Below, one piece after another: positions 1-64,000 of a DNA stretch of 64,000 bases. Below the pieces are notes generated by a model. That model did not search any database. It had not been told where the DNA came from and saw nothing but the letters and a program-made list of their open reading frames with translations. The position numbers were made by a program, and so were the translations under genes. This DNA comes from Myxococcales bacterium (lineage in GTDB: Bacteria > Myxococcota > UBA727 > VGSZ01): the NCBI GenBank assembly GCA_023248635.1, contig JAHFED010000005.1, positions 1 through 64,000 of the forward strand. Direction: 5' to 3'. Each line of letters starts with the position of its first letter. Position 1 is the first letter of the stretch.

Positions 1-152
1 ATGACCAGAAAGACCAGCGCCGTCTCGGTGGTCGCCGCCAACGCCGTCGACGACAAGCGCTCAGCGTTCTTGAAAACCAGCGACCAACAGCCCCACAGCG
101 CCGCCGCCGCCGTCACCATGCCGATGCCCGCAACCGAGCTGCGCTGACTCAC
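1..152 (-). CDS. EamA/DMT-type membrane transporter, N-terminal fragment
   Basis: Only the first 50 or so residues are inside the window; the gene runs off the left edge. Reading from a GTG at 152, the peptide has a short polar start, then a Gly/Ala-rich hydrophobic stretch containing ALWGCWSLVFKNAE, then a second hydrophobic stretch. This resembles the first helix and loop of EamA (drug/metabolite transporter) permeases, which usually have ten helices and export metabolites or amino acids. An ATG at 119 is an alternative start; neither has a convincing ribosome binding site. It is the last gene of a minus-strand run, 97 bases after nuoA. The family call rests on a short fragment and is tentative. 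Confidence 0.55.
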   Translation of the reverse strand, partial: MSQRSSVAGIGMVTAAAALWGCWSLVFKNAERLSSTALAATTETALVFLV

Positions 153-249
153 GTGCGGCCGTCGGGCTCGGCCGACGCACGAGCAATAGCATTGCCGTCA
201 GTATCTGCGGATCGATGTGATTCTTTTTCTCGACCAGAGAAGCGAGAGG

Positions 250-603
250 CTACTTCCACTTCAGCGCATCGCGACCGCGGGCGTAGACGTAGCCGACGCC
301 GAGCACGGCGAAGAAGCTGCCCATGGCGGTGATGCCTTGCCACTTGAGCTCGCGGATCTGTACGGCCCAGGGATAAAAGAACAGGCTTTCGACGTCGAAG
401 ATCAAAAACAACATTGCAACGAGGGCAAAGCGAATGGGCCAGCGGGCCTCGGTGGGGGTCGGCTCCGACACGCCGCACTCGTAGGCCTTGGACTTCACCG
501 CCGACGGCTTCGACGGCGACAGCTGTCCTGCCAGCAAGAGCAGCACGCCGACGAGGGCAGCGGCGACGAAGGCGTAAAAGGCGAGCATCTCGACGGGGGA
601 CAT
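250..603 (-). CDS. nuoA: NADH-quinone oxidoreductase subunit A
   Basis: This 117-residue protein has the expected length and three membrane helices of NuoA, a small membrane subunit of respiratory complex I that helps link the peripheral arm to the proton-pumping arm. The family signature is clear: KAYECGVSEPTPTEARW in the first loop, then the RFALVAMLFLIFDVESLFFYPWA segment in helix 2 with its conserved acidic residues. It stands alone: upstream by 22 bases is an AlkA-type glycosylase and downstream is a transporter, with no nuoB to nuoN beside it. The remaining subunits must lie elsewhere if it works in a full complex. The ATG at 603 has no obvious ribosome binding site, so translation may depend on the upstream gene. 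Confidence 0.93.
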   Translation of the reverse strand: MSPVEMLAFYAFVAAALVGVLLLLAGQLSPSKPSAVKSKAYECGVSEPTPTEARWPIRFALVAMLFLIFDVESLFFYPWAVQIRELKWQGITAMGSFFAVLGVGYVYARGRDALKWK

Positions 604-625
604 CGTCGACGTCGTAGCAAGGGGC

Positions 626-1249
626 TCACTTTGAGTCGAGAGCCCGCCACAGGTACCAGGCCGCCATCGAGCGGTGGGGACGCCAGCGTTCGCCGATGGT
701 CAGCAACTCCTTGGGCTTGGGCAGCGCCTTTTTGCGAAAGACTTTCTGGTAGCCCTTTTGGATGCCGTAGTCCGTCGTCGGCCACACATCGCGGCGGCCG
801 AGGCGGAACATCAAGAGCATCTGCACGCTCCACGGACCGATGCCCCGCACCGCGGACAAGCGCTCAATCAAGGTGTCGTCGTCGAGGTCGGCGGCTTCGA
901 CGGCGGAGGGCAACAAGCCTTGGTGTTGACGCGCAGCGAGGTCTTGCAGGGCGCGGGTTTTGGCCCCCGAGAGTCCGGCCTTGCGCAGCACGGCGTCGTC
1001 GAGCTTCAGCAATTCTGCGGGCGGCGGCAGGCCGGGGCGCTCGGGTGGGCTGAGCGCTTCGAGGCGGCCAAAGATGGTGGCCGCCGCTTTGCCGCTGAGC
1101 TGTTGGTAGACGATGGAGCGCGCCAAGGCCTCGTACACCGACGTCAACGCCTCGATCTCCAGGCGGTAGGGACCGACCTTTTCCATATGCTTGGCGAGCA
1201 CGGGATCGGACCGCAGCAAGGCGCTTCGACCCGCCGACGACACCTTCAT
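626..1249 (-). CDS. AlkA-type DNA-3-methyladenine glycosylase
   Basis: This 207-residue protein belongs to the helix-hairpin-helix GPD superfamily, which removes alkylated bases from DNA as the first step of base excision repair. Visible features are the early segment SIVYQQLSGKAAATI, the hairpin-helix region LSAVRGIGPWSVQMLLMF around residues 130-150, and WPTTDYGIQKG shortly after, whose Asp occupies the place of the catalytic aspartate. It lacks the extra N-terminal domain of E. coli AlkA (282 residues) and matches the shorter bacterial form. The ATG at 1249 follows a good GAGGTTGG site that overlaps the stop of the preceding lipoprotein gene, so it is probably cotranscribed with its neighbours. 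Confidence 0.85.
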   Translation of the reverse strand: MKVSSAGRSALLRSDPVLAKHMEKVGPYRLEIEALTSVYEALARSIVYQQLSGKAAATIFGRLEALSPPERPGLPPPAELLKLDDAVLRKAGLSGAKTRALQDLAARQHQGLLPSAVEAADLDDDTLIERLSAVRGIGPWSVQMLLMFRLGRRDVWPTTDYGIQKGYQKVFRKKALPKPKELLTIGERWRPHRSMAAWYLWRALDSK

Positions 1250-1256
1250 GCCAACC

Positions 1257-1706
1257 TCAGTGCAGAGTGGTCAAAGCCTGGGCAACGCCGGCGACTTCGG
1301 CGTCGAACGCTTCTTTGTCGGTGACGAATTCGGCGACTCGGATGGTGTTGCTCAGGAAGCCGGGGATGACGAACACCGCCATCAGCTCGCGCACCGGCCG
1401 TCCGCCGAGGGTGGCCTCGAGGGTGAGGGCCATGCCCTGGCGACCGGCGCCGTCTTGCACCGGGGACTCTTTGACGAGCGTGTAACCGCGGTTCTTGAGC
1501 AGGTCGGCCTTGAGCGCATCTTTCCAAAACGCGATCGAGGCCTGGGTGTCGTCGTCGAAGTCCCGCACCCAGATCCGGGATTCCTCCGGCGTCAGCGCCT
1601 TGAGCAAGCCCGGCCCCCGCTCGATGACGATGAAGCGCTCGGGCACCTGCATGGTCAGACAACCCGCCAAGCACGCCGCGACGACGAAGACGACGATGAA
1701 CCTCAT
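1257..1706 (-). CDS. Hypothetical lipoprotein
   Basis: This 149-residue protein starts MRFIVVFVVAACLAGC, a textbook lipoprotein signal with the modified cysteine at residue 16. The ATG at 1706 is chosen over longer in-frame starts because it has a strong GAGGTAGG site and places the signal sequence at the N-terminus. The mature part is a mixed alpha/beta protein of about 130 residues with no motif I recognise. Its ELMAVFVIPGFLSNTIRVAEFVTDKEAFD segment resembles small lipoproteins that assist other envelope proteins, but no function can be assigned. It lies 10 bases after the DUF4349 gene and 7 bases before the glycosylase gene. Confidence 0.75.
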   Translation of the reverse strand: MRFIVVFVVAACLAGCLTMQVPERFIVIERGPGLLKALTPEESRIWVRDFDDDTQASIAFWKDALKADLLKNRGYTLVKESPVQDGAGRQGMALTLEATLGGRPVRELMAVFVIPGFLSNTIRVAEFVTDKEAFDAEVAGVAQALTTLH

Positions 1707-1716
1707 GTGACCTACC

Positions 1717-2523
1717 TCAGAAACCGTAGAGGACTTTTTCGACGCCGACGTCGTTGATCCACTCAAAGCGCGAGCTGGTGCGATCGGGATAGGGCCGCGG
1801 CGCCGGCGCGTTGGCCATGAAGGTCACCGTCAACGTCGAAAACGCGATCTGGTCGCCGAGGTTGCGCAGCTCGCCCTTCATCAGCTCCATCTCTTCGGTG
1901 AGCCGCCGGATCTGCACCTCGATGGCCAGCACGTCTTCGATGCGGGTCGCGCTCTCGAGAATCTTGATCAGACGCTTGCGGGCTTCGTCGGCGGTCTGCA
2001 GGCGCAGCTCGATGTCGAAGACCTTCTTGGTGACATCGGTGGCGTTGACTTGTTCATCGGTGACGGTGCCGCTCTTGCGCAGCAGCTCGAGAGTCGGAAA
2101 AAATTGCGCCGCCGGCACCCGCACGGTCACCGTCGTCGCCGCCCGCGTCTGCAGGTAGCCGCCCATGGCCACGACCTTGTCCAGAAAGCCGGTCAAAGCG
2201 ACGTCGGCGACGGGGACCATCAGGGCCATGGAACCCGTGTAGATGACCAAGCGTTTGGCGGCTTCGATGCCTTTGCCATCCCCAGACTCCGCCGGCGCCG
2301 GCGTCTGCTGGTCCGCAGCGCTGCCGAGGCTGCCGGGGGTGCCCGCACTCGAGGCCCGCGTGCCATCGTCGACCTTCGTGGCGGGCTCGTCGTAGTAGGC
2401 GGCAGGACTGCTGGAGACCCGGTCGTAAGCAGCCTCGCTGGTCGCACAGCCAGCAGCCCAGAGCACGAGGCTTGCGACGCCGACGTCGGCGCGGGTGACG
2501 CAGCGCAGGAGAAATCTGAGCAT
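1717..2523 (-). CDS. DUF4349 domain lipoprotein
   Basis: The ATG at 2523 gives MLRFLLRCVTRADVG followed by a hydrophobic stretch ending in LWAAGC, a lipoprotein signal. After a Ser/Ala/Pro-rich linker (residues 25-80) comes the DUF4349 core: RLVIYTGSMALMVPVADV, then TVTVRVPAAQFFPTLELL, then DVTKKVFDIELRLQTADEAR, a coiled coil with AIEVQIRRLTEEMELMKGEL, and a final strand STLTVTF. The domain is widespread in envelope proteins and its function is unknown. Members usually carry a C-terminal membrane helix, which is missing here, so anchoring is by the lipid. It heads a run with the lipoprotein 10 bases downstream. Confidence 0.85.
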   Translation of the reverse strand: MLRFLLRCVTRADVGVASLVLWAAGCATSEAAYDRVSSSPAAYYDEPATKVDDGTRASSAGTPGSLGSAADQQTPAPAESGDGKGIEAAKRLVIYTGSMALMVPVADVALTGFLDKVVAMGGYLQTRAATTVTVRVPAAQFFPTLELLRKSGTVTDEQVNATDVTKKVFDIELRLQTADEARKRLIKILESATRIEDVLAIEVQIRRLTEEMELMKGELRNLGDQIAFSTLTVTFMANAPAPRPYPDRTSSRFEWINDVGVEKVLYGF

Positions 2524-2593
2524 GCTCGCAGCATCCTTGCGGGGGGCAGCGGCCGTCAACGCACGAATGCGGGACGGGATCTGAACCACGACG

Positions 2594-2623
2594 AAAAAAC
2601 GCGGCGCCGAAGCACCGCGTTTT
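2594..2623 (-). terminator. Rho-independent terminator after the type III rod-like gene
   Basis: Read on the minus strand, AAAACGCGG and CCGCGTTTT form a stem around a short GC-rich apex with a TTCG tetraloop, followed by a run of T. It begins 18 bases past the stop of the gene ending at 2641 and separates it from the DUF4349 gene. The A/T flanks make it usable in both directions. Confidence 0.8.
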
Positions 2624-2640
2624 CTCTGGGAGTCAGCAAC

Positions 2641-3150
2641 TCAGACTTGGGTCTGCATGGTCTGCTTGACGCCGCTGGTGGCTTTCTCGACGACCTTCGA
2701 GGTCATCTCCAGCTCCTGCGAGAACTTGTAGACGGAGGCCTGAATGGCGAGGAGCTCTTGGTTTCCGTAGGTCTTGCCGCTCGTGGCCAGCTTGATGATT
2801 TGGTCCAGCTTCCCCTGGCCTTCGACGACCTGGTTCAGCATCGCCTTGAGCCCGGTTTCGCTCTTGGAGGGGGCCTCCACGCGCTTGACGTCGATGGACT
2901 TGTCGACGCCGTTGACCTGGTTGGTCTGGGCGGTGCGCAGGACGTCGGCGGCGGACTGGGACTTGTTGACCTCCTGGACCTTCTGCAACTCCTGGATCTT
3001 GCTGGGATCATTGACGCCCTGCTGCGCCATGACGTCGTTGAAACCTGCTTTCTGCGGTCCATTTTGCTCCTGGACCTGCTGCATCTGTTTCTGCATTTCC
3101 TGCATCATTTGCGAGCTTGCTTTGCCAATGCCGCCGGTGGGGTCTGCCAT
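2641..3150 (-). CDS. Type III secretion inner-rod-like protein (YscI/HrpB family)
   Basis: This 169-residue soluble protein begins MADPTGGIGKASSQMMQEMQ, is rich in Gln, Lys and Ser, and is predicted to be almost entirely helical. Its C-terminal 40 residues read QELLAIQASVYKFSQELEMT then SKVVEKATSGVKQTMQTQV. This matches the end of YscI/EscI/HrpB proteins, which polymerise as the inner rod of the type III injectisome and typically end in SKV..K...GV.. and a Gln-rich tail. The first 90 residues are less typical and longer than in most rod proteins. The ATG at 3150 has a perfect GGAGG site. No other injectisome gene lies beside it, and it has its own terminator. It could instead be an unrelated helical secreted protein. 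Confidence 0.6.
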   Translation of the reverse strand: MADPTGGIGKASSQMMQEMQKQMQQVQEQNGPQKAGFNDVMAQQGVNDPSKIQELQKVQEVNKSQSAADVLRTAQTNQVNGVDKSIDVKRVEAPSKSETGLKAMLNQVVEGQGKLDQIIKLATSGKTYGNQELLAIQASVYKFSQELEMTSKVVEKATSGVKQTMQTQV

Positions 3151-3246
3151 GGAAGCCTCCTGAAAGTTGGTGGACCAGCCCAGTATCGGCCGACGGAGGC
3201 CGAGGTTGCCACCCGCCGCCGCCAGTGGATCGGCCCTCTTGGCGCA

Positions 3247-3352
3247 GACGGCCAACGGCGCAAAGCAGGAAGCCCTGGCGCCGTGCCAACGGCGCAAGCC
3301 ATCTGGACTGGAGCCGTGCCAACCACTTGAGCCGTGCCAGCGGCGGCACTCA
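3247..3352. repeat. Family B short palindromes, degenerate cluster
   Basis: The divergent intergenic region between the rod-like gene and the phosphodiesterase lipoprotein carries four or five partial copies of a short motif built on GCCGTGCCAACGGC or GAGCCGTGCC. It is related to the palindromes at 4739 and 40738. No coding potential is seen. Confidence 0.6.
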
Positions 3353-3421
3353 GCCTGCAGCGGCCGCACGGCATCAAGCCCGAAAGCAGCTTCGGGCCGC
3401 CCTCCGTGCCATAAACGCCGC

Positions 3422-4729
3422 ATGCGTACGATCTGCTTGCTCCCTCTGGCTTTGTTGTCTGCCTGCGACCTGGGCGAGTTCGGCCTTGGCGGTGATGAAA
3501 CCGATGGCTTCAAGATCGCCGACAGCGCCGCCACCGCGCACCTGGGCGCTGCCATCGAAGGCGGCGCCGACCTCACCTTCCAGCAGCTCTTCGAGCGGGG
3601 CGACGGCGTCGTGTTTTCGGCGACGCCCGATCCGAGCACGCTGCTGTCAGCGACCAACGTCCTCGACGACGAGCGGGATCGAACGGGCCGGGCTCCCCTC
3701 AGCGTCTTGACCTACAACATCGCCCTGCTCGACGTGCAGCTCCTCGGCTTCATCCAATACGCGCAGACCCCGGATCTCGAGGTCCGTCGCAAGGCCACCG
3801 CCGCCCGCATCTTCGAGCGCGACAACGACATCATCTTGCTGCAGGAGCTCTGGATCGACGAGGACGTCGCCGAATTCGCCGCCACCGCCGAAGAGTTTGG
3901 CTACCGCGCCTTCGTGCAAGATCGCACCAGCCACAACGACGGCCTCGGCATCTACATCAAAGAGAGCGCGATCGCGGGGGGCACGACGACGGAGGTGGAC
4001 TTCGGTGCCTACGGATCCCAGAACGTCCAGGAGTATTTCCCCGGGCCAGGCATTCAGCGGGGCTGGCTGTCGGTGAGCTTCACCCATCCGGAGATCGGTC
4101 GAATTCACGCATTTGATACACACATGCAGGCCTATCCGGAGAATTGGTTGGGTCGCATGAAGCAGGGACGCGAGCTCGGGATCATCATGCGGCAGGTGGC
4201 CGAAGCCGAAGACACGGCCAATGACCTCATCCTCGTCGGCGGCGACTTCAACGCCGGTCCCTACTACAAAGCAGCGACCTGGAACGCGCCCGATGGCAGC
4301 GTGCAGGATCGCTGGTTTCACAATACACTCTCCTATCCGACCTTGCTGACGTATGCTGATATGATCGATCTGGCGATCATGGGACGGCCCGGCGCCGATG
4401 CCATCGCCGACGTCACTTTGGGCAACACTGTCGTCAACGATCCCACCACCGCCGTGACTGTGCCCGGCGCCGAAGAGGGCTGGTGTGAGCGCACGCCGTC
4501 GACGACCTTCTCCGGCACCGACTGCAATTCGCTCTACTTCGCGCAGTACGCCGGCACCGAGTACCCGGCGCGCCTGGACCACATCTTCGGCCACGATCCG
4601 GACGGACGCATCATCGTCGGCAAGAGCGAGCTCGCCTTCACCGAGAAGCAACCCTTTGGCGGCGTCGACGTCGAGCAGTCGGATCACTATGGCGTCGCCG
4701 TCGAGCTCCTCGTCACTCCGCGCCTGTAG
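3422..4729 (+). CDS. Exported endonuclease/exonuclease/phosphatase-family lipoprotein
   Basis: The ATG at 3422 gives MRTICLLPLALLSAC, a lipoprotein signal; the longer upstream frame is GC-rich intergenic DNA. The 435-residue product contains the DNase I-like fold shared by sphingomyelinases, phosphodiesterases and nucleases. Visible active-site elements are LTYNIALLD (about residue 98), LLQELW with the metal-binding Glu (about 140), FDTHMQAYP, GGDFNAGP (about 278) and the final SDHYGV with the catalytic His (about 425). RLDHIFG just before it is typical of neutral sphingomyelinase-type members. The substrate cannot be told from sequence. The cell-surface location suggests degradation of external phospholipid or nucleic acid. 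A palindrome 9 bases after the stop probably ends transcription. Confidence 0.85.
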   Translation: MRTICLLPLALLSACDLGEFGLGGDETDGFKIADSAATAHLGAAIEGGADLTFQQLFERGDGVVFSATPDPSTLLSATNVLDDERDRTGRAPLSVLTYNIALLDVQLLGFIQYAQTPDLEVRRKATAARIFERDNDIILLQELWIDEDVAEFAATAEEFGYRAFVQDRTSHNDGLGIYIKESAIAGGTTTEVDFGAYGSQNVQEYFPGPGIQRGWLSVSFTHPEIGRIHAFDTHMQAYPENWLGRMKQGRELGIIMRQVAEAEDTANDLILVGGDFNAGPYYKAATWNAPDGSVQDRWFHNTLSYPTLLTYADMIDLAIMGRPGADAIADVTLGNTVVNDPTTAVTVPGAEEGWCERTPSTTFSGTDCNSLYFAQYAGTEYPARLDHIFGHDPDGRIIVGKSELAFTEKQPFGGVDVEQSDHYGVAVELLVTPRL

Positions 4730-4738
4730 TGTTTCTGG

Positions 4739-4762
4739 TTTGAGCCGTCGGCACGGCTCAAA
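4739..4762 (+). terminator. Family B palindrome, probable terminator
   Basis: TTTGAGCCGT and ACGGCTCAAA form a perfect 10-base inverted repeat with a four-base loop, 9 bases beyond the phosphodiesterase gene. It lacks a downstream T run, so termination is inferred from position. The same palindrome recurs at 40738-40872. Confidence 0.55.
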
Positions 4763-4777
4763 CCGCAGAGGTCTGCC

Positions 4778-5119
4778 ATGAGTCAATTGGACGTTCCGTC
4801 GTCGTCGTTCGTCGAGCTGCCCAACATGCGCGGCCTGCGCATCGCGCGCCTGGGCCGGCAGACCGATGGCCGCACGCTCGAGGTCATCGACGCCGTGCGA
4901 GGCGTGGTGATCCCCTTGCTCACCCATCCCTCGGCGGAGCACGGCCGCGTCATCAGTGGGCGCATTCGCTTCATGCAGGCCGGCGTCGTCACCGACCTCG
5001 GGCCCGGTGATCGCTGGGAGGTCAAGGCAAACACCGTCCAGGGGCCACACCTGGTCCTCGAGAACGACACGCGCGTGGCCATCTTGCGCGATGGACGCAG
5101 CGCCCTCGACGTCGTCTGA
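4778..5119 (+). CDS. Cupin-domain protein
   Basis: This 113-residue soluble protein has the length and strand pattern of a single-domain cupin. Cupin-like elements are PLLTHPSAEHGRVISGRIRF (motif 1 region, with His and Glu) and LGPGDRWEVKANTVQGPHLV (motif 2 region, with a late His). Small cupins bind a metal and act as enzymes, sensors or sugar-binding proteins; the ligand here cannot be inferred. The ATG at 4778 follows an AGAGGT site. It is monocistronic or weakly linked to the gene upstream, with a palindrome between them. Confidence 0.8.
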   Translation: MSQLDVPSSSFVELPNMRGLRIARLGRQTDGRTLEVIDAVRGVVIPLLTHPSAEHGRVISGRIRFMQAGVVTDLGPGDRWEVKANTVQGPHLVLENDTRVAILRDGRSALDVV

Positions 5120-5124
5120 TCGCC

Positions 5125-5206
5125 CTTTGAAGCTCTGAAGTTTCCAGACGCTGGCGCATCTTGACGTTGTGATGTTTCAAGACGGTGGCGCGTCTTGGAG
5201 TGATCC
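5125..5206. repeat. Family A palindromes, two degenerate copies
   Basis: Two decayed copies of the CAAGACGC/GCGTCTTG palindrome follow the cupin gene. The first reads CCAGACGCTGGCGCATCTTG and the second CAAGACGGTGGCGCGTCTTG. They sit directly before a family C element. Confidence 0.75.
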
Positions 5207-5345
5207 CCGATCTCGCTGAACTTCGACCGCGGAGCGGTCTCGTTCATCTCCGTCGGGAATGCCGCTCTGGGAGGTCTGGTGCAGACCTCCCAGAGCGCCG
5301 GCGGAGCCCCACCAACTCCGCGTTCCGCGGGCGCGCTTCACGCGC
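5206..5345 (-). repeat. Family C dispersed element, copy 1, with a strong hairpin
   Basis: This is an inverted copy of the element found twice at 44012-44269. Shared blocks are GATCCCCGATCTCGCTGAAC at the left end, GCCGGCGGAGCCCCACCAAC near the right, and a central hairpin. In this copy the hairpin is exceptional: GCTCTGGGAGGTCTG (5264-5278) pairs perfectly with CAGACCTCCCAGAGC (5282-5296) around a GTG loop. It lies upstream of the exported PEGA-like protein gene. No ORF is conserved between copies. Confidence 0.8.
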
Positions 5346-5483
5346 ATCATCCCGCTTCTTTCCGGTCGAACATCAAGCGGACGCGCGATGAGGCGTTTGG
5401 GCGCGCTTTGGTGCGGAGCTGGAGGCGTTGTCTCGACGACACGGCTCTGGCAGACCGCATCGGACCTTTGCCTGGGGGCCCGG

Positions 5484-7151
5484 ATGTTTCGCCTGACTGC
5501 CGCTTGTTGTTTCTGGGGGCTGTGCGCCCTGCCTGCCGCCGCCGCCGACAAAGCAACCGCCGCCGCGGCGCCCCGCACCCCACCCGGTGGCGACGAAGAC
5601 GACGAAGACGACGACATTCTTGCTCCGGTGCGTTCTGCCGGCGACAAGCCAGCGACGACGTTGGCGCCGGCGGCCGTCAAAGAGCTCAAGGTCGGCCTCT
5701 TGCCCATGGTTCCCTTGGGCGAGACCAGCAAAACCCTCGGCGACCAGCTCACCGGCGAGATCACCAAGGCCTTCAACGAATCCGCCACCGTCGAGCTGGT
5801 CGCGCTGCAGATGACCTCAGCCGGCAGCACGGCGACCACCGACGTCGCCGCCGCCGAGAGCGCCAAGAAGGAAGGCGACGAGCTGCTCGCCAAGGCCAAC
5901 ACCCTCTTGGCCAAGCTCAATTTCGGCAAGGCCAAGAAGGGCTACCAGCTGGCCCTCGCCGCCTACGAAAAAGCAGCACCCGTGCTCGAGACGGCGACGC
6001 CGCTTATCGATGTCTGGTTGGGCCTCGCCGAGGTGGCGGCGCGCCAGGCCCAAGACGACGAGACCCGCACCTGCCTCAGCAAGGTGGTGGCTCTCAACCC
6101 CGAGCTCGAGCTCGACAAAAAGCGTTTTCCCGGCTTGTTCCTCACGGCCCACCGAAAGGCCCGCGATCAGCTGCTCAAGGGAGAAAGGGCCCGCATCTTC
6201 GTCGACGAAACCGGCACGGGGGCTCACGTGGTCATCGATGGTCGCCCGACGGTGACCGCCCCCGCTCGGGTGTCGGGCCTGCTGCCGGGTGTGCATCTGG
6301 TGCGCGCCTTGCGCGAAGGCCAGGCCCCCTGGGGTGCCGTCGTCGTCGTCGAAGCTGGCGCCGAAGCCCCGGTCAGCCCCGGCTTTCTCGCCAAAGACAA
6401 AAAAGGACCCGGCGAAGACCTCGCCCAAAACAAGCTCTCGCCCGAAGCCGCCGCCGTCGTCGCCGCCGCCGCCAAGGCCCAGGGCCTCAAGGGAGCGCTG
6501 GTCGGAGCCGTGACCAAAGACGGCGGCAAAGTGATGGTGCAGCTGGTCTTCGTCGACGCCGCCACGGGCAAGGTGGGTTTGCTGCCGCCGACGACCTTTC
6601 AGGCCGCGCTGCTCGACATCGGCATCGAGTCGCTCAAGGCCCGCGCCCGTCTTGAGCAGTTGGCCGCGGCCACCGACGTCGCCGCCTTCACCGCCGCCGA
6701 CGCCGACGAGCCCCTGATCGCGGGTGCGCGGGCCGGCGCTGGCGTGCAGGTCTCAGAGCTCACCCTCAAATACGACGTGAAGATCTCCAAAGACGCGCCG
6801 GCCGCCCGCGAAGTGCGCGGCATCGATGACTCCGAAGAGCGCGCCCCCGACGAAGACGGCGACCGCGCCATCGCCGAAGGCAAGTCCGGATCGCGCAAGA
6901 CGCTCGACGAGGAGAAAGATCCCTACGCCGGCCGCGGCAGCGTTGGCACCAGCGCAGCCGAAGTCGACGGCGACGCTCCCCTCACCGAGCAAGGTTGGTT
7001 CATGCCCACCGTCATCACCGGCGTCGTCGTCGGCGTCGTCGCCGTCCTGGCGGGCACCAGCGTGGCCCTGGTCGGCTTCGGCGTGATCCCCGATCCGCGG
7101 GCTGCCGCTGGAGCCCAGGTCAACGTCGCCTTGCCGTCGGCTGCACCTTGA
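5484..7151 (+). CDS. Exported PEGA-like protein with C-terminal membrane helix
   Basis: The ATG at 5484, preceded by a GGGGG stretch, gives MFRLTAACCFWGLCALPAAA, a signal peptide. The 555-residue product continues with a Pro/Ala/Asp-rich linker, an alpha/beta domain starting KVGLLPMVPLGETSKTLGDQ, and a helical TPR-like stretch around residues 130-200 (KAKKGYQLALAAYEKAAPVL). A PEGA-like beta segment follows (ARIFVDETGTGAHVVIDGRP), then a second alpha/beta domain and an acidic linker. One hydrophobic helix, FMPTVITGVVVGVVAVLAGT, ends the protein. This architecture is common in myxobacterial envelope proteins and its role is unknown. The stretch 5120-5483 upstream holds only repeats A and C. Confidence 0.75.
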   Translation: MFRLTAACCFWGLCALPAAAADKATAAAAPRTPPGGDEDDEDDDILAPVRSAGDKPATTLAPAAVKELKVGLLPMVPLGETSKTLGDQLTGEITKAFNESATVELVALQMTSAGSTATTDVAAAESAKKEGDELLAKANTLLAKLNFGKAKKGYQLALAAYEKAAPVLETATPLIDVWLGLAEVAARQAQDDETRTCLSKVVALNPELELDKKRFPGLFLTAHRKARDQLLKGERARIFVDETGTGAHVVIDGRPTVTAPARVSGLLPGVHLVRALREGQAPWGAVVVVEAGAEAPVSPGFLAKDKKGPGEDLAQNKLSPEAAAVVAAAAKAQGLKGALVGAVTKDGGKVMVQLVFVDAATGKVGLLPPTTFQAALLDIGIESLKARARLEQLAAATDVAAFTAADADEPLIAGARAGAGVQVSELTLKYDVKISKDAPAAREVRGIDDSEERAPDEDGDRAIAEGKSGSRKTLDEEKDPYAGRGSVGTSAAEVDGDAPLTEQGWFMPTVITGVVVGVVAVLAGTSVALVGFGVIPDPRAAAGAQVNVALPSAAP

Positions 7152-7171
7152 CGTCTCGCTCTCGACTCGCG

Positions 7172-7250
7172 CTCCTTGCAAGACGCGGCAGCGTCTTGCA
7201 AGGAGCTTCATTGTTGCAACTCAGATGTTCGAGACGCGCCAGCGTCTTGA
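7172..7250. repeat. Family A palindromes with an extended perfect stem
   Basis: The first copy (7172-7205) is CTCCTTGCAAGACGC pairing perfectly with GCGTCTTGCAAGGAG around GGCA. It is a 15-base stem in which the usual TTCAAGACGC arm has changed to TGCAAGACGC with the matching change on the other side. A second, ordinary copy (GAGACGCGCCAGCGTCTTGA) follows at about 7229-7250. It may terminate transcription of the preceding gene, though there is no T run. Confidence 0.8.
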
Positions 7251-7273
7251 ACATAAAAACTTCAGGATCGCCC

Positions 7274-8899
7274 ATGCGCGCCACCGTCCTCGTCGCTGCC
7301 CTTCTTGCTCCGCTCGCGCTGGGCTCGTGCACCAAGCTGGTGACCCTCGACCTCGCGGTGGTGGAGCCCTGTGGCCAAGAGACCCAGGCCCTCAACGGGG
7401 TGCAGTCCTTCCGCCTGCTGTCGACGGGAGCGACGCCCGACAACGTCACCGCCTTCCCCACCACCCAACCCTCAGGGATCGCCATCGGTCTCGGCGAGAA
7501 AGTCATCATCACCGTCGAGGGCTACGGCGACGACATCACCCTGGGCGAAGATCCCAACGCGCCGACGGTGGCCCCCAAGTCGGTGGGCCGCACCATGCCC
7601 CTGCTCATCGACGAGACCACGGCCAACATCAAAGGCACCGTGTTGGTGGGCAAGGTCGACTCCTTCGGCTCGCCCCGCGACCTCGACGGCAATTGCAGCA
7701 GCATGGGTGACAATGGCTCGGCCATCGAAGGGCGCCACGGACACACCGCGACCTTCCTGCCCCTGATCAACAAGGTGCTCATCTTCGGCGGCGCAGTGTG
7801 GACCAGCGAAGACGGCGCCCCCGTCGAAGCCTTTCTGAAATCCGCCGAGGTCTTCGATGTGACGACGGGGACCTTCACCAAGCTCCCCGATCCCAAAAAC
7901 GCGCGGGCCTATCACACGGCGACGGCGCTGCCCGATGGACGCGTCATCATCCTGGGCGGCTTTTCCAAGATCAACGGTCTGACCGCGCCCCTCATCAACG
8001 GCGAAGTCATCGACGTCCGCGAGGCCGATCCCTACCAAATCACCATCGTGTCCAAGGTCTCGCGGGCGCACCACACCGCGACCTTCTTGGCCGACGTCGG
8101 ACTTATCGTGATCGCTGGCGGCTGCACCGGCGGCGTCGCCGATGGTTGCGACACCTCGTCGGCGGCGGGGGGCACTGCGCTGATTCCCTCCATCGAGATC
8201 CTCGACACCAATGGCGACCTGTCGGTGACCAAGGCGGCCACCGGCGCCCTCGCCATCCCACGCGCCATGCACCAGGCGGTGGGCTTCCCCAGCGGCAACG
8301 CCGGCGTCATCGCCATCATCGGCGGCCTCAACGAGACCGGCGCGCTGCGCGGGGTGGAGCTGCTCAAGCTCGACGGCGGCTCCGTCGTCAACGTCAACAG
8401 CACCGCCGACGCCCTCCCCCGCGCGCTGGTGCGCCACCAGGCCACGGTGTTCAACGGCGAGCTCTTCGCCGTCACCGGCGGCCAGGATCTCGCGCCCGGC
8501 GGCGTCCTCAGCGACACCGCCCCCGGCGTCAACGAGATGGTCATTTGTTCCAAGGTCGACGCCATCATCACCTGCGACGGCGGCGCCGCCCTGCAGAGCA
8601 CCCGCTACGGCCACGCCATGGCCCGGCTGCGCGACGGGACGCTGGTCGTGATCGGCGGCGTGACTGCCGAAGGTGCCGCCACCGCCGAGGTGTTGCGCCA
8701 GGTGCCCGGCAGCGGCGACTTCGCCTGGGTGCCGACATCGGGTGCGCTGACCGAAGGCCGCCAACGCGCAGCTTTCACTTTGCTCGGGGGCGACTCGGCC
8801 GTCGACGGCTTTGTGAACCAGGTCTTTTATTCGGGCGGCCACAGCACGGCCCTGCCCTTTGTGACGTCGACGTCGACCGATATCTATTTCGGCCGCTGA
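7274..8899 (+). CDS. Kelch-repeat lipoprotein
   Basis: The ATG at 7274 gives MRATVLVAALLAPLALGSC, a lipoprotein signal. The 541-residue product has a 130-residue N-terminal region with an Ig-like strand pattern (DNVTAFPTTQPSGIAIGLGE), then a chain of about six kelch-type repeats. Examples are GHTATFLPLINKVLIFGGA, YHTATALPDGRVIILGGF and YGHAMARLRDGTLVVIGGV. Such repeats form a beta propeller on the cell surface and usually mediate binding; the partner is unknown. The stop is only 6 bases before prfA, so the two may share a transcript although their roles look unrelated. Confidence 0.88.
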   Translation: MRATVLVAALLAPLALGSCTKLVTLDLAVVEPCGQETQALNGVQSFRLLSTGATPDNVTAFPTTQPSGIAIGLGEKVIITVEGYGDDITLGEDPNAPTVAPKSVGRTMPLLIDETTANIKGTVLVGKVDSFGSPRDLDGNCSSMGDNGSAIEGRHGHTATFLPLINKVLIFGGAVWTSEDGAPVEAFLKSAEVFDVTTGTFTKLPDPKNARAYHTATALPDGRVIILGGFSKINGLTAPLINGEVIDVREADPYQITIVSKVSRAHHTATFLADVGLIVIAGGCTGGVADGCDTSSAAGGTALIPSIEILDTNGDLSVTKAATGALAIPRAMHQAVGFPSGNAGVIAIIGGLNETGALRGVELLKLDGGSVVNVNSTADALPRALVRHQATVFNGELFAVTGGQDLAPGGVLSDTAPGVNEMVICSKVDAIITCDGGAALQSTRYGHAMARLRDGTLVVIGGVTAEGAATAEVLRQVPGSGDFAWVPTSGALTEGRQRAAFTLLGGDSAVDGFVNQVFYSGGHSTALPFVTSTSTDIYFGR

Positions 8900-8905
8900 G
8901 CGCCG

Positions 8906-9958
8906 ATGCTGGATTCCCTCGACGACGCACAACGGCGCTTTGCCGATCTCACCGAGCGCTTGATGGCGCCCGGGCTCACGCCGCGCGACCTTCAGGAGCT
9001 GTCCAAGGAGCGCGCCCGGCTCGAGCCCGTGGTGACGACGTGGAAGCTGCTCTCGGACAAGAGGAAAGAGCACGCCGACAACAAGGCCCTGCTCGACGAC
9101 AAAGACGCCGACCTGCGCTCGATGGCCAAAGAGGAGATGACTCGCCTCGAGCCCGAGATCGCAGCCCTCGATGCCCAACTGCGCGTGCTCTTGTTGCCGC
9201 GCGATCGCCTCGACGAACGCGACGTCATTCTCGAGATCCGGGCCGGCACCGGCGGCGACGAAGCAGCCCTCTTCGCCGGTGACCTCTTTGGCATGTACAG
9301 CCGCTACGCCGACGCGATGGGCTGGCGGGTCGAGCTGCTGTCGGCGTCGGAAGGTCCCAAGGGGGGCTTCAAGGAGGTCATCGTCGGCATCACCGGGGAT
9401 CGGGTCTACAGCAAGCTGCGCTACGAGGCCGGCGTGCACCGTGTGCAGCGCGTACCCGAGACCGAAGCCCAGGGGCGCATCCACACCAGCGCCTGCACCG
9501 TGGCGGTGTTGCCCGAGGTCGACGACGTCGACGTCAACATTCGCACCGACGATCTCGAGTGGCAGACCATGCGCGCCGGTGGTGCTGGCGGCCAGCACGT
9601 CAACAAGACCGAGTCCGCCGTGCGCCTCACCCACAAGCCCTCGGGCATCGTCTTGGTGTGCATGCAGGAGCGCAGTCAGCAGAAGAACCGCCAGATTGCG
9701 CTCAAGCTCTTGGCCTCGAAGCTCTACGACCTCAAGTTGCAGGAGCAGCAGGCGGCGACGGCGGCGAATCGCAAGGCCCAGGTCGGCAGCGGCGATCGCA
9801 GCGACAAGATCCGCACCTACAACTTTCCGCAGGACCGCTGCACCGATCACCGCGTCGGCCACACGGTGCACAACCTCGCCCGCATCATGGCCGGCGACCT
9901 CGAGCCTTTTCTGGGTGCCGTGCGCACGGCATTGAAGGCGGCAGAGCTGTCGGCCTGA
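8906..9958 (+). CDS. prfA: Peptide chain release factor 1
   Basis: This 350-residue protein is a full-length RF1, which recognises UAA and UAG in the ribosomal A site and triggers peptide release. The catalytic GGQ loop is in [19 protein letters not shown] (about residues 225-243). The codon-recognition PxT element is present as [19 protein letters not shown], with Glu in the variable middle position. The stretch [18 protein letters not shown] is also conserved. RF1 rather than RF2 is supported by the PxT motif and the absence of a programmed frameshift. It follows the kelch gene by 6 bases and is convergent with def, 85 bases away; that gap shows no clear terminator. Confidence 0.96.
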
Positions 9959-10043
9959 TTGGATTCGCTCGTCCGAGCCGCAACGCGACATGGGTCACGC
10001 GCCGGCGGGGTTTCTGTTCAAGTAAGCAAGCAGGCGACGGCGA

Positions 10044-10619
10044 TCATCCTCCGAAGCGCTGCACCAGGGCGGTGGCCCGCGCGACGAAGGCGGCCTTGTG
10101 GTGGCGCTCCCAGTTCTTCCAGGTGGTGAAGGTGGTGGGGTCGGCGCGGTCGACGAAGACCTTGCCGTCGAGGTGATCGCACTCGTGCTGGAAGGTCCCG
10201 GCCGCGAGGCCCTTGGCTTCGAAGTCGACGTCGACGCCGTGGCGATCCCAAGCCTGCACCCGGATGTGCACGCAGCGGTGCACCGTGCCCCGCAGGTCGA
10301 TGACCGAGAGACAGCCCTCGTCGTTGGCGAAGGTCTCGTTGCTCAGGGGCGTGAGCACGGGGTTCACCAACACCGTGAGGGGGATGGGCGGCTTGTAGGG
10401 ATAGCGCGGGTTGTTGGGTCGCACTTCGATGGCGCAAATGCGCACGGGATTCATCACCTGGGGTGCCGCCAACCCCGCGCCGTCGGCGTCGTGCATGGTC
10501 GCAATCAGGTCGTCGATGAAGGCCTGGGTCGACGACGACGACAGCTCCTCTTTGCTGAGCTCGCGGGCCCGCTGGCGCAGCACCGGCTCTCCCAGGGTGG
10601 CGATCTTGAGCAGGGGCAC
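10044..10619 (-). CDS. def: Peptide deformylase
   Basis: This 191-residue enzyme removes the formyl group from the N-terminal methionine of new proteins. All three metal-site motifs are present: GAGLAAPQ (about residue 46), EGCLS with the Cys ligand (about 100) and HECDHLDG with the two His ligands and catalytic Glu (about 145). The start is a GTG at 10619, giving VPLLKIATLGEPVLRQRA, as expected for the family. A GAGG site lies five bases upstream, beside the stop of the preceding esterase-like gene, so translation is likely coupled. The tail after the third motif is longer than in E. coli and is charged. Confidence 0.95.
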   Translation of the reverse strand: MPLLKIATLGEPVLRQRARELSKEELSSSSTQAFIDDLIATMHDADGAGLAAPQVMNPVRICAIEVRPNNPRYPYKPPIPLTVLVNPVLTPLSNETFANDEGCLSVIDLRGTVHRCVHIRVQAWDRHGVDVDFEAKGLAAGTFQHECDHLDGKVFVDRADPTTFTTWKNWERHHKAAFVARATALVQRFGG

Positions 10620-10630
10620 ATGAACCTCGA

Positions 10631-13078
<2,448 letters not shown>

Positions 13079-13135
13079 GGCCCGATCGTTCCACAGGAAG
13101 CGAGGCGTCGCCACGCCTTCCCGTCGGCCCTTTGT

Positions 13136-14806
13136 CTAAAAGAGGCTCTGCTCCAGCCGCGCCACCACAGCCTTGATGCCCGCGTCGGACTGCAGCAGAT
13201 CGCTGATTTTCTGCACGCTCGCCAAGGCCGTCGTGTGGTCGCGGTGGAAGGCGCGCCCCAGATCGGGAAAGGACATTTGCAGATGCTGGCGGCACAGCCA
13301 GAGGGCGATCTGGCGGGCGCGCGTGACCTGCCGTTGTCGGGAGGGTCCGGTCAGATCTTTGGGCCTCATGCCGTGGTAAGCGGCGACGACGTCGATGACG
13401 CGCCCGGCGGACACCGGTGATTGCACCCCAGCCTGGAGCATCGCCGACAGCTGCTCGCGGGCGTCGTGCAGGGTCAGGGGCTCGCGGGTGAGCTGGCTCC
13501 AGGCCAGCAGCCGCATCAGGGCACCTTCGAGGGCGCGCACGCTGGTGCTGATGCTCGAAGAGACGAAGTCGGCGACGTCGTTGGGCAAGGCACACCCGAG
13601 GTCGCTGGCCTTCCTCACCAAGATGGCGCGGCGGGTGTCGGCGTCGGGCGGCCGCACGTCGGCGACCAGACCCCACTGAAAGCGCGTCTTGAGCCGGTCT
13701 TCGAGCCCGGCGATCTCGTGGGGGTAGCGATCGCTGGTGACCACGATCTGCTTGTGGGCCTCGTACAGCGCGTTGAAGGTGTGAAAGAACTCGTCCTGCG
13801 ACTGTGACTTGCCCGCCAAAAACTGGATGTCGTCGATGAGCAGCACGTCGATGTCGTCCCGGAAGCGCCGTCGGAAGGCATCGAAGCGCTTCTCGTGCGC
13901 GCCCTGGATGAAGTCGTTGACCCACTGCTCCGCCGTCAACGACGCCACCCGCAGCTGCGAATGCCGCGTCAGGATCTCGTGTCCGATGGAGTGCAGCAGG
14001 TGCGTCTTGCCCACCCCCGTCGGGCCGAACAAAAAGAGGGGCGAATAGCGAGCCCCGGGTCGCTCGGCCACCGACCAGGCCGCCGAAAAAGCCATCTGGT
14101 TGCCGCCGCCGGCGACGAAGGAGTCGAAGGTGTAGCGGGGATCGAGACGTCGAGCGCGGGCCGAGCTGGTGCCCCGCGGCTCGGGAAGAGGTCGTCGCAC
14201 GCTCGGCAGGGGCAGGATGCGCGCTTCGACCTGCGGCGTCGTTTCGCCCAAGGGCTCGTCAGCGGCCGAGACAGGCCCGTCGTCGTCGCCGGAGGGATCC
14301 GGCGGGGCGAAAGCGCGGTCGGCGGTGAAGGGTCCAAGCCCAGCGTCAGCGGCAGGCTGCAAGGTGGCCGGGCGTTCGGTGATAGAGACAGTGACCGCGC
14401 GACCCAGCAGCGCCCGCGCGCCCGCAGTCAAGGCCACGCCGTAATGGTCGCGCACCCAGTCCGCCAGGAAGGCTGAGGGCGCCCACAGGGTCAGCAGCGC
14501 GTTTTCGCCGATGGCGTCCATCACCAGGGCGCCAGGGAGCAGGGGCTCCAGGAATCCGCGGAAGGCAAAGAGGCTCATCTCGGCGCGCAGGGGGGCCAAA
14601 AGCACCGGCAGCAGGGAAGCAGCGTTGAGGGGCCCTTCGCTGGTCTCGCCGCTGCGGGTGCGCTCCCCGAGGGGGCGGGAGGGAGAGCTCGCCGGTGGCC
14701 CCCCCAAGTGGGGATGCGCCGAGAGGGCGCGGAGCCCCACAGCGCTGCGCACACGCGCCGAGCGGGGATCGCGGAGGGGCTCGTGGGGTGGGCGACGGGG
14801 CGTCAT
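13136..14806 (-). CDS. dnaA: Chromosomal replication initiator DnaA
   Basis: The 556-residue product has all DnaA domains. Domain I is LLPVLLAPLRAEMSLFAFRG with LLTLWAPSAFLADWVRDHY, followed by a long, poorly conserved Pro/Asp-rich domain II. The AAA+ domain has Walker A GPTGVGKTHLLHSIG (about residue 260), Walker B VLLIDDIQFLAGK, sensor 1 QIVVTSDRYP and LEDRLKTRFQWGL. Domain IV carries the DnaA-box-binding signature FHRDHTTALASVQKI near the C-terminus. It binds origin DNA with ATP and opens it. The ATG at 14806 is chosen because GAGG lies just upstream and the longer frame is not DnaA-like. No dnaN, recF, gyrB or rpmH adjoins it. Confidence 0.95.
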   Translation of the reverse strand: MTPRRPPHEPLRDPRSARVRSAVGLRALSAHPHLGGPPASSPSRPLGERTRSGETSEGPLNAASLLPVLLAPLRAEMSLFAFRGFLEPLLPGALVMDAIGENALLTLWAPSAFLADWVRDHYGVALTAGARALLGRAVTVSITERPATLQPAADAGLGPFTADRAFAPPDPSGDDDGPVSAADEPLGETTPQVEARILPLPSVRRPLPEPRGTSSARARRLDPRYTFDSFVAGGGNQMAFSAAWSVAERPGARYSPLFLFGPTGVGKTHLLHSIGHEILTRHSQLRVASLTAEQWVNDFIQGAHEKRFDAFRRRFRDDIDVLLIDDIQFLAGKSQSQDEFFHTFNALYEAHKQIVVTSDRYPHEIAGLEDRLKTRFQWGLVADVRPPDADTRRAILVRKASDLGCALPNDVADFVSSSISTSVRALEGALMRLLAWSQLTREPLTLHDAREQLSAMLQAGVQSPVSAGRVIDVVAAYHGMRPKDLTGPSRQRQVTRARQIALWLCRQHLQMSFPDLGRAFHRDHTTALASVQKISDLLQSDAGIKAVVARLEQSLF

Positions 14807-15409
14807 GGACCTCGAAGAGACAAGCAGCAGATCAAGTGACGGCCATCGAAGACGACAGCCTCCCGTCCCGTCGCTGGCGACGAGCAACCCGCTGAACGCG
14901 GGAGAGGCGATCGGACGCGATGCCGAACGACTCCAGGAGGTGGTGCGCCGACGACGTTCGACGAACGGGCGGTGGGCCTGAGGTAGCAGACGCTTTCTGG
15001 GAGTGACAAGGGAACTGCGTTGAGGCCTCCGAACTCCCTGAACCTAGTCGTGGAAGAGCGCGTTTCTCCGTCGAAAATTCAGCTGCCGCCTCGACGTCGT
15101 CGCAGAAGTTGGCGTCCCCTCTTGACCCGGCGTTTTTGCCTTTGGGTCTGCGATCGCCGCGATGCATTACGGGCAGATCTCCCTGCTCCTGCTCCCTTCT
15201 GCGGGCGATCCGGCTCGGCGTCTGGGGAGGGGTCGACGGCGCAACGCGCTGAGAGCCCGTGGGATCCATCGTCGTGATCGCGAGACCTCGGCTCTCCTCG
15301 CCGAGCAGGAGGACTCCGCCGTTGTGGTGAGCAGAGCTCCCAGCGTCGTCGTGCGCCCAAGCCCGTTGGGGACCTTGCGGGCCAGCGTTTCGAGCCTCAC
15401 AGTCCTTGC
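14807..15409. other. 600-base noncoding stretch upstream of dnaA
   Basis: No reading frame here has a ribosome binding site or recognisable product. By eye there is no TTATCCACA-type DnaA box and no AT-rich unwinding element, so there is no positive sign of oriC. It presumably holds the divergent promoters for dnaA and for the lipoprotein operon starting at 15410. Confidence 0.5.
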
Positions 15410-15775
15410 ATGGCGTTGTCGGCAGCCGGGCGCGTGGGCCTCATGGTCTGGGGGGTCGTCGTCGTCGGGGCCTGTGCGCCCACGCCGGTTTCCACCTTCG
15501 AAGCCTTCTACCAGGCCACCGCCCGCAAAGACGTCGTCGCCGTCCGGGCGCTGCTCTGCGCTCCGGCCTTGGTCTCCTTGGCCGCCGTCGACGACGACTC
15601 CCTGCTGCGGAGCCTCGCCGTCACCCGGGTCGTGCGCCAGATCGATGTGCGCGAGCGCAAGGAAGATAGTGCCGTCCTCGACGTCCACGACGCCACCGGG
15701 CAGCAGACCGCCGTATCCCTCGAGCGCTCCCCCACCGGCTGGTGCGTCGCCGGCGTTTCGGAGGCTGTGCCATGA
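15410..15775 (+). CDS. Small lipoprotein, DUF4878-like
   Basis: This 121-residue protein starts MALSAAGRVGLMVWGVVVVGAC, a lipoprotein-type signal; an ATG at 15443 would give a shorter signal. The mature 100 residues resemble the small cone-shaped NTF2/DUF4878 fold: PVSTFEAFYQATARKDVVAV, a hydrophobic core, then strands ending in TAVSLERSPTGWCVAGVSEAVP. Such domains are found in many envelope proteins of unknown role. Its stop overlaps the start of the next gene (ATGA), so the pair is translationally coupled. Confidence 0.7.
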   Translation: MALSAAGRVGLMVWGVVVVGACAPTPVSTFEAFYQATARKDVVAVRALLCAPALVSLAAVDDDSLLRSLAVTRVVRQIDVRERKEDSAVLDVHDATGQQTAVSLERSPTGWCVAGVSEAVP

Positions 15776-16620
15776 GCGGGGTCGTCGTCGTCGTCGTTGC
15801 TGGCGTGCTGGGTGCTTTCTTTCCGCCCTCGGTGGGGGAGGTTGGGGCTCGGGTGCACCCGCCGGGTGCAGCGGGGATGGCGGCCCGGCTCGCCGACGTC
15901 ACGGCTCCTTTTCTCGATGCTCCCTATCTCTTGTCGCCGCTGGGCGAGGGCCAGGGCGTCGATCCCGATCCCCGGCTGCGCTTCGACGCCTTCGACTGCA
16001 CCACCTTCGTCGAGACCGCCCTGGCCTTGGCGCTGGCGCGAGATCTCGACGACGCCCGGGTCATCCTCGATCACATCCGCTACCAGGGCGGCGTCGTCGA
16101 CTACGTGGCCCGGCGCCATTTTCCCGAGGCCGAGTGGATCCCCCAGCTCACGCGCAGCGGCTTGATCGTCGACGTCACCCGCCAGATCGGCGGCACTGCT
16201 GTCACCGTCGAAACCAAGAAGCTCGATCTGGGCGTGTGGAAAAAGGCCCACCACGAGGGCCTGCCCCAGCTCCCCGACGAACGCATTCCACACGGCGTGT
16301 TCGCTCTGGATGTGTGGCCCCTCGCCGACGCCGCTGCCCACGCCGACCGCATTCCCGCCGGGACCATCCTGCACGTCGTCAGGCTGGATTTTCCCAACGT
16401 GCCAGTGCGGGTGAGCCACCAGGGTCTGGTGCTCGAAAAGGAGGGCGCGAAGTTCATCCGTCACGCCGCCGATCGCCTGCACCACCGCGTCGTCGACGAA
16501 CCGCTGGATCGCTTTTTTTCGCGGATGAAGCAGTACGAGAGATGGCCCGTCGCCGGCGTCCATCTCACCCTGGTGCAACCGGCGGCGGACTGGCGCCAGC
16601 GGCTGGATCTGCCCCCGTGA
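15772..16620 (+). CDS. DUF1460 amidase-like protein (NlpC/P60 superfamily)
   Basis: This 282-residue exported protein has an N-terminal hydrophobic segment (MSGVVVVVVAGVLGAFF) and the DUF1460 signature. The probable nucleophile is the Cys in FDAFDCTTFVETALALALA (about residue 78). It is followed by ILDHIRYQGGVVDYVARRHF and the His-bearing VRVSHQGLVLEKEGAKFIRH near residue 230. Family members with known structures are N-acetylmuramoyl-L-alanine amidase-like cell-wall hydrolases. The gene overlaps its neighbours on both sides by four bases (ATGA upstream, GTGA downstream), forming a tight three-gene operon with a lipoprotein and a phosphopantetheinyl transferase. Confidence 0.85.
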   Translation: MSGVVVVVVAGVLGAFFPPSVGEVGARVHPPGAAGMAARLADVTAPFLDAPYLLSPLGEGQGVDPDPRLRFDAFDCTTFVETALALALARDLDDARVILDHIRYQGGVVDYVARRHFPEAEWIPQLTRSGLIVDVTRQIGGTAVTVETKKLDLGVWKKAHHEGLPQLPDERIPHGVFALDVWPLADAAAHADRIPAGTILHVVRLDFPNVPVRVSHQGLVLEKEGAKFIRHAADRLHHRVVDEPLDRFFSRMKQYERWPVAGVHLTLVQPAADWRQRLDLPP

Positions 16621-17306
16621 CGTTGTCGATCGATGGCTGGTTCACCTCTTTCGTGCCGTCCCAACGGCACAAACATCAGCACTTTGGTCACCTCGTCGTC
16701 GTCGACGTGCCCTGCGCCGCGCCCCTTCACAAAGACGAAGCTGCCCTCAGCGCTGCTTGGGGAGACAAGCGCAAGACCACCTTCGCCGCCGGCCGCCACG
16801 CCCTGCGCCTGGCCTTGGCCCGAGCCGGGGTCGACGTCGACGGTGGCATCGGACGCGATGATCGCGGCGCTCCCCTTTTGCCCCCTGGGGTGCGCGGAAG
16901 CCTGAGCCACAAAGACGTCGTGGCCGCGGCCTTGGTCAGCACCGACATCGACGGCACCATTGGCATCGACCTCGAGTTGGTGGAACCCCGCTCGCGCCCG
17001 GGCCTGAATCGCCTGGCCGCTCAAGTGCTGACACAACGCGAACAACAGCAGCTGCCCGACGACGACGACGGCCGCGCCCGGGCTTGCTTGCTCCGCTTTT
17101 CTCTCAAGGAAGCTCTGTACAAGGCGCTGGATCCCTGGGTGCGCCGCTACGTGGGCTTTTTGGAGGTCGAGGTCGACGTCGACGGCGCTGATGCCGTATT
17201 CGCCGTGCCGGGCTTCGAGGCCACCGGCGCCGTCGTCGACGTCGGCCGACCGGGGGTCATCGTCACTGTGGCCCGCTGTCGGCCACTTCAAGGGTCGCGG
17301 GGATGA
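16617..17306 (+). CDS. 4'-phosphopantetheinyl transferase superfamily protein (Sfp type)
   Basis: This 229-residue enzyme would transfer the phosphopantetheine arm of coenzyme A to a serine of acyl or peptidyl carrier proteins. Motifs are GVRGSLSHKDVVAAAL, the Mg-binding IGIDLELVEPRSR and RFSLKEALYKALDPWVRR. The size fits the Sfp/EntD group acting on secondary-metabolite or fatty-acid carriers rather than the small AcpS. The start is a GTG at 16617 overlapping the upstream stop. The N-terminal coding region includes a short GTGCCGT/ACGGCAC palindrome like family B. No carrier-protein gene is nearby. A FabH-type synthase lies 22 kb away. Confidence 0.88.
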   Translation: MTLSIDGWFTSFVPSQRHKHQHFGHLVVVDVPCAAPLHKDEAALSAAWGDKRKTTFAAGRHALRLALARAGVDVDGGIGRDDRGAPLLPPGVRGSLSHKDVVAAALVSTDIDGTIGIDLELVEPRSRPGLNRLAAQVLTQREQQQLPDDDDGRARACLLRFSLKEALYKALDPWVRRYVGFLEVEVDVDGADAVFAVPGFEATGAVVDVGRPGVIVTVARCRPLQGSRG

Positions 17307-17396
17307 GTGGGAATGGGCGTCGACGTCGCTAGGTTCTCAAACCCCAACCACGTCGTCGGCTGTTGCAACGCGGCGCGCGTTACCGGAAGGACAGCC

Positions 17397-17891
17397 ATGG
17401 TCCGCGCTCTGCCCCTCGTGCTCGTGTTTTTGGCCGGCTGCGAGGTCGCCACCCCGCTGGCGCCCGCCGAACCCATCGGCACCTTTCCGACCTGGGGCGA
17501 GGACTTCAACACGCCCAAGGAGCAGCCCGCCTCGGCCCTGGGCATGCCGCCGCCGACGGGAGACACGGCCTCGTCGACGGGAGCTGCCATGCCCGGCGTC
17601 ATCAAGAGCTTCGACGACGGCGACCCGGTCTTGGGCAAGGGCATCTACACGACCCTGTGCGCCCGCTGCCACGGCGGCGAAGGCGAAGGCGGCGCCCTGC
17701 CGGGGGGCATCGTGGTGCCGGCCTTCAACGATCCCAAGTGGCAAGCCAACATGACCAGCAAGCAGATGGCCCGCAGCATCGCGCTGGGCAAAGGCGCGAT
17801 GCCCTCGTTCATGAACGACCTCGACCGCGACAAGCTCGCCGCCGTCATCGCCCACATCCGCAGCCTCAAACCCAAAGAAAGCGGCTGGTGA
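17397..17891 (+). CDS. c-type cytochrome lipoprotein
   Basis: This 164-residue protein begins MVRALPLVLVFLAGC, a lipoprotein signal, with a GGAAGG site before the ATG at 17397. A Pro/Thr/Ser-rich linker leads to a class I cytochrome c domain. The heme-attachment motif is LCARCHGGEGEGG (about residues 85-97), and GKGAMPSFM supplies the distal methionine. It would be an electron carrier anchored at the outer face of a membrane. The partner is unknown; hemJ lies convergent, 7 bases beyond the stop. Confidence 0.9.
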   Translation: MVRALPLVLVFLAGCEVATPLAPAEPIGTFPTWGEDFNTPKEQPASALGMPPPTGDTASSTGAAMPGVIKSFDDGDPVLGKGIYTTLCARCHGGEGEGGALPGGIVVPAFNDPKWQANMTSKQMARSIALGKGAMPSFMNDLDRDKLAAVIAHIRSLKPKESGW

Positions 17892-17898
17892 GCGGCGG

Positions 17899-18324
17899 CT
17901 AGAACGGCTTGACGACGACGAGGATGACGACGGCGAATAAAATCAGCACCGGCAACTCATTCATGATGCGATAGAACTTGTGGGAATGGGTGTCCGTCTG
18001 CTTGACCAGGCGTCGAACCGTCACCCCCATCCAGCAGTGGTAGACGACGAGCAAGAGCACCAGCGCGAGCTTGGCGTGCAGCCAATGTTGAAAGCGAAAG
18101 CCCTCCCAGAAGCCTCCGGCGACGACGAGCCAGGCGCCCAGGCCGAGGGTGAGGATCATGAAGGGCGTGATGAAGCGGTAGAGCTTTTGGGCCATCGTGG
18201 TCAGCTGGGCTTTGGTGGCCGCATCTTTCACCAGGGCGTGATTCACGAAGAGGCGCGGTAGATAGAAAATACCGGCGAACCAGCAGACGACCGCAATGAT
18301 GTGAAAAGCCTTGATCCAGAGCAT
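17899..18324 (-). CDS. hemJ: Protoporphyrinogen IX oxidase HemJ
   Basis: This 141-residue membrane protein has four helices and the HemJ/UPF0093 signature: MLWIKAFHIIAVVCWFAGIF with the conserved His 8, FYLPRLFVNH, and HWLHAKLALVLLLVVYHCW with the conserved Lys. HemJ catalyses the six-electron oxidation of protoporphyrinogen IX to protoporphyrin IX in heme synthesis. It lies 17 bases downstream of elbB on the same strand and is probably cotranscribed with it. The cytochrome c gene converges on it. Confidence 0.92.
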   Translation of the reverse strand: MLWIKAFHIIAVVCWFAGIFYLPRLFVNHALVKDAATKAQLTTMAQKLYRFITPFMILTLGLGAWLVVAGGFWEGFRFQHWLHAKLALVLLLVVYHCWMGVTVRRLVKQTDTHSHKFYRIMNELPVLILFAVVILVVVKPF

Positions 18325-18341
18325 GAGGGCCGCCGAGCGCT

Positions 18342-19043
18342 TCAGCGCACGGGAACGTTTCTGGGGGCCGAGAGCTCCTCGCGGCTCCAGTCGACGACCT
18401 GCTTGACCATCTTGTCGATGCCCCGGGCGACCTCGTCGATGGGAGCGTCGAACATATAAGCCGGCGTCGTGACCACCTTGCGGTCGGCGTCTACGACGAC
18501 GTCATCGACGGCTTTGTCGACGTGGGTGTGGCCCATGGCAACCAGAGCTTTGGCAGTGTCTGCGTCGTTGCCGATGGTGAGCTTGAGCTTGGTCGAGCTG
18601 GCCTTGGCGATGAGGCCCAACACCGCGGGCGCGATGCAGCAGGCGCCCACCGGCAGGCGGGCGGCGAAGGCGGCGCGGATGACGCGGTTGACCTCTTTGT
18701 TCACCGTCGCCGAGGCGCCTTTGGTGGCGAAGTCCGACAGGTTCTTGGCAGCACCAAAGCCCCCGGGCAGGATCCAGCCGTCGACGTCGGTGCCTTGGGC
18801 TGTGGCGAGATCGTGGATCTCGCTGCGGGCGATGCGGGCGGCCTCCTGCAACACCGAGCGTTCGGCGCCGGTCGCGGTTTTTTTCAGGTGGTCGACCTCT
18901 CTGAGGACGATGTCGGGCGCAAAGACGCGGGCGGTGCAGCCGTGCTGGGCCAAAGAGAGCAGCACCAGCACGCTCTCGTGGATTTCGGCGCCATCGAGGT
19001 AGCCCGCACCAGACAGAATCACACCAATGGTCGTCTTCGCCAT
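18342..19043 (-). CDS. elbB: ElbB, DJ-1/PfpI-family glyoxalase-like protein
   Basis: This 233-residue protein matches ElbB throughout: IGVILSGAGYLDGAEIHESV, ILPGGFGAAKNLSDFA and the nucleophile elbow LPVGACCIAPAVLGLI (about residues 131-146), followed by LTIGNDADTAKALVAMGHTH. ElbB belongs to the class I glutamine amidotransferase-like superfamily. It has weak glyoxalase activity and has been linked to isoprenoid synthesis, but its physiological role is unsettled. The ATG at 19043 has no clear ribosome binding site and could be leaderless. hemJ follows on the same strand. Confidence 0.92.
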   Translation of the reverse strand: MAKTTIGVILSGAGYLDGAEIHESVLVLLSLAQHGCTARVFAPDIVLREVDHLKKTATGAERSVLQEAARIARSEIHDLATAQGTDVDGWILPGGFGAAKNLSDFATKGASATVNKEVNRVIRAAFAARLPVGACCIAPAVLGLIAKASSTKLKLTIGNDADTAKALVAMGHTHVDKAVDDVVVDADRKVVTTPAYMFDAPIDEVARGIDKMVKQVVDWSREELSAPRNVPVR

Positions 19044-19137
19044 GAAGGGGGCGGTAGCACGTCGGCCCGACGTCGGCTGCGCTCAGCACCAGCTTCGAGA
19101 CACCGCGCCTGGAAGAGCCCTTGGCACCCATCGGCGC

Positions 19138-19827
19138 TCACAGGGTGCCGGGCACCAGCTCGACCAGCTCCTCGGTGGTGCGGGGTCGCTCGGTGCGGAC
19201 GACGCCGACGCCGGCGCAAAAGCTCCTGAGCTCGTCGGGGGTGGGGCCCAAGCGCCCGACATGCAGGGTGAAGCAGTCGCCGAAGGTCCCCGCTGGCACT
19301 GTCACGTCGCCGTCGGTCTGGATCACTTCGCCGACGTCTTCGACCGCACCCGGCGCCAGCGCCATGGAGAAGCGCCGACCATCCACTGTCGGTTGGGCCG
19401 GCACCGCGATCCCCGGCAGGCCGCCGCCGACGCCCCAGGCCCAAGACCCTTCCTGGCTGACGCATTGGTCGTCTTCGAAGGCGCACGTGTGCTCGCCGAG
19501 GAGCCAGACGTTGCCGTCGGTATCCTGAGCGTAGCGATCGTAGGTATCTTGGATGCGAGTTTCATCAATGAAAACGACCGATCTTGTTTGCGTGCATGAT
19601 ATCCCATTCACAACAAAGATGCCGTTCAACACTTCAACGTCGATGCGCTCCAAGCCCTGCTGGAAGACGCGGCGGTCGCCGGGATGCAGCGGCAGATGAC
19701 GATGGGTGACGCCGTCAACGAAGCGCACGTCGTCAACATCGACGGCCAAGGGCTCGGCGGCCACCGGCATCTCTGAGGTGCCACAGGCGACAGCGAAAGC
19801 GAGTGCGGCGACGATGGGCCATTTCAT
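19138..19827 (-). CDS. Hypothetical lipoprotein
   Basis: The ATG at 19827 gives MKWPIVAALAFAVACG, a lipoprotein signal. The 229-residue product is beta-rich: LPLHPGDRRVFQQGLERIDV, then VNGISCTQTRSVVFIDETRI, YAQDTDGNVWLLGEHTCAFE and, near the end, FGDCFTLHVGRLGPTPDELR. This pattern of an ornate beta sheet with a TDGNVWYLGE-type strand is common in myxobacterial surface lipoproteins of unknown function. It is transcribed divergently from the radical SAM gene. Codon use between 19550 and 19620 is less GC-rich than its surroundings. Confidence 0.75.
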   Translation of the reverse strand: MKWPIVAALAFAVACGTSEMPVAAEPLAVDVDDVRFVDGVTHRHLPLHPGDRRVFQQGLERIDVEVLNGIFVVNGISCTQTRSVVFIDETRIQDTYDRYAQDTDGNVWLLGEHTCAFEDDQCVSQEGSWAWGVGGGLPGIAVPAQPTVDGRRFSMALAPGAVEDVGEVIQTDGDVTVPAGTFGDCFTLHVGRLGPTPDELRSFCAGVGVVRTERPRTTEELVELVPGTL

Positions 19828-20012
19828 GGCGTTCCTTTCGAAATGATTGGTGCCATTGATTCCGCGGTGATTTAACGTTCGATCTGCTCGATCCCATCGG
19901 GCATTTGTGTACCGTCCTGGGTCGCGCGCTGGGCGGTGCATCGGCTCCAAGCCCGGTGGCGACGTCGAATGCAGGCACTTTGCAAGCCCGGCCCAGACGG
20001 CATGGTCGGCCC

Positions 20013-21470
20013 ATGGCGAAGAACAAGAAGAACCAAGAGCGCCCGGGGCTGCTGGTGGCCGCGCCCGACGGCGCGGTCTACGAGCACCCCACCCTCGAAA
20101 TGGCCCTCGACAACGGCGTCGACCTGCTGCGCGTCACGCCCCGCGACGTCATCGCCTTGCCCGACGACTGGGACTTGATGGCGATGCCGGGCACCCGTCC
20201 CATCGGCTACGACCGGGTGACGGGCAAGTTCGAGACGCTGACGAGCTTCACCAACGACGCCGGCCACACCTTCGAACCCTGGGCCGTCGCCTGCCACCCG
20301 CCGCCGGGCTACGTGCGCGCCTTTCACGCCGCCGCCCTCTACACCGACGCCACCCACCCCGACGCCAAGATGCGGGAGTTGGCCGAACAAGCCATCGAGA
20401 AGAAGAAGCGCGACGCAGAGAAATCGAACAAGCGCGGGCTGCCCCTGGTCGGCAACGACGAAGCCCGCCCTGGCTTGCCGCTGTGGGCCTACACCGCTGT
20501 CGGCGCCACCGCCAAGGGCACCGTCGCCGCCCTGTTTCTTGCCGACGAGACCAGCCGCTGGTCGCCCGATTTATTCTACAAACCTGATCTCAACGAGCGC
20601 ATCAACAAACGTCTCTCTGAAGATCCGACCAACCAGGTTCTCTTGCAACTGAGCGAGTGCGCCCGCGATTATCTGTGTTGCTGCGCCTCCAACGTCTTCT
20701 ACGAGCGCTGGGAGGGTGCGGTGCCCATCGCGCCGGCCTGCACCGCGGCTTGTCTGGGGTGTTTGTCGAAGGAGCCGGCCTTCAACACGCCGACGCCGCA
20801 AAAGCGCCTGAAGTTTCAGCCGACGTCGGACGAGATCGGACGCGTCATCGCCTCCCACCTCGAGCGCTCGCCAGAACCGATGATGTCCTTCGGCCAGGGC
20901 TGCGAAGGCGAGCCGACCATGAACGGGCCGGTCATCATCGACGCCGTTTTGCAGGCCCGCGCCCGCACCCAGCGCGGCATCATCAACATCAACACCAATG
21001 GCTCACGTCCAGAGACCATCCGGGAGTGTGCAAAGGCCGGCGCGTCGGCGTTGCGCATTTCGATCAATACTTTCGATCGTGATGTATATACAATGTATTA
21101 CCGGCCGGCCGACTACGACTACGACGACGTCATCCGTTCCTTCTACGTGGGCAAAGAGATGGGGATGCACATCTCGATCAACTTGCTCATCTGGCCCGGG
21201 TGGACCGATCAAATGGCCGAAGTCGATCGCATCTCCAAGCTCGTCGACGACGGCGCCTTGCACATGGTGCAGCTGCGCAACCTCTGCATGGATCCGGGCT
21301 ACTTCCGCCAGGCTCTGCCACCCCGGGAGAAGCGCGGGATCTTGCTGGGCATGAAGGGCTTCGTCGCCGAGCTGCACCGACGTCATCCCAAGTTGCGTTT
21401 CGGGACTTTCAATCCACGGCTGGCCGCTGCGTGGTGGCCTGAGGTGCCGGCCTTCGCTGGGCAGCTTTGA
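20013..21470 (+). CDS. Radical SAM protein
   Basis: This 485-residue protein carries a CxxxCxxC cluster motif at residues 243-250 (CTAACLGCLS), which binds the 4Fe-4S cluster that cleaves S-adenosylmethionine. It is followed by MMSFGQGCEGEPTM (the glycine-rich SAM-binding strand) and IININTNGSRPETIRECAKA. The 240-residue N-terminal part is unusual. It includes RVTPRDVIALPDDWDLMAMP, a Lys-rich helix and a DYLCCCASN cysteine cluster just before the radical domain. The substrate is unknown. The ATG at 20013 is chosen because upstream sequence is not conserved-looking; other starts lie at 19905-20000. The gene is convergent with the barrel protein gene. Confidence 0.88.
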   Translation: MAKNKKNQERPGLLVAAPDGAVYEHPTLEMALDNGVDLLRVTPRDVIALPDDWDLMAMPGTRPIGYDRVTGKFETLTSFTNDAGHTFEPWAVACHPPPGYVRAFHAAALYTDATHPDAKMRELAEQAIEKKKRDAEKSNKRGLPLVGNDEARPGLPLWAYTAVGATAKGTVAALFLADETSRWSPDLFYKPDLNERINKRLSEDPTNQVLLQLSECARDYLCCCASNVFYERWEGAVPIAPACTAACLGCLSKEPAFNTPTPQKRLKFQPTSDEIGRVIASHLERSPEPMMSFGQGCEGEPTMNGPVIIDAVLQARARTQRGIININTNGSRPETIRECAKAGASALRISINTFDRDVYTMYYRPADYDYDDVIRSFYVGKEMGMHISINLLIWPGWTDQMAEVDRISKLVDDGALHMVQLRNLCMDPGYFRQALPPREKRGILLGMKGFVAELHRRHPKLRFGTFNPRLAAAWWPEVPAFAGQL

Positions 21471-21489
21471 GAGCATCGCTTCACCAGCT

Positions 21490-22698
21490 TCACCAGGGGT
21501 GTCCCGGCGACGCGTAGGCCGACAGGCGACCGGGTTCTTCGGGTGACAAAGCCAGATCGAGGCGCATGACGAAGGCGCGGTTCCACACCACGCGAAAAGA
21601 AATGCCGCCGCCAAAGAGCAGGCGCGCGTCGTCGACGGTGTCTTTGTCGAAGAAGGCGACGCCGGAGTCGACGAAGAAGGCCACTGGCAGGCCCAGGGAG
21701 TTGCCCCAGAGATCGAGCTCGAGAGCGGTGACGCGCAGCTCGTGCTGAAAAGAGAGGCGCAGGCGCCCCGGATAGCGAGCCAGGCGAATGCCGCGGCCGA
21801 CGTCGAGGCCGCCAATGCCGCTGCTCTCGACCAAGCCGCCGATGCGCGCGCGCTCGCGCCAGGGGGCATCGCCGCTGACCCCATCGACGATGATGCGCTC
21901 GGCGACGACGACGCCGTCGACGACGGGGGCATAGAGCCGGGCGGTGAGGTTGGCGCCGCCGAAGGCGAAGGACGATCCCCAGGTTGGTTGGCTGTCGCGC
22001 ACGCTGGCGTCGACGAAGAAGCCGCGCGAGGGATTGGGTTCGTCGTCGCGGGTGTCGAGGGCCAGTCCCATTTGCAGCACGCTGGCCAAGCCCGGCTCGC
22101 CTTGGGGATGCAAGGCCGCGTAGCGCGATCCCGGGTAGGGAAAGAGATCGGCAGCGCCGTCGCCGTCGTCGTCGAACAAGGTCCCGGGAATGTAATCGGT
22201 GCCCCGCCAGCCGACGAAGGCCTCGAGCTTGAGCCGGTCTTTCCACCAGGGTTGCCGAAAGATGCGAACGCGGCTCGTCACCGATCCATAGGGTTCGAGA
22301 GATCGCAGGCGGGTGTCGTCGTCGTCGACGCAGTCCAAGGCTGGGGGATCGCCGCAGAAGGGATAGGTCAGCGTCGAAAAAAATCCGAGCTCGCCCTCGA
22401 GACGCACAGGCAGGTCGAAGGCGTCGATGGCGTCGATCTTGAGGTAGTGGTGCTGCACCAACCTCGACGTCGCCCAGGCTTGAAAGGTGATGGCGGTCTT
22501 GTAGGGACGTGCGCCGAAGCGGTGCCAGAAGAAGACGCCCCGCAGGCCCAAGCCGATGCCTTCGTCGGAATTGAGGGTCAGGCGCGGCACACCGGCAAAG
22601 GTCCAGTGGCCTTCGTCGATTGGGAGCGTGGGGGCTCCCTGGGGTGCAGCGCTCGCGAAGAATGCGCCCAGCAACGCAGCGATGATCACGACCGGCAC
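21490..22698 (-). CDS. BamA/TamA-type outer-membrane barrel (D15 surface antigen family)
   Basis: This 402-residue protein starts at a GTG (22698) with a short signal sequence, VIIAALLGAFFASAAPQ. It continues as a series of amphipathic beta strands typical of the Omp85 barrel. Family landmarks are LALDTRDDEPNPSRGFFVDA, LARYPGRLRLSFQHELRVTA, LPVAFFVDSGVAFF and LLFGGGISFRVVWNRAFVMR with the C-terminal strand. No POTRA domains precede the barrel, so it resembles the stand-alone barrels of unknown role rather than BamA itself. Aromatic strand ends and an Asp-rich loop (CVDDDDTRLR) are visible. Confidence 0.82.
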   Translation of the reverse strand: MPVVIIAALLGAFFASAAPQGAPTLPIDEGHWTFAGVPRLTLNSDEGIGLGLRGVFFWHRFGARPYKTAITFQAWATSRLVQHHYLKIDAIDAFDLPVRLEGELGFFSTLTYPFCGDPPALDCVDDDDTRLRSLEPYGSVTSRVRIFRQPWWKDRLKLEAFVGWRGTDYIPGTLFDDDGDGAADLFPYPGSRYAALHPQGEPGLASVLQMGLALDTRDDEPNPSRGFFVDASVRDSQPTWGSSFAFGGANLTARLYAPVVDGVVVAERIIVDGVSGDAPWRERARIGGLVESSGIGGLDVGRGIRLARYPGRLRLSFQHELRVTALELDLWGNSLGLPVAFFVDSGVAFFDKDTVDDARLLFGGGISFRVVWNRAFVMRLDLALSPEEPGRLSAYASPGHPW

Positions 22699-22767
22699 AC
22701 TACAATTGGCCCCACACTGTTGACGGCTTCAGCGCTGGCGCGCTGAAAGTGCTTCCTGCTTTGCGCC

Positions 22768-22797
22768 GTTCCGCGGCGCAAGAGTGCGCCGCGGAAC
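22768..22797. terminator. Perfect GC-rich hairpin
   Basis: GTTCCGCGGCGCA pairs perfectly with TGCGCCGCGGAAC around AGAG. It lies 27 bases past the stop of mog and before the barrel gene start. It has no T tract, so a role as terminator is inferred from position only. Confidence 0.5.
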
Positions 22798-22824
22798 GCG
22801 CCAGCGGCGACGACGTCCTGGGCC

Positions 22825-23376
22825 TTACTTCTTCTTCTGGGGCCGAAAAGTTCTCACGACGTCGTCACGGGTCTCGAGAAAAGGTCCACCCACGAGGTCG
22901 ATGCAATAAGGAATCGCTGGCATCACCGCCAGCAGGCACTCGCGAATGGCCTTGATGCTGCCGGGCAGATTCACGATCAAACAGCCGCTGCCGTCGGAGC
23001 GAAAACGCACGGTCGCCTCTTGGCGCGACAAGATGGCCGTCGGCACCTTCGCCAACGACACAGCCCTCATCTGCTCGCCAAAGCCCGGCAACGGCTTGTG
23101 GCCCACGGCCAAGGTCGCCTCGACGGTCACATCGCGCAGCGCGGGGCCGGTGCCGCCGGTGGTTACCACCAAGCAACAGCCGTCGACGTCGACGAGCTCG
23201 ATCAGGCGCTGCTCGATCAACGCGCGTTCATCGGGCACCAGCCGGGCCACAGCTTCAAAAGGCGTCAGCAGCAGCTCGCGCAACACCCCGACCACCTCGG
23301 GCGTCCCTTCGTCGACGTAGACGCCGGCGGCGGCCCGATCTGACGTCGTCACCACGCCGATCTTCACCCTGTTCAT
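22825..23376 (-). CDS. mog: Molybdopterin adenylyltransferase (Mog/MoaB family)
   Basis: This 183-residue protein starts MNRVKIGVVTTSDRAAAGVY and has the MPT-binding loop VVTTGGTGPALRDVTVEATL (about residues 75-95), PLPGFGEQMRAVSLAKVPTA, and LIVNLPGSIKAIRECL. Mog activates molybdopterin with ATP before molybdenum insertion. The length and PGFGE element fit Mog better than MoaB, which is often inactive. The ATG at 23376 is preceded on the minus strand by a family D repeat. No other molybdenum cofactor gene is in the window. Confidence 0.9.
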   Translation of the reverse strand: MNRVKIGVVTTSDRAAAGVYVDEGTPEVVGVLRELLLTPFEAVARLVPDERALIEQRLIELVDVDGCCLVVTTGGTGPALRDVTVEATLAVGHKPLPGFGEQMRAVSLAKVPTAILSRQEATVRFRSDGSGCLIVNLPGSIKAIRECLLAVMPAIPYCIDLVGGPFLETRDDVVRTFRPQKKK

Positions 23377-23392
23377 CGGCTGTGCCCGCAAC

Positions 23393-23640
23393 GCGCTTCG
23401 CGAGGAGAACGCTTCGCGGAGAACGCGCTTCGCGCGGAGAAGGCCTCCGGCCGGGCCAAGGGGGTCCAGGGCACCCCCCCTGGACCCCTGCCCTTTGTGT
23501 AGACGCGTTCCCTCGAGCTGTTGCCGGCGATGGAGGTCGTCGTGATCGCTCGGAGGCAAAGTGGTGAGCGCCTCGGCGCCGGCAGAGCTCGAGGGCACCG
23601 AGCGCTTCGATGGCCGGGGCCCGCTTCGCGTCGTTGATCG
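23393..23640 (+). repeat. Family D dispersed element, copy 1
   Basis: About 250 bases here are nearly identical to 29086-29335 in the same orientation. Order of parts: several GCGCTTCGCG blocks; a hairpin GGGGTCCAGGG/CCCTGGACCCC (23461-23488); GACGCGTTCCCTCGAGCTGT; and a second inverted repeat, CCTCGAGCTGTTGCCGGCG against CGCCGGCAGAGCTCGAGG, enclosing about 50 bases. The element ends near CGCGCTTCGCG-type sequence. It lies between hflX and mog and encodes nothing recognisable. Confidence 0.85.
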
Positions 23641-23671
23641 CAGCGCTGCTGAGGACGAAGGCCAAGCGCGT

Positions 23672-25096
23672 TCACGTCGCCGCCCGCGGGGGCACGTCTC
23701 CAACCTTGCCAACCATTGCGCGCAATTTTTCGAGGAGCTCGGGGGTGCCTCTGACGGTGAGCCGCAGTCCCCAATCGTCCCAACCTTCTTCCAGCACGCG
23801 CAGGTGCTCGTGCACAAATCCAAGCACCGTTCCGGCCCGGGCGTGGGGCACGTCGATGGGCGCGGTCTCGAGGCTCTCGGCGAAGTGCTCATCGAGGCGG
23901 TGCTTGAGGGCTGCGACGTCGTCGACGTTCAAGGCCGAGAGCTGGATGCCGTGGGGGTGATCCCGCCGCAGGCGCGCGCGAGAGACTTCGTCGACGCGGT
24001 CGATCTTGTTCAAGATCAACAGCGAGGGAATGTCGTCGGCGCCAATCTCGGCCAGCACCGTCTTTGTGACCTGCAGCTGCGAGGGAAAAGCGGGATCGGA
24101 GGCGTCGACGACGAAGAGCAAGAGCCGGGCTTCGTGGGCTTCGTCGAGGGTGGAGCGAAACGAGGCCACCAACGCGTGCGGCAGGTTCTTGATGAACCCC
24201 ACGGTGTCGCTCACCAACACCTTGGGCATGGTGTCGGGGATGGCCCGCACCGTCGTGCCCAAGGTCGCAAAGAGCTTGTCGGCCACGAGCACATCGCTGC
24301 CCGACAGCGCCCGCATCAGGCTCGATTTGCCGGCGTTGGTGTAGCCAACGAGGGCCACGCGCATGGAGTCCTGCCGGCGCTGTCTCTTGGTGAGGTCTTC
24401 CTTCTCGAGCTCTTCCAGTTTCTCTTTGAGCTCGGCAATACGATCGCGAATCTTTCGCCGGTCGAGCTCGACCTGATCCTCACCCAGACCGCCGACGCCG
24501 CCTCCGCGTTGCCGATCACTGGTGTGTTCTTTTTCGCGCAAACGCGGCGCCTCATATTGCAATCGAGCAATCTCGACCTGCATCTGCGCTTCCTTGGTGC
24601 GCGCGTGGCGCGAGAAGATCTCGATGATCACGCCCGATCGATCGAGCACTTCGACGCCGGTGGCCTTCTCGAGATTGCGCATCTGGCTGGGCGACAGCTC
24701 GTTGTCGACGACGACGACGGTGGCCTTCTCCGGCGGCGGCGCCACATGAATGGCTGCTTCGGCGACGTCGTCTTCGTCATCGTCTTCTTCTTCGATGGGC
24801 TCGGCACCTGGCTTGTGCAGATCTTTGCGTTGCTTCTTCTTGGTGGCACCCGAAGGAATGACGCCGGTGCCGCCGGTGAAGACGGCCAGCTCCCTCAACT
24901 TGCCCATGCCCAGGCCCGCCGCCGGAGCCAGATGCCCGCGCTTCTGGCAGACCTCGCCGATGACCGTGAAACCCAGGGTGTCGACGAGGCGCGCGAGCTC
25001 GTCGAGCGACGATCGGTGATCGCTGTCAGAGACGCCCACCAGTTGCACGGAAACCAGCACCGCACGAGGACGACCGGGATCGAGAGAGATGGTCAC
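23672..25096 (-). CDS. hflX: Ribosome-associated GTPase HflX
   Basis: The N-terminal HflX domain (RAVLVSVQLVGVSDSD, QKRGHLAPAAGLGMGKLREL, NELSPSQMRNLEKATGVEVL, SRHARTKEAQMQVEIARLQY) is followed by a coiled coil and the GTPase domain. That domain has G1 GYTNAGKSSLMRAL, G2 ATLGTTVR, G3 SDTVGFIKNLP and G4 LILNKIDRV. HflX splits stalled ribosomes under stress. An acidic/basic insert (KKKQRKDLHKPG, then EEEDDDEDD) interrupts the N-terminal domain at about residues 85-110. The GTG at 25096 is preferred to a GTG at 25180, because the 28 extra codons have unusual A/T third positions unlike the rest of the gene. Confidence 0.93.
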   Translation of the reverse strand: MTISLDPGRPRAVLVSVQLVGVSDSDHRSSLDELARLVDTLGFTVIGEVCQKRGHLAPAAGLGMGKLRELAVFTGGTGVIPSGATKKKQRKDLHKPGAEPIEEEDDDEDDVAEAAIHVAPPPEKATVVVVDNELSPSQMRNLEKATGVEVLDRSGVIIEIFSRHARTKEAQMQVEIARLQYEAPRLREKEHTSDRQRGGGVGGLGEDQVELDRRKIRDRIAELKEKLEELEKEDLTKRQRRQDSMRVALVGYTNAGKSSLMRALSGSDVLVADKLFATLGTTVRAIPDTMPKVLVSDTVGFIKNLPHALVASFRSTLDEAHEARLLLFVVDASDPAFPSQLQVTKTVLAEIGADDIPSLLILNKIDRVDEVSRARLRRDHPHGIQLSALNVDDVAALKHRLDEHFAESLETAPIDVPHARAGTVLGFVHEHLRVLEEGWDDWGLRLTVRGTPELLEKLRAMVGKVGDVPPRAAT

Positions 25097-25196
25097 AGCA
25101 GGGCCCTTACTCCGCGCTGCAGATCTCGGGGCAACTTTCTTTCGTTCGCTTCCGACGTGCCGTACATCTGTAAATGTCACCGATCAGAGCCTTCAT

Positions 25197-25272
25197 GTTC
25201 TTGAAGCTCTGATGTTCGAGACGCTAGAGCGTCTTGAAGTTCTGCTGGTTCAAGACGCCGACGCGGCTTGAG
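25197..25272. repeat. Family A palindromes, two copies
   Basis: Two copies, GAGACGCTAGAGCGTCTTGA and CAAGACGCCGACGCGGCTTG, separated by the TTCTGCTGG spacer, lie between the divergent hflX and the receiver-domain gene. The second copy is decayed. A family B-like GTGCCAACGGCGCAAA follows at about 25289. Confidence 0.75.
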
Positions 25273-25408
25273 CTTTGACGTTTGCGTCGTGCCAACGGCG
25301 CAAACCAACGCACTGCCGGGCGCTGCGGCGTCTTGCCTGTGCACCTGATTCGCGACGCTGGGCGTCGTGCGTCAGCAGAGCGGAGGGCAACAGTTTGCTT
25401 GGAGGCTG

Positions 25409-26581
25409 ATGAGAGTCCTCATTGTTCAAAAAGATCCGATGCAGCTGGCCCAAACGCTGGCGGTGCTGCGCGATCTCTCCCACGATGTGAGCTCGGCGCA
25501 AGATGACAAAGAGGCGCGGGGCCAGATCGCCGCTGCCGTTCCCGAGGCCGTCTTCGTCGACGTCGGCGTCCCCATTGCCGAGAGCCTGCCCCTCATTCGC
25601 GAGATCCGGGCGATTCGCGCGCGCCATTACGTCTACGTCTTCGCGCTGGCTACCTCGCTGTCTGAGGACGACCTCCACGCCCTGTACGAGGCCGGCTGCG
25701 ACGGCGAGCTTCGGGCGCCGCTCAACGCCGTCCATCTCGGTGACCGCCTGAACGCCGCCGAGCGCATCCTCCGGCGCGAGTCCGAGCTGCGCCAACAACT
25801 GTACGGCACCAAAGATCCACCCAGCGTGGCGGCGCCGCTCGAGCCCGCAGCCGTCAAGATCATCAAGCCGCTGATCGTGCCCGTGGCCGCGAACCGTCCA
25901 CCCGTCGACATCGTCTCCTCCACCGCCTGGCGGACGGTGACGACCGAGCTGCAGGTCGTGTCGAGCGCGTTTCTGGCCCTCGACGTCACCCATGGCGAGG
26001 CCGACGTCGATCCCCAAGCCCCCGTGTTTGCCGGCGGCATCGTGTTGTCCAACGCCGAACGCCACGTCGAGATCCGGCTGGCCCTGGCCACCGACGAAGG
26101 CAGCGCCCTGGCTCTCACGACCCACATGTTTGGCGAAGAATCCCAGGGACGCGAAGCAGAGATGGTGCGCGAGTTCGTCAACGTGTCGACCGGCGCGGTG
26201 AAGACCGCCTTTGGACGCGGATCGATGACCTTCAGCGGCGGCCCACCAGAATCGCTGAACCGTGAGCAATTTCAGCAGTATGGAGCGACGTCGCAGCATC
26301 GACACTCCTACGCGCTGGTGGTGCAGGGCGCGCGGATCTTGGTGCGCATCGGTGTCGATGCCAAGAACCTCTTGCTGACGACCACGGAGCTGCAGGCCGG
26401 CATGATCCTCGGCAACGACGCCTTCAATGCCAAAGGGATGCTGTTGCTGCGGGGCGGAACCCAACTCTCATCGGCGTTGGTCGAGCGCCTGCGCACCGCC
26501 TTGGGGGCCGACCAGCTCGTCGACGTCGCCTGGGCGCGCCCCGCCGCCAGCCCCGTCTTGGGACCACCGCCCGTTCGCTGA
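25409..26581 (+). CDS. Degenerate receiver plus CheX/CheC-like protein
   Basis: This 390-residue protein starts MRVLIVQKDPMQLAQTLAVL with a GGAGG site. Residues 1-120 form a receiver-like fold: EAVFVDVGVPI retains a central Asp, but the Lys loop reads CDGELRAPLN, so the conserved Lys is missing. Residues 180-280 resemble CheC/CheX/FliM-type domains (FAGGIVLSNAERHVEIRLAL, EMVREFVNVSTGAVKTAF). The C-terminal part has LQAGMILGNDAFNAKGMLLL with RGGTQLSSALVERLRTAL, a module often attached to HD-GYP signalling proteins. It is probably a signalling protein linked to chemotaxis-like dephosphorylation, with phosphorylation doubtful. No chemotaxis operon adjoins it. Confidence 0.75.
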   Translation: MRVLIVQKDPMQLAQTLAVLRDLSHDVSSAQDDKEARGQIAAAVPEAVFVDVGVPIAESLPLIREIRAIRARHYVYVFALATSLSEDDLHALYEAGCDGELRAPLNAVHLGDRLNAAERILRRESELRQQLYGTKDPPSVAAPLEPAAVKIIKPLIVPVAANRPPVDIVSSTAWRTVTTELQVVSSAFLALDVTHGEADVDPQAPVFAGGIVLSNAERHVEIRLALATDEGSALALTTHMFGEESQGREAEMVREFVNVSTGAVKTAFGRGSMTFSGGPPESLNREQFQQYGATSQHRHSYALVVQGARILVRIGVDAKNLLLTTTELQAGMILGNDAFNAKGMLLLRGGTQLSSALVERLRTALGADQLVDVAWARPAASPVLGPPPVR

Positions 26582-26660
26582 CCACGCGGGCGCGTTCGGC
26601 GTCTCGCACCGCTGATTCTCTGCGTTTCGCGGATCGAAGGCTGTGCGCTAGAAGCCGTCC

Positions 26661-27803
26661 GTGGCCGGCAACTACGACGTCCTCGAGGAACACCTCCAAG
26701 CCGGCCGGCTCGATCCCGCAGAGGCCATGGCCAGGCACCTGCTCGAGCAGAGCCCCCAAGACGCCACTGCCCATGTGGCCTACGCCCGCATCAGCGCATC
26801 CCGCGGCAGCGTCGACGACGGCATCTTGCGGTTGGAACGCTTGTTGGCGGGCAACCCTCGTCTGCCCGACGCCCTGGCCTGGTTGGCGGTCTTCTGGCGC
26901 CTCAAGGGCGATCGCTCCCGCGCCCTCTTGCTTGCCCGCCGCGCCGCTTCCTTGGGATCCAAAGTGGCCCAGGCCGACGTCATGCTCGGCGAAGAAGCCA
27001 TCGACAACGGCGACGTCGACGAAGGCTCGGCCTACTTCGAGAGGGCGATCACCCACGGCGCTCGCTACTCGCGGGGGTTCTTGGGCCGCGGTCGGGTCTT
27101 TCAAAAGCGGGGCGACCTGGCCGACGCCGAAGAAGCCTTTGCCAAGGCCGTCGAGCTCGATCCGCGCGACCTCGAATGCTGGCTGGCCCTCATCGACGTC
27201 GAAATCGAGGGCGGCGCCGACGACGCCGCCGACGACAACATCGCCCTCGCGCTCAAACAGCACCCCGGCAACCCCGGACTGCTCCAACGCAAGAAGGAGC
27301 AGTCCGCCAAACGCATCCACAACGATCCCATCGAACGCGGACTCGGACCGGTGCGTCAGGCCCTCTACGCCGGCGACGGCGGCGCCGCGATCCGTTTGCT
27401 CGACGAGCTGGCCAACCAGTTCCCCGACGACATCCGCTACCTGATCGTCGAGGCCGAGATCGCGTCGGTGACGGGCCAGGGCGACATCGCTTTCTTGGTC
27501 AACGAGCTGCAGCGCCTCACGCGCGAACGGGCGACCGCCTGGGAACCGCGGGCGGCCCTCGGACGACTGCTGCTGCGTGCGGGTCCACTGCAGAACCTGC
27601 GCGCCGGGGTCGCCCAATGCGAAGAAGCCTGGCGCACCTCGGGAGAGCACCCCCGCGCGGGTCTCTTTCTCTTCGAGGCCTACGCCATGTTGGGCAAGAG
27701 GCCCTTCGCCATCGCCCTGGGCAAGATCATCGCCCACGGCGACTCCATCGAGGCCGCCCTGGTCAAACAGCTGCTCCGCGAGTTCGGCGAAGTCCTGCCG
27801 TAG
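26661..27803 (+). CDS. TPR-repeat protein
   Basis: This 380-residue soluble protein, starting at a GTG, is made of tandem tetratricopeptide repeats. Examples are EEHLQAGRLDPAEAMARHLL, AYFERAITHGARYSRGFLGR and RGDLADAEEAFAKAVELDPR, with a further helical region after residue 220. TPR arrays mediate protein-protein contacts; the partner is unknown. The gene follows the receiver/CheX-like gene by 79 bases on the same strand and converges on the eutL-like gene, 6 bases away. No signal sequence is seen. Confidence 0.88.
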   Translation: MAGNYDVLEEHLQAGRLDPAEAMARHLLEQSPQDATAHVAYARISASRGSVDDGILRLERLLAGNPRLPDALAWLAVFWRLKGDRSRALLLARRAASLGSKVAQADVMLGEEAIDNGDVDEGSAYFERAITHGARYSRGFLGRGRVFQKRGDLADAEEAFAKAVELDPRDLECWLALIDVEIEGGADDAADDNIALALKQHPGNPGLLQRKKEQSAKRIHNDPIERGLGPVRQALYAGDGGAAIRLLDELANQFPDDIRYLIVEAEIASVTGQGDIAFLVNELQRLTRERATAWEPRAALGRLLLRAGPLQNLRAGVAQCEEAWRTSGEHPRAGLFLFEAYAMLGKRPFAIALGKIIAHGDSIEAALVKQLLREFGEVLP

Positions 27804-27809
27804 CCCACT

Positions 27810-28511
27810 CTAACGCCGCAAGCGCAGGGGACGCCGGGCGTGCAGCAAGGGACGGGTGCCGACGTCGTAGACGGCGTCGACGAAGGCGTCTTTGGCGGCC
27901 TCGAGCTCGGCCAGGGGACCACTCAGCAACGCGCCAGCAAAGTTGGTCTCCGACGGCGGCGGGATCCACTTGGCCAAGCGCACCCGAGCGGCCTTGAGGG
28001 CGCGATCCACGGCCAACGCAGCCTCGAGCGGAGGAGCGATCAGATAAGCCAAGGGAGCGCCGACGTCGACGTCGGCCTCGGCAGCCAGGTAGCTGCCAGT
28101 CTCTGCGATCACCTGGGCCAAAAAGGCCGGCCCGCTTTTCGACGCAAAAGGCTCCCCCGCAAAAGTGTGGAAACAGACGCGCTCGCGCAGGTGCTCTTTG
28201 ATCACCCACAGGGCTTCCTCGACGTCGTCGGGATGACGACCGCGCACCACACCCAGCATTTCGCCGGCGTAGGGACCCGAGGCGTGCTTGCTGCCGGCAT
28301 AAAACGAGCGGGCAAAAGCGACGTCGACGTCGGCCTGCTTGGTGGCTTCGTCGAGGGCGATGTAGGTCGAGTCGTCTTGGTCGCAGGTGACCAGTCCCAA
28401 GGCTGGTCCTCCGGGGGTGGCAAACCAGGCGGCGGCGAGATCGGGATGCACGTCGTCGACCTGCCGGCAGGCCAGCAGCGTCGGACGCAGTGCCACCAGC
28501 TCCCTGCTCAA
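27810..28511 (-). CDS. eutL: EutL-like bacterial microcompartment shell protein
   Basis: This 233-residue protein aligns along its full length with EutL, the pseudohexameric (tandem BMC domain) shell protein of ethanolamine-utilisation compartments. Matches include ALGLVTCDQDDSTYIALDEA, TKQADVDVAFARSFYAGSKH, GPYAGEMLGVVRG, FLAQVIAETGSYLAAEADVD, APLAYLIAPPLEAALAVDRA and LAKWIPPPSETNFAGALLSG. The start is a TTG at 28511, giving one residue more than E. coli EutL. A GTG at 28496 with a better ribosome site is an alternative. The gene follows a DUF6918 gene by 4 bases. No other eut or pdu gene, and no other shell protein, is in the window, so a role in a real compartment is uncertain. Confidence 0.9.
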   Translation of the reverse strand: MSRELVALRPTLLACRQVDDVHPDLAAAWFATPGGPALGLVTCDQDDSTYIALDEATKQADVDVAFARSFYAGSKHASGPYAGEMLGVVRGRHPDDVEEALWVIKEHLRERVCFHTFAGEPFASKSGPAFLAQVIAETGSYLAAEADVDVGAPLAYLIAPPLEAALAVDRALKAARVRLAKWIPPPSETNFAGALLSGPLAELEAAKDAFVDAVYDVGTRPLLHARRPLRLRR

Positions 28512-28515
28512 GCGT

Positions 28516-28980
28516 TCACAGGTGAGCAGCGAGGGTGCGGCCGACGCGGGGCACGGCTTCTTCGACGTGTTTTTTCCCTTGGGGCCGCAAGCGCTCGTAG
28601 GCGGACTTCAGGGCGGCGTTTTTGGCCCGGCGGGCGCGGTCGTCGGTGATGCCCAGCAGGGCGTCGGCGACGTCGCCGGCGCGGCGAGACAGCAGATCGG
28701 CAAAGCCCTTGGGATTGCCTTGGGCGGCCTGGTGCTGGGCGTAGAAGGGTTCCAGGCGGCGCACGAAATCGTCGAGGAGGTGGTCCATGGCCTCGCGGAC
28801 GAAGCCGGGCTTCATCGACGACACGATTTTGTAGCTGCCCTTGATGGCCAGGCCCGACAGCCCACTCTTGCTGTCGACTTCCGCCTCGATGAGCTTGACG
28901 CAGTCGTCGAGGATGCGCGGTCGCTTGCTGCGATCCGAGAGCAGGCGGGCTTCGAGGGTGTCGGCGGCGGCATCGGTCAT
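28516..28980 (-). CDS. DUF6918-family protein
   Basis: This 154-residue soluble helical protein matches a family best known to me from actinobacteria: LLSDRSKRPRILDDCVKLIE, AEVDSKSGLSGLAIKGSYKI, VSSMKPGFVREAMDHLLDDF, and FADLLSRRAGDVADALLGIT. Its function is unknown. The gene directly precedes the eutL-like gene with four bases between them, and the two are almost certainly one transcript. The C-terminus is basic (RPQGKKHVEEAVPRVGRTLA). Upstream lies a 505-base gap filled largely by a family D element. Confidence 0.82.
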   Translation of the reverse strand: MTDAAADTLEARLLSDRSKRPRILDDCVKLIEAEVDSKSGLSGLAIKGSYKIVSSMKPGFVREAMDHLLDDFVRRLEPFYAQHQAAQGNPKGFADLLSRRAGDVADALLGITDDRARRAKNAALKSAYERLRPQGKKHVEEAVPRVGRTLAAHL

Positions 28981-29059
28981 GGCGGCGGCCTTAGCACCCC
29001 TCCGTCCGGCCGTCGAAGTGGCTCTTGCCCGCCGGGCTTTCGGCCGCGCGAGCTGGAAG

Positions 29060-29335
29060 CACGCGCTTCGCGCGGAAGCGCGCACTCGCGCGGACGCACG
29101 CGCTTCGCGCTGAGAACGCGCTTCGCGCGGAGAAGGCCGCCGGCCGGGCCAAGGGGGTCCAGGGCAACCCCCCTGGACCCCTGCCCCTTGTGTTGACGCG
29201 TTCCCTCGAGCTGTTGCCGGCGCCTTGGCGTCGTCGTCATTGCGCGGCGCCTGGAGGGTGAGCGCCTCTGCGCCGGCAGAGCTCGAGGGCAACGAGCTCT
29301 GCGATGGCCGCGGCGCGCTTCGCGTCTTGGATCGA
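29060..29335 (+). repeat. Family D dispersed element, copy 2
   Basis: This is the second copy of the element at 23393. The hairpin GGGGTCCAGGG/CCCTGGACCCC is at 29154-29181, followed by GACGCGTTCCCTCGAGCTGT and by CGCCGGCAGAGCTCGAGGGC as the partner inverted repeat. The left side has extra GCGCTTCGCG-type blocks, some tandem. It fills most of the gene-free stretch 28981-29485. The remainder of that stretch holds the start-proximal region of the next lipoprotein gene and nothing else I can identify. Confidence 0.85.
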
Positions 29336-29485
29336 CGCCTCATGGCGCCCGCGCTGGGGCATCGGATGTCCCTTGGGCCAAGACCAGACGTCGCGCTGGA
29401 ACTCGGCAGATCTGCCCGAGGTCGAAGGCGCGTTGACTTCCGCCTGATGTGCGGCAACCTCCCACCCATCGCCTGGGAGAATCGA

Positions 29486-30262
29486 ATGTCGAAGAAGATC
29501 CTGCTGCCGCTTTTTGCCGTCGTTGCTTCCTTCCTCGCCGTCCAGGCCTGCAACCAACCACCGGTGAGCGAGGGCGAAGGCGATCGAGGCGAAGGCGAAG
29601 GCGAAGAGGGTGAAGGCGAAGGAGACGGCAACGAAGGCGAAGGCGAAGGCGAAGGAGAGCCCGGCGGCTGCGGCGTCGGTCCGGCCTGCGGCGTCGACGA
29701 AGTGTGCACCTCCGTGTTCCAGGCCAGCGGCGGCGGCGCCCCCCCGGCCCCAGCGTGCTTCAAGACCTGCGACGGTGTCGCTGCCTGCACCACCATCTTG
29801 GGCATCCCCGGCGAATGCGTGGCCAGCCCCACCGCCGAAGACGGCAACGTCTGCTTGGCCACCTCGCCCCTCAACGGGCTGTGCGGCAACGAAGCCAACG
29901 CCACTTGCGACGCCGCCGCGACGCCGCTGTGCGTGACTCTCACTTTGCCCCAGGGCAACCTCTCGCTCTGCGCGCGCTTGTGCAGCCCGGCGGACCCCGC
30001 CACCTGTGCCACCGCCGGTTTGCCCCCGGAAGCCTGTGGTTGCGGCGCTGGCATCGGCCTCGGCTGCAGCGACGACATCGCCCTGCAAAGTGGCGACGGC
30101 TTCTGCGCACCCACCACCGACGTCGGCGACGCCTGCGGTCCCAACCTGGCCACGTCGGTGCTCGACTTGTGCACCGACGCCCTGAGCTGCAGCAGCGCCA
30201 CCGGCCCCGGCACCTGCGGCGAAGGCGAGGGTGAAGGCGAGGGCGAAGGCGAAGGCGAGTGA
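29486..30262 (+). CDS. Cys-rich lipoprotein with Gly-Glu linkers at both ends
   Basis: The ATG at 29486, after a GGGAGA site, gives MSKKILLPLFAVVASFLAVQ followed by the lipobox Cys. Next comes a Gly-Glu/Asp linker of about 35 residues. A 180-residue domain with about 20 cysteines follows (GCGVGPACGVDEVC, CGAGIGLGCSDD), probably disulfide-bonded and displayed on the surface. The protein ends in a second pure Gly-Glu tract right up to the stop codon. That is unusual, because such tracts normally link two domains, so this may be a shortened version of a longer protein. A strong terminator follows. The middle is related in style to the N-terminal part of the lipoprotein at 10631-13078. Confidence 0.85.
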   Translation: MSKKILLPLFAVVASFLAVQACNQPPVSEGEGDRGEGEGEEGEGEGDGNEGEGEGEGEPGGCGVGPACGVDEVCTSVFQASGGGAPPAPACFKTCDGVAACTTILGIPGECVASPTAEDGNVCLATSPLNGLCGNEANATCDAAATPLCVTLTLPQGNLSLCARLCSPADPATCATAGLPPEACGCGAGIGLGCSDDIALQSGDGFCAPTTDVGDACGPNLATSVLDLCTDALSCSSATGPGTCGEGEGEGEGEGEGE

Positions 30263-30286
30263 GCGCCCGGCCCTGACAGCCCCCAG

Positions 30287-30317
30287 AAGGCGGCGTCGAC
30301 GACGTCGCCTTTTTTTT
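30287..30317 (+). terminator. Rho-independent terminator
   Basis: AAGGCGGCGTC pairs with GACGTCGCCTT (one G-U pair) around a GAC loop, followed by an uninterrupted run of eight T. It lies 25 bases after the Cys-rich lipoprotein gene and is the clearest intrinsic terminator in the window. Confidence 0.92.
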
Positions 30318-30346
30318 GAGCGGCATTTTTCAGCAGATTCGGCGCG

Positions 30347-31495
30347 ATGATTCCCAAGCCCTTTGCCCTGGAGCGTTTTTTCGCCGCCCACGAATTCTCG
30401 GCGCAGCGACTCCTGTCCTGCAGCGATTGCGACGCCCTCGGGCTGAGCGAGGTGCTCACCGGCGCTGACGACGACGTGAAGCGGCTCTTTGCCGACCTGC
30501 AGCTGGGCTACACCCCATCTCGGGGGCTCCCCCTGTTGCGTCGGGAAATCGCCGGCCTGTACACCGGCGTTGACGTCGACGATGTGCTCTGCGTGGTGCC
30601 GCAAGAGGGCATCTTGCTGGGCCTCTCGGCCCTGGTCGAGCCGGGGATGAGGGTCGTGATCACCGTGCCCGCCTACCAGTCCCTCGTCGAGGTGGTGCGC
30701 CACCGGGGCGGCATCGTGGTCCCCTGGATCGCCCAAGAAGGCGCCGACGCCTTCTGCTTCGACGTCGACGAGCTCGAGGTTCTGCTGCGGGATGCAACCG
30801 GGCTCGTCGTCGTCAACGTGCCCCACAATCCCACCGGAGCGTTGCCATCACCCACGGAGTGGCAGCGCATCGTCGACCTCGTGCGCCGCAGCGGTGCCCG
30901 CCTCTTTTGCGACGAGATGTACCGGGGACTCGAACATCCCCCCGCGCAGCTGGCGTCCGCCGTCGACGTCGACGACCGCGCTCTGGTGCTGTGCGGCTTG
31001 TCCAAGTCCTTGTCCGCCCCCGGGTTGCGCTCGGGCTGGCTGGTCAGCCGCGACCCGACGCTGATGGAGCGGCTGGCCCTGATGAAGGATTGGACCACGC
31101 TGTGCGCTGCTGGTCCCGCCGAAGTGCTGGCCCTGGCGGTGCTGCGTCGTCGCCAGTCCATCTTGGCCATCAACCGCGCCTGCATCGCCCAGAATCGGGC
31201 CGTCGTCGACGACGTCGTCGCCGGCGATGCCCGCTTCGGCTGGCGCCGACCGCGCGGGGGATCGGTGGCCCTGCTGCGCCTGCTGCGTGAGCCATCGGCG
31301 GCCGCCTTTTGCGAACGGGTCCTGCGCGAGACCCAGACCATGGTCGTCCCCGGATCCCTCTTCGACTTCGGCGGCTCAGCCCCAGCGCCATCTGCCGGGC
31401 TGCCGGGGGATCACCACGTGCGCCTGGGCTTGGGCCGCGCTTCCTTCGGCGACGACTTCCGGGCGCTGGCCCGGCAATCCTGCCTTTTTCTCTGA
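30347..31495 (+). CDS. PLP-dependent class I/II aminotransferase
   Basis: This 382-residue protein has fold-type I aminotransferase hallmarks: LQLGYTPSRGLPLLRREIAG at the N-terminal binding region, VVVNVPHNPTGALP (Asn contacting the cofactor), RLFCDEMYRGLEHP (Asp pairing the pyridine nitrogen) and LCGLSKSLSAPGLRSGWLVS with the Schiff-base Lys (about residue 227). A C-terminal VRLGLGRASF supplies the substrate-binding Arg. Substrate specificity is not evident. It begins 30 bases after a strong terminator, so it must have its own promoter. The ferredoxin gene follows 100 bases later. Confidence 0.9.
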   Translation: MIPKPFALERFFAAHEFSAQRLLSCSDCDALGLSEVLTGADDDVKRLFADLQLGYTPSRGLPLLRREIAGLYTGVDVDDVLCVVPQEGILLGLSALVEPGMRVVITVPAYQSLVEVVRHRGGIVVPWIAQEGADAFCFDVDELEVLLRDATGLVVVNVPHNPTGALPSPTEWQRIVDLVRRSGARLFCDEMYRGLEHPPAQLASAVDVDDRALVLCGLSKSLSAPGLRSGWLVSRDPTLMERLALMKDWTTLCAAGPAEVLALAVLRRRQSILAINRACIAQNRAVVDDVVAGDARFGWRRPRGGSVALLRLLREPSAAAFCERVLRETQTMVVPGSLFDFGGSAPAPSAGLPGDHHVRLGLGRASFGDDFRALARQSCLFL

Positions 31496-31596
31496 GCGTC
31501 GCCGTCGTGGCTTGCGTTCCTCAACGCAGCCGAAGCAGGATGCGACCGTTTGGTGCCAACGACGTCGGCACCTGGCAGGCAAAGCGGAGACTCGAC

Positions 31597-31929
31597 ATGG
31601 CCCACGTGATTTCCCAGAAATGCATTACCGAGGTCTACGCGGCCTGCCAGCAGGTGTGCCCCGCCGACTGCATGCAGTACGTCGCCCAGCTCCCCGGTGG
31701 CTACCCAGCCTCGGGACAGCCCATGATGGTCATCGATGCCAACGAGTGCATCGACTGCGGCGCGTGCAAACCAGAGTGTCCCGTCGACGCCATCCTCCCG
31801 GGCACCGATTTCGATGCCTACTGGTCGCAGATCAACGCCAACCTGGGCCCAGCCTACAAGGGCCAGAAGGCTGCTCCCCGGGTCAAGAACGAGCGCCCCC
31901 GCCGCCCCGACAACCAAAATCGTTTTTGA
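31597..31929 (+). CDS. Seven-iron-type bacterial ferredoxin
   Basis: This 110-residue protein starts MAHVISQKCITEVYAACQQV with a GGAGA site. It carries a degenerate first cluster (CITEVYAACQQVCPADC) of the type that holds 3Fe-4S, and a perfect CIDCGACKPECP motif for a 4Fe-4S cluster. The basic C-terminal tail (KGQKAAPRVKNERPRRPDN) is longer than usual. Such proteins carry electrons at low potential for cytosolic reductases; the partner is unknown. Its stop codon merges into the first base pairs of a family A repeat. Confidence 0.92.
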   Translation: MAHVISQKCITEVYAACQQVCPADCMQYVAQLPGGYPASGQPMMVIDANECIDCGACKPECPVDAILPGTDFDAYWSQINANLGPAYKGQKAAPRVKNERPRRPDNQNRF

Positions 31930-32011
31930 AGTTTGGCTGTTCAAGACGCTGGCGCGTCTTGAAGTTTGGATGTTCAAGACGCTGGCACGTCTTGAAGTTT
32001 GGATCCTCCGG
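31930..32011. repeat. Family A palindromes, two copies
   Basis: Two copies at 31940-31963 and 31973-31996, 33 bases apart, with arms TTCAAGACGC and (in the first copy) GCGTCTTGAA. The second has one changed base (ACGTCTTGAA). They immediately follow the ferredoxin stop codon and could act as a transcript-end stem-loop. Confidence 0.88.
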
Positions 32012-32180
32012 CCGGCGCGCCACTTCTGCCTGCTCCAATCGCCGGCTGGGGGAGGCGTCTTTGGCGCCTGGGCCATCAAGACGACGAGGCGTGCCCACCG
32101 CGCGCCGCCCGGCCCACCACAGCAGCGGCCCATGCCTTGCGTTTGCGATGGGGGTCCGGGTCCAGCGCCGAGGTGCATCC

Positions 32181-33686
32181 ATGAAGCCGCTTTCCCAACA
32201 ACATTGGCTCGCAGCACCGCTGATCCTGGCCTTCAGCGCCAGCGCTCGATTGGAGCCGGCCCCATCGGAGGACCGCGTCGCCGTCGTGAAAGCACCAGCG
32301 GGTCCCATCACGCCGACGCCGAAGCCTCCGGCTGCCGAGACTCTCGAGCGCGGCTTCGCCGACGTCGCCGCCCGCGTGGGTCCGGCCGTGGTGAACATTC
32401 AGGCCACGAGCAAGGGTGGTCCGGCGTTTGGATTGGGCGAACACAAGCCCCGCGCGCTGCCTTTCGATGATCCCTTCTTTGGACCCTTCTTTCGCGACCC
32501 CTTTGGTCCCTTCGAGGATCAGCCCCCCCAAGGGGAGCGACGGGTGCACGCGCAGGGCTCGGGCGTCATCGTTTCGGCAGATGGTCGGATATTGACCAAC
32601 GCTCACGTCATCGAGGGTGCCGACGACGTCAGCGTGTTTCTGGCCGACCAGCGTGAGCTCAAAGCGAGGGTCATCGGCATTGATGCAAAGACCGACATCG
32701 CCGTCCTCGACGTCGCCGTGGACGACCTTCCGTTCTTGCCCCTGGGGGAATCAGACAAGGTGCGGGTGGGCGACTTCGCGCTGGCCGTCGGCAATCCCTT
32801 CGCGGTGGGTCAGACCGTCACTCTCGGCATCGTCAGCGCCACAGGACGCGGGCAGCTCGGCATCGTCGACTACGAAGACTTCATCCAGACCGATGCCGCC
32901 ATCAACCCCGGGAACTCGGGCGGTGCTCTCGTCAACACCCGGGGTGAGCTCATCGGCATTGCGACGGCGATCGTGACCGGCGGCGGACGGGGAAACACCG
33001 GCGTCGGCTTCGCGGTGCCGTCGAAGATGGCTGGAGCAGTGATGCAGCAGATCGTCGATCAGGGCCGTGTCACGCGAGGCTGGCTTGGTGTCGCCATCCA
33101 GGACGTCACATCGTCGCTGAGCGAGGCGCTGCACCTCGGCGTGAAGCGCGGAGCCCTGGTGGGCGACGTCATCGACGGGGGGCCTGCGGCGAAAGCTGGG
33201 CTCCGGCGCGGCGATGTCGTCGTTGCTCTCGAAGGCGCGCCAATCACCGACGCCCGCACCTTGCGCCTGGCCATCGGCGCAACCAAGCCCGGCACCAAGG
33301 TCCGCCTCTCTGTGTTGCGCAGCAACAAAGAGCGCGACGTCGACATCGTGCTGCAAGAGCTGCCCGAAGACGTCGCCGTCGCTGCCGTCGGTGCCCCGAA
33401 CCCGGCGCCGACGACCTTGGGGATTCAGGTGCGGCCCCTCACCAAGGATCTGGCCGAGCGGCTCGCAGTGCCCCCTCACACCCAAGGCGTCGTGGTCGCC
33501 TCCATCGTCCCCGGCAGCCGCGCCGCCGACGCCGGACTGCGCCCCGGTGACCTGATCGTCGAGGTCGACGGCAAAGCGGTGCCGACGACCCGCGACCTGA
33601 CGCAGGCCCTGGCCAAGAGCAAAGGTCGTCTGCTGCTGCTGGTGATGCGAGAAGGAATCACCACCTTCGTCGTCGTCGAACCCTGA
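32181..33686 (+). CDS. Do-family (HtrA/DegP-like) serine protease
   Basis: This 501-residue periplasmic protease and chaperone has a signal sequence (LAAPLILAFSASA) and a Pro-rich segment. The trypsin-like domain has the triad His in ILTNAHVIEG (about residue 142), Asp in KTDIAVLDV (about 172) and Ser in INPGNSGGALVN (about 245). Two PDZ domains follow (GWLGVAIQDVTSSL, then LGIQVRPLTKDLAERLAVPP with VVVASIVPGSRAADAGLRPG). A Phe/Pro-rich loop precedes the domain (DDPFFGPFFRDPFGPFED), as in other Do proteases. It would degrade or refold damaged envelope proteins. The ATG at 32181 has a GAGGTG site. Confidence 0.93.
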   Translation: MKPLSQQHWLAAPLILAFSASARLEPAPSEDRVAVVKAPAGPITPTPKPPAAETLERGFADVAARVGPAVVNIQATSKGGPAFGLGEHKPRALPFDDPFFGPFFRDPFGPFEDQPPQGERRVHAQGSGVIVSADGRILTNAHVIEGADDVSVFLADQRELKARVIGIDAKTDIAVLDVAVDDLPFLPLGESDKVRVGDFALAVGNPFAVGQTVTLGIVSATGRGQLGIVDYEDFIQTDAAINPGNSGGALVNTRGELIGIATAIVTGGGRGNTGVGFAVPSKMAGAVMQQIVDQGRVTRGWLGVAIQDVTSSLSEALHLGVKRGALVGDVIDGGPAAKAGLRRGDVVVALEGAPITDARTLRLAIGATKPGTKVRLSVLRSNKERDVDIVLQELPEDVAVAAVGAPNPAPTTLGIQVRPLTKDLAERLAVPPHTQGVVVASIVPGSRAADAGLRPGDLIVEVDGKAVPTTRDLTQALAKSKGRLLLLVMREGITTFVVVEP

Positions 33687-33913
33687 ACCGACCTCGCCCC
33701 TTTCGCCCAGTCCATTGGCGCGGCCTGCGGCCCCAAGGTGCATCCTCGGGCCCGCGCGCCAGCGGCCGACAGCAGCAGAAACGCCCTAGGCCTTGTCGCC
33801 ACGGGAGGCGAGATGGGCAACGAGGCGCGCGCGGCGACCCCGTTGGGGCCGGGCGGTCGCGGGCGCGCCCGATGCACAACCCCCGCAGTGAACCGCAAAC
33901 CTCGGGGCCGGCG

Positions 33914-34126
33914 ATGCTGACGTGGCTGCTCGCCTTTTTCGATTTGACGCTCGTGGCGGCGGGGTTTGCCTACCTGGGGCTGGTTCCCAGTGGCGTCGTC
34001 GTCGGCGTCAGCAAGGTGCTCTTCTTCTTTCTGCTCGGGCTCTGCGCCAGCTGTGTGCTCTTGGTTGCCTGGCGCGGCCGCACACCGCAGCTCTCGGTTG
34101 GGGTTGACGACGACGGAGCGTCCTGA
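33914..34126 (+). CDS. Small DUF1328-like membrane protein
   Basis: This 70-residue protein begins MLTWLLAFFDLTLVAAGFAY, then LGLVPSGVVVGVSKVLFFFL. Two membrane helices flank a short GLVPSGVVVGVSK turn, matching the DUF1328 pattern, followed by a polar tail. The function of the family is unknown. The last 18 codons lie inside the first unit of an 85-base tandem duplication, so the tail is repeated downstream out of use. The 227 bases before the gene show nothing recognisable. Confidence 0.75.
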   Translation: MLTWLLAFFDLTLVAAGFAYLGLVPSGVVVGVSKVLFFFLLGLCASCVLLVAWRGRTPQLSVGVDDDGAS

Positions 34127-34240
34127 AGCTTGGATGCTCCGAGATTCAAGACGCTGGCGCGGCCGCACACCGCAGCTCTCGGTTGGGGTTGACGACGACG
34201 GAGCGTCCTGAAGCTTGGATGCTCCGAGATTCAAGACGCT
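34071..34240. repeat. Perfect 85-base tandem duplication
   Basis: Bases 34071-34155 are repeated without a single change at 34156-34240. The unit includes the 3' end of the DUF1328-like gene with its stop codon and ends inside a family A palindrome. The junction falls at GGCGC, shared with the palindrome centre. The identity points to a recent event. Confidence 0.97.
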
Positions 34241-34430
34241 GGCGCGTCTTGCAGTTCTGCTGGTTCAAGACGCTGGCGCGTCTTGAAGTTCTGATGGTTC
34301 AAGACGCCGGCGCGTCTTGCAGTTCTGCTGGTTCAAGACGCTGGCGCGTCTTGAAGTTCTGATGGTTCAAGACGCTGGCGCGTCTTGAAGTTCTGATGGT
34401 TCAAGACGCTGGCGCGTCTTGAAGTTCTGA
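34230..34430. repeat. Family A array, six units with exact 34-base period
   Basis: Palindromic cores start at 34230, 34264, 34298, 34332, 34366 and 34400, each TTCAAGACGC plus a four-base loop plus GCGTCTTGAA or GCGTCTTGCA. They are separated by a 10-base spacer GTTCTGATGG or GTTCTGCTGG. The array lies between the two tiny membrane protein genes and reads in the same orientation as they do. Confidence 0.97.
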
Positions 34431-34454
34431 GATGCCGCTTCCGGGGAGTCCGCC

Positions 34455-34613
34455 ATGCTCATCTGGTCTGTGCTCTTCTTCGTCTTCGTCGCCCTGCTGG
34501 TGGCTGCCGTCGTGTTTTCCAGCTTGTTTCCCGGACGGCTGCCGCTGCACCGTCCCCGCGCGTTTGGCAGTCGGCATCGATTCCGGCAGCTGCGCGCTGT
34601 GACGCAATCTTGA
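34455..34613 (+). CDS. Very small membrane protein (52 residues)
   Basis: The ATG at 34455 follows GGGGAG and opens a 52-codon frame: MLIWSVLFFVFVALLVAAVV, then FSSLFPGRLPLHRPRAFGSR and a basic end. One or two membrane helices are followed by an Arg-rich cytoplasmic tail. The start resembles the DUF1328-like protein just upstream, so the two may be diverged relatives separated by the palindrome array. Function unknown. It is convergent with the cyclase gene, 19 bases away. Confidence 0.65.
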   Translation: MLIWSVLFFVFVALLVAAVVFSSLFPGRLPLHRPRAFGSRHRFRQLRAVTQS

Positions 34614-34632
34614 TCGACAAAGCCTGTCTCCC

Positions 34633-35982
34633 TCACTTTTCTGGAGCGCTCGCTGCGCCAGAGAGGGTGAAGACTTCGACTTGCTGTTCGCGTCCACGCA
34701 CCGAAATGCTGCCGAGGGATCGCAGGGCAAGCGCGGCCTGCGGATGGACCCTAGCGGCGTCGACGACGTCGCGACTCAAGAGCACCGGCCACTCGAGCTC
34801 CTTGGTGGCGCTTTCGAGGCGGCTGGCCAGGTTCACGACGTCGCCGATGATGGTGTACTGGGCGTGATCGAGCGTGCCGACATTGCCGGCGACGGCGAGG
34901 CCGTAGTGAACGCCGACGCCCATCTTGAGAGGGGTGAATCCCCGCTCGAGCCGCTGGGCGTTGTGGCCTTCGAGGGCGACCTGCATGTCGCCGGCGGCGA
35001 GTATGGCGCGGTGCGCGTCGTCGGGGCGTCCGTGGGGGGCACCAAAGACCGCCATGATGCCGTCGCCGATGTATTTGTCGACGACGCCGCCCCGCTCGGT
35101 GATCACGGCGACCATCGCTTCGAGATAGGAGTTCAGCTGGCGCACCGTCTCTTCGGGCGGCATCTTTTCGCTGTAGGTCGTGAAGCCGCGCAGATCGGAG
35201 AAGAGCACAGCGACCATCTGGCGCGATCCCCCCATCACGATCTCGTCGACGGCGAGGGCTTGTTCGGCGACGTCGCGGCCGACGTAGGCGCCCAGGCGCT
35301 CACGGGCCCGCTCGGCCTCGATGGCCTTGGCCGCTGAGCGTGTCGCCAGGTCGAGGGTCCGCGTCGCCACCACGAAGGACACCAGGCTCGCGCCACCGAG
35401 AACGATGGCGTAAAAGAGCACCTCCCCCGCACCCCAGAGGATGCGGCTGCCCCACATCCAACGATCGAGCACGCAGACGCCGGAGAAGACCAGCAGCATG
35501 GCCACGGCGGTGCCCACGGCGTGGCCGCGGCTGAGACGCAAGCCCGCCGCCATCGAGATCAAGGCGCCCGCAGCCACGAAGGGCGTGTGCAACACGCCGG
35601 TGTAGCCGGGCGCGGGGCTCAAGATGACAGGCACCGTTGCCGCCACAAAGAGCAGGACGTCAACGACGGCGAAGGTGAGCTGCCAGCGTGCCAACGAGCG
35701 GTGTCGACGGACCAGCGCCACGGCCGACAACGCGACGGCGAAGACCAGGCTCACAAAGATGCTGGTGTCCTTGGGCTGTGCCGACAGGATGTCGGCCGGG
35801 TAGAGGCCCAGCTGCCGCAGCGCGAAGAGGCTGCAGATGACCAGCCGCGCCTGGGCGGCCCCCCGCTCGTTGCGCATCGCCGTCGACAGAAGCGCGTCGT
35901 TGACGATGCTGATCGCGCGTTCGGAAAAGCGCGCCGCCGATCCGAAACGCGGTGGCCCCAGCGGCGCAGGCGCAGCCTTCAT
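34633..35982 (-). CDS. Membrane-bound class III adenylate/guanylate cyclase
   Basis: This 449-residue protein has about six N-terminal membrane helices (residues 45-220), a short helical linker (AKAIEAERARERLGAYVGRD) and a class III cyclase domain. Metal-binding Asp residues are in VLFSDLRGFTTYSEKMPPEE and KYIGDGIMAVFGAP. The base-selecting Lys in GGVVDKYIGDG, with Thr in HAQYTIIGDVVNLASRLE, suggests ATP as substrate. It would make cyclic AMP in response to a membrane or periplasmic signal. The ATG lies 4 bases after the stop of the GH13 gene, so the two are cotranscribed. Confidence 0.92.
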   Translation of the reverse strand: MKAAPAPLGPPRFGSAARFSERAISIVNDALLSTAMRNERGAAQARLVICSLFALRQLGLYPADILSAQPKDTSIFVSLVFAVALSAVALVRRHRSLARWQLTFAVVDVLLFVAATVPVILSPAPGYTGVLHTPFVAAGALISMAAGLRLSRGHAVGTAVAMLLVFSGVCVLDRWMWGSRILWGAGEVLFYAIVLGGASLVSFVVATRTLDLATRSAAKAIEAERARERLGAYVGRDVAEQALAVDEIVMGGSRQMVAVLFSDLRGFTTYSEKMPPEETVRQLNSYLEAMVAVITERGGVVDKYIGDGIMAVFGAPHGRPDDAHRAILAAGDMQVALEGHNAQRLERGFTPLKMGVGVHYGLAVAGNVGTLDHAQYTIIGDVVNLASRLESATKELEWPVLLSRDVVDAARVHPQAALALRSLGSISVRGREQQVEVFTLSGAASAPEK

Positions 35983-35986
35983 CCCG

Positions 35987-37501
35987 TCAGGAGCGCTTGA
36001 ACGAGAAGAGTTGGGCGGCGTGGGGCGGCGTGTCGAGGAAGAGCCCTTTGCCCAGCAGCTCCTCGCCGTCGCGCTCGTGCTTCTCGCTCGAAAGTCGATC
36101 GCTCAAGGTCCACTTGCCGTTGCGCAAGCCCTGGGCCGTCAGCCGAGCCCAGCATTGGGCGCGATCCCGGCTGTGGTTGACGACGACGACGTCGAAGCTG
36201 CTGGCGTCTCCGGGCACCTGCCATTGCACGAGCGTGAAAGCGTGGTGCGAGGGGTTGCCCTCCCAACCTGGCTGGGTCTCGAGGATCTGGCACTGCCCAC
36301 GACCAATGGCCGTCTTGGGCAAGGCCTCGAGCAACTGGGCATAGAGAGCGACGACGGCGGCGTCTTTTTCTTCGACGGCGGTGCGACCGAGCTGGATGCG
36401 GGCGAAACGTCGGCGTCCCTCCAACTGTCCATCGTGCAGAAAGCGCATGCCGGGCAGGGAGAGGGTCAGGAGCGCCGCTGCTTTGTGGGCGGCGAAAGGC
36501 ACGCAGGCATTGGCCCGGGGCTCGTCGTGGTTCTCGAGGAAATGAGCGCGCTTGTTGTTTTTGTCGCCGAGGTGGCGCAGGTGGCCCGAGACGCCCCAGT
36601 CGCCGTGCAACAAGAGGTCGTAGAGGCGTTTGTCGTAGGCGAAGTCGAAGCCCAGCTCGCAGAGGCGATCCTCCAGGTCCCAATAGGCCTCGGCCAGGAA
36701 GAGGAAGTTGGGGAATTTCCTTTTGACGGCGCCGATGGCGGTCCACCAGAATTCGTCGGCGCAGGCCTCGATGGGTTGGCCCTGGGGATTCATCGCGGGC
36801 ACGTGGGCCCAGGTTTTGGCGAAGACCTCGTTGAGAGCGAGCATGGCCATGTCACAGCGGACGCCGTCGCAGCGGGCCGCGATCTTCTCGATCTGCTCGA
36901 TCATGGCCTGGCGCGTCTCTCGTCGTCGGTAGTCGATCTGCAGCGTGTCGGTCCAGCCGTCGAAGTAGGGATCTTTGCCGTGGGCAATGTAGCGGTCGCC
37001 GTGCACCCCGCGGATCTTGGCGGACTCGGCGATGGGCGTCGGCGAGCCCACGTAGAGGTGGGGTTTTTGGATGGCCCAGGCATGATCGAGCCCCGTGTGG
37101 TTGGGCACCAAATCGAGGATCAGCTTGATGCCGCGTTCGGCGAAACGCTTGCGCAACGCGTAGAGGGCCTCGTCGCCGCCGAGAGACGGGGGCACGTTGT
37201 ACGCCGACACCGCATAGGGCGATCCGACGACGTCTGGCTCTCCCCAACCCGGGAGGGCTTCGTCGTAGGCCTTGCGCAGATCGGGGTGCTCGACGGCCTG
37301 GTGTCGGGACTTCTGACCGGTGGGCCAGATGCCCATCAACCACACATGGGTGAAGCCGCGTCGTGCCCAAATGTCGAGCTCATCTTCGGGTACGGCCCAG
37401 AGATCGATCTCCCGCCCCGTCTTCACCGACAGGGCATGCAGCCACTGGCGGACATAAACCTCGTACAAGAGCGGCGACGTCGACGACGAAGAAGCAGACA
37501 T
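35987..37501 (-). CDS. GH13 alpha-amylase-family enzyme
   Basis: This 504-residue cytoplasmic protein (no signal peptide) has the conserved regions of glycoside hydrolase family 13. These are ILDLVPNHTGLDH (region I), CDGVRCDMAMLALN with the nucleophile Asp (about residue 216), LFLAEAYWDLEDRL with the acid/base Glu (about 270), and FLENHDEPRAN with the transition-state Asp (about 324). Retention of all three carboxylates suggests an active enzyme on alpha-glucans or related sugars, perhaps a transferase. It starts 155 bases from a divergent gene and is followed directly by the cyclase gene. Confidence 0.9.
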   Translation of the reverse strand: MSASSSSTSPLLYEVYVRQWLHALSVKTGREIDLWAVPEDELDIWARRGFTHVWLMGIWPTGQKSRHQAVEHPDLRKAYDEALPGWGEPDVVGSPYAVSAYNVPPSLGGDEALYALRKRFAERGIKLILDLVPNHTGLDHAWAIQKPHLYVGSPTPIAESAKIRGVHGDRYIAHGKDPYFDGWTDTLQIDYRRRETRQAMIEQIEKIAARCDGVRCDMAMLALNEVFAKTWAHVPAMNPQGQPIEACADEFWWTAIGAVKRKFPNFLFLAEAYWDLEDRLCELGFDFAYDKRLYDLLLHGDWGVSGHLRHLGDKNNKRAHFLENHDEPRANACVPFAAHKAAALLTLSLPGMRFLHDGQLEGRRRFARIQLGRTAVEEKDAAVVALYAQLLEALPKTAIGRGQCQILETQPGWEGNPSHHAFTLVQWQVPGDASSFDVVVVNHSRDRAQCWARLTAQGLRNGKWTLSDRLSSEKHERDGEELLGKGLFLDTPPHAAQLFSFKRS

Positions 37502-37656
37502 GGGGGGGACGCTAATCCCTGATCCCCCTGCGGCGTCAAACTTCGAGCCGGACCCGTTTGCGACGGTCGCAACGGTCGTGCTTGCCCTTGGCCCGGCGCG
37601 GGCGGGCGCTCACGGGCACCGGATCTTCGAGTGCGGCGCACTTGTTAGCCTCGAGC

Positions 37657-39459
37657 ATGGACGCTGCCTCGCTGCTTGCCCACCCTGCCGTGGCCGCCGA
37701 TCCCTTGGCCATCGAGCTGGCCCACGTGCTCGCGGCGCCGACGGGACTCAGCAGTGCCGGTCACCCCTACCTGCAGGACGCCGCCTACCATCGCTTCCGC
37801 GATCACGTTCCTCACCTCTTGGGCATGGGCCCGCGCGCGCTCTTGGCCATCGACAGGGTCTGCGATGCAGCCAGCGAAGCCGGCGTCGACGTCGGCGACG
37901 CCGCCAAGGTGGTGCGCGGCTGCGTGCTGACCGCCGCCATCACCGCTCCTTGCGACCTGTGGTTGATGCGCCACGTGATCTCGGCCCTGCACAAGGTCGG
38001 ATTGGTGGCGCGCCTGCTGGCCGGCGAGCACATCGATCCGCGAGCTTGTGACGTCGTCGACGCCGCCCCCCGCCAGGCCGATCCCCGCGAGCTCGAAGCC
38101 GACCTCACCTTCTTGCTCTCCCGTGGCTTCCTCGCCGTGAAACGGGACTGCTTCGTTGCTCCAAGCCATCCCCGCGCCCGCCATGCCCTGGCCACGCTGA
38201 CGCCGACGACGACGCCCGCGGATGTGTCGCGGCTGTGGTTGGCGGCCCTGCGTCAACAGCCTCTGAGCACCAGCGAACGACGCCTCTTGGTCGACGTCGG
38301 CACCGGCCTGCACCCGCGCACCGAGCTCGCCCAAGACAGCTGGACCGCCACCGCCGACGACGTCGACATCGGCTTTCGCTTGCTGCCCATCGTGTTGGCT
38401 TTGCGCGCCACCGGCCTGCATCGAGAGCTGGTGGCTGGCGCGTTGCTCTCGCCTTCGTCTTTGACGCCTGCCGCCGACATCGCCCGGAGCGCGTTGTCCG
38501 TCTTGCAGGCCGCCGGTGTGCTCGCGCCCCGGGGCGACCTGCAGTGGACGCCGACGGCGACGGGGGTGCGGGTGGCCGAAAAGGGTGCCGGGCCCATGGG
38601 GATCATCGAGGCCTACCACCCCTACATGGCGCGCCTCGACGACATCCTCATCAACGGACGCAACGCTGCCTGGGTCACACGGGGGGCCAACATCGCCGCG
38701 AGCCAAGACGCCAACCGCGACAGCTTCAGCCGCACCAACGACGCCCTCGACGCCTTCTGCAGGGACACGGGCTTTGGCTACGGCGTGTTCATCGAGCACG
38801 CCATCGGCCGCGGCGAGGCCACGCGCCAACGCTTCGAACGGTCCAAGACCGGCACCCCGCCGGGCTCTCTGCATTACGTCGGTGCCGACCTCGAAGACGC
38901 CGCCATCGACGCTTGCATCGAGGAACGGGCCCGCGGTCGCCTGCCCCAGGACATGATCTTCGTGCGCCACGCCGACATTGGCGACCCCGGCCATCTGGTG
39001 CGGGCGCTGGAGGCCGCTGGGCTGTCGCCTCAAGGCGCGGTCATGGTGATCGGCAACGGCTTTCACGAGGTGAGAAACCAAAGCGACGAGCGCATGGTCG
39101 ACATCTTCCGCGCCTACTGCGACGCCGGCCTGCTCTTGCTCTTCACCGAAGAAAACGCCCTGCGCGTCGACGACCTGTTGACGACGGCGTGGAACACCTA
39201 CCACGCGGGTTTTCGCTACGTGCACGAGAAGTCGGGCCAGGGACTGCGACCCGCCGAACCCGCACCGCCGGCGCGCTTTGGCCGCTCCCTGCAAAAGAGC
39301 TGGCGCGAGTGCGCCGAGAGCGCCGGCTACGTCCGCGTCGAGAAGTACTCGTCCCGCAGCCGCACCGTGCACCCCTTGGCGCCCGTGCCGCGCACCAACC
39401 CCTCGATCAGCGCCAACCACTTCTGCGTGCCGCGTCGTCTGCTGGCTTCATTGAAGTGA
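37657..39459 (+). CDS. 600-residue protein of uncertain function, methyltransferase-like C-terminal half
   Basis: The ATG at 37657 gives a soluble protein with no signal peptide. Residues 1-330 are helical, with short repeats like ADVSRLWLAALRQQP and a winged-helix-like part ending WTPTATGVRVAEKGAGPMGI. The C-terminal half has conserved-looking blocks: INGRNAAWVTRGANIAASQD, FGYGVFIEHAIGRGEATRQR, GSLHYVGADLEDAAIDACIE and MVIGNGFHEVRNQSDERMVD. VGADLED and VIGNGFHEVRN could be a nucleotide- or SAM-binding Rossmann core, as in methyltransferases, but I do not recognise the family with confidence. It is monocistronic and followed by an AT-richer gap. Confidence 0.6.
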   Translation: MDAASLLAHPAVAADPLAIELAHVLAAPTGLSSAGHPYLQDAAYHRFRDHVPHLLGMGPRALLAIDRVCDAASEAGVDVGDAAKVVRGCVLTAAITAPCDLWLMRHVISALHKVGLVARLLAGEHIDPRACDVVDAAPRQADPRELEADLTFLLSRGFLAVKRDCFVAPSHPRARHALATLTPTTTPADVSRLWLAALRQQPLSTSERRLLVDVGTGLHPRTELAQDSWTATADDVDIGFRLLPIVLALRATGLHRELVAGALLSPSSLTPAADIARSALSVLQAAGVLAPRGDLQWTPTATGVRVAEKGAGPMGIIEAYHPYMARLDDILINGRNAAWVTRGANIAASQDANRDSFSRTNDALDAFCRDTGFGYGVFIEHAIGRGEATRQRFERSKTGTPPGSLHYVGADLEDAAIDACIEERARGRLPQDMIFVRHADIGDPGHLVRALEAAGLSPQGAVMVIGNGFHEVRNQSDERMVDIFRAYCDAGLLLLFTEENALRVDDLLTTAWNTYHAGFRYVHEKSGQGLRPAEPAPPARFGRSLQKSWRECAESAGYVRVEKYSSRSRTVHPLAPVPRTNPSISANHFCVPRRLLASLK

Positions 39460-39647
39460 TGAAGTTCTCATGCTCATTCGACGCATTATCGAAAATCTGC
39501 ATTCAAGATGGCCGGTATCTTGAGATGAGCATGTATTGACGTCGTTCTGGTGGTGTTGCCTGGTAGTTTCCTTGCTTCCGACTTATCCAGAGGATAGGCG
39601 AAGCGAAGGGTTGGCGGTGCTCAATGCATTAAATGAGCGAAAATAAT

Positions 39648-40676
39648 CTACCAGATGATGTAGGCCGAGCCCCAGGTGAAACCCGAGCCGAAGCCGACCA
39701 GAGCGACCTTCATCCCCGACTTCAAGCGTCCATCGCGCTCGAGCTCGGCCAGCAGGATCGGAATGGTCGCCGCCGTCGTATTGCCGTATTTTTGGATGTT
39801 GTTGGGCACTTTTTCCGGCGGCAATCCGAGCTGATCCCGCACATACTCATTGATGCGCATGTTGGCCTGATGACACACGACGAGATCAAGATCGGAGGGC
39901 TCGATCTTATTCTCCATGCACATGCCAACCACGGATAGAATCATCTTTTCGACGGCGTTCTTGAAGACGAGCTTGCCATCCATCTGGCACCACATCATCT
40001 CGGGCTTGACGACGTTTTTGCCGGTCTCGGGGTCTTTCCAGATGAAGGGGCTCTTGCGGTTGTCCCAGACCTTTTGGGTCAGGGCGTCGGCGTAGCGGCC
40101 GTCGGCGCCGAGGTTCATCCAGTGGATGCCCCGGTCCTTGTTCGGCTCGGAGTCCTTGGTTCCGCGCACCACGACGGCGCCGGCGCCATCGCCAAAGAGG
40201 CAGGCCACGGCGCGACCCGCGGTCGTGAGATCGAGGGCCGCGCTGTGCTTCTCGCCGCCGACGACGAGGACGTTTTTGGCCATGCCGCTTTCGACGAAGC
40301 CCTTGGCCGAGGCCAGCGCGTAGAGAAAGCCCGAGCATTGGTTGCGCACGTCCATGGCCGGCACGCCAGGGAGACCGAGCAAGGCCTGCAGCACGCACCC
40401 CGAGCCGGGAAAGGCATGCTCGGGCGACAGGGTCGCAAAGACGATCAGGTCGATGTCGCCCGCCTCGAGGCCGGCGCGGGCGATGGCGTCGCGAGCCGCT
40501 GGCAAGGCGATGTCAGCGGTACCTTCGCCGTCGGCGGAGAAGTGGCGGGCCTCGATGCCCGTGCGCTGCACGATCCATTCGTTGGTGGTGTCGATGCCGT
40601 AGCGGGTCACCAAGTCGAAGTTGGTGACCCGGTTGGGCGGAACGTGAAAGCCGGTGGAAGCGATGTACGCGCGCAT
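39648..40676 (-). CDS. 3-oxoacyl-ACP synthase III (FabH-type)
   Basis: This 342-residue ketoacyl synthase has the FabH triad: Cys in RNQCSGFLYAL (about residue 113), His in VVCHQANMRINEYV (about 268) and Asn in KYGNTTAATIPILL (about 298). FabH condenses acetyl-CoA with malonyl-ACP to start fatty acids. Between about residues 190 and 230 there is an insertion relative to E. coli FabH (KVWDNRKSPFIWKDPETGKN), seen in a FabH-like subgroup that may use other acyl groups or make hydrocarbons or polyketide starters. It is isolated from other fab genes. Its start has no clear ribosome binding site. Confidence 0.9.
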   Translation of the reverse strand: MRAYIASTGFHVPPNRVTNFDLVTRYGIDTTNEWIVQRTGIEARHFSADGEGTADIALPAARDAIARAGLEAGDIDLIVFATLSPEHAFPGSGCVLQALLGLPGVPAMDVRNQCSGFLYALASAKGFVESGMAKNVLVVGGEKHSAALDLTTAGRAVACLFGDGAGAVVVRGTKDSEPNKDRGIHWMNLGADGRYADALTQKVWDNRKSPFIWKDPETGKNVVKPEMMWCQMDGKLVFKNAVEKMILSVVGMCMENKIEPSDLDLVVCHQANMRINEYVRDQLGLPPEKVPNNIQKYGNTTAATIPILLAELERDGRLKSGMKVALVGFGSGFTWGSAYIIW

Positions 40677-40737
40677 GACTTGCTCGAGGTGGTGAAGTGC
40701 CGGTTTTCAGTCTTGAGCACCGCTCAATGTACTCCCT

Positions 40738-40872
40738 GCGTTGTGCCGATGGTTCGAGCCGCTGGCGCGTTTGAGCCGCGGGCACGGCTCAAGTGCCGAT
40801 GGTTCGAGCCGGTGGTTTGAGCCGTTGGGACGGCTCAAGGGCCGATGGTTTGAGCCGTTGGCACGGCCCCAA
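40738..40872. repeat. Family B palindromes, cluster of about five copies
   Basis: Copies read GAGCCGCTGGCGCGTTTGAG, GAGCCGCGGGCACGGCTCAA, GAGCCGTTGGGACGGCTCAA and GAGCCGTTGGCACGGC, spaced by the short motif GGGCCGATGGTT or AGTGCCGATGGTT. They fill half of the gap between the FabH-type gene and rpsN. The organisation (palindrome plus constant ATGGTT spacer) mirrors family A although the arm sequence differs. Confidence 0.85.
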
Positions 40873-40938
40873 CAGGAAGACGGCGTCGATGGCGCCTTCT
40901 TGTTCTACGAATCAACCCGCCGATCAACGCGGCCGACG

Positions 40939-41244
40939 CTACCAGCTGGCTTTGGTGACGCCGGGCAAAAGGCCCTGCAAGGCCATGTTCCGGAAGGTGA
41001 TGCGGTTCAGCTGGAACTTTCGGTACACGGCGTGGGGGGCGCCGGTCGCCTGGCAGCGACGCATGACGCGCACGCGAGCCGAGTCGCGCGGCATCTTGGT
41101 CAGAGCGAACATGGCCTCACGGCGCTCTTCGATCGAGAGCTTCTCGTCGATGATCTTGGCCTTGAGCTCGGCGCGCTTCTTCAGGTGGCGGTTCGAGAGC
41201 GTGACGCGCTTCTTCTCTTTGGCAATTGTCGACGTTTTCGCCAT
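40939..41244 (-). CDS. rpsN: 30S ribosomal protein S14, zinc-free form
   Basis: This 101-residue protein is the long S14 type, like that of E. coli: [40 protein letters not shown] and [20 protein letters not shown]. It lacks the CxxC..CxxC zinc ribbon of the 61-residue form. S14 binds the 3' domain of 16S rRNA in the small-subunit head. It is alone here, not in the spc-type ribosomal operon. In bacteria with both forms, the solitary zinc-free copy commonly serves in zinc shortage; whether a second copy exists cannot be seen. The ATG at 41244 is preferred over an upstream in-frame start. Confidence 0.94.
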
Positions 41245-41459
41245 CTCGTGATCCTTGTGCCGCGTCTGCGGGGAGAGTGAGGCCACTCATCTAGGTCGCG
41301 CGTGGCGGGATCGCAACCGTCTTCCTCGGCGCACCCAGGCCTGCCGCACGTGACGACGTCGTCTCCGCGTTTCACGTCCGCCGACGCGCTGACGCCGCTG
41401 CAGACGGCTGGCTGCTTTTGGGCTTGTCAGAAGGCGCCGACGTCGACGACCCTGCCGCC

Positions 41460-43088
41460 ATGCGCTTCGTTCCCGCCTTGGTTTCTCTGGTCGTCGTGTG
41501 CGCTGCTTGCGATCCCCCGCCCACCGGCCGGGCACCCGATCCTGCACCCAGCCCAACGGCGACCAGCCCGACGACGAGCCCGGCCAGCGAGCCGACGGCC
41601 AGCCGCCGGGTGCGCTTTCAGGACTTCACCCCCGCTGAGCTCGATGAGCGCGCTCGCAAAGACGGCGAACGCTTTCAACGCCTGGTGGCCGCCACCAACC
41701 GACTGGAGAAGCAGCTCCGCGAGAGCAAGACCCTCTTCGACCGGCCCGGCGAAGTCGCCCTGAGCGCCGACGAGCGCGACCAGGCCCTCGATCTTTTCGC
41801 CGACGTCCTCGACCACACCGTGGCCCTCGATGCGCTGGCCCGCTTCCATCTCGAGTTCTGGCGCCTCAACTTGGTCACCAACCCCCAGCGCCACGCCCAA
41901 CATTTCGATCTCGGGTTCGCAGCCTATCTCGAGAAACACGCGCTGGCCCTCGCCCTCGTCGACCTCACCATCAACAAGCCTCAATTCGAGAAGCTTTTCG
42001 ACGAAGGATCCATCGAGCACGGCATCCCGCCCGCTGCCTACCTGCGCTTGAAGTGGGCCGTCGTCCACGTCGAAGACGTCGCCAAGACGCTGGCGGCGCA
42101 TCAATATTTGAAGGTGCTTGCGCCGGCCAATGAGCTCTTGAAGAAGGACGACCGCGTCTACGCCTTCGTCATCGAGCGGCTCGAAGAGCGCTACGGCGTC
42201 GTCAAAAATGAGCTCACCCAGAAATCGGTGACCCTCTTTGGCGGCAACACCGTCGACATCGGCGCCGACTTCGCCCACGCCGCCTGGTTCCCGGTGCAGG
42301 CCGAGACCGCGGAGTGGCTCGGCGACACCAGGGTGCTCCGCAAAGACAGCATGTTGATCACCCTCGAGCAGGTGCGGGCCGCCGCCGCGAAGTCCGAGCC
42401 TGGCGACGTCATCGTCGAGCGCCGCAACTGGTACCTCAGCAACATCGGCCTGCCCGGCTTTTGGCCCCACGCCGCCTTGTGGATCGGCTCCCCCGACGAG
42501 CTGGCCGCCTGGTCCAAAGATCCTGATCTGGAGAAAACGTTTGGCAGCGATTTCCCAAAATATCTTCAGGAGCATCATCCAGAGGCCTGGAAAGCCTACA
42601 TCATTCCCGATGCCGAGGGGAACCCGCGCCGCATCCTCGAGGCCATCAGCGAGGGCGTCAGCTTCAACGCCGCCGAGGAGAGCATTCGTGCCGATTATGT
42701 GGCCGCCATGCGACCCAAGCTGACCAAGCTCGAGAAAGCCAAAGCCATCGACCGCGCCTTCGCCTACGCCGGAAGACCTTATGACTTCGACTTCGATTTC
42801 TATACTGATTCGGCGTTGGTCTGCTCTGAGCTGGTGTTCAAGGCCTACGAGCCGCGCCAGGGCATGGCCGGCCTCAAGCTCGATCTGGAAAAGATGGTCG
42901 GCCGCATGACCATGGGACCCAACGCCATCGTGCGCACCTTCGACCAGCAGCTCGGCAGCAAAGACGAACAGCTCGGCTTCGCCTGGTTCCTCGACGGAAC
43001 CGAGAAGGGCCGCGACGCCCGCTTCGCCGACGCCGACGCCTTTCGCGCCAGCTGGAAGCGCCCCAAGTGGGACATCGTTCAGCAGTAG
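41460..43088 (+). CDS. YiiX-like papain-fold lipoprotein
   Basis: The ATG at 41460 gives MRFVPALVSLVVVCAAC, a lipoprotein signal, followed by a Pro/Thr/Ser linker. A helical domain of about 230 residues leads to a YiiX/permuted NlpC-P60 domain. There, EPGDVIVERRNWYLSNIGLP with FWPHAALWIGSP supplies the His, and AGRPYDFDFDFYTDSALVC with SELVFKAYEP supplies the nucleophile Cys late in the sequence. This circular order is the family hallmark. Members are thought to hydrolyse amide or ester bonds in cell wall, lipids or host polymers. The product is 542 residues. Confidence 0.87.
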   Translation: MRFVPALVSLVVVCAACDPPPTGRAPDPAPSPTATSPTTSPASEPTASRRVRFQDFTPAELDERARKDGERFQRLVAATNRLEKQLRESKTLFDRPGEVALSADERDQALDLFADVLDHTVALDALARFHLEFWRLNLVTNPQRHAQHFDLGFAAYLEKHALALALVDLTINKPQFEKLFDEGSIEHGIPPAAYLRLKWAVVHVEDVAKTLAAHQYLKVLAPANELLKKDDRVYAFVIERLEERYGVVKNELTQKSVTLFGGNTVDIGADFAHAAWFPVQAETAEWLGDTRVLRKDSMLITLEQVRAAAAKSEPGDVIVERRNWYLSNIGLPGFWPHAALWIGSPDELAAWSKDPDLEKTFGSDFPKYLQEHHPEAWKAYIIPDAEGNPRRILEAISEGVSFNAAEESIRADYVAAMRPKLTKLEKAKAIDRAFAYAGRPYDFDFDFYTDSALVCSELVFKAYEPRQGMAGLKLDLEKMVGRMTMGPNAIVRTFDQQLGSKDEQLGFAWFLDGTEKGRDARFADADAFRASWKRPKWDIVQQ

Positions 43089-43191
43089 CCGCTCATCGTT
43101 GACCGACGACGTCTGCGTACATGAAATGTTTGGTTCGCCGACGTCGTCGCAAACACAAGTGCATTGTTTCATGGCTTGATCGAGGGACATC

Positions 43192-43404
43192 ATGACCGTC
43201 AAGGACAGCAACGGCACCGATCTCAGCGAAGGCGACTCCGTCACCGTCATCAAAGACCTCAAGGTCAAGGGCACTTCGGTCACGCTCAAGCGCGGGACCC
43301 TGATCAAGGGCATCCACCTCACCGGCGACGACGAAGAGATCGAATGTCGAGTCGAGAAAGTGAAGGGACTCGTGCTGAAGACCTGCTTTCTAAAGAAAGC
43401 CTAG
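43192..43404 (+). CDS. YjdM/PhnA-like protein, C-terminal domain only
   Basis: This 70-residue protein, MTVKDSNGTDLSEGDSVTVI followed by KDLKVKGTSVTLKRGTLIKG, matches the C-terminal SH3-like domain of E. coli YjdM (formerly PhnA) almost line for line. It lacks the N-terminal zinc ribbon found in the longer form. The historic link to alkylphosphonate use is doubtful and the biochemical role is unknown. It lies 48 bases before a TerB-like gene on the same strand. Confidence 0.9.
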   Translation: MTVKDSNGTDLSEGDSVTVIKDLKVKGTSVTLKRGTLIKGIHLTGDDEEIECRVEKVKGLVLKTCFLKKA

Positions 43405-43452
43405 CGCCGACACTACGTCATTGAACTCTCTCGATCTGGCTCAGGAGACTCC

Positions 43453-43905
43453 ATGCACCCAGCCTTCATCGCCCGCCTTCTCGACCGCTTCCAATCCCAA
43501 GACGCTCGCCTCAAGAAGCTCGGCCACGACGAGAAGAGGTCCGTGCTGACGCTCCTGTACAGCATCGCCGTCGTCGACGGTGAGCTGGCGGCGGGCGAGG
43601 CCGAGGCCCTGAAAGACCTCGGTCTGAAGCTCGGCATCAAGCTCGGTGAGCGACTGGGGCTGCCCGAGGCCGTGGCCATCCTTGCTGCCCATCCCCCGGC
43701 GCTGAAGCTGGCCTGCATGGTGGTCGCCGACGCTGTCTTTGTCGATGGCGACTACGACGACGCCGAGCAGAAGTTCGTCGCCACCTTCGCCGAGCGCTTC
43801 AAGCTGCCCGAAAATCCCCTGCGCGACGCCGTCGAAGCCCTGCGCAAGCACAAGCTCGAGGCCGCCCTCAGTGAGTGGAACCACGAAATCAAGCGCGATC
43901 GCTGA
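43453..43905 (+). CDS. TerB-like protein
   Basis: This 150-residue all-helical soluble protein resembles the TerB fold. Two metal-binding-like motifs are spaced as in TerB: SIAVVDGELAAGEAEALKDL at about residue 37 and ADAVFVDGDYDDAEQKFVAT at about residue 93. TerB-like domains bind divalent metal and occur in tellurite-resistance and membrane-stress systems, and singly in many bacteria. No other ter gene is nearby. The start at 43453 is 48 bases after the YjdM-like gene. The tail is basic. Confidence 0.78.
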   Translation: MHPAFIARLLDRFQSQDARLKKLGHDEKRSVLTLLYSIAVVDGELAAGEAEALKDLGLKLGIKLGERLGLPEAVAILAAHPPALKLACMVVADAVFVDGDYDDAEQKFVATFAERFKLPENPLRDAVEALRKHKLEAALSEWNHEIKRDR

Positions 43906-44011
43906 GAGCAGGGAAGGAAGCGGCCTGCGACGAGGTTCACGACCCATGATCCCACGTCCCGTTGAAGTTCACTCATCCCAAGTCCAGTTGAAGTTCGCTC
44001 AAGCGCGGGGA

Positions 44012-44269
44012 GCGCGCGCGAAGCGGAGTTGGGTGGGGCCCCACCGTCCGGCTTCGCCGGCGTGGGGAGGGTCTGCATCAGACCCTCCAGGAAGAACATC
44101 TCCGACCTCGGTGAATGAAGTTCAGCGAGATCGGGGATCAGGCGCGAGCGCGCGCGAAGCGGAGTTGGGTGGGGGCCCCACCGTCCGGCTCCGCCGGCGT
44201 GGGGGAGCGTCTGCATCCGACCCTCCGGGAAGAACCTCGGGGAACGAAGTTCAGCGAGATCGGGGATGA
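44012..44269 (+). repeat. Family C dispersed element, copies 2 and 3 in tandem
   Basis: Two direct copies with a period of about 136 bases run up to the murI start codon. Each has GCGCGAAGCGGAGTTGGGTG, then CCCCACCGTCCGGCT, then CGCCGGCGTGGGG, a hairpin, and GAAGTTCAGCGAGATCGGGG. The copy-2 hairpin is GAGGGTCTG/CAGACCCTC around CAT; in copy 3 it is imperfect. Copy 1 (5206-5345) is inverted relative to these. Together they fill the 360-base gap between the TerB-like gene and murI. Confidence 0.88.
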
Positions 44270-45096
44270 GCGATGAGCGACCCATTGGCATCTTCGACTC
44301 CGGCGTCGGCGGCTTGACCGTGCTCCGCGCTCTGCGCAGCGCTTTGCCGGCGGAGCCCACCGTCTACCTGGGGGACACCGCCCGGGTCCCCTACGGCACG
44401 CGCTCGGCCCAGACCGTCGTCAAATACGCCCTCAACAACGCCCGCACCCTCGTTAAGCAGGCCGACATCAAGCTGTTGGTGGTGGCCTGCAACACCGTCT
44501 CCGCCGTCGCCCTCGATGCGCTGCGGGCCGACCTCCCCATTCCCGTCGTCGGCGTCATCGATCCCGGCGCGAGGGCAGCGCTGTCGTCGTCGTCGGCGTC
44601 GGCCACCATCGCCGTGCTCGGCACTGCGGGCACCACCCGGTCGGGAGCCTATCCGCGGGCGCTGCTGGCTCTGGGTCACCGGGGCGTCGTCGTCGTCGTC
44701 AAAGCGCCCCTGCTCGTGCCGCTGGCCGAAGAAGGCTGGACCAGCGGGGAGGTCCCCTTCTTGGTGGCCCAGCGCTATCTCGAGCAGCTCCCCGACGACG
44801 TCGAAGTGGTGGTCTTGGGCTGCACGCACTATCCCCTGCTGGCCCCGGTGATTCGCCGCGCGCTGCAATCCCTGCGACCCCAAGCTCGGGTCGTCGACGG
44901 CGCCGAAGCCACCGCCGCCGACGTCGCTGTGTTGCTCGATGTCCGGGGCTTGCGCGCACCGGCGTCGTCAGCGCTGCGCCACCGCTTGTTGGTGACTGAC
45001 GCCCCCGAGCAGATGGTCAGCCTCGCGCCGGCCTTCTTGGGAGCCAGCATCGGCGTCGACGAAGTCGAGTTGGTCGACGTCGAAATGACCGCCTGA
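44266..45096 (+). CDS. murI: Glutamate racemase
   Basis: This 276-residue enzyme makes D-glutamate for peptidoglycan. It has the paired catalytic cysteines: VVACNTVSAVALDAL (about residue 75) and VVLGCTHYPLLAPV (about 186). It begins with the family start RPIGIFDSGVGGLTVLRAL and the substrate loop LGDTARVPYGTRS. The ATG at 44266 sits at the edge of a family C repeat, whose conserved GATCGGGG end lies where a ribosome binding site would be. It may be the only leader sequence available. The stop is 3 bases from the convergent GEGE lipoprotein gene. Confidence 0.95.
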   Translation: MSDERPIGIFDSGVGGLTVLRALRSALPAEPTVYLGDTARVPYGTRSAQTVVKYALNNARTLVKQADIKLLVVACNTVSAVALDALRADLPIPVVGVIDPGARAALSSSSASATIAVLGTAGTTRSGAYPRALLALGHRGVVVVVKAPLLVPLAEEGWTSGEVPFLVAQRYLEQLPDDVEVVVLGCTHYPLLAPVIRRALQSLRPQARVVDGAEATAADVAVLLDVRGLRAPASSALRHRLLVTDAPEQMVSLAPAFLGASIGVDEVELVDVEMTA

Positions 45097-45099
45097 TCC

Positions 45100-46119
45100 T
45101 CAGGGCACGAACACCAGATCATCGATGGCGTTGCCGTCGTCGTTGGCGACGTCTTCCCAGCTCACGCCATCAAAGCTGAGGCGCCGCCGATCCGCGAATT
45201 GAGCGCCCACATACACAGGAGCGCCGTCGACGACGCCAAAGACGATCCGACCCAGAGCCGGCTGGGGCTCCTGCAGCCAATCCACCCCATCGACGGAGGT
45301 CTGGCGAAAGCCCTCGCCAACGATCAGAAAACGTTCCTCGGCAAAGACGATGTCGTTGGTGCCCGCGGTCGCCTGTGCGTTGAACGCCTGAAAGTCCCTG
45401 GTGCTGGCCCGCACCGACAAGCCCATGACGACGACGACGCCGTTGCCCTGCGCCAAGCGAAAAAGGTTCTGCGGACCCGCGGGCACCGTCCAGGCCACCC
45501 CGTCGGGGCTGGTGGACACGCCGAGATCTCCGGCGGCGACGAAGCGATCGCCGACGAAGGCCACGTCTCTCATCTCCCAGCTGCCGCCTGCAAAGAACTG
45601 CAGCGCGCCATCGACCAGGCTCTGTCCGCCATCCAGCGAGCGCGCGCTGCGAAAACTGCCGACGAAGACGAACTGGGTGCCGTCGAAGGCGCAGGCCCCG
45701 ATCCAGCCGTCATCGTCGACGATCTCAGACCAGGAGACGCCGCCGTCGACCGAGCGCATCACCCGGCCGTCCACCGATCCCCCCACCGCCAGCACGATGG
45801 TGACGCCGTCGAGCACCCCCGTGCAGGTCCCCCGCAGCAAGCGGTCGTCGTCGCCGCCGTTTGCCGTGTTCTCCACGTCGTTGGCCCAGGCCCGACCATC
45901 ACTGCTGGTGAGACGGCGTCCCCCGTAACCAACCGCGATGAAGCGCGACCCAAATGCTTCGCCTTCGCCTTCGCCTTCGCCCTCGCCCTCGCCTTCGCCT
46001 TCGCCGCCGTCGCCTTCGCCTTCGCCTTCGCCGCCTTCGCCTTCGCCCTCGCCCTCGGCGCTGGGAGCCGGGCAGGCAGGAGACACGAGCAGGAGGACCG
46101 CGAGCCCGCAGCAGCTCAT
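45100..46119 (-). CDS. Gly-Glu-linker lipoprotein with photosystem/BNR-like repeats
   Basis: This 339-residue protein starts MSCCGLAVLLLVSPACPAPS, a lipoprotein signal, and has a linker of about 20 Gly-Glu pairs with a few Gly-Asp breaks. The rest is a beta-propeller-like series of short repeats: SRFIAVGYGGRRLTSSDGRA, DGVTIVLAVGGSVDGRVMRS, TQFVFVGSFRSARSLDGG and DRFVAAGDLGVSTSPDGVAW. Each has an Asp-box-like S.DG.W unit. Such propellers are found in sialidase-like and surface-binding proteins. The binding target is unknown. A GGTGGG site supports the ATG at 46119. Confidence 0.85.
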   Translation of the reverse strand: MSCCGLAVLLLVSPACPAPSAEGEGEGEGGEGEGEGDGGEGEGEGEGEGEGEGEAFGSRFIAVGYGGRRLTSSDGRAWANDVENTANGGDDDRLLRGTCTGVLDGVTIVLAVGGSVDGRVMRSVDGGVSWSEIVDDDGWIGACAFDGTQFVFVGSFRSARSLDGGQSLVDGALQFFAGGSWEMRDVAFVGDRFVAAGDLGVSTSPDGVAWTVPAGPQNLFRLAQGNGVVVVMGLSVRASTRDFQAFNAQATAGTNDIVFAEERFLIVGEGFRQTSVDGVDWLQEPQPALGRIVFGVVDGAPVYVGAQFADRRRLSFDGVSWEDVANDDGNAIDDLVFVP

Positions 46120-46142
46120 CCCACCGATGGGGCGATGACGGC

Positions 46143-47909
46143 TCAGGCGGAGCCCACCGATGACAGTGGGGTCCCGTCCCCGGCGGTGCCCTGGGCTTCG
46201 GCCCGGCGCAGCACCTCGGCCACGCCCAGGTTGCCGAGCTGCTTCACCAGATGGCCCGCCAGCTCGTTGCGCTTGACCTCGAGATCTTTCTTGGCCTTTT
46301 CGTCGAAGCCCGGCGTGCCCTCGCGCTTGTCGAAGCGCACGATCGACGCGACGACGCTGCCCAGCTCGCCAAAGACCGAGGCCAGCTGCAGCACGCCCTC
46401 TTTGCGGCTGCCGGTCTCGCCCTTGGCGAGCTCCTCGAGCTGGCCCTTGTTCACCTGCGAAAGCTCGACGACGGCCTGCTGCTCGTCTTTGCGCAGCATG
46501 GAGAGCCGGTCGCCGGGCTTGTTCAGATCGAGCTGTCCCATGGTCTTCGTGGTCGTCATGAGGTTGGCCAACTTGCCAGCGGCCTGGCCATGGCCCGCAC
46601 CCGTCAGCACCGAGTGCAAGACCTCGGCGCTGTCGTGGAGCAGCGGCAAGGCATCGGCCACCTTGGCGTTTTCGGTGACGGGGATGCCCGCTGCCTGCTT
46701 CTTCGCATCACTGACGCCGAGCTTCGCGCTCCAGCCAGCGTCGAAGAGCGTTCCCCCGAGGGCGACCCAGGGAAAGGCGATGCCGATGCCCTGGAGGGCG
46801 GTGTTGATGCCCTCTTTCATCGTCTTTTCCCAGCTGTGGGGCTTCTTGAACATCTGGCCCACCAAGCTCGCCCCGGCCAGGCAAAAACTGCCCGCGGCGA
46901 CGACGTTGCCGACGACGGGGAGCGCTTCGGCTCCCGCTTTGGCGGCGGTGAGAGCAGCTCCCTTGCTCACAGCGGCGGCTCCGGCCTGCGCCCCGCCGGC
47001 GACGGCGGCCTTGGCGGCAATCTCCACTCCTTCGCCGACCAAGCGGGGGCCGAGCTTCTGCGCCGCCGCAGCCAGCTTTGGACCCAGTTTCGTTCCCAGC
47101 AGGGGCGCCGCTTGCTCCATGCCCGACAGGGCCGCTTTGATGGCAGCCGGGTTCTTGGCCTGGATGCCAGCGCTCTTGAGGAAATGACCACTCACCTCTT
47201 TCGTCGACGACGCCAACGCCTCCTTGAAGCCTTCTTTGCCGACCTTGGCCAGCAGCTGCGCCATGTTGGCCATGGTGTTGGGGTCCTGCATCACGCTCAG
47301 GGCGGTCTGCTCCGCCAGCGACGAAACATGGGGGCCGACGGCGTCGACGACGGCCTTCATCTCCGGCGGTGCTTTGTTGGCGTAGACGCGCCCGACGTAT
47401 TCGCCGGCCAGCTCCTTGGCGAGCTTGTATTCGGGTCGGAGCTCGTTTTTGGCGACGGCGGTGCCGGCATGGCTGGCGATCACGGCCTTCTGCGCGCCGA
47501 TGGCGTTGTGCGACGCGGCTTCGCCCACGACTTTGGCTTCGACGTGCTTCTCTGTGGTCTGGCCGAGCTGGGCCGTCGTTTTGAGGTCGGTGTTCTTCTT
47601 GAGGTTCTCGGTGGCCCGGGTGACGTCGAGGCCGAGTCCCTTGAGCTTCTCCAGAGTTTGGGGCGTGAGCCTGAGGTTCGGATCGGCGAGCCGGGTCTCG
47701 ATGTTCTTCAGCAGCTCGGGCTTGAGGTCACCGGCGCGCTTCAGCGCGTTGGCGAGGGCGGGGATTTCGTTGCCGTGCACCTGCAAGTCGGCAAAGACCT
47801 TCACCAAGATCTGGCTGAGCTCCGGCGCCGACAAGGGCTCGGGCCCCTCGGCCTTGGTCTCCGCCGGCTGGACGTTGTTGCGGCCTTCTACTTTGCGGAT
47901 GCCAACCAT
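46143..47909 (-). CDS. 588-residue Ala-rich helical protein of unknown function
   Basis: Not recognised. The N-terminus (MVGIRKVEGRNNVQPAETKA) is polar with no signal peptide. Residues 30-120 resemble short alpha-helical repeats. Around residues 290-360 two or three hydrophobic Gly/Ala-rich segments occur (GAAAVSKGAALTAAKAGAEA, LPVVGNVVAAGSFCLAGASL), then NTALQGIGIAFPWVALGGTL. The C-terminus is charged and helical. The layout (polar start, internal membrane-active segments) resembles secreted translocator or effector proteins, but that is only a resemblance. It is the third gene of a minus-strand unit, 30 bases after the RNB gene. Confidence 0.7.
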   Translation of the reverse strand: MVGIRKVEGRNNVQPAETKAEGPEPLSAPELSQILVKVFADLQVHGNEIPALANALKRAGDLKPELLKNIETRLADPNLRLTPQTLEKLKGLGLDVTRATENLKKNTDLKTTAQLGQTTEKHVEAKVVGEAASHNAIGAQKAVIASHAGTAVAKNELRPEYKLAKELAGEYVGRVYANKAPPEMKAVVDAVGPHVSSLAEQTALSVMQDPNTMANMAQLLAKVGKEGFKEALASSTKEVSGHFLKSAGIQAKNPAAIKAALSGMEQAAPLLGTKLGPKLAAAAQKLGPRLVGEGVEIAAKAAVAGGAQAGAAAVSKGAALTAAKAGAEALPVVGNVVAAGSFCLAGASLVGQMFKKPHSWEKTMKEGINTALQGIGIAFPWVALGGTLFDAGWSAKLGVSDAKKQAAGIPVTENAKVADALPLLHDSAEVLHSVLTGAGHGQAAGKLANLMTTTKTMGQLDLNKPGDRLSMLRKDEQQAVVELSQVNKGQLEELAKGETGSRKEGVLQLASVFGELGSVVASIVRFDKREGTPGFDEKAKKDLEVKRNELAGHLVKQLGNLGVAEVLRRAEAQGTAGDGTPLSSVGSA

Positions 47910-47939
47910 GGTCGTACCTCAATCGGGGTTCGCTCAGAC

Positions 47940-50591
47940 TCAGACGATGGCGAAATGCAGGCGTTCGCCGTCGTGGTGGGTGGCCTGCACTTTGATTTCC
48001 TGGCCAACCAGCAAACGGGCGACGGCGCCGCCCTGATCGCCCACGAGCGTGCAGCCCTCATTTTCAAGGTGGAAGTTCGCTGTCGGACAGTGGCGGCGGA
48101 GGTCGTCGATCGAAAGCCGCAATTCGACGTCGGGGTCGTCGAGTTGCACGTAGACCTTGCCGGGTGTCACCGCCGTGACGATGGCGTTGCGCTTGGGAGC
48201 GTTGGGATCGCCCAAGGGATTGCCGCCCAAATCGTGGGTGAAGAGGTCGTCGAACAAGAGCCGCAGGGCAGCGCCTTCGACCTGGCCCTGCTTCATCTTG
48301 CTGCTGTTGCCAGCCTGGCTGGCCCGGCGGGTGACGTCGTCGACGATCTGTTGTTCGGCGGCGCTCAGCGCGGGTCCTTGCTGCACCGCCTGCGCGGCCA
48401 AGGTGCGCGCCAGAGCGATCAAATCCGATCCCGTCGACGTCAACAGGGCCTGGGCCTGCGCCGCCAATCCGCGTCGCGCCGGCGGAATGTGGTCGGGATT
48501 GACGACGGCACCCAGCAGCAAAGGCGCCCACAGCGCGCTGGCTTCGGCGGGGCTGAGCTGGGCGGCGTCGAAGGCCTTCTCCAGCGCCACCTTGGCAAAG
48601 AGGATGGCGTGGCTGACGACGCCGACCTGCTCTCGCATGGGTGCGGAGAAGCGCCCGTAGGCATCGAGCTTCAAGCCCGAGTGCCGCCCGGGAGCGTCGG
48701 CGAATTCCGAAGCCACGTTGATGTGCACTGCCGTCAGCTGCAGCACCTGCGAGAGGGATTGTTCCCGCGGGGTCTTGGGCAGGAGCTTGATGCGATCCAC
48801 CCACGCCGACAAGGACTCCTGCGCCGCGTCCCACTTGAAGGCCGGGCCCAGACCGTTCTTGTCGACGATGACGCTGATCTGCCGGGACAGGGCCGCCAGC
48901 GTCGGCGCCGCGGGCTCGGCGTGCACCTTGTACAGACCGGGCACCTGCACCCCAGGGATCTTCGAGCCCCTGAGCTGCTGGGCGCCGGCGACGTTGGCGA
49001 GGATCGAAAGCTCGGCGTTCAGCTTGCTGGCGAGGTCGCTCTTTTCGGGCTTCAAGAAGAACTTGTTGCCGTCGAAGCCGATCTCCATCTCTCGCCGGTC
49101 GGGTTCGACGACGCCGCGCTCCTTGGCTTTGAGGATGCGCAGCTCACCGATGGCTTGGAAGATCTGCAGCTGCGCGCTCACCTCTTTGGGCACCGGCTGC
49201 CCGTGGATGTCGCTGGTGATGGCACCCTTGCCCTCGAGCTCGGCGCTGACGCCGTTGTAGGTGATCTGCGCCTGCGAATGGATGCGCGCACGCAGCACGG
49301 TGGTGTCGCCGTCGACGTTGCCGTCTTTGTCGAGCCGGATCTGCAACACCAGCGCCCGGTGGTCCTCGTGCGCGTTCAACGACACGACGCCCGACGACAG
49401 GTTGTCGGGCAGCATCGGAATCGACAGACCCGGTAGATAATAAGACGTGCCCCGCTGCATGGCTTCGTCGTAGAGCGCCGTTCCCGGTTTGATATAATGA
49501 GCGGCGTCGGCCAGCGCGTACGAAAGGACATACCCGCCGTCGGCGCGGCGCTCGAGGTGCATGGCCTGATCGATGTCTTTGCTTGCGTCGTTATCGATGG
49601 CGAAGAAGGGCAGGTGGCGCAGATCGACCAGGCTCTTGTCGGCCAAAGAGAGCGCCGCGGCCTGCGCGATGACGGCGGCTTCGGCGACGACGGCCTTGGG
49701 AAACACCGCGTCGAGGCGCTGGGCCGACGCGATCATCCAGGTGCGCGCGAGCGGTGAGCCGGCGGGGGCCAGCTGCTGGCTCGACACCGACGTCCGACCG
49801 TTGGCATCCAAGCCCAGGGCGACGTCGACGACGGCCCCTTCTTGCCACTGCTTGCCGTCGGGTTGGGTGACGGGCAGTGCCAGCATGCGCGGCGGCGGCA
49901 CCAGATCGCGCACGAAGGGCTCACCGCCGACGAAGTCGACGACGGCGATGAAGTGGGCGCGCGGTGCAGCGAGGCCCTCGCCCAGGCGATAGACGGCGGC
50001 TTTTTCGACCGAGCCATCGGCCAGCTTGAGATCGAGGGTCTTTTTTTGGACCCGCGCGATCAGCATCGTGTTTCTGGGCAGCTGAGCCGCCAGCGCGTTG
50101 TCGACGTCGAAGGGTCGAAAGATTTCGTCGGCTGGATAGAAGGTGACGACGCCCGCGCGCTCTCGGAGCAGGCCCGGCACCTCTGCAGGCAAGCGGCCGA
50201 CGTTGCCGCCGTGGCCGGTCACCACCGCGAGGCGCAGCGGAATCTCGATGGAGGTAGCCCGCTGCAAACGCACCGCCGCGCCACCAGCAGCGGCAAAGAC
50301 CGCAGCGACAGCGGCATTCGACGACGTCGACAACACCTTGCTGGTGTCGATCGCGGTCTTGAGCTCGGCACCGGTCGCCAGCGCGGCAGGCAGATGCACC
50401 CCGACCGGCGCCGCCGGGTTCAGCACCGTCGCGGAGTGGGGGACGACGGCTGGTCCCTTGTCGAAGGTCGACGACGCCGACGCCACTGCCGTCATCGCAG
50501 GCACCGTGGTGGGCGTCACGGTCGTCATCGTCGCCGCGCTCGTCGTCGGCGGAACGAGAATCACCAGGGGTTTGTTGACGATCAGGGTCAT
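47940..50591 (-). CDS. RNB-domain exoribonuclease-like protein with unusual N-terminus
   Basis: This 883-residue protein has a Thr/Ala/Val-rich N-terminal 90 residues (MTLIVNKPLVILVPPTTSAA) and a region of 200 residues of unclear fold. The RNB catalytic core of RNase II/R type starts at about residue 330. Its active-site segment reads FFAIDNDASKDIDQAMHLER: three of four metal-binding Asp residues align and the fourth is Gln. YYLPGLSIPMLPDNLSSGVV and NAHEDHRALVLQIRLD are further core motifs. A C-terminal S1-like strand region (GKVYVQLDDPDVELRLSIDD) closes the protein. RNB enzymes degrade RNA 3' to 5'. The ATG overlaps the upstream TPR gene stop (ATGA). Confidence 0.82.
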   Translation of the reverse strand: MTLIVNKPLVILVPPTTSAATMTTVTPTTVPAMTAVASASSTFDKGPAVVPHSATVLNPAAPVGVHLPAALATGAELKTAIDTSKVLSTSSNAAVAAVFAAAGGAAVRLQRATSIEIPLRLAVVTGHGGNVGRLPAEVPGLLRERAGVVTFYPADEIFRPFDVDNALAAQLPRNTMLIARVQKKTLDLKLADGSVEKAAVYRLGEGLAAPRAHFIAVVDFVGGEPFVRDLVPPPRMLALPVTQPDGKQWQEGAVVDVALGLDANGRTSVSSQQLAPAGSPLARTWMIASAQRLDAVFPKAVVAEAAVIAQAAALSLADKSLVDLRHLPFFAIDNDASKDIDQAMHLERRADGGYVLSYALADAAHYIKPGTALYDEAMQRGTSYYLPGLSIPMLPDNLSSGVVSLNAHEDHRALVLQIRLDKDGNVDGDTTVLRARIHSQAQITYNGVSAELEGKGAITSDIHGQPVPKEVSAQLQIFQAIGELRILKAKERGVVEPDRREMEIGFDGNKFFLKPEKSDLASKLNAELSILANVAGAQQLRGSKIPGVQVPGLYKVHAEPAAPTLAALSRQISVIVDKNGLGPAFKWDAAQESLSAWVDRIKLLPKTPREQSLSQVLQLTAVHINVASEFADAPGRHSGLKLDAYGRFSAPMREQVGVVSHAILFAKVALEKAFDAAQLSPAEASALWAPLLLGAVVNPDHIPPARRGLAAQAQALLTSTGSDLIALARTLAAQAVQQGPALSAAEQQIVDDVTRRASQAGNSSKMKQGQVEGAALRLLFDDLFTHDLGGNPLGDPNAPKRNAIVTAVTPGKVYVQLDDPDVELRLSIDDLRRHCPTANFHLENEGCTLVGDQGGAVARLLVGQEIKVQATHHDGERLHFAIV

Positions 50592-51028
50592 GGCAGTGCG
50601 TCCAGCAGCTCTGCGGCCAACTGGGTGAGCTCGTCGGAGTGGCTCTTGAGGAGGACGAAGCTCAACAACGCGCGGGCCGCGGGCGCATCCCCGTCGGCGA
50701 GTTGGGCTCGGGCACAAGAAAGGGCCGTGGCAAGGTCTTTGTCGTCGAAGTTGAGGGCGGTCTGGTAGGCGGCGCGGGCCTCGTGCACCTGCCCCTGTGC
50801 CCAAAGGGCGTCGCCGACGACGGACCAGGCTCGGGCGTTGCCGGGCTCGAGCGTCAGCGCGGCGCGGCCCAAGGCGACGGCGTCGTCAGCTCGTCCCAAC
50901 TGCAAAGAGCTGCGGGCGGCGGCGGCGAAGGCGCGGGCGCTGCCGGTGTCGATGGACGCCGCCTCGGGCAGGTTCTCGAGCAGGGCGCGTAGCCGCGCCA
51001 TTTCTGCAAGCTCCGGGGCGGGTTCCAT
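50588..51028 (-). CDS. Small TPR protein
   Basis: This 146-residue soluble protein contains about three tetratricopeptide repeats (SLQLGRADDAVALGRAALTL, EPGNARAWSVVGDALWAQGQ, VHEARAAYQTALNFDDKDLA) between a helical start and end. Its size and layout resemble SycD/LcrH-type chaperones that hold secreted translocators, as well as many ordinary TPR adaptors. Its stop overlaps the start of the RNB gene by four bases, so the two are translationally coupled and probably act together. The 289-base gap upstream, shared with divergent kup, shows no distinct motif. Confidence 0.82.
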   Translation of the reverse strand: MEPAPELAEMARLRALLENLPEAASIDTGSARAFAAAARSSLQLGRADDAVALGRAALTLEPGNARAWSVVGDALWAQGQVHEARAAYQTALNFDDKDLATALSCARAQLADGDAPAARALLSFVLLKSHSDELTQLAAELLDALP

Positions 51029-51317
51029 GGCCGCAGCGTGGCACGGAGTGAGGCGACACGCGAGCCGGCGACGTCGTCAGCACCGTGATCTGCGCGCCTT
51101 CGACCGCGCGCCAAAACGAAGGAGAAGCGGCTACGCGAAGGTTGCGCGAAAGCCGCGCGGGTCGTTGTCGGGGTCTGCTCCGCCACGTCAACCACAGCGG
51201 TCATCCTCCCAAACCTTGTGTGTGCGGAAACGCGAGGACGAAGCATGCAGAGGCTCCGTTGCCGACGAGCTTTCACCAGACCCTTGAGCCCGGGGGGCTG
51301 GGGGAGTAGCGCACGGC

Positions 51318-53318
51318 ATGAGTCACGATGCCCCCCGCGGAGTGCCCGCCCTGACGCAGCGCAGCGTCGAAAGAGGCGGGCCGGCGAAGCCGCCGTTGAC
51401 GCAGGAGACTGACCCCCACGGGCACCACCAGGAGCTGTTCGGCAAACGCTTGTGGGGCATGGCCTTGTTGGCCCTCGGCATCGTCTACGGCGACATCGGC
51501 ACCAGCCCCCTCTACACGATGAAAGAGTGCATGCACCTGGTGCTGCAAGAGGGCGGCGGGCACATCTTGCGTTCGGATGTGCTCGAGGTGTCGAGCCTGA
51601 TCTTCTGGTCCCTCACCATCGTCGTCTCCCTCAAATATGTGGTTTTTGTGCTGCGGGCCGACAACAAGGGCCAAGGCGGCATCTTCGCGATGCTCGCGCT
51701 GCTGCCAGAGAAGCTGCGGGGCAGCGCGGTGTCTTCGCTGACCGTCACCGGTTTGATCACGGTGATCGGCGCGGCCCTGCTTTACGGCGACGGTGCCTTG
51801 ACCCCAGCCATCTCCGTGCTCGGCGCCATTGAAGGATTGATGGTGGTGCGGCCGGATCTCGAGACCGCCATCGTGCCCATCTCCGTTGTCGTGCTCATCG
51901 CCATCTTTGCCATTCAGAGCCAGGGAACCAGGCTCATCGGCCAGCTCTTTGGCCCCGTGATGATCGTGTGGTTTGCGGTCCTGACGGGGCTCGGGCTCTG
52001 GCACATCGGCATGGATCCCTCGATCTTGGAGGCGTTGTCTCCGCACCACGCCATCGGCTACTTCGTCGAGCACGGCTTTGGTGGTGTGCACATCCTCGGC
52101 TCGGTGGTCTTGTGCATCACCGGCGGTGAAGCGCTTTACGCCGACATGGGCCATTTCGGTCGCAAGCCGGTGCGTCGCGCCTGGGTCTTCTTCGTCATGC
52201 CGGCCCTGGTGATCAACTACCTGGGCCAGGGGGCGTTGTTGCTGCGGGATCCGGCGTCGGCGGCGAACCCCATGTTCCAGATGGTGCCTGCGGGCACAGC
52301 GACCTACCTCCTCGTGGGGGTGGCCACTTTCGCCGCCATCATCGCCAGCCAGGCCATGATCTCCGGCGGCTTCTCTCTCACCAAACAAGCAATGCAGCTC
52401 GGGTTCTTTCCCCGCGTCACGATAAAACACACAGATAAAGAGCAGGAAGGACAGATCTACATTCCAGAAATCGCCGCCTTTCTGGCGGTGACGAGCATTG
52501 CGCTCGTGGTGGCCTTCAAGGGCTCGACGGGCTTGGCCTCGGCCTACGGCATCGCCGTCACCGGCACCATGACCATCACCTCGATCTTGTTTTTCATGAT
52601 CCTGATCTACACCAATAAATGGCCGCTATGGAAGGCGCTTCTTCTGCTGCTATTGTTTCTGTCCGTCGACATCCCATTTCTGATCGCAAATGTGGCCAAA
52701 TTCTGGGACGGCGGCTACGTCCCCATCGTCATCGGCGTCGTCTTCGTCGTCAGCATGCTGGTGTGGCAGCGGGGGCGCCGGCTCATTGCCGAGCTGTACC
52801 AGTCACGCTTCGCCTCCTTCGACGAGACCTGGCCCGAGCTCGAGCATGAGATTGCCCAGCGCACCCCGGGCACCGGCGTGTTCATGGCGTCGAGCGACAA
52901 GGGGCTGCCGCCCATCCTGCCCCACCACGTCAAGCGCACCCGCGCGCTGCACAAGCAGATCCTGCTGCTCACCGTCGTCACCGCCGAAGTCCCCGAAGTC
53001 CAAAAGATGGATCGCATCACCATCGAGCCCATGGGTCACGGCTTCTACCGGGTGCACGTCTACTTCGGCTTCATGGAGCAGCCCGATGTTCCGCGCGCCC
53101 TCAAGCTGGCCCTGGTGCGCGAAGACCTCGACTTCGAGCTCGAAGACATCACCTACTACCTGGCCCGCGAGCAGCTGATGGGCGGCCGCGGCGGCAAGAT
53201 GGGCGTGGTCAGCGAAAAATACTTCGGCTTCCTGCAGAGAAACGCCGTCAACGTCGACCGCTACTTCCGCATCCCGCCGGAACAGGTCATCGAAGTCGGC
53301 ACCCAGATCGATCTCTGA
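51318..53318 (+). CDS. kup: Kup-type potassium uptake transporter
   Basis: This 666-residue inner-membrane protein has the KUP family signature MALLALGIVYGDIGTSPLYT at residue 48, twelve membrane helices, VLRADNKGQGGIFAMLALL, and the C-terminal cytoplasmic domain (HGFYRVHVYFGFMEQPDVPR). It imports K+ with protons. The N-terminal 40 residues are longer and more polar than in E. coli. The ATG at 51318 is 12 bases after a GGGGGAG stretch. A signal-peptidase-like gene follows after 12 bases, probably in the same transcript. Confidence 0.95.
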   Translation: MSHDAPRGVPALTQRSVERGGPAKPPLTQETDPHGHHQELFGKRLWGMALLALGIVYGDIGTSPLYTMKECMHLVLQEGGGHILRSDVLEVSSLIFWSLTIVVSLKYVVFVLRADNKGQGGIFAMLALLPEKLRGSAVSSLTVTGLITVIGAALLYGDGALTPAISVLGAIEGLMVVRPDLETAIVPISVVVLIAIFAIQSQGTRLIGQLFGPVMIVWFAVLTGLGLWHIGMDPSILEALSPHHAIGYFVEHGFGGVHILGSVVLCITGGEALYADMGHFGRKPVRRAWVFFVMPALVINYLGQGALLLRDPASAANPMFQMVPAGTATYLLVGVATFAAIIASQAMISGGFSLTKQAMQLGFFPRVTIKHTDKEQEGQIYIPEIAAFLAVTSIALVVAFKGSTGLASAYGIAVTGTMTITSILFFMILIYTNKWPLWKALLLLLLFLSVDIPFLIANVAKFWDGGYVPIVIGVVFVVSMLVWQRGRRLIAELYQSRFASFDETWPELEHEIAQRTPGTGVFMASSDKGLPPILPHHVKRTRALHKQILLLTVVTAEVPEVQKMDRITIEPMGHGFYRVHVYFGFMEQPDVPRALKLALVREDLDFELEDITYYLAREQLMGGRGGKMGVVSEKYFGFLQRNAVNVDRYFRIPPEQVIEVGTQIDL

Positions 53319-53330
53319 GAAGGCTGCACC

Positions 53331-54230
53331 ATGACGAGCACTTCGCCTGCGCCAACGACGACGAAAGCGCAGGCACGCCACCCGATGATGGCCTTTGCGG
53401 CGGGCATGGTCGCCCCGGGCCTGGGCCTGATGATGACCGGACGGCTGGCGGTAGCCCTCTTGACCGCCCTGGTGGCGGCTGCGGTGGGCCTGGTGGTGCC
53501 TCTGGTCGTCGTCGACGCCTTGCCCGATCGACTCGCCAAGCTGCCGGCGTTGGTCTTTGCCAGCATGGCGGCGGTGCGCTTTGGCACCTCGGTGGTCGCG
53601 GCTTGGCTGGCCCACCACGATGGTCCCCGCGAGCGCAAGGGCTTCGAGCATCCCTGGTGGCTCCTGGGCTTCTTCGTCGTCGTGCTCTTCGGCACCGCGC
53701 AGGTGCGCGACCAGGTCGGGGGCAAAGTGGTGGCCTTCGACAGGCTCGCCGACAGCGCCCTGCGGCCGATGGTGAGCGAGAACGCGCTGCTCGTGATCCG
53801 CAAGCGCGGTTTCGTTGCCGAGCAGCTGGCCATCAACGACGTCGTCGCTGTCCCCGGTCGCGGGCCCGTGCTGGACGAGGGTGACGAGGCACGGCGCGGC
53901 TATGCCCGGGTGATCGCCTTGGCCGGCAGCACCGTCGAAGTGCACGAAGACGGCGGCGTCGTCGTCGACGGCTTTGCGGTGGTGAGCACGCCTTGTCCTT
54001 CGACCGTGCCCCACGCCGGCCACTCCTGCGTGCAAGAGAAGCAAGCGACGATCACCGGTGCGGTCGAACGCTTCACGACAACGACCTCTTTTGCCCGGGC
54101 TTTCCCTCTCACCAGCGTTGGACCAGGGCAGGTGTTCGTGCTCCCCGACGACCGGGGCCACCAACTGCGGGCCGCGGCGGGGTTGGTGGCGCTGAGCGAA
54201 ATCGAAGGCGTCGTCGTCGTCGCTCGCTGA
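53331..54230 (+). CDS. Signal peptidase I-like protein, catalytic Lys missing
   Basis: This 299-residue membrane protein has about four N-terminal helices and a periplasmic domain related to S26 signal peptidases. DSALRPMVSENALLVIRKRG corresponds to the Ser-containing box, with an extra residue between Ser and Pro. RRGYARVIALAGSTVEVHED corresponds to the Lys box, with Ala where the general-base Lys is expected. GPGQVFVLPDDRG with SEIEGVVVVAR corresponds to the last box. A disulfide-sized insert (STPCPSTVPHAGHSC) interrupts the domain. Loss of the Lys suggests no conventional signal-peptide cleavage. It follows kup by 12 bases. Confidence 0.72.
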   Translation: MTSTSPAPTTTKAQARHPMMAFAAGMVAPGLGLMMTGRLAVALLTALVAAAVGLVVPLVVVDALPDRLAKLPALVFASMAAVRFGTSVVAAWLAHHDGPRERKGFEHPWWLLGFFVVVLFGTAQVRDQVGGKVVAFDRLADSALRPMVSENALLVIRKRGFVAEQLAINDVVAVPGRGPVLDEGDEARRGYARVIALAGSTVEVHEDGGVVVDGFAVVSTPCPSTVPHAGHSCVQEKQATITGAVERFTTTTSFARAFPLTSVGPGQVFVLPDDRGHQLRAAAGLVALSEIEGVVVVAR

Positions 54231-54293
54231 GGCTTGTCAGGGGAGGCCCGGGCCGATAGCCCGATCTGTGCGTTCCCTTGTCGGGAGGATCCC

Positions 54294-55184
54294 GTGACCG
54301 AGCCCGTGACCGTTGCCAAGAAGCCCCGTCCCTTGCGCAAGCTGGAATCCCGCTGCGTCGACGTCGTCCGCAACACGCACGACACGGTCACCCTCCATTT
54401 CGACACGGGGGCCCAGCCCGAGTACGACGCTGGCCAATTCATCTCCATCGATCCCCGTCAGTTCCCCGAGCTCTCGCGCCAGATCGCCTTCCTCGAGCAC
54501 CTCAAGGGCAAGCGCGAACAGCACCGGGCCTATTCGATGTCGTCGGCGCCGGCGGAGCGTTACGTGGCCATCACGGTCAAGGCCGAGACCTTCGACCCCA
54601 AGCACGACAAATACCCGCCGCTCCTCTCTCCCTTTCTGGCCTCCGATGCGATGAAGGGCCGGAAGGTCGCCTTCGTCGGCTACACGGGCGCCTACACCCT
54701 CGACGACGACCACGGGGAGCAGACCTCGCAAGTGCTGCACCTGTGCGCCGGCTCGGGCATCGTGCCCAACTACGCCCTGCTCAAAGACGAGCTGCTCAAC
54801 CGCAAGAATCCCAGCGTCAAGCACACCATGGTCTACGTGAACAAGACCGTCGGCGACGTCATCTTTGAGGCCGAGCTGCAGCAGATGGCCCACGATTTTC
54901 CCGAGCGCTTCGACCTCGTGCACTGCCTGACCCGCGACGAGCCCGGTGAACGCGGTGCCTGGTGGCGCAAGGGGCGTCCGACGGCGGAGTGGGTGCGCTC
55001 GCTGGTGAAAGATCCGACGACGGTGCAGGTCTTTGCCTGCGGCGCGGCCATCACCAAACACCAACGCCATGCCGCCGAAGAAACCGGCATCGCCCCCACA
55101 CCGCGCTTCATGGAAGGGGTCGAAGAAATCGTCCACGCCCTGGGCGTCGACAAGGCCCGCTTCAAGAGCGAAGAATTCGGCTGA
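54294..55184 (+). CDS. FAD/NAD(P)H oxidoreductase (ferredoxin reductase-like)
   Basis: This 296-residue protein, starting at a GTG with a strong GGGAGGAT site, has the ferredoxin-NADP reductase fold. An FAD-binding barrel contains HRAYSMSSAPAERYVAITVK (RxYS signature). It is followed by a nucleotide-binding domain with LHLCAGSGIVPNYALLKDEL and VQVFACGAAITKHQRHAAEE. No iron-sulfur centre is fused to it. It would move electrons between NAD(P)H and a carrier such as the ferredoxin or a membrane cytochrome. The next gene, convergent and 76 bases away, encodes a two-heme membrane cytochrome-like protein. Confidence 0.87.
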   Translation: MTEPVTVAKKPRPLRKLESRCVDVVRNTHDTVTLHFDTGAQPEYDAGQFISIDPRQFPELSRQIAFLEHLKGKREQHRAYSMSSAPAERYVAITVKAETFDPKHDKYPPLLSPFLASDAMKGRKVAFVGYTGAYTLDDDHGEQTSQVLHLCAGSGIVPNYALLKDELLNRKNPSVKHTMVYVNKTVGDVIFEAELQQMAHDFPERFDLVHCLTRDEPGERGAWWRKGRPTAEWVRSLVKDPTTVQVFACGAAITKHQRHAAEETGIAPTPRFMEGVEEIVHALGVDKARFKSEEFG

Positions 55185-55260
55185 TCCGTCGCGCAGGCTC
55201 GAGGGCGAGCCCACGGCCTGCCCCGCGAGGCGCGTTCTTGGTGGCGCGGGGCTTCGCCGA

Positions 55261-56208
55261 TCAGAGCAAGAACACCGTGATGACGTGAATGATCAGCCAA
55301 GGGAAACACAGCGTCGTCAACGCAACGTGGATGGGCACCCAGGCGCGCAGGAGCCAGTGGTAGCCCTGCATCTGCTCGAAGAAGCGCTCCTCGACCAAGC
55401 AGGTGACGATGCGCTTGCCGGTCTCGTGCTTGTCCGCCGGCAACGCCGCCGCACCGCCGGTTTCCGTCCAGATTTCCTCGACGACCTGGCCGCGGCGCAT
55501 GCGCCTTTTGCCGTAGCTCTGGGGATTCTTGATCGCCTTGGGCACCGTGGTGTTGGCGTAGGCGGCGAACTTCTCGTCGGGGTTGGCCTGCAGAAGATCT
55601 TCGATCTCTTTGCGCATCGCGATCTGCTTGTCCGTGACGTCTTCGGCCAACAGGGCTTCGTCTTCGATGGCCGTGAGGCGCCGCGGAACGACGACGCTGA
55701 CAATCTTTCCGAAGATGCCGCTGGCGATGAGCAAGAGCCAGGCGATGAGGAAGGCCCCGTGCAGTGGGGCGGCCGACAGGAGGCGGGGCCCAGAGTGCAA
55801 CACGGCGGCAAGACCAGCGACGAGGCCGAAGGCAAGGTGGGCCTCCATCCAGGTGCGGGTCATGAAGCGTTTCTGGATGCGTTTGCGGTGGCGCATCGAA
55901 TAGGCAGCGACGCCGGCGTAGAGAACCAGCGTGAGAATGCCGAGGGTGTAGCCGACGTAGGTGTCGCCCTGCGGACCGCGGCCCTTGGGGGCGACGTCGA
56001 TGTAGAACGCCGACAACGCCCACAGGCCGACGACGATGAACGCAGTGATGAAGGCGAGGAACCAGGCACCACGCTTGTCCCAGCGGGTCTCTCGCGCCTT
56101 CAAGGTCTTTTGCGACAGCTTCTTCGCTGTCGGCGATGGCGTCGGGCCCGGAGGCGCCTTGACGACGGGTGGTTTGGCGGCGGGAGCGGGGGCGGTCGTC
56201 GCTGTCAT
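55261..56208 (-). CDS. Membrane protein with two-heme cytochrome b signature
   Basis: This 315-residue protein has a Pro/Ala-rich cytoplasmic start and about five or six membrane helices. Two helices each carry His residues 14 positions apart: EAHLAFGLVAGLAAVLHSGP (about residue 120) and PIHVALTTLCFPWLIIHVIT (the last helix). This H-x13-H pattern in two helices is the classic arrangement for two stacked b hemes. Between them lies a 120-residue charged loop (ERFFEQMQGYHWLLRAW at its end). It is probably a transmembrane electron carrier. The adjoining convergent reductase could be its cytosolic partner, although the two are not in one operon. Confidence 0.72.
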   Translation of the reverse strand: MTATTAPAPAAKPPVVKAPPGPTPSPTAKKLSQKTLKARETRWDKRGAWFLAFITAFIVVGLWALSAFYIDVAPKGRGPQGDTYVGYTLGILTLVLYAGVAAYSMRHRKRIQKRFMTRTWMEAHLAFGLVAGLAAVLHSGPRLLSAAPLHGAFLIAWLLLIASGIFGKIVSVVVPRRLTAIEDEALLAEDVTDKQIAMRKEIEDLLQANPDEKFAAYANTTVPKAIKNPQSYGKRRMRRGQVVEEIWTETGGAAALPADKHETGKRIVTCLVEERFFEQMQGYHWLLRAWVPIHVALTTLCFPWLIIHVITVFLL

Positions 56209-56471
56209 ATCGGAGGCGGTTATCCCGCAAGACCCGGGGGATGTCCAACTGGGTTGGTCGTGCTTTTTGACGACGTCGTCCGAGCACCCGCTTGGGGCGG
56301 AGGGCGCGCGTCGCCAAAACCAGGAGCCCGGACCGCGCCGACAGGACAATTGCCCGCCCGGCCTGAGCGCCGAGAACATCGATGCGCGGCCGATCTGGTG
56401 ACGTGGACGCCTCGGGCGCTCGCTTCTGGGTGACGCGGAAGCGGGCGGGCACAAGCAGCCGGTGCGACGGA

Positions 56472-56867
56472 TCAGCCTTCGGTGCCCGATCGCTTGGCTT
56501 CGCGCTCGAGCTCTTCTTTGTAGGTGACGCTGTGCCGGGTCCACGGGCGCAGCTTGAGGCGGGCATAGCCAATGGGCTCGTCGGTGCCTTCGCAGAGGCC
56601 GTAGGTGCCGTTTTTCACCTTGTCGAGGGCGCGCTCGACCTCGCGCAGCAGCTTGGCATCGCGGTCCATCAGGCGGGTCTCGAGGGCGACTTCGGCGTCT
56701 TCGGAGGCCTGGTCTGCTTCGTCGCCTTGGCGGGTCTCTGACTGGGCCGAGCCGGCCCGCCGCGCCTTGAGGGCCTCCATGAGCTCGCCGCGCTTTTCCT
56801 CGAGCATCGAGGTGAGCTCTTTCACCTGTGCGGGGGTCAGGTCTTTTTCGCGAGCACGGGCAGCCAT
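56472..56867 (-). CDS. DksA/TraR-family protein with incomplete zinc finger
   Basis: This 131-residue protein starts MAARAREKDLTPAQVKELTS after a near-perfect GGAGGAAG site. It has the coiled-coil of DksA-like RNA polymerase modulators and the C-terminal globular part GTYGLCEGTDEPIGYARLKL with RPWTRHSVTYKEELE. Of the four zinc-binding cysteines of DksA only the first remains; the others are replaced by Thr or Ser/Thr. The conserved Asp residues at the coiled-coil tip cannot be placed with certainty. Such zinc-independent forms occur in other bacteria (for example DksA2). The 263 bases downstream, before the cytochrome-like gene, hold nothing recognisable. Confidence 0.85.
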   Translation of the reverse strand: MAARAREKDLTPAQVKELTSMLEEKRGELMEALKARRAGSAQSETRQGDEADQASEDAEVALETRLMDRDAKLLREVERALDKVKNGTYGLCEGTDEPIGYARLKLRPWTRHSVTYKEELEREAKRSGTEG

Positions 56868-56991
56868 GGCTTCCTCCAACTTCGACGGGCGCGGGAACAT
56901 ACGCGCAAAGGGGTTCACGCGCAACGTTGGAAGCGTGCCCCACGACGTCGTCAAGCACGGGCAGGTCGCCGCCTCGCTCGCTCGCGCTCTG

Positions 56992-58005
56992 TTAGTTTTT
57001 CCGGGTGGCGTCGGGCGCTGGTCCCCCAGGGTCGACCCCGGCGCCCCAACGGACCGGCCCGGGCTTGATGTCGGGCTTCTTTGGATCCGAGATGATCACC
57101 TCGCGCCGCACCTCCCGGCGCCCGCTTGGGTCCTGTACCTCGATCTCAAGGTCGTTTCTGCCGTAGGCCAAGGACACCTGCATCGCGAACTGTCCCCGCT
57201 CGTTCGCCGTCGTCGTCTTGTCGCCGACGCGCGCGACCGCACCCGGGGTCGTCGTGCCCCTCAAGGTCGCCGACGTTTGGTTGGTCTGGTTCGTCGCCAG
57301 CGGCACCATCTTGAGAAACAGACTCGTGGCGACCTCCACAGGCACGGTGGGAGGGGCTCCAGCGGCGACCCTCGACTCCTGGCCCGCGGTGACGTCGACG
57401 CTTTCATGGGTGGTGGTCGTCGTCAGCTTCACTGTTCCTGTCGTCGTCGCCACTCCCAGGCCGCCGTCGCCGTCGGTGACCACGCCGAAGGTGCCGCCGT
57501 GGGACTCGGCTTGGGCGTCACCGGTCCGGCTCTGCACCATCAGCACTTTGCCGTCGACGACCTTGCCGCTGGCTTGTCCTCGATCGAGCCGCACGCGAGC
57601 GCCGGTGGGCGTCAGCTCGCGGACGTTCAACTCCGAGCGCGACGACAAGCGCATCTCGACACCATCGCCGATGCTCAGGGTGGCCTCGGCACCGCGCTTG
57701 GTCTGGAGGCTGTCTTCGACCGCAAGCACCGAGCCGATGGCGGCGTCGACCCATCCCTTTTCGTCGTTGCCGCGGCGCACCTGCACCGTGCCGTGCACCG
57801 CCTTGAGGACGGCGTTTGGAATCGCGGGCGGGAGGGGGACCTCGAAGTCATGCGGCGGCGGCGGCGGTGGCGGCGGTTTCGGTCGTGGTGGATCGACGTC
57901 AGGGGTCGACGCCACGCGCTCGTCGAACACCCGCTGGTAGGCGATGCCGGCGCCGAGCACGACCAGCACCGTCAAGAGCAGGACGACGACGACGGATCGG
58001 GTCAA
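56992..58005 (-). CDS. FecR-domain membrane-anchored protein
   Basis: This 337-residue protein has one N-terminal membrane helix (VVVVLLLTVLVVLGAGIAY), a Pro-rich linker (KPPPPPPPPHDFEVPLPP) and a FecR domain. The FecR domain reads LKAVHGTVQVRRGNDEKGWV, LAVEDSLQTKRGAEATLSIG and VEMRLSSRSELNVRELTPTG. A C-terminal bacterial Ig-like domain contains ATLRGTTTPGAVARVGDKTT. FecR domains act as periplasmic sensors or structural modules. The TTG start at 58005 overlaps the TGA of the response regulator gene, so the two are translationally coupled and probably share a pathway. Confidence 0.85.
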   Translation of the reverse strand: MTRSVVVVLLLTVLVVLGAGIAYQRVFDERVASTPDVDPPRPKPPPPPPPPHDFEVPLPPAIPNAVLKAVHGTVQVRRGNDEKGWVDAAIGSVLAVEDSLQTKRGAEATLSIGDGVEMRLSSRSELNVRELTPTGARVRLDRGQASGKVVDGKVLMVQSRTGDAQAESHGGTFGVVTDGDGGLGVATTTGTVKLTTTTTHESVDVTAGQESRVAAGAPPTVPVEVATSLFLKMVPLATNQTNQTSATLRGTTTPGAVARVGDKTTTANERGQFAMQVSLAYGRNDLEIEVQDPSGRREVRREVIISDPKKPDIKPGPVRWGAGVDPGGPAPDATRKN

Positions 58006-58733
58006 CGCGGGGGCCCGATCAGGCCCCGATCGACGATCGCTGCTCCGCCGGCATCGATTAGTCGCAAGACGTCCTGGAAGGAGGCTCCAGCGTCGACGAG
58101 CACCAACCCCGTGCGAGGTGCGCGCGGGACCGCCAGGAGTGCTGCGACGTCGGTGCCGATCAGCACCTGCGCCTGACGGGCATCGTCGACGATGCGAGCT
58201 CCTGCTGCGCTCAAGGTGCCCACCAGGTCGGGGTCGGCGGCACCGTCGACGACGGCGACGTCGATGCCGGCGAGGGGCTCGGGCAAGCCACTCAGCGCGC
58301 GGGCGACTTTGCGCGCCATCGGTGGACCCTGTCGGCGATCGGCGAGATTGGCGTCGAGGACGCGCTGGATGAGCTCGACGGCGTGGCTCAGCGATCGGAA
58401 GGGTTTCACCAGGTAGCCATCGGCGCCGTCGGCGAGGGCCTGCAGCGCGCTGTCGCGGCTCGGGTAGCCGGTCACCATCATGACGCCCATAAGCCTCTTG
58501 CCGCGACGCTCGTTGGCCCGAACCTGCGCGAGCAGATCGAGCCCACTTTGGCGTGGGAGGTTCTTGTCGGTCAGCACCAGGTCGAAGTCGCCGCCGTCGT
58601 CGAGCCGCTCCAGGGCCTGCTCGGCGCTGCCGACGGCCGTGACCAGGTGCCCGGCGTCGCCGAGCACCGAGCCCAGGATCCGCTGCAGCGTCGGCTCATC
58701 TTCAACCAGGAGAATGTTCTTCGGTGAGGTCAT
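58002..58733 (-). CDS. Response regulator receiver protein
   Basis: This 243-residue protein begins MTSPKNILLVEDEPTLQRIL and has an intact receiver domain: the acidic pair in VEDE, the phosphorylated Asp in FDLVLTDKNLPRQSG (about residue 55), Thr in MMVTGYPS and Lys in DGYLVKPFRSL. Residues 130-243 form a second alpha/beta segment (EPLAGIDVAVVDGAADPDLV) without a DNA-binding motif. It could be a decayed second receiver. It lacks an obvious output and may signal through protein contact. Its stop overlaps the FecR-domain gene start. An AAGGAG site lies 12 bases before the ATG. Confidence 0.9.
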   Translation of the reverse strand: MTSPKNILLVEDEPTLQRILGSVLGDAGHLVTAVGSAEQALERLDDGGDFDLVLTDKNLPRQSGLDLLAQVRANERRGKRLMGVMMVTGYPSRDSALQALADGADGYLVKPFRSLSHAVELIQRVLDANLADRRQGPPMARKVARALSGLPEPLAGIDVAVVDGAADPDLVGTLSAAGARIVDDARQAQVLIGTDVAALLAVPRAPRTGLVLVDAGASFQDVLRLIDAGGAAIVDRGLIGPPR

Positions 58734-58749
58734 CCAGACTGCCCGCTCC

Positions 58750-59036
58750 TTCGAGACGCCTTGGCGTCTTGAAGCTCTGATGGTCCAAAGGCCGCCGCGC
58801 TTGCAGCGCCAGTGGAAACCGCGACGCCTGTCGAAGTGTCGCTGCTGCCAGCGCTCGACCGACGCCGTGAGACGCCGCCTCAGCCTTCTGCTGTGGAACC
58901 TAGCAGCGCGTCTCGGCCGGCGCGCGTTTGGGCGGAGCACAGAACGTCTCGGCGTTTTTCGGGTCGAGATCGTCGCGTTACCATTGCGGACCGGCGAGAC
59001 TTCAAGACGCGCCAGCGCCTTGAACATCCAAACTTC
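58750..59036. repeat. Family A palindromes flanking a 413-base gap
   Basis: One copy at about 58751-58775 (GAGACGCC/GGCGTCTTGA) lies just upstream of the response regulator. Another at about 59001-59026 (TTCAAGACGCGCCAGCGCCT) is in opposite orientation and precedes the RRM gene. Between them no gene or clear motif is seen, apart from an 8-base inverted repeat GTGGCTGC/GCAGCCAC at about 59052-59073. Confidence 0.75.
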
Positions 59037-59146
59037 AACCCCCCGAGCCAAGGTGGCTGCTTGTCGCAGCCACGCGGGACCGGCGAGCGTTGCGCCGGAA
59101 TCCGGCCAGGCAACGACGGCGTCTGGCCCCACCTGTCGAGGAACCC

Positions 59147-59542
59147 GTGGCAAACCGCCTCTACGTCGGCAACCTTCCTTACTCGTCCACCGACCAATCC
59201 CTGCGCGAGCTCTTCTTGCCCCACGGCGAAGTGGTCTCCGCCAGCGTCGTCGTCGATCGGGGCACCGGCCGCTCCCGAGGTTTTGGGTTCGTTGAAATGG
59301 CGTCGGCGGCAGCGGCGGCGAAGGCCACCGAAGCGATGAACGGCTTCCTGCTCGATGGCCGCCCCCTGACGGTGAACGAAGCCCAGCAACGCACCGCTGG
59401 AGGCAGCCGGGGCGGACCGCGGCGAACCTTCGACGGCGCCGGCACCTTTGGAGCCGGAGCTGCAGGCGGACGCGGCTTCAACGGGGACACTGGCGGTGGG
59501 GGCAAGCGCGGCCGCAACGGTGGGGGCCGTGGCGACTGGTGA
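59147..59542 (+). CDS. RRM-type RNA-binding protein, Gly-rich tail
   Basis: This 131-residue protein starts at a GTG with a GAGGA site and is a single RNA-recognition motif: RNP2 RLYVGNLPYSS at the start and RNP1 RSRGFGFVEMAS at about residue 47. A Gly/Arg-rich tail follows (AGGRGFNGDTGGGGKRGRNG). Such small RRM proteins occur in cyanobacteria and proteobacteria, often as cold-induced RNA chaperones. The gene lies between family A palindromes on both sides, which if transcribed would give structured RNA. Confidence 0.93.
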   Translation: MANRLYVGNLPYSSTDQSLRELFLPHGEVVSASVVVDRGTGRSRGFGFVEMASAAAAAKATEAMNGFLLDGRPLTVNEAQQRTAGGSRGGPRRTFDGAGTFGAGAAGGRGFNGDTGGGGKRGRNGGGRGDW

Positions 59543-59599
59543 CAGCAGCGAAGGACCATGCGCTCAGGTGACGACGTCAAGACCGCGCGCGAGCCCAGT

Positions 59600-59786
59600 T
59601 TGGATGTTCGAGACGCTGGCCCGTCTTGAAGTCTTGATGTTCAAGGCGCCGGCGCGTCTTGAAGTTTGGCTGTTCAAGACGCTGGCGCGTCTTGAAGCGT
59701 GAACGTTCGAGACGCAGGCGCGTCTTGAAGTTCTGCTGGTTCAAGACGCTGGCGCCTCGTGAAGTTTCCTGGTTCAAGACGCTGGT
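59600..59786. repeat. Family A array, six units
   Basis: Cores start at about 59607, 59640, 59673, 59706, 59740 and 59773, giving spacings of 33, 33, 33, 34 and 33 bases. Arms vary (TTCGAGACGC, TTCAAGGCGC, TTCAAGACGC), and spacers alternate between GTTTGG.T and GTTCTGCTGG types. It lies between the RRM gene and purU. The last unit is partly decayed. Confidence 0.93.
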
Positions 59787-59926
59787 CGCGTGAGCTCCAC
59801 ACTGAAACTCGTCAACAGGTCTCAGCGCTCCCAGGCAGGCCCGAGGGACGTCGCCTTCGACGTCGACGGTGCGCTTCCCCAAGGCCCGCCATTGTCTGGC
59901 AGCCCCCGCCTTGGCAGACCTCGGCC

Positions 59927-60775
59927 ATGCCCACCGAAGCCTCGCTGACCGCCCTGCTTCATGGTCCCGACCAGCGCGGGTTGGTCGCTCGCGTGGCGGG
60001 TTGGATCTTCGAGCGCGGCGGCAACATCCTCCATGCCGATCAGCACCGGGACCCGAGTGCGGGCGTCTTCTTCCAGCGCGTCGAGTGGTTGCCCGCCAAC
60101 GCCGCAGCCGACGCCGACGCTTTCTTCGCCTTCGCAAACCAGCTCGGCATGAGCGCACGGGTGGGGTCGTCGTCGAAAAGATCGCGCCTCGCGCTCTTCG
60201 TCTCCAAGGCCGACCACTGCTTCCACGATCTGGTGCTGCGTTGGAAAGCCGGCGAATTTGCCTGCGACATCGTGGCGGTGATCTCGAACCACCCAGACCT
60301 GGCCGCCGCCGCCGCCGCCTACGGACTCCCTTTCCACCTGACGCCGATCGCCGCCGCAACCAAGGCCGCCGACGAAGGACGACAGCTCGCTCTGCTCCAA
60401 TCCCTCGACATCGAGCTGGTCGTGCTCGCCCGCTACATGCAGATCCTCTCGACGGAGTTCCTGCAGGCCTTTGGGCGCCCCGTGATCAATATCCACCACT
60501 CCTTCTTGCCGGCCTTTGCGGGAGGCAAGCCCTACCACCAGGCCGCAGCCCGCGGCGTCAAGCTCATCGGCGCCACCGCGCACTACGCCACCGCAGTCCT
60601 CGACGACGGGCCCATCATCCAACAGGATGTGGCGCGGGTGACGCACCGGCACGACGTCGACGACCTCATTCGCAAAGGTCGCGACCTGGAAAAGACCGTG
60701 CTCGCCCAGGCCGTGCGCTGGCACCTCGAGCACCGCGTGCTCGTCTACGGCAACAAGACCGTGGTCTTTGACTGA
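59927..60775 (+). CDS. purU: Formyltetrahydrofolate deformylase
   Basis: This 282-residue enzyme hydrolyses 10-formyltetrahydrofolate to formate and tetrahydrofolate, balancing one-carbon pools and supplying formate. The N-terminal ACT domain (LTALLHGPDQRGLVARVAGW, IFERGGNILHADQH) is followed by the formyltransferase fold with VINIHHSFLPAFAGGKPYHQ (catalytic Asn and His), LIGATAHYATAVLDDGPIIQ and the Asp in DDGP. The ATG at 59927 gives the normal length. No purine gene adjoins it. A long family A array follows the stop codon. Confidence 0.95.
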   Translation: MPTEASLTALLHGPDQRGLVARVAGWIFERGGNILHADQHRDPSAGVFFQRVEWLPANAAADADAFFAFANQLGMSARVGSSSKRSRLALFVSKADHCFHDLVLRWKAGEFACDIVAVISNHPDLAAAAAAYGLPFHLTPIAAATKAADEGRQLALLQSLDIELVVLARYMQILSTEFLQAFGRPVINIHHSFLPAFAGGKPYHQAAARGVKLIGATAHYATAVLDDGPIIQQDVARVTHRHDVDDLIRKGRDLEKTVLAQAVRWHLEHRVLVYGNKTVVFD

Positions 60776-60785
60776 GACAGCTCTG

Positions 60786-61160
60786 TCTCAAAGCGCCAGC
60801 GTCTTGAACCGGCGAACCGTCAAGACGCGGCGCAAAGCAGAAAGCACTCCAAGACGCGACAGCGTCTTGAACCAACTTCAAGACGCGCCAGCGTCTTGAA
60901 CAGCCAACTTCAAGACGCGCCAGCGTCTTGAACAGCCAAACTTCAAGACGCGCCAGCGTCTTGAACAGCCAAACTTCAAGACGCGCCAGCGCCTTGAACA
61001 TCCAAACTTCAAGACGCGCCAGCGCCTTGAACATCCAAACTTCAAGACGCGCCAGCGCCTTGAACATCCAAACTTCAAGACGCCTGCGTCTTGAACATCC
61101 AAACTTCAAGACGCGCCAGCGTTTTGAACATCAAACCTCAAGACGCAGGCGTCTTGAAGA
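60786..61160. repeat. Family A array, about eleven units, mostly 33-base period
   Basis: Full cores start at about 60877, 60909, 60942, 60975, 61008, 61041, 61074, 61105 and 61137, with decayed copies before 60877. The orientation is the reverse of the arrays at 34230 and 59600. Spacers read CAGCCAAAC or CATCCAAAC. The last two or three units have a loop shortened by two bases yet keep perfect arms. It fills the gap between convergent purU and the VWA lipoprotein gene. Confidence 0.96.
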
Positions 61161-61168
61161 TCAGACGG

Positions 61169-63079
61169 TCAGCGACGGGCAACCCGCGGTTCGACGAGGA
61201 CGAGCTCCCGAGCAAGCTCGAGCCGCTCAGCGGCGTGGGGTCCCGTCGCGGCCTCTCGCAAGAGGCTGGCCGCTTCGCCCAAGGTTCGACCTTCGGCGTA
61301 GGGAGAGCCCCGCAGGATTTCCGCGGCCAACGCCACCGCCAACGCCGCCTGGGCATCGCTGTCAAGGTCGTTGGGGCGCTCGCGCAGGGAGCCGCCGGTG
61401 ATGGCCACCGCGATCTCTTCGGCCTTGCTGCCCCGCGGTTTCTGGGCGCGCACGCGAACGGTGCCGAGGTTCGCCGACGGCGACGACGACGACAAGTGCA
61501 ACTCATAGAGGGCGGTGACCGCGTGGCCGGCGCCAATCTCGCCCGCATCTTTCTTGTCGTTGCGGAAGTCGACGTCGGCGACGTCGCGGTTCTCGTAGCC
61601 CACGAGGCGGTAGCTGGTGACGATGTCCTTGTTCCATTCGACTTGGATCTTCACATTCTGGGCGATGGTCTCGAGGGTGCCATTGAGCTCCTGCACGAAG
61701 ACTCGTTCGGCGGTCTTTTTCGAATCGATGTAGCTGTAGTTGCCGTTGCCAGCGTCGGCGAGCTGCTCCATCAAATTGTCGTTGTAGTTGCCAGTGCCGA
61801 AGCCCACCGTCGACATCATCACGCCCTCGCTGACGTAGCCGCGGATGGCCTTGAGAATGTCCTGATGGGACAAGCGGCCAATGTTGACGTCGCCGTCGGA
61901 GAGCACCACGACGCGCGCGCTGCGGCCGCCGCCGAGGTTCTTGCCCGCTTCACGGTAGGCCAGCTCCATGCCGCTGCCCATGTTGGTGCCGCCGCCGGAG
62001 TGCAGGCTCTCGATGGCGGCGTGGATGCGGGCTTTGTTCCCCTTGATCATCGTCGACGCCAGCGCGAGGCGGGTCTCGCCGGCGTAGGTGGTGATGGCCA
62101 CGCTGTCGTCGTCGCGGAGCTCGTCCACCAACAGGTGCAGGGCATCGCGCGCCAGCGGGAGCTTGTCGGCGGCGTCCATGGAGCCAGAGACGTCGGCGAG
62201 GAACACCAGGCTCGTCGGACCGCGCTCCGCTTTGGACACGCGCTTGCCCTGCAAGGCGATGCGCACGAGGTGGGTGTTCTTGGCGATGGGCGAGGGCGCC
62301 CCCTGCACCAGCACCGAGAAGGGCACCGACGACGTCTTGGCTGGTCCTTCATAGGAGTAGTGCATGGCGTTGACCCACTCCTCGACGCGGACGGCGCCTT
62401 CGGGAGGCACCTGCCCCTGGCGCAAGAAGCGGCGCGCAAAGGTGAAGGAGCCCGTGTCGACGTCGATGGCGAAGGTGGACCGGGCGTCTGTCACCGTGTC
62501 GATGAAGGGATTGGTGCCAGCGTGCACGAAGGTCCCGCCCGTCGCAGCGGGGTCGGGCCTCAGGTCGGGGGAAGAGTCCGATGTCGTCGTGGGAGCCTTG
62601 GTGGCCGATGTGCTCGCCGTTGCCTTGCGCTTTTCGCTGAGCTCCTCCTTCGCTTGGGCACGCGCGCTTTCGATCGCGAATTCTCTGCCCTCTGTTTTTG
62701 ACCCGACTTTCCCTGCGCCCAGCGAGCCCAGACCGACGCCGCTGCCGACGCCGGCGCTGCCGCCCACGCTCAGGAGGCCGCTGTCCCCCAGACCCAGCGG
62801 GCCCTCGGCGCCATGGACGCGTTTGGCCGCGTCCTGTCGGAGCTCCACGGGCGGCGCTGCGGGGACTGGGACCTCAGCGGCGACGGCGGGTGCGGACTCG
62901 CCCGCCGCGGGCGAAGGCTTGCTGGCCTCAGGGGCCACCCGGGGCGCAGCGTCGTTGCCGCCGTCATCGCGGGGCGCGGCTGGGGCACTTTCGATGTTGG
63001 CGCCGGCGCAGGAAACGAGGCCGGCGGCGCAGATCAGGGCGACGGCAGTCAGGATGTGGAGACCAGGGCGGCGGAGCAT
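61169..63079 (-). CDS. VWA-domain lipoprotein (YfbK-like)
   Basis: This 636-residue protein starts MLRRPGLHILTAVALICAAG with a lipobox Cys after LVS, behind a GAGGTGAA site. A Pro/Ala/Gly-rich linker of about 170 residues leads to the VWA_N-like segment (TFAIDVDTGSFTFARRFLRQ, VRVEEWVNAMHYSY). The VWA domain has an intact metal site, LVFLADVSGSMDAADKLPLA (DxSGS), with GGGTNMGSGMELAYREA and VVVLSDGDVNIGRLS. The C-terminal part matches the DUF3520 partner of YfbK proteins. These are surface or periplasmic proteins of unclear role, possibly adhesive or chaperone-like. Confidence 0.9.
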   Translation of the reverse strand: MLRRPGLHILTAVALICAAGLVSCAGANIESAPAAPRDDGGNDAAPRVAPEASKPSPAAGESAPAVAAEVPVPAAPPVELRQDAAKRVHGAEGPLGLGDSGLLSVGGSAGVGSGVGLGSLGAGKVGSKTEGREFAIESARAQAKEELSEKRKATASTSATKAPTTTSDSSPDLRPDPAATGGTFVHAGTNPFIDTVTDARSTFAIDVDTGSFTFARRFLRQGQVPPEGAVRVEEWVNAMHYSYEGPAKTSSVPFSVLVQGAPSPIAKNTHLVRIALQGKRVSKAERGPTSLVFLADVSGSMDAADKLPLARDALHLLVDELRDDDSVAITTYAGETRLALASTMIKGNKARIHAAIESLHSGGGTNMGSGMELAYREAGKNLGGGRSARVVVLSDGDVNIGRLSHQDILKAIRGYVSEGVMMSTVGFGTGNYNDNLMEQLADAGNGNYSYIDSKKTAERVFVQELNGTLETIAQNVKIQVEWNKDIVTSYRLVGYENRDVADVDFRNDKKDAGEIGAGHAVTALYELHLSSSSPSANLGTVRVRAQKPRGSKAEEIAVAITGGSLRERPNDLDSDAQAALAVALAAEILRGSPYAEGRTLGEAASLLREAATGPHAAERLELARELVLVEPRVARR

Positions 63080-63220
63080 CGGTTCACCTCGGAGGGCTCG
63101 ACAGCGCAGCGGCGGCACAAGTTCTGGGACGCAGCCACACCAACTGCAGCAGGAACGAATGACCCAGGGCCCCGGTCTGTTGCTTGTGCTCCAGATCTGC
63201 GCCGCGCAGGCTCCGCCCGA

Positions 63221-64000
63221 TGATCCCCCTGCTCTTTTCCTTGCTGGCGAGCGCGGTGGTGCCCTTGACTCCCGAACACGCCGATGTGCGCAACGCCCTG
63301 GCCCAGGGCGACGTCGACGGCGCCGCCGCCTTGCTGGCCGCCGATCCGGCCGGAGCCACGGCACCGGGGCTGCTCTTTCGGGTGCGGAACCCCAAGGATC
63401 CAGCAGCCGCCTGCGACGTCGTCAAAGGGCTGCTCGGCTCTGGCCTCGCCGAGGTTGCACGCGTGCATGTGGCGGCCTGCGCTCCCAGCCTCGCCGTCCT
63501 GCGGGCCCTGGCTGCCGGACCCTTTCGCCACGATCCCCGGGCCCTGAGCAGCGCCAACGACTTCGTGCGGCAGAACCTCCTGCTGCCCAGCATCGACGTC
63601 GACGCCGTCCTGGCGGCCGCCCTGGATGCGCCTCTGTCTCTCTCGTTGGCCCCACAACGGCGAGCGGCAGCGGGCGCGCTCCTGACGCTGACGACGCGCG
63701 GAAGCCCCGCCACCCAGGGACCAGCCCGGCTGCGTCTGATCGACGAGCTGCCAGAGCAACCCGAGGCCAAGAGCCTCACCCCGGTCGACGACGACGACCG
63801 CCCCGCGCGCCGGCTGCAGCGGGCTGCCGTGCTCGAGAAGCTGCACAACAACGACGACGTCGTTGCGGCCCTCGCGGATCGTGTGCCCCCGCCAACGCGA
63901 CCCAAGGCCGTCGGCGCCGCTTTGGCAGGCATGCCCTTGTACACAGGATTCAGCGTCGAGCAGGACTGCCAGGCGGCGCTGTTGGTGGGCAAGGCCGAAC
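63221..64000 (+). CDS. Probable lytic transglycosylase, N-terminal part (cut by window edge)
   Basis: An open frame from the ATG at 63221 to the end of the window begins MIPLLFSLLASAVVPLTPEH, a signal sequence. It continues as alpha-helical hairpins (ADVRNALAQGDVDGAAALLA, AAVLEKLHNNDDVVAALADR). This helical superstructure with a RAAVLEKLHNNDD-like segment is typical of the N-terminal part of soluble lytic murein transglycosylases in myxobacteria, whose catalytic domain would lie beyond the window. Without that domain the assignment is tentative. The 140 bases upstream, shared with the divergent VWA gene, show no clear promoter. Confidence 0.6.

What the first reader, a model, noticed from the sequence alone, without database searches (positions are those of the whole stretch)
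27810..28980. Solitary EutL shell protein in an operon with DUF6918
A full-length EutL homologue is encoded with a small helical protein of unknown function and no microcompartment enzymes or other shell proteins. Shell proteins normally occur in large operons. This could be a remnant, a satellite locus, or an adapted pseudohexamer with a non-compartment role such as metabolite binding.
Basis: partly seen in the sequence, partly recalled or inferred. Interest (0 to 1): 0.66.

Follow-up and report, generated by a model that had tools for sequence, protein, structure and literature searches.

The report
Displaced EutL gene of dispersed microcompartment
This is the ethanolamine-type shell protein of an ordinary bacterial microcompartment whose genes are scattered over the chromosome, and in this one genus the shell gene has moved away from its usual enzyme neighbours, so it looks alone but is not.

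Summary
An intact EutL gene (27810-28511, minus) follows a DUF6918 gene (28516-28980, minus), and no other shell or eut gene was found on this contig. Elsewhere in the same genome are a hexamer, two more trimers, three vertex pentamers, an EutE-type aldehyde dehydrogenase and ethanolamine ammonia-lyase (EutB, EutC), on five other contigs. The hexamer, one trimer and one pentamer have their best natural PDB match in the Haliangium ochraceum (HO) shell. EutL was read directly behind eutC in 28 of the 34 phylum genomes that have EutL (195 searched), and in 12 of 12 loci from a second collection. The clear exceptions are the three genomes of the window's own genus, and there alone it follows DUF6918. 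The EutL tree nests the genus among operonic EutLs, so the gene moved. DUF6918 occurs in 22 of 39 genomes, mostly without EutL. HO compartments with satellite 'EUT modules' (EutABC plus EutL) are in print (Sutter 2021). This is a further split version, without a recognisable EutA. Most likely EutL is the ethanolamine-entry tile of that shell. Low interest; a new member of a known kind.

The parts
27810..28511 (-). EutL-type trimeric shell protein (BMC-T, 233 aa, TTG start)
   Evidence: phmmer to EutL 3gfh E 1e-50; NF011934 over cut-off; PF00936 in two stretches; fold model and PDB match to EutL 4tlh, TM 0.85/0.90
28516..28980 (-). DUF6918 (PF21893) protein, 154 aa, upstream neighbour of EutL; probably an incidental host gene
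   Evidence: PF21893 E 3.6e-46; start placed at 28980; pairing only in this genus
28512..28515 (-). 4-base gap between the DUF6918 stop and the EutL TTG start, consistent with co-transcription or coupled translation
   Evidence: sequence printed

Best explanation
The gene makes the EutL trimer (a flat pseudohexamer) of a single, dispersed HO-type microcompartment. The core shell (BMC-H, an HO-5816-like BMC-T, BMC-P) and an EutE-type aldehyde dehydrogenase lie on contig C5; a PduT-like BMC-T on C94; the other two BMC-P on C9 and C64, the latter beside a class II aldolase; EutB/EutC on C42. Ethanolamine would enter through EutL, be split by EutBC to acetaldehyde and ammonia inside the shell, and the acetaldehyde would be turned into acetyl-CoA by the dehydrogenase. 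EutL was the third gene of a eutB-eutC-eutL operon and moved behind DUF6918 in the ancestor of this genus; DUF6918 now at most supplies its transcription. Shown: presence, intactness, co-occurrence, usual gene order, derived position. Inferred: incorporation into the HO-type shell, transport role, co-transcription.
For: Own genome holds the other parts. PDB matches: BMC-H to HO-5815 E 3.4e-41, BMC-T to HO-5816 E 1.1e-70, BMC-P to 5v74 E 1.5e-32. EutL found in 34 of 195 phylum genomes; 32 of these 34 have a BMC-H-grade match against 39 of the 161 without EutL, and 32 of 34 have EutB against 63 of 161 (Fisher, not corrected for relatedness). eutC read directly upstream of eutL in 28 of 34 (27 of 30 loci, plus G020), and in 12 of 12 genome-contig loci, one of which is G003 again. 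The EutL tree puts G000+G001 (100/96) with operonic G003, G171, G133 and G167 (98/88), inside the operonic set. One EutL per genome (G002 as two contig-end pieces). EutC and the dehydrogenase carry similar N-terminal extensions. The same arrangement as a kind is in print: Sutter 2021, section 'Satellite loci' read whole.
Against: EutL is 45 kb or more from eutBC even if their contigs abut (positions; contig lengths), so co-regulation is not shown. No full-length EutA was found in any of 39 genomes, although the published module includes it. The hydrophobic-moment test of the two presumed targeting helices of this genome was not significant (302 and 381 of 2000 shuffles as good). Phosphotransacylase and alcohol dehydrogenase were not searched for. 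TIGR04502 is below its cut-off. G001, same genus, has EutL but no detected EutB or EutC. G025 has EutL and EutBC but no other shell-protein match.
Confidence: 0.85

Rival explanations
1. EutL and DUF6918 form a functional pair: DUF6918 is a helical partner, adaptor or regulator of the EutL tile, and the gene was recruited to it.
For: The pair, with a divergent GEGEGE-type lipoprotein gene upstream, is kept in all three genomes of the genus although the downstream neighbours differ (TPR protein in G000, a different large gene in G001, an ABC-transporter-like gene in G002; names by sequence).
Against: DUF6918 is present in 22 of 39 genomes, EutL in 7 of 39, and they are neighbours only in the 3 genomes of the genus. 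DUF6918 sits in other contexts elsewhere, such as behind an MlaD-like gene in G003 and G006, and the control search found it in Corynebacterium glutamicum, where the BMC search was silent.
Confidence: 0.07
2. EutL is a remnant of a lost ethanolamine compartment.
For: No other eut or shell match on the contig.
Against: Intact frame; 37 columns are invariant over 18 EutL rows that include this one, E. coli and C. perfringens; NG86 dN/dS 0.26-0.36 in pairs with the window's gene; shell and eutBC present elsewhere.
Confidence: 0.03
3. EutL works outside any compartment, for example as a free metabolite-binding trimer.
For: In G025, a genome given as 92% complete, EutL is the only BMC-domain match and there is no EutN match, while eutBC-eutL is intact.
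Against: In the window's genome a whole shell set is present. G025 EutC keeps the N-terminal extension, as if a shell existed, and its draft assembly may lack the loci. 32 of 34 EutL genomes have a BMC-H-grade match.
Confidence: 0.05

Closest known systems
Satellite 'EUT module' of HO, SPU3 and SPU6 microcompartments (Sutter et al. 2021, PMC8217296; section read whole)
   Same: EutB, EutC and a EutL-type BMC-Tsp away from the main HO-type shell locus
   Different: No recognisable EutA, and in this genus EutL is itself separated from eutBC and sits behind DUF6918
Haliangium ochraceum (HO) microcompartment
   Same: BMC-H like HO-5815, BMC-T like HO-5816, BMC-P like 5v74, aldehyde dehydrogenase, three BMC-P; two BMC-P plus an aldolase together in the related genome G003
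   Different: Here the two satellite BMC-P are split over two contigs and the PduT-like BMC-T is apart; EutL has no counterpart among the HO shell proteins that I recall
EutL of E. coli and Clostridium perfringens
   Same: Same length and fold, 40-44% identity in the structural alignments
   Different: Those are recalled to lie inside large eut operons
FRAG microcompartments (Sutter et al. 2021, passages)
   Same: Shell genes at as many as six places, with a BMC-P triplet
   Different: Here the core shell proteins match the HO type; the published type models were not at hand

Membership tests
EutL (BMC-Tsp) | Sequence match to EutL over the full length, over a curated cut-off | tested here: met
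   NF011934 230.9 of 198 bits; but TIGR04502 240.2 of 300; 3gfh E 1e-50
EutL (BMC-Tsp) | EutL fold of two BMC domains | tested here: met
   Model pLDDT 85.1, first 13 PDB matches all EutL
EutL (BMC-Tsp) | Trimer with a gated pore, assembled in a shell | not testable with these tools
   needs protein; the segment 72-81 is of low confidence in the model
HO-type microcompartment | HO-like BMC-H, BMC-T and BMC-P with an aldehyde dehydrogenase | tested here: met
HO-type microcompartment | BMC-P triplet | tested here: met
   three PF03319 matches in own genome; clade membership of each was not tested by a tree
Satellite EUT module | EutB and EutC present | tested here: met
   C42:56385-58585
Satellite EUT module | EutA present | tested here: not met
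   only partial matches of 18-38 bits in 35 of 39 genomes, in frames of 342-608 aa
Satellite EUT module | EutL next to EutBC | tested here: not met
   own genome: different contigs; met in 28 of 34 EutL genomes as read
Classical EUT1/EUT2 locus | Many eut genes and shell genes in one operon | tested here: not met
   parts on six contigs
Satellite locus (Axen 2014 definition) | Only PF00936 or only PF03319 locally, with a main locus elsewhere | tested here: met
   definition in passages of PMC4207490

The most novel reading that the evidence does not exclude
EutL can be kept by selection without a compartment: in the G025 lineage EutL and eutBC persist as the only microcompartment genes found, and in the window's genus EutL has left eutBC and been held next to DUF6918. 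EutL would then act as a free ethanolamine-responsive trimer, with DUF6918 as a partner in the window's genus.
Probability: 0.04. Interest if true: 0.6.

Novelty: new member of a known kind. Interest (0 to 1): 0.22.

Why it matters
It removes an apparent oddity and gives a clear case of a microcompartment whose genes were pulled apart stepwise: eutL from eutBC, the BMC-P pair from each other, and the PduT-like trimer from the core. Gene clustering is therefore not needed to keep such an organelle, and annotation that calls a lone shell gene an orphan can mislead. The tight link of EutL to EutB (32 of 34 EutL genomes have EutB) supports EutL as an ethanolamine-specific add-on tile to a general shell.

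Tried and rejected
Non-compartment EutL in this genome: rejected because the shell set and eutBC are present. Remnant: rejected on intactness and dN/dS (the YN00 method failed there, so NG86 only, and synonymous sites are near saturation). A DUF6918-EutL pair as a general association: rejected. EutA: the matches occur in 35 of 39 genomes, including those without EutB, so I read them as other actin-fold proteins (recalled, not tested). Targeting-helix statistics: inconclusive for this genome; that script stopped on an error before its last seven entries. Literature: no paper in the library names DUF6918; 'EutL, Myxococc, microcompartment' gave 3 papers, seen as a listing only, none on this by title; the EutL ethanolamine-binding study that I recall was not in the listings, so the substrate-gating role rests on recall and on Sutter 2021. 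Phage, plasmid and viral collections were not searched, because nothing pointed to a mobile element at the EutL gene.

Full report
WHAT IS THERE. The window lies in contig C96 (174 kb) of a draft genome of 6.53 Mb in 135 contigs, 96.7% complete. The minus-strand gene at 27810-28511 encodes 233 aa that match EutL over the whole length: E. coli EutL 3gfh E 1e-50, C. perfringens EutL 4edi E 6e-49, NCBIfam EutL NF011934 over its cut-off, TIGR04502 under its cut-off. A model built from the window protein and 11 rows of named loci has mean pLDDT 85.1, and its 13 best PDB matches are all EutL. Upstream on the same strand, 28516-28980, lies a DUF6918 protein of 154 aa. Four bases separate its stop from a TTG start of EutL; an in-frame GTG five codons further in is an alternative start.

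NOT SOLITARY. The same genome has four further PF00936 matches in three proteins outside the window: BMC-H and a BMC-T on contig C5, and a tandem BMC-T on C94. EutN-type BMC-P lie on C5, C9 and C64. EutB and EutC lie together on C42 at 56385-58585. C5 also carries an aldehyde dehydrogenase of the NCBIfam subfamily NF011927, PRK15398 (645.7 of 403 bits; that this is the EutE type is recalled), beside BMC-P, BMC-H and BMC-T. By phmmer against the PDB, the C5 BMC-H has HO-5815 as its best natural match (3.4e-41; an engineered tandem scores higher), the C5 BMC-T has HO-5816 (1.1e-70) and the C5 BMC-P has 5v74 (1.5e-32). The C94 trimer is closest to PduT-like chains, with 5dih close behind, and the C9 and C64 pentamers give weaker matches. 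The C64 pentamer is followed by a class II aldolase. The shell is thus of the Haliangium ochraceum type, and the parts lie on six contigs, EutL's included.

WHERE EUTL NORMALLY SITS. Among 39 genomes (the own genome and 38 relatives), EutL occurs in 7, DUF6918 in 22, EutB in 10 and EutC in 9. In the same-family genome G003 and in G017, G020 and G025 the order is eutB-eutC-eutL. In the window's genus EutL follows DUF6918 in G000, in G001, and in G002 where EutL is cut by contig ends; eutBC is elsewhere in G000 and G002 and was not found in G001. Across the 195 held genomes of the phylum, own genome included, EutL was found in 34. I read eutC directly upstream of eutL in 27 of the 30 loci fetched and in G020, so in 28 of 34. 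Of the other six: G000, G001 and G002 are the window's genus; in G094 eutC and eutL lie at two contig ends; G173 and G191 were not read, but eutB and eutL lie about 1 kb apart on one strand. In an independent scan of named genomes all 12 loci that encode a EutL relative have eutC upstream, 11 of them close and one (L110) about 1.7 kb away; one of the 12, L107, is G003 again.

THE MOVE IS DERIVED. In a tree of 42 EutL rows, G000 and G001 group together (100/96) and with operonic EutLs of G003, G171, G133 and G167 (98/88), inside a larger group of operonic EutLs. G002 (cut), G094, G173, G191 and L117 were not in the tree. Each genome has one EutL. So the DUF6918-linked EutL is the former third gene of eutBC-eutL, not a second copy. 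Two further separations hold in the same genus: the pair of BMC-P beside the aldolase, together in G003 (L160), is split in G000, G001 and G002 (loci L079, L080, L161-L164); and the PduT-like BMC-T, next to the dehydrogenase in G005 with one gene between, lies on separate contigs in G000 and G002 and about 5 kb off in G003.

WHAT IT DOES. EutL tracks both the shell and the ammonia-lyase. A BMC-H-grade match (best E 1e-26 or better) is present in 32 of 34 EutL genomes and in 39 of the 161 without EutL; any EutB in 32 of 34 and in 63 of 161 (Fisher, relatedness not corrected). The two EutL genomes without a BMC-H-grade match are G025 and G173; those without EutB are G001 and G093. EutC and the dehydrogenase of these genomes start with similar short, probably helical extensions followed by a low-complexity linker, as expected of signals for uptake into the shell; a moment test on this genome's two sequences was not significant. 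The best reading is that ethanolamine enters through EutL and is cleaved by encapsulated EutBC to acetaldehyde, which the dehydrogenase turns into acetyl-CoA. Sutter et al. 2021 propose just such an entry role for the EutL of 'EUT modules' that extend HO, SPU3 and SPU6 compartments (section read whole). Of the published module EutB, EutC and EutL are met and EutA is not: only partial matches of 18-38 bits were found, in 35 of 39 genomes whether or not they have EutB.

DUF6918. The family is widespread without EutL (22 against 7 of 39), is found in the control genome of Corynebacterium glutamicum where the BMC search is silent, and has varied neighbours. In the window's genus the pair is kept although the genes downstream of EutL differ. 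That is enough for shared transcription and too little for a partner role. Its single-sequence fold is of low confidence, and the library holds no paper that names it.

AGAINST THE READING. Co-regulation is not shown; EutA is missing; G001 shows EutL without detected eutBC; G025 shows EutL and eutBC with no other shell gene. The own genome and these relatives are drafts in many contigs. The closing enzymes (phosphotransacylase, alcohol dehydrogenase) were not searched for.

VERDICT. The satellite reading is right; the remnant and non-compartment readings are not supported. It is a new, more scattered member of a published kind.

Noticed in passing
G025 (L078:5302-8263): EutL and eutBC are intact, but EutL is the genome's only BMC-domain match and no EutN was found. 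EutC keeps its N-terminal extension. Either an assembly gap or an EutL without a shell.
   Followed up: partly
L095:11069-12523 and L096:9798-11246: A 484-aa protein of unknown function (weak vWA-like match) follows eutC in G000 and G002, where EutL used to be; not seen in the other loci searched.
   Followed up: partly
L007:9138-10214, L070, L082, L101: An inorganic pyrophosphatase gene (recalled name, by sequence) is paired with the PduT-like BMC-T in G000, G002, G003 and G005.
   Followed up: partly
L151, L152 (G095) and L157 (G094): In the g57 genomes eutB is separated from eutC, by about 18 kb in G095 and 7 kb in G094: a second, independent opening of the module.
   Followed up: partly
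G037:C24:76351-78471 and similar places: In many phylum genomes without EutL, EutB scores lower (about 410-480 bits) and lies in a long open frame; in G037 EutC lies in a frame of the same length (782 aa), so EutB-EutC fusions are likely.
   Followed up: no
L149:5664-8596 and L059: DUF6918 follows an MlaD-like gene in G003 (MlaE-MlaF-MlaD order, names by sequence) and in G006: a possible clue to DUF6918.
   Followed up: no
window 31927-31977, 34231-34430, 59000-59740, 60876-61116: Clusters of a roughly 33-base repeat (core CGCTGGCGCGTCTTGAAG, 14 copies of the 18-mer in the window).
   Followed up: no
L006:3319-4707: A transposase-like gene (recalled, IS4-like by sequence) lies next to the BMC-T gene of the main shell locus on C5.
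   Followed up: no
window 29486-30262 and several other places: Many secreted-looking proteins with long GEGEGE runs; one lies divergently upstream of DUF6918 in all three genomes of the genus.
   Followed up: no

Follow-up and report, generated by a model that had tools for sequence, protein, structure and literature searches.

The gap between a purU-like gene and the convergent gene of a vWA/YfbK-like protein holds an array of palindromes, and the question that it raises is how REP-like repeats without a transposase of their own, such as the CGTC REPs and the Rickettsia RPEs, move. The array belongs to a hairpin repeat that has spread through one bacterial species, apparently as miniature mobile DNA whose mover the searches of the genome did not find.

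The array and its neighbours

The 393-bp gap between the stop codon of purU (60775) and the end of the vWA gene (61169) is occupied throughout by the array. Read on the minus strand, each unit comprises a 9–10-nt tag, GTTTGGATG or GTTTGGCTG, followed by the hairpin TTCAAGACGC-TGGC-GCGTCTTGAA. TRF assigned 60846–61146 a period of 33, with 9.4 copies and 93% matches. Units identified with ≤ 3 mismatches start at 60848, 60877, 60909, 60942, 60975, 61008, 61041 and 61105. Two further units, at 61074–61095 and 61137–61158, have 2-nt loops, and ~ 60786–60828 consists of degenerate unit pieces, giving a total of ~ 11 units. Mutations private to adjacent units, for example GGCGC in three consecutive units at 60975–61064, are a sign of local duplication.

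The sequence-only reading had described a palindrome array of about eleven units between convergent genes, distinct from CRISPR and recurring in other gaps. All of this is borne out: the spacers are a repeated 9–11-nt tag rather than unique sequence, and further units of this family, termed A, occur at several loci of the window, the 64-kb stretch of DNA that was analysed (Table 1). The spacer, taken to be a constant 9–10 bases, is mostly 9 nt long but ranges from 5 to 9 nt. The array is also less pure than that reading implied; a relic of a second family lies among its A units. With ≤ 3 mismatches, the window contains 29 A-family matches, compared with 0.01 expected from dinucleotide shuffles. 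No clear purU orthologue was found in two congeners for comparison of the gap.

Other repeats accompany these units in the window. A perfect 85-bp tandem duplication (34069–34246) ends in a partial A unit beside a 6-unit array, and hexamer arrays (TCACCC, CTTCGC), with periods that are multiples of 3, are located at 11679–11791 and 45957–46061.

Table 1 Repeat units and neighbouring genes in the window.
Feature	Coordinates	Strand	Remarks
A-family array, ~ 11 tag-plus-hairpin units	60786–61160	−	TGGC loop on minus strand
C-family relic within A array	60828–60847 (approx.)	−	GTGCTTTCTGC tag and half stem TTTGCGCCG
purU-like gene, left convergent neighbour	59927–60775	+	Formyl_trans_N, weak ACT
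vWA/YfbK-like protein gene, right convergent neighbour	61169–63079	−	
A-family array, ~ 6 units	59597–59791	+	RRM gene/purU tandem gap
Lone A-family unit	59001–59024	−	
Lone A-family unit	58750–58773	+	Diverged loop CTTG
A-family array, 6 units	34230–34430	+	Period 34; adjoins 85-bp tandem duplication
A-family, two units	31926–32004	+	Stop of upstream gene (31927–31929) is the TGA of the left TTGAA
A-family, two units, then inverted C-family unit	25200–25304	+	C-family unit at 25281–25304
A-family, two diverged units	7177–7251		
A-family, two diverged units	5142–5199	+	
Palindrome array related to C/D family	40743–40861		TTGAGCCG/CGGCTCAA

Spread, sister families and unit borders

The genome assembly (6.53 Mb, 135 contigs, 96.7% complete) contains 229 family A copies with exact arms and a loop of 0–8 nt, and 488 copies when ≤ 3 mismatches are allowed. 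No exact copy was found in 96 relatives, two of which are congeners, and no near copy (≤ 3 mismatches) in the two congeners. The sister families B and C described below are likewise absent from the 96 relatives, and a search of viral contigs with every family gave no match. Among 84,980 species, represented by one genome each, exact A arms occur elsewhere only at seven loci of Bradyrhizobium macuxiense. The 10-bp arms there are identical; at the two of these loci that were read they enclose an AAGT loop, and a single unit lies within another shared repeat. With a different loop and different surroundings at these two loci, the resemblance looks convergent and is treated as such.

A 2.03-Mb portion of the genome was analysed with a home-made gene caller. 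It contains 197 A units at 98 loci, 59 of which hold a single unit. Intergenic units number 178 of the 197, a count that depends on approximate gene calls and starts, because some units scored as genic fall in questionable ORFs or where a start was misplaced. The proposal of a genome-wide, mainly intergenic family therefore stands, as neither of the outcomes named against it, a handful of copies confined to the window or equal occurrence within genes, was observed; the sister families and the copies within genes had escaped the earlier reading.

The TGGC loop is not confined to family A. In 1.23 Mb, 196 hairpins carry this loop, whereas none of the other 4-nt loops tested, 11 in number, occurs in more than 9; 234 kb sampled from one congener gave no comparable excess. 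Family B has the stem TTCATCGCC/GGCGATGAA and the tag TTGTCTACAGG, and family C the stem TTTGCGCCGT/ACGGCGCAAA with the tag GTGCTTCCTGC or GTGCCGATGG; family D is a compensated variant of C. The 2.03 Mb contain 116 B units and 155 C units, D included in C. The stems of A, B and C are unrelated, and the three families have the oriented TGGC loop and head-to-tail arrays in common. Units of family B are often interleaved with another hairpin, TTCACCGACA..TGTCGGTGAA, so that the period is 63 bp (e.g., contig C11, 53223–53475). The same genome also harbours intergenic palindrome families with other loops, namely GGAGGGTCTG..CAGACCCTCC, CTCGTCGAGGC..GCCTCGACGAG, GGGAGGTCTG-CAC-CAGACCTCCC and GGGGTCCAGGG..CCCTGGACCCC, with example sites at 98284–98318 and 137329 of contig C9 and 29154 of contig C96.

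The borders of family A were defined from 91 independent loci with unrelated flanks. Read along the TGGC strand, the conserved stretch includes ~ 14 nt upstream (TTGAAG...GATG) and goes no further than the hairpin's 3′ foot. Of the single units that have a one-sided tag, 36 carry it 5′ in the TGGC-strand orientation and 1 carries it on the opposite side. Neighbouring units are arranged head-to-tail in 188 of 203 pairs and inverted in 15, and at each of the seven junctions where two families meet head-to-tail, the tag matches the downstream hairpin. The one-sided borders and the junction tags thus define the unit as a tag plus a hairpin, joined after ...AA. The start of a unit follows a TTGAA-like site, which in many cases is the upstream gene's stop codon. 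Within arrays TTGAA is common to the joins and is not duplicated at each.

These borders bear on the possibility that the repeats are MITEs, i.e., non-autonomous double-stranded DNA transposons with inverted terminal repeats, moved by a DDE transposase. The repeats are indeed short, palindromic and dispersed, and family B possesses an outer inverted repeat, TGTCGGTGAA/TTCACCGACA. However, the asymmetric borders of family A, with the tag on one side, provide no terminal inverted repeats at both ends, the TTGAA of arrays is shared between joins, and the 2.03 Mb contain no multicopy transposase. A MITE origin is improbable.

Adjacent A tags of the same array are identical in 30 of 52 cases, compared with 4.8% for tags of different arrays, a difference that indicates growth of arrays in place. 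Slippage of a few old insertions, with gene conversion and spread by recombination but no transposition, could produce this pattern of tags. It leaves unexplained the 91 independent loci with unrelated flanks, the in-frame inserts at unrelated sites in genes, and the loci with a single unit. Local amplification as the main explanation is improbable.

Insertion sites and decay of copies

In the 2.03 Mb, family A reaches 0.34 units per kb of gap between tandem genes, 0.59 in convergent gaps and 0.34 in divergent gaps. Promoter-bearing gaps are thus not avoided, since divergent gaps contain as many units per kb as tandem ones. Of 75 gap arrays, 14 have a hairpin that starts 9–11 nt past a stop codon; the expected number was 1.8, and 5000 random placements never gave more than 8. 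A histidine kinase adjoining a unit ends at the C-terminus matched by its homologues, which indicates that the gene was not truncated. When the same comparison with PDB homologues was made for other genes, two had no match and one TPR protein was uninformative.

Some copies lie in frame within genes. TsaB carries ~ 70 extra residues of repeated ELSTGSSPGGD, absent from 7 relatives, and AroA an in-frame EFTDSASRVGELSTGSSPGGD stretch absent from 8 relatives; both congeners are included in each comparison. A VOC protein has ~ 20 extra residues relative to PDB entry 4z04. Pfam places other copies in genes for protein kinases, a ThiF protein, a MerR regulator, an alpha/beta hydrolase, an MlaE permease, a lipoyl ligase and GlnD. 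Family B inserts are read in one polar open frame in 26 of 34 units, in another polar frame in 5 and in a more hydrophobic open frame in 1. Each gene is otherwise conserved, which suggests that the proteins bearing inserts work. These copies add another example of in-frame hairpin repeats that are tolerated by probably essential genes.

Stem changes in family A are compensated in 2 cases and uncompensated in 108, which indicates that copies decay after insertion. This fits a structure that matters for propagation and not for host function. In decayed copies, G·T and A·C mismatches are equally frequent (27 and 25), so that neither is an RNA role supported nor a strand marked. No T run of the kind that marks an intrinsic terminator is conserved 3′ of the hairpin on the TGGC strand.

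The host might nonetheless maintain the copies, either as sites at which a nucleoid or regulatory protein binds or as RNA terminator or stability hairpins under selection. The mostly intergenic placement, the stable hairpins and the somewhat higher density of family A in convergent gaps point in that direction. The uncompensated stem changes, the filling of divergent gaps and the copies within aroA, tsaB and other genes point away from it, as do the congeners without repeats and the lack of any Rfam match in the window. A protein-binding array, suggested earlier, is disfavoured further because the families have the non-palindromic TGGC centre in common while their arms differ, and arm mutations within a family are uncompensated. 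Maintenance by the host is therefore unlikely.

Mobilisation and relation to known repeats

Mobilisation by a RayT transposase, also raised by the sequence-only reading, finds no support here. Two profile searches of the genome with Y1_Tnp (PF01797) gave no match, whereas matches exist in 36 of the 58 genomes of the phylum that were searched and in 5 of 14 control genomes; with an assembly that is 96.7% complete, the absence of Y1/RAYT is not absolute. No transposase-like or insertion-sequence-like multicopy gene was found in the 2.03 Mb. Given the abundance of short repeats in this genome, the lack of multicopy IS-like genes in this portion stands out.

The single reverse transcriptase (RT) of the genome is that of a type XIII retron (contig C11, 74561–79004). 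Of the three msr-msd copies of this retron, one precedes the RT gene and two follow it. The three msd stems differ strongly yet are still base-paired. Hairpin single-stranded DNA made by this enzyme and inserted into the genome is a conceivable source of the repeats, as proposed for Nannocystis exedens according to a title in the reference list of PMC6868368, and an A unit is present in the leader of the first retron ncRNA copy. The other two ncRNA copies lack that unit, the 2.03 Mb contain no further copies of the msd stems, and the repeat sequence differs from the msd of this genome. The retron was accordingly rejected as the source and is a very improbable one. The second ncRNA copy provides the one empty site found in the genome, a rough one, with TTGAA near the corresponding place and ~ 7 nt that also differ. 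Among the candidates listed by BLAST searches with the flanks for paralogous empty sites, only overlaps of repeat copies were recognised.

The repeats resemble the GTAG REPs and REPINs (PMC3733652) in combining a short oriented tag with a hairpin, in their hundreds of mostly intergenic copies, in their proximity to stop codons and in the presence of several families per genome. As short palindromic units with > 100 copies, mainly in intergenic regions, they match the general description of REPs. However, the 5′ tags observed here are GGATG, TGATG or GATGG, ACAGG and CCTGC, built on GATG(G), CAGG or CTGC rather than a GTAG-like tetranucleotide; neighbours are head-to-tail rather than in the inverted pairs of REPINs; and the searches found no Y1 transposase in the genome. 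Owing to these differences in tag, orientation and enzyme, the repeats are not filed as REPs. The earlier comparison with REP/BIME families thus holds for the genome-wide, REP-like character and not for BIMEs. Arrays of palindromes in 3′ gaps are a feature shared with enterobacterial BIMEs, but BIMEs alternate in orientation (PMC2817692). The msDNA-like repeats of N. exedens, known here from the title cited in PMC6868368, are likewise dispersed in a genome with a retron; unlike those, the present sequence is not that of its own genome's msd.

The CGTC REPs, including Rickettsia RPE-4 and RPE-6, are similar in other respects. They have 8–9-bp stems that start with A/T pairs, 4–5-nt loops, no known dedicated transposase, and in-frame insertions in genes, which, as in RPEs, affect conserved genes here. 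They differ in their CGTC (TGTC, CCTC) tag and CCA tail, neither of which occurs here, and in forming mostly head-head dimers rather than head-to-tail arrays. PMC3733652 covers both REP classes, including their contacts with stop codons, the copies inside genes and the lack of a known transposase for the CGTC class; it does not mention the present lineage under the names Myxococc- or delta. An experimental parallel to the oriented TGGC loop comes from the Stenotrophomonas maltophilia TnpAREP, for which the correct loop sequence and orientation are needed and stem changes have milder effects (PMC8266576); loop orientation thus matters for at least one such enzyme.

The repeats are probably REP/RPE-like miniature mobile elements that move as single-stranded hairpins and then give rise to arrays locally. 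The unit is an oriented 9–11-nt tag followed by a 9–10-bp hairpin with a TGGC loop. A strand-processing enzyme, HUH-type by analogy, may recognise the single-stranded hairpin through the loop and tag and join it 3′ of a short ...AA^G(T) site (TTGAA in family A) without creating inverted pairs. Arrays then extend by local tandem duplication, as their pattern shows, and inserted copies, which bear no sign of host function, decay neutrally. We infer the movement itself, because one genome per species was compared. The lack of a Y1 transposase in the genome and of a multicopy transposase in the 2.03 Mb counts against this reading; the mobilising enzyme therefore stays hypothetical and recent activity unproven. 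The single rough empty site and the lack of strand preference among mismatches also weigh against it.

Three unrelated stem families with one oriented loop and one tag-hairpin plan indicate what a mobilising enzyme must read. We tentatively consider a system free of Y1/RAYT, in which one putative enzyme reads the TGGC loop and the 5′ tag of unrelated stems and inserts units head-to-tail 3′ of ...AA. If such a system exists, its insertions would be tolerated at stop codons and in frame within probably essential genes. The repeats supply exact substrates with which to test for the mobilising enzyme.
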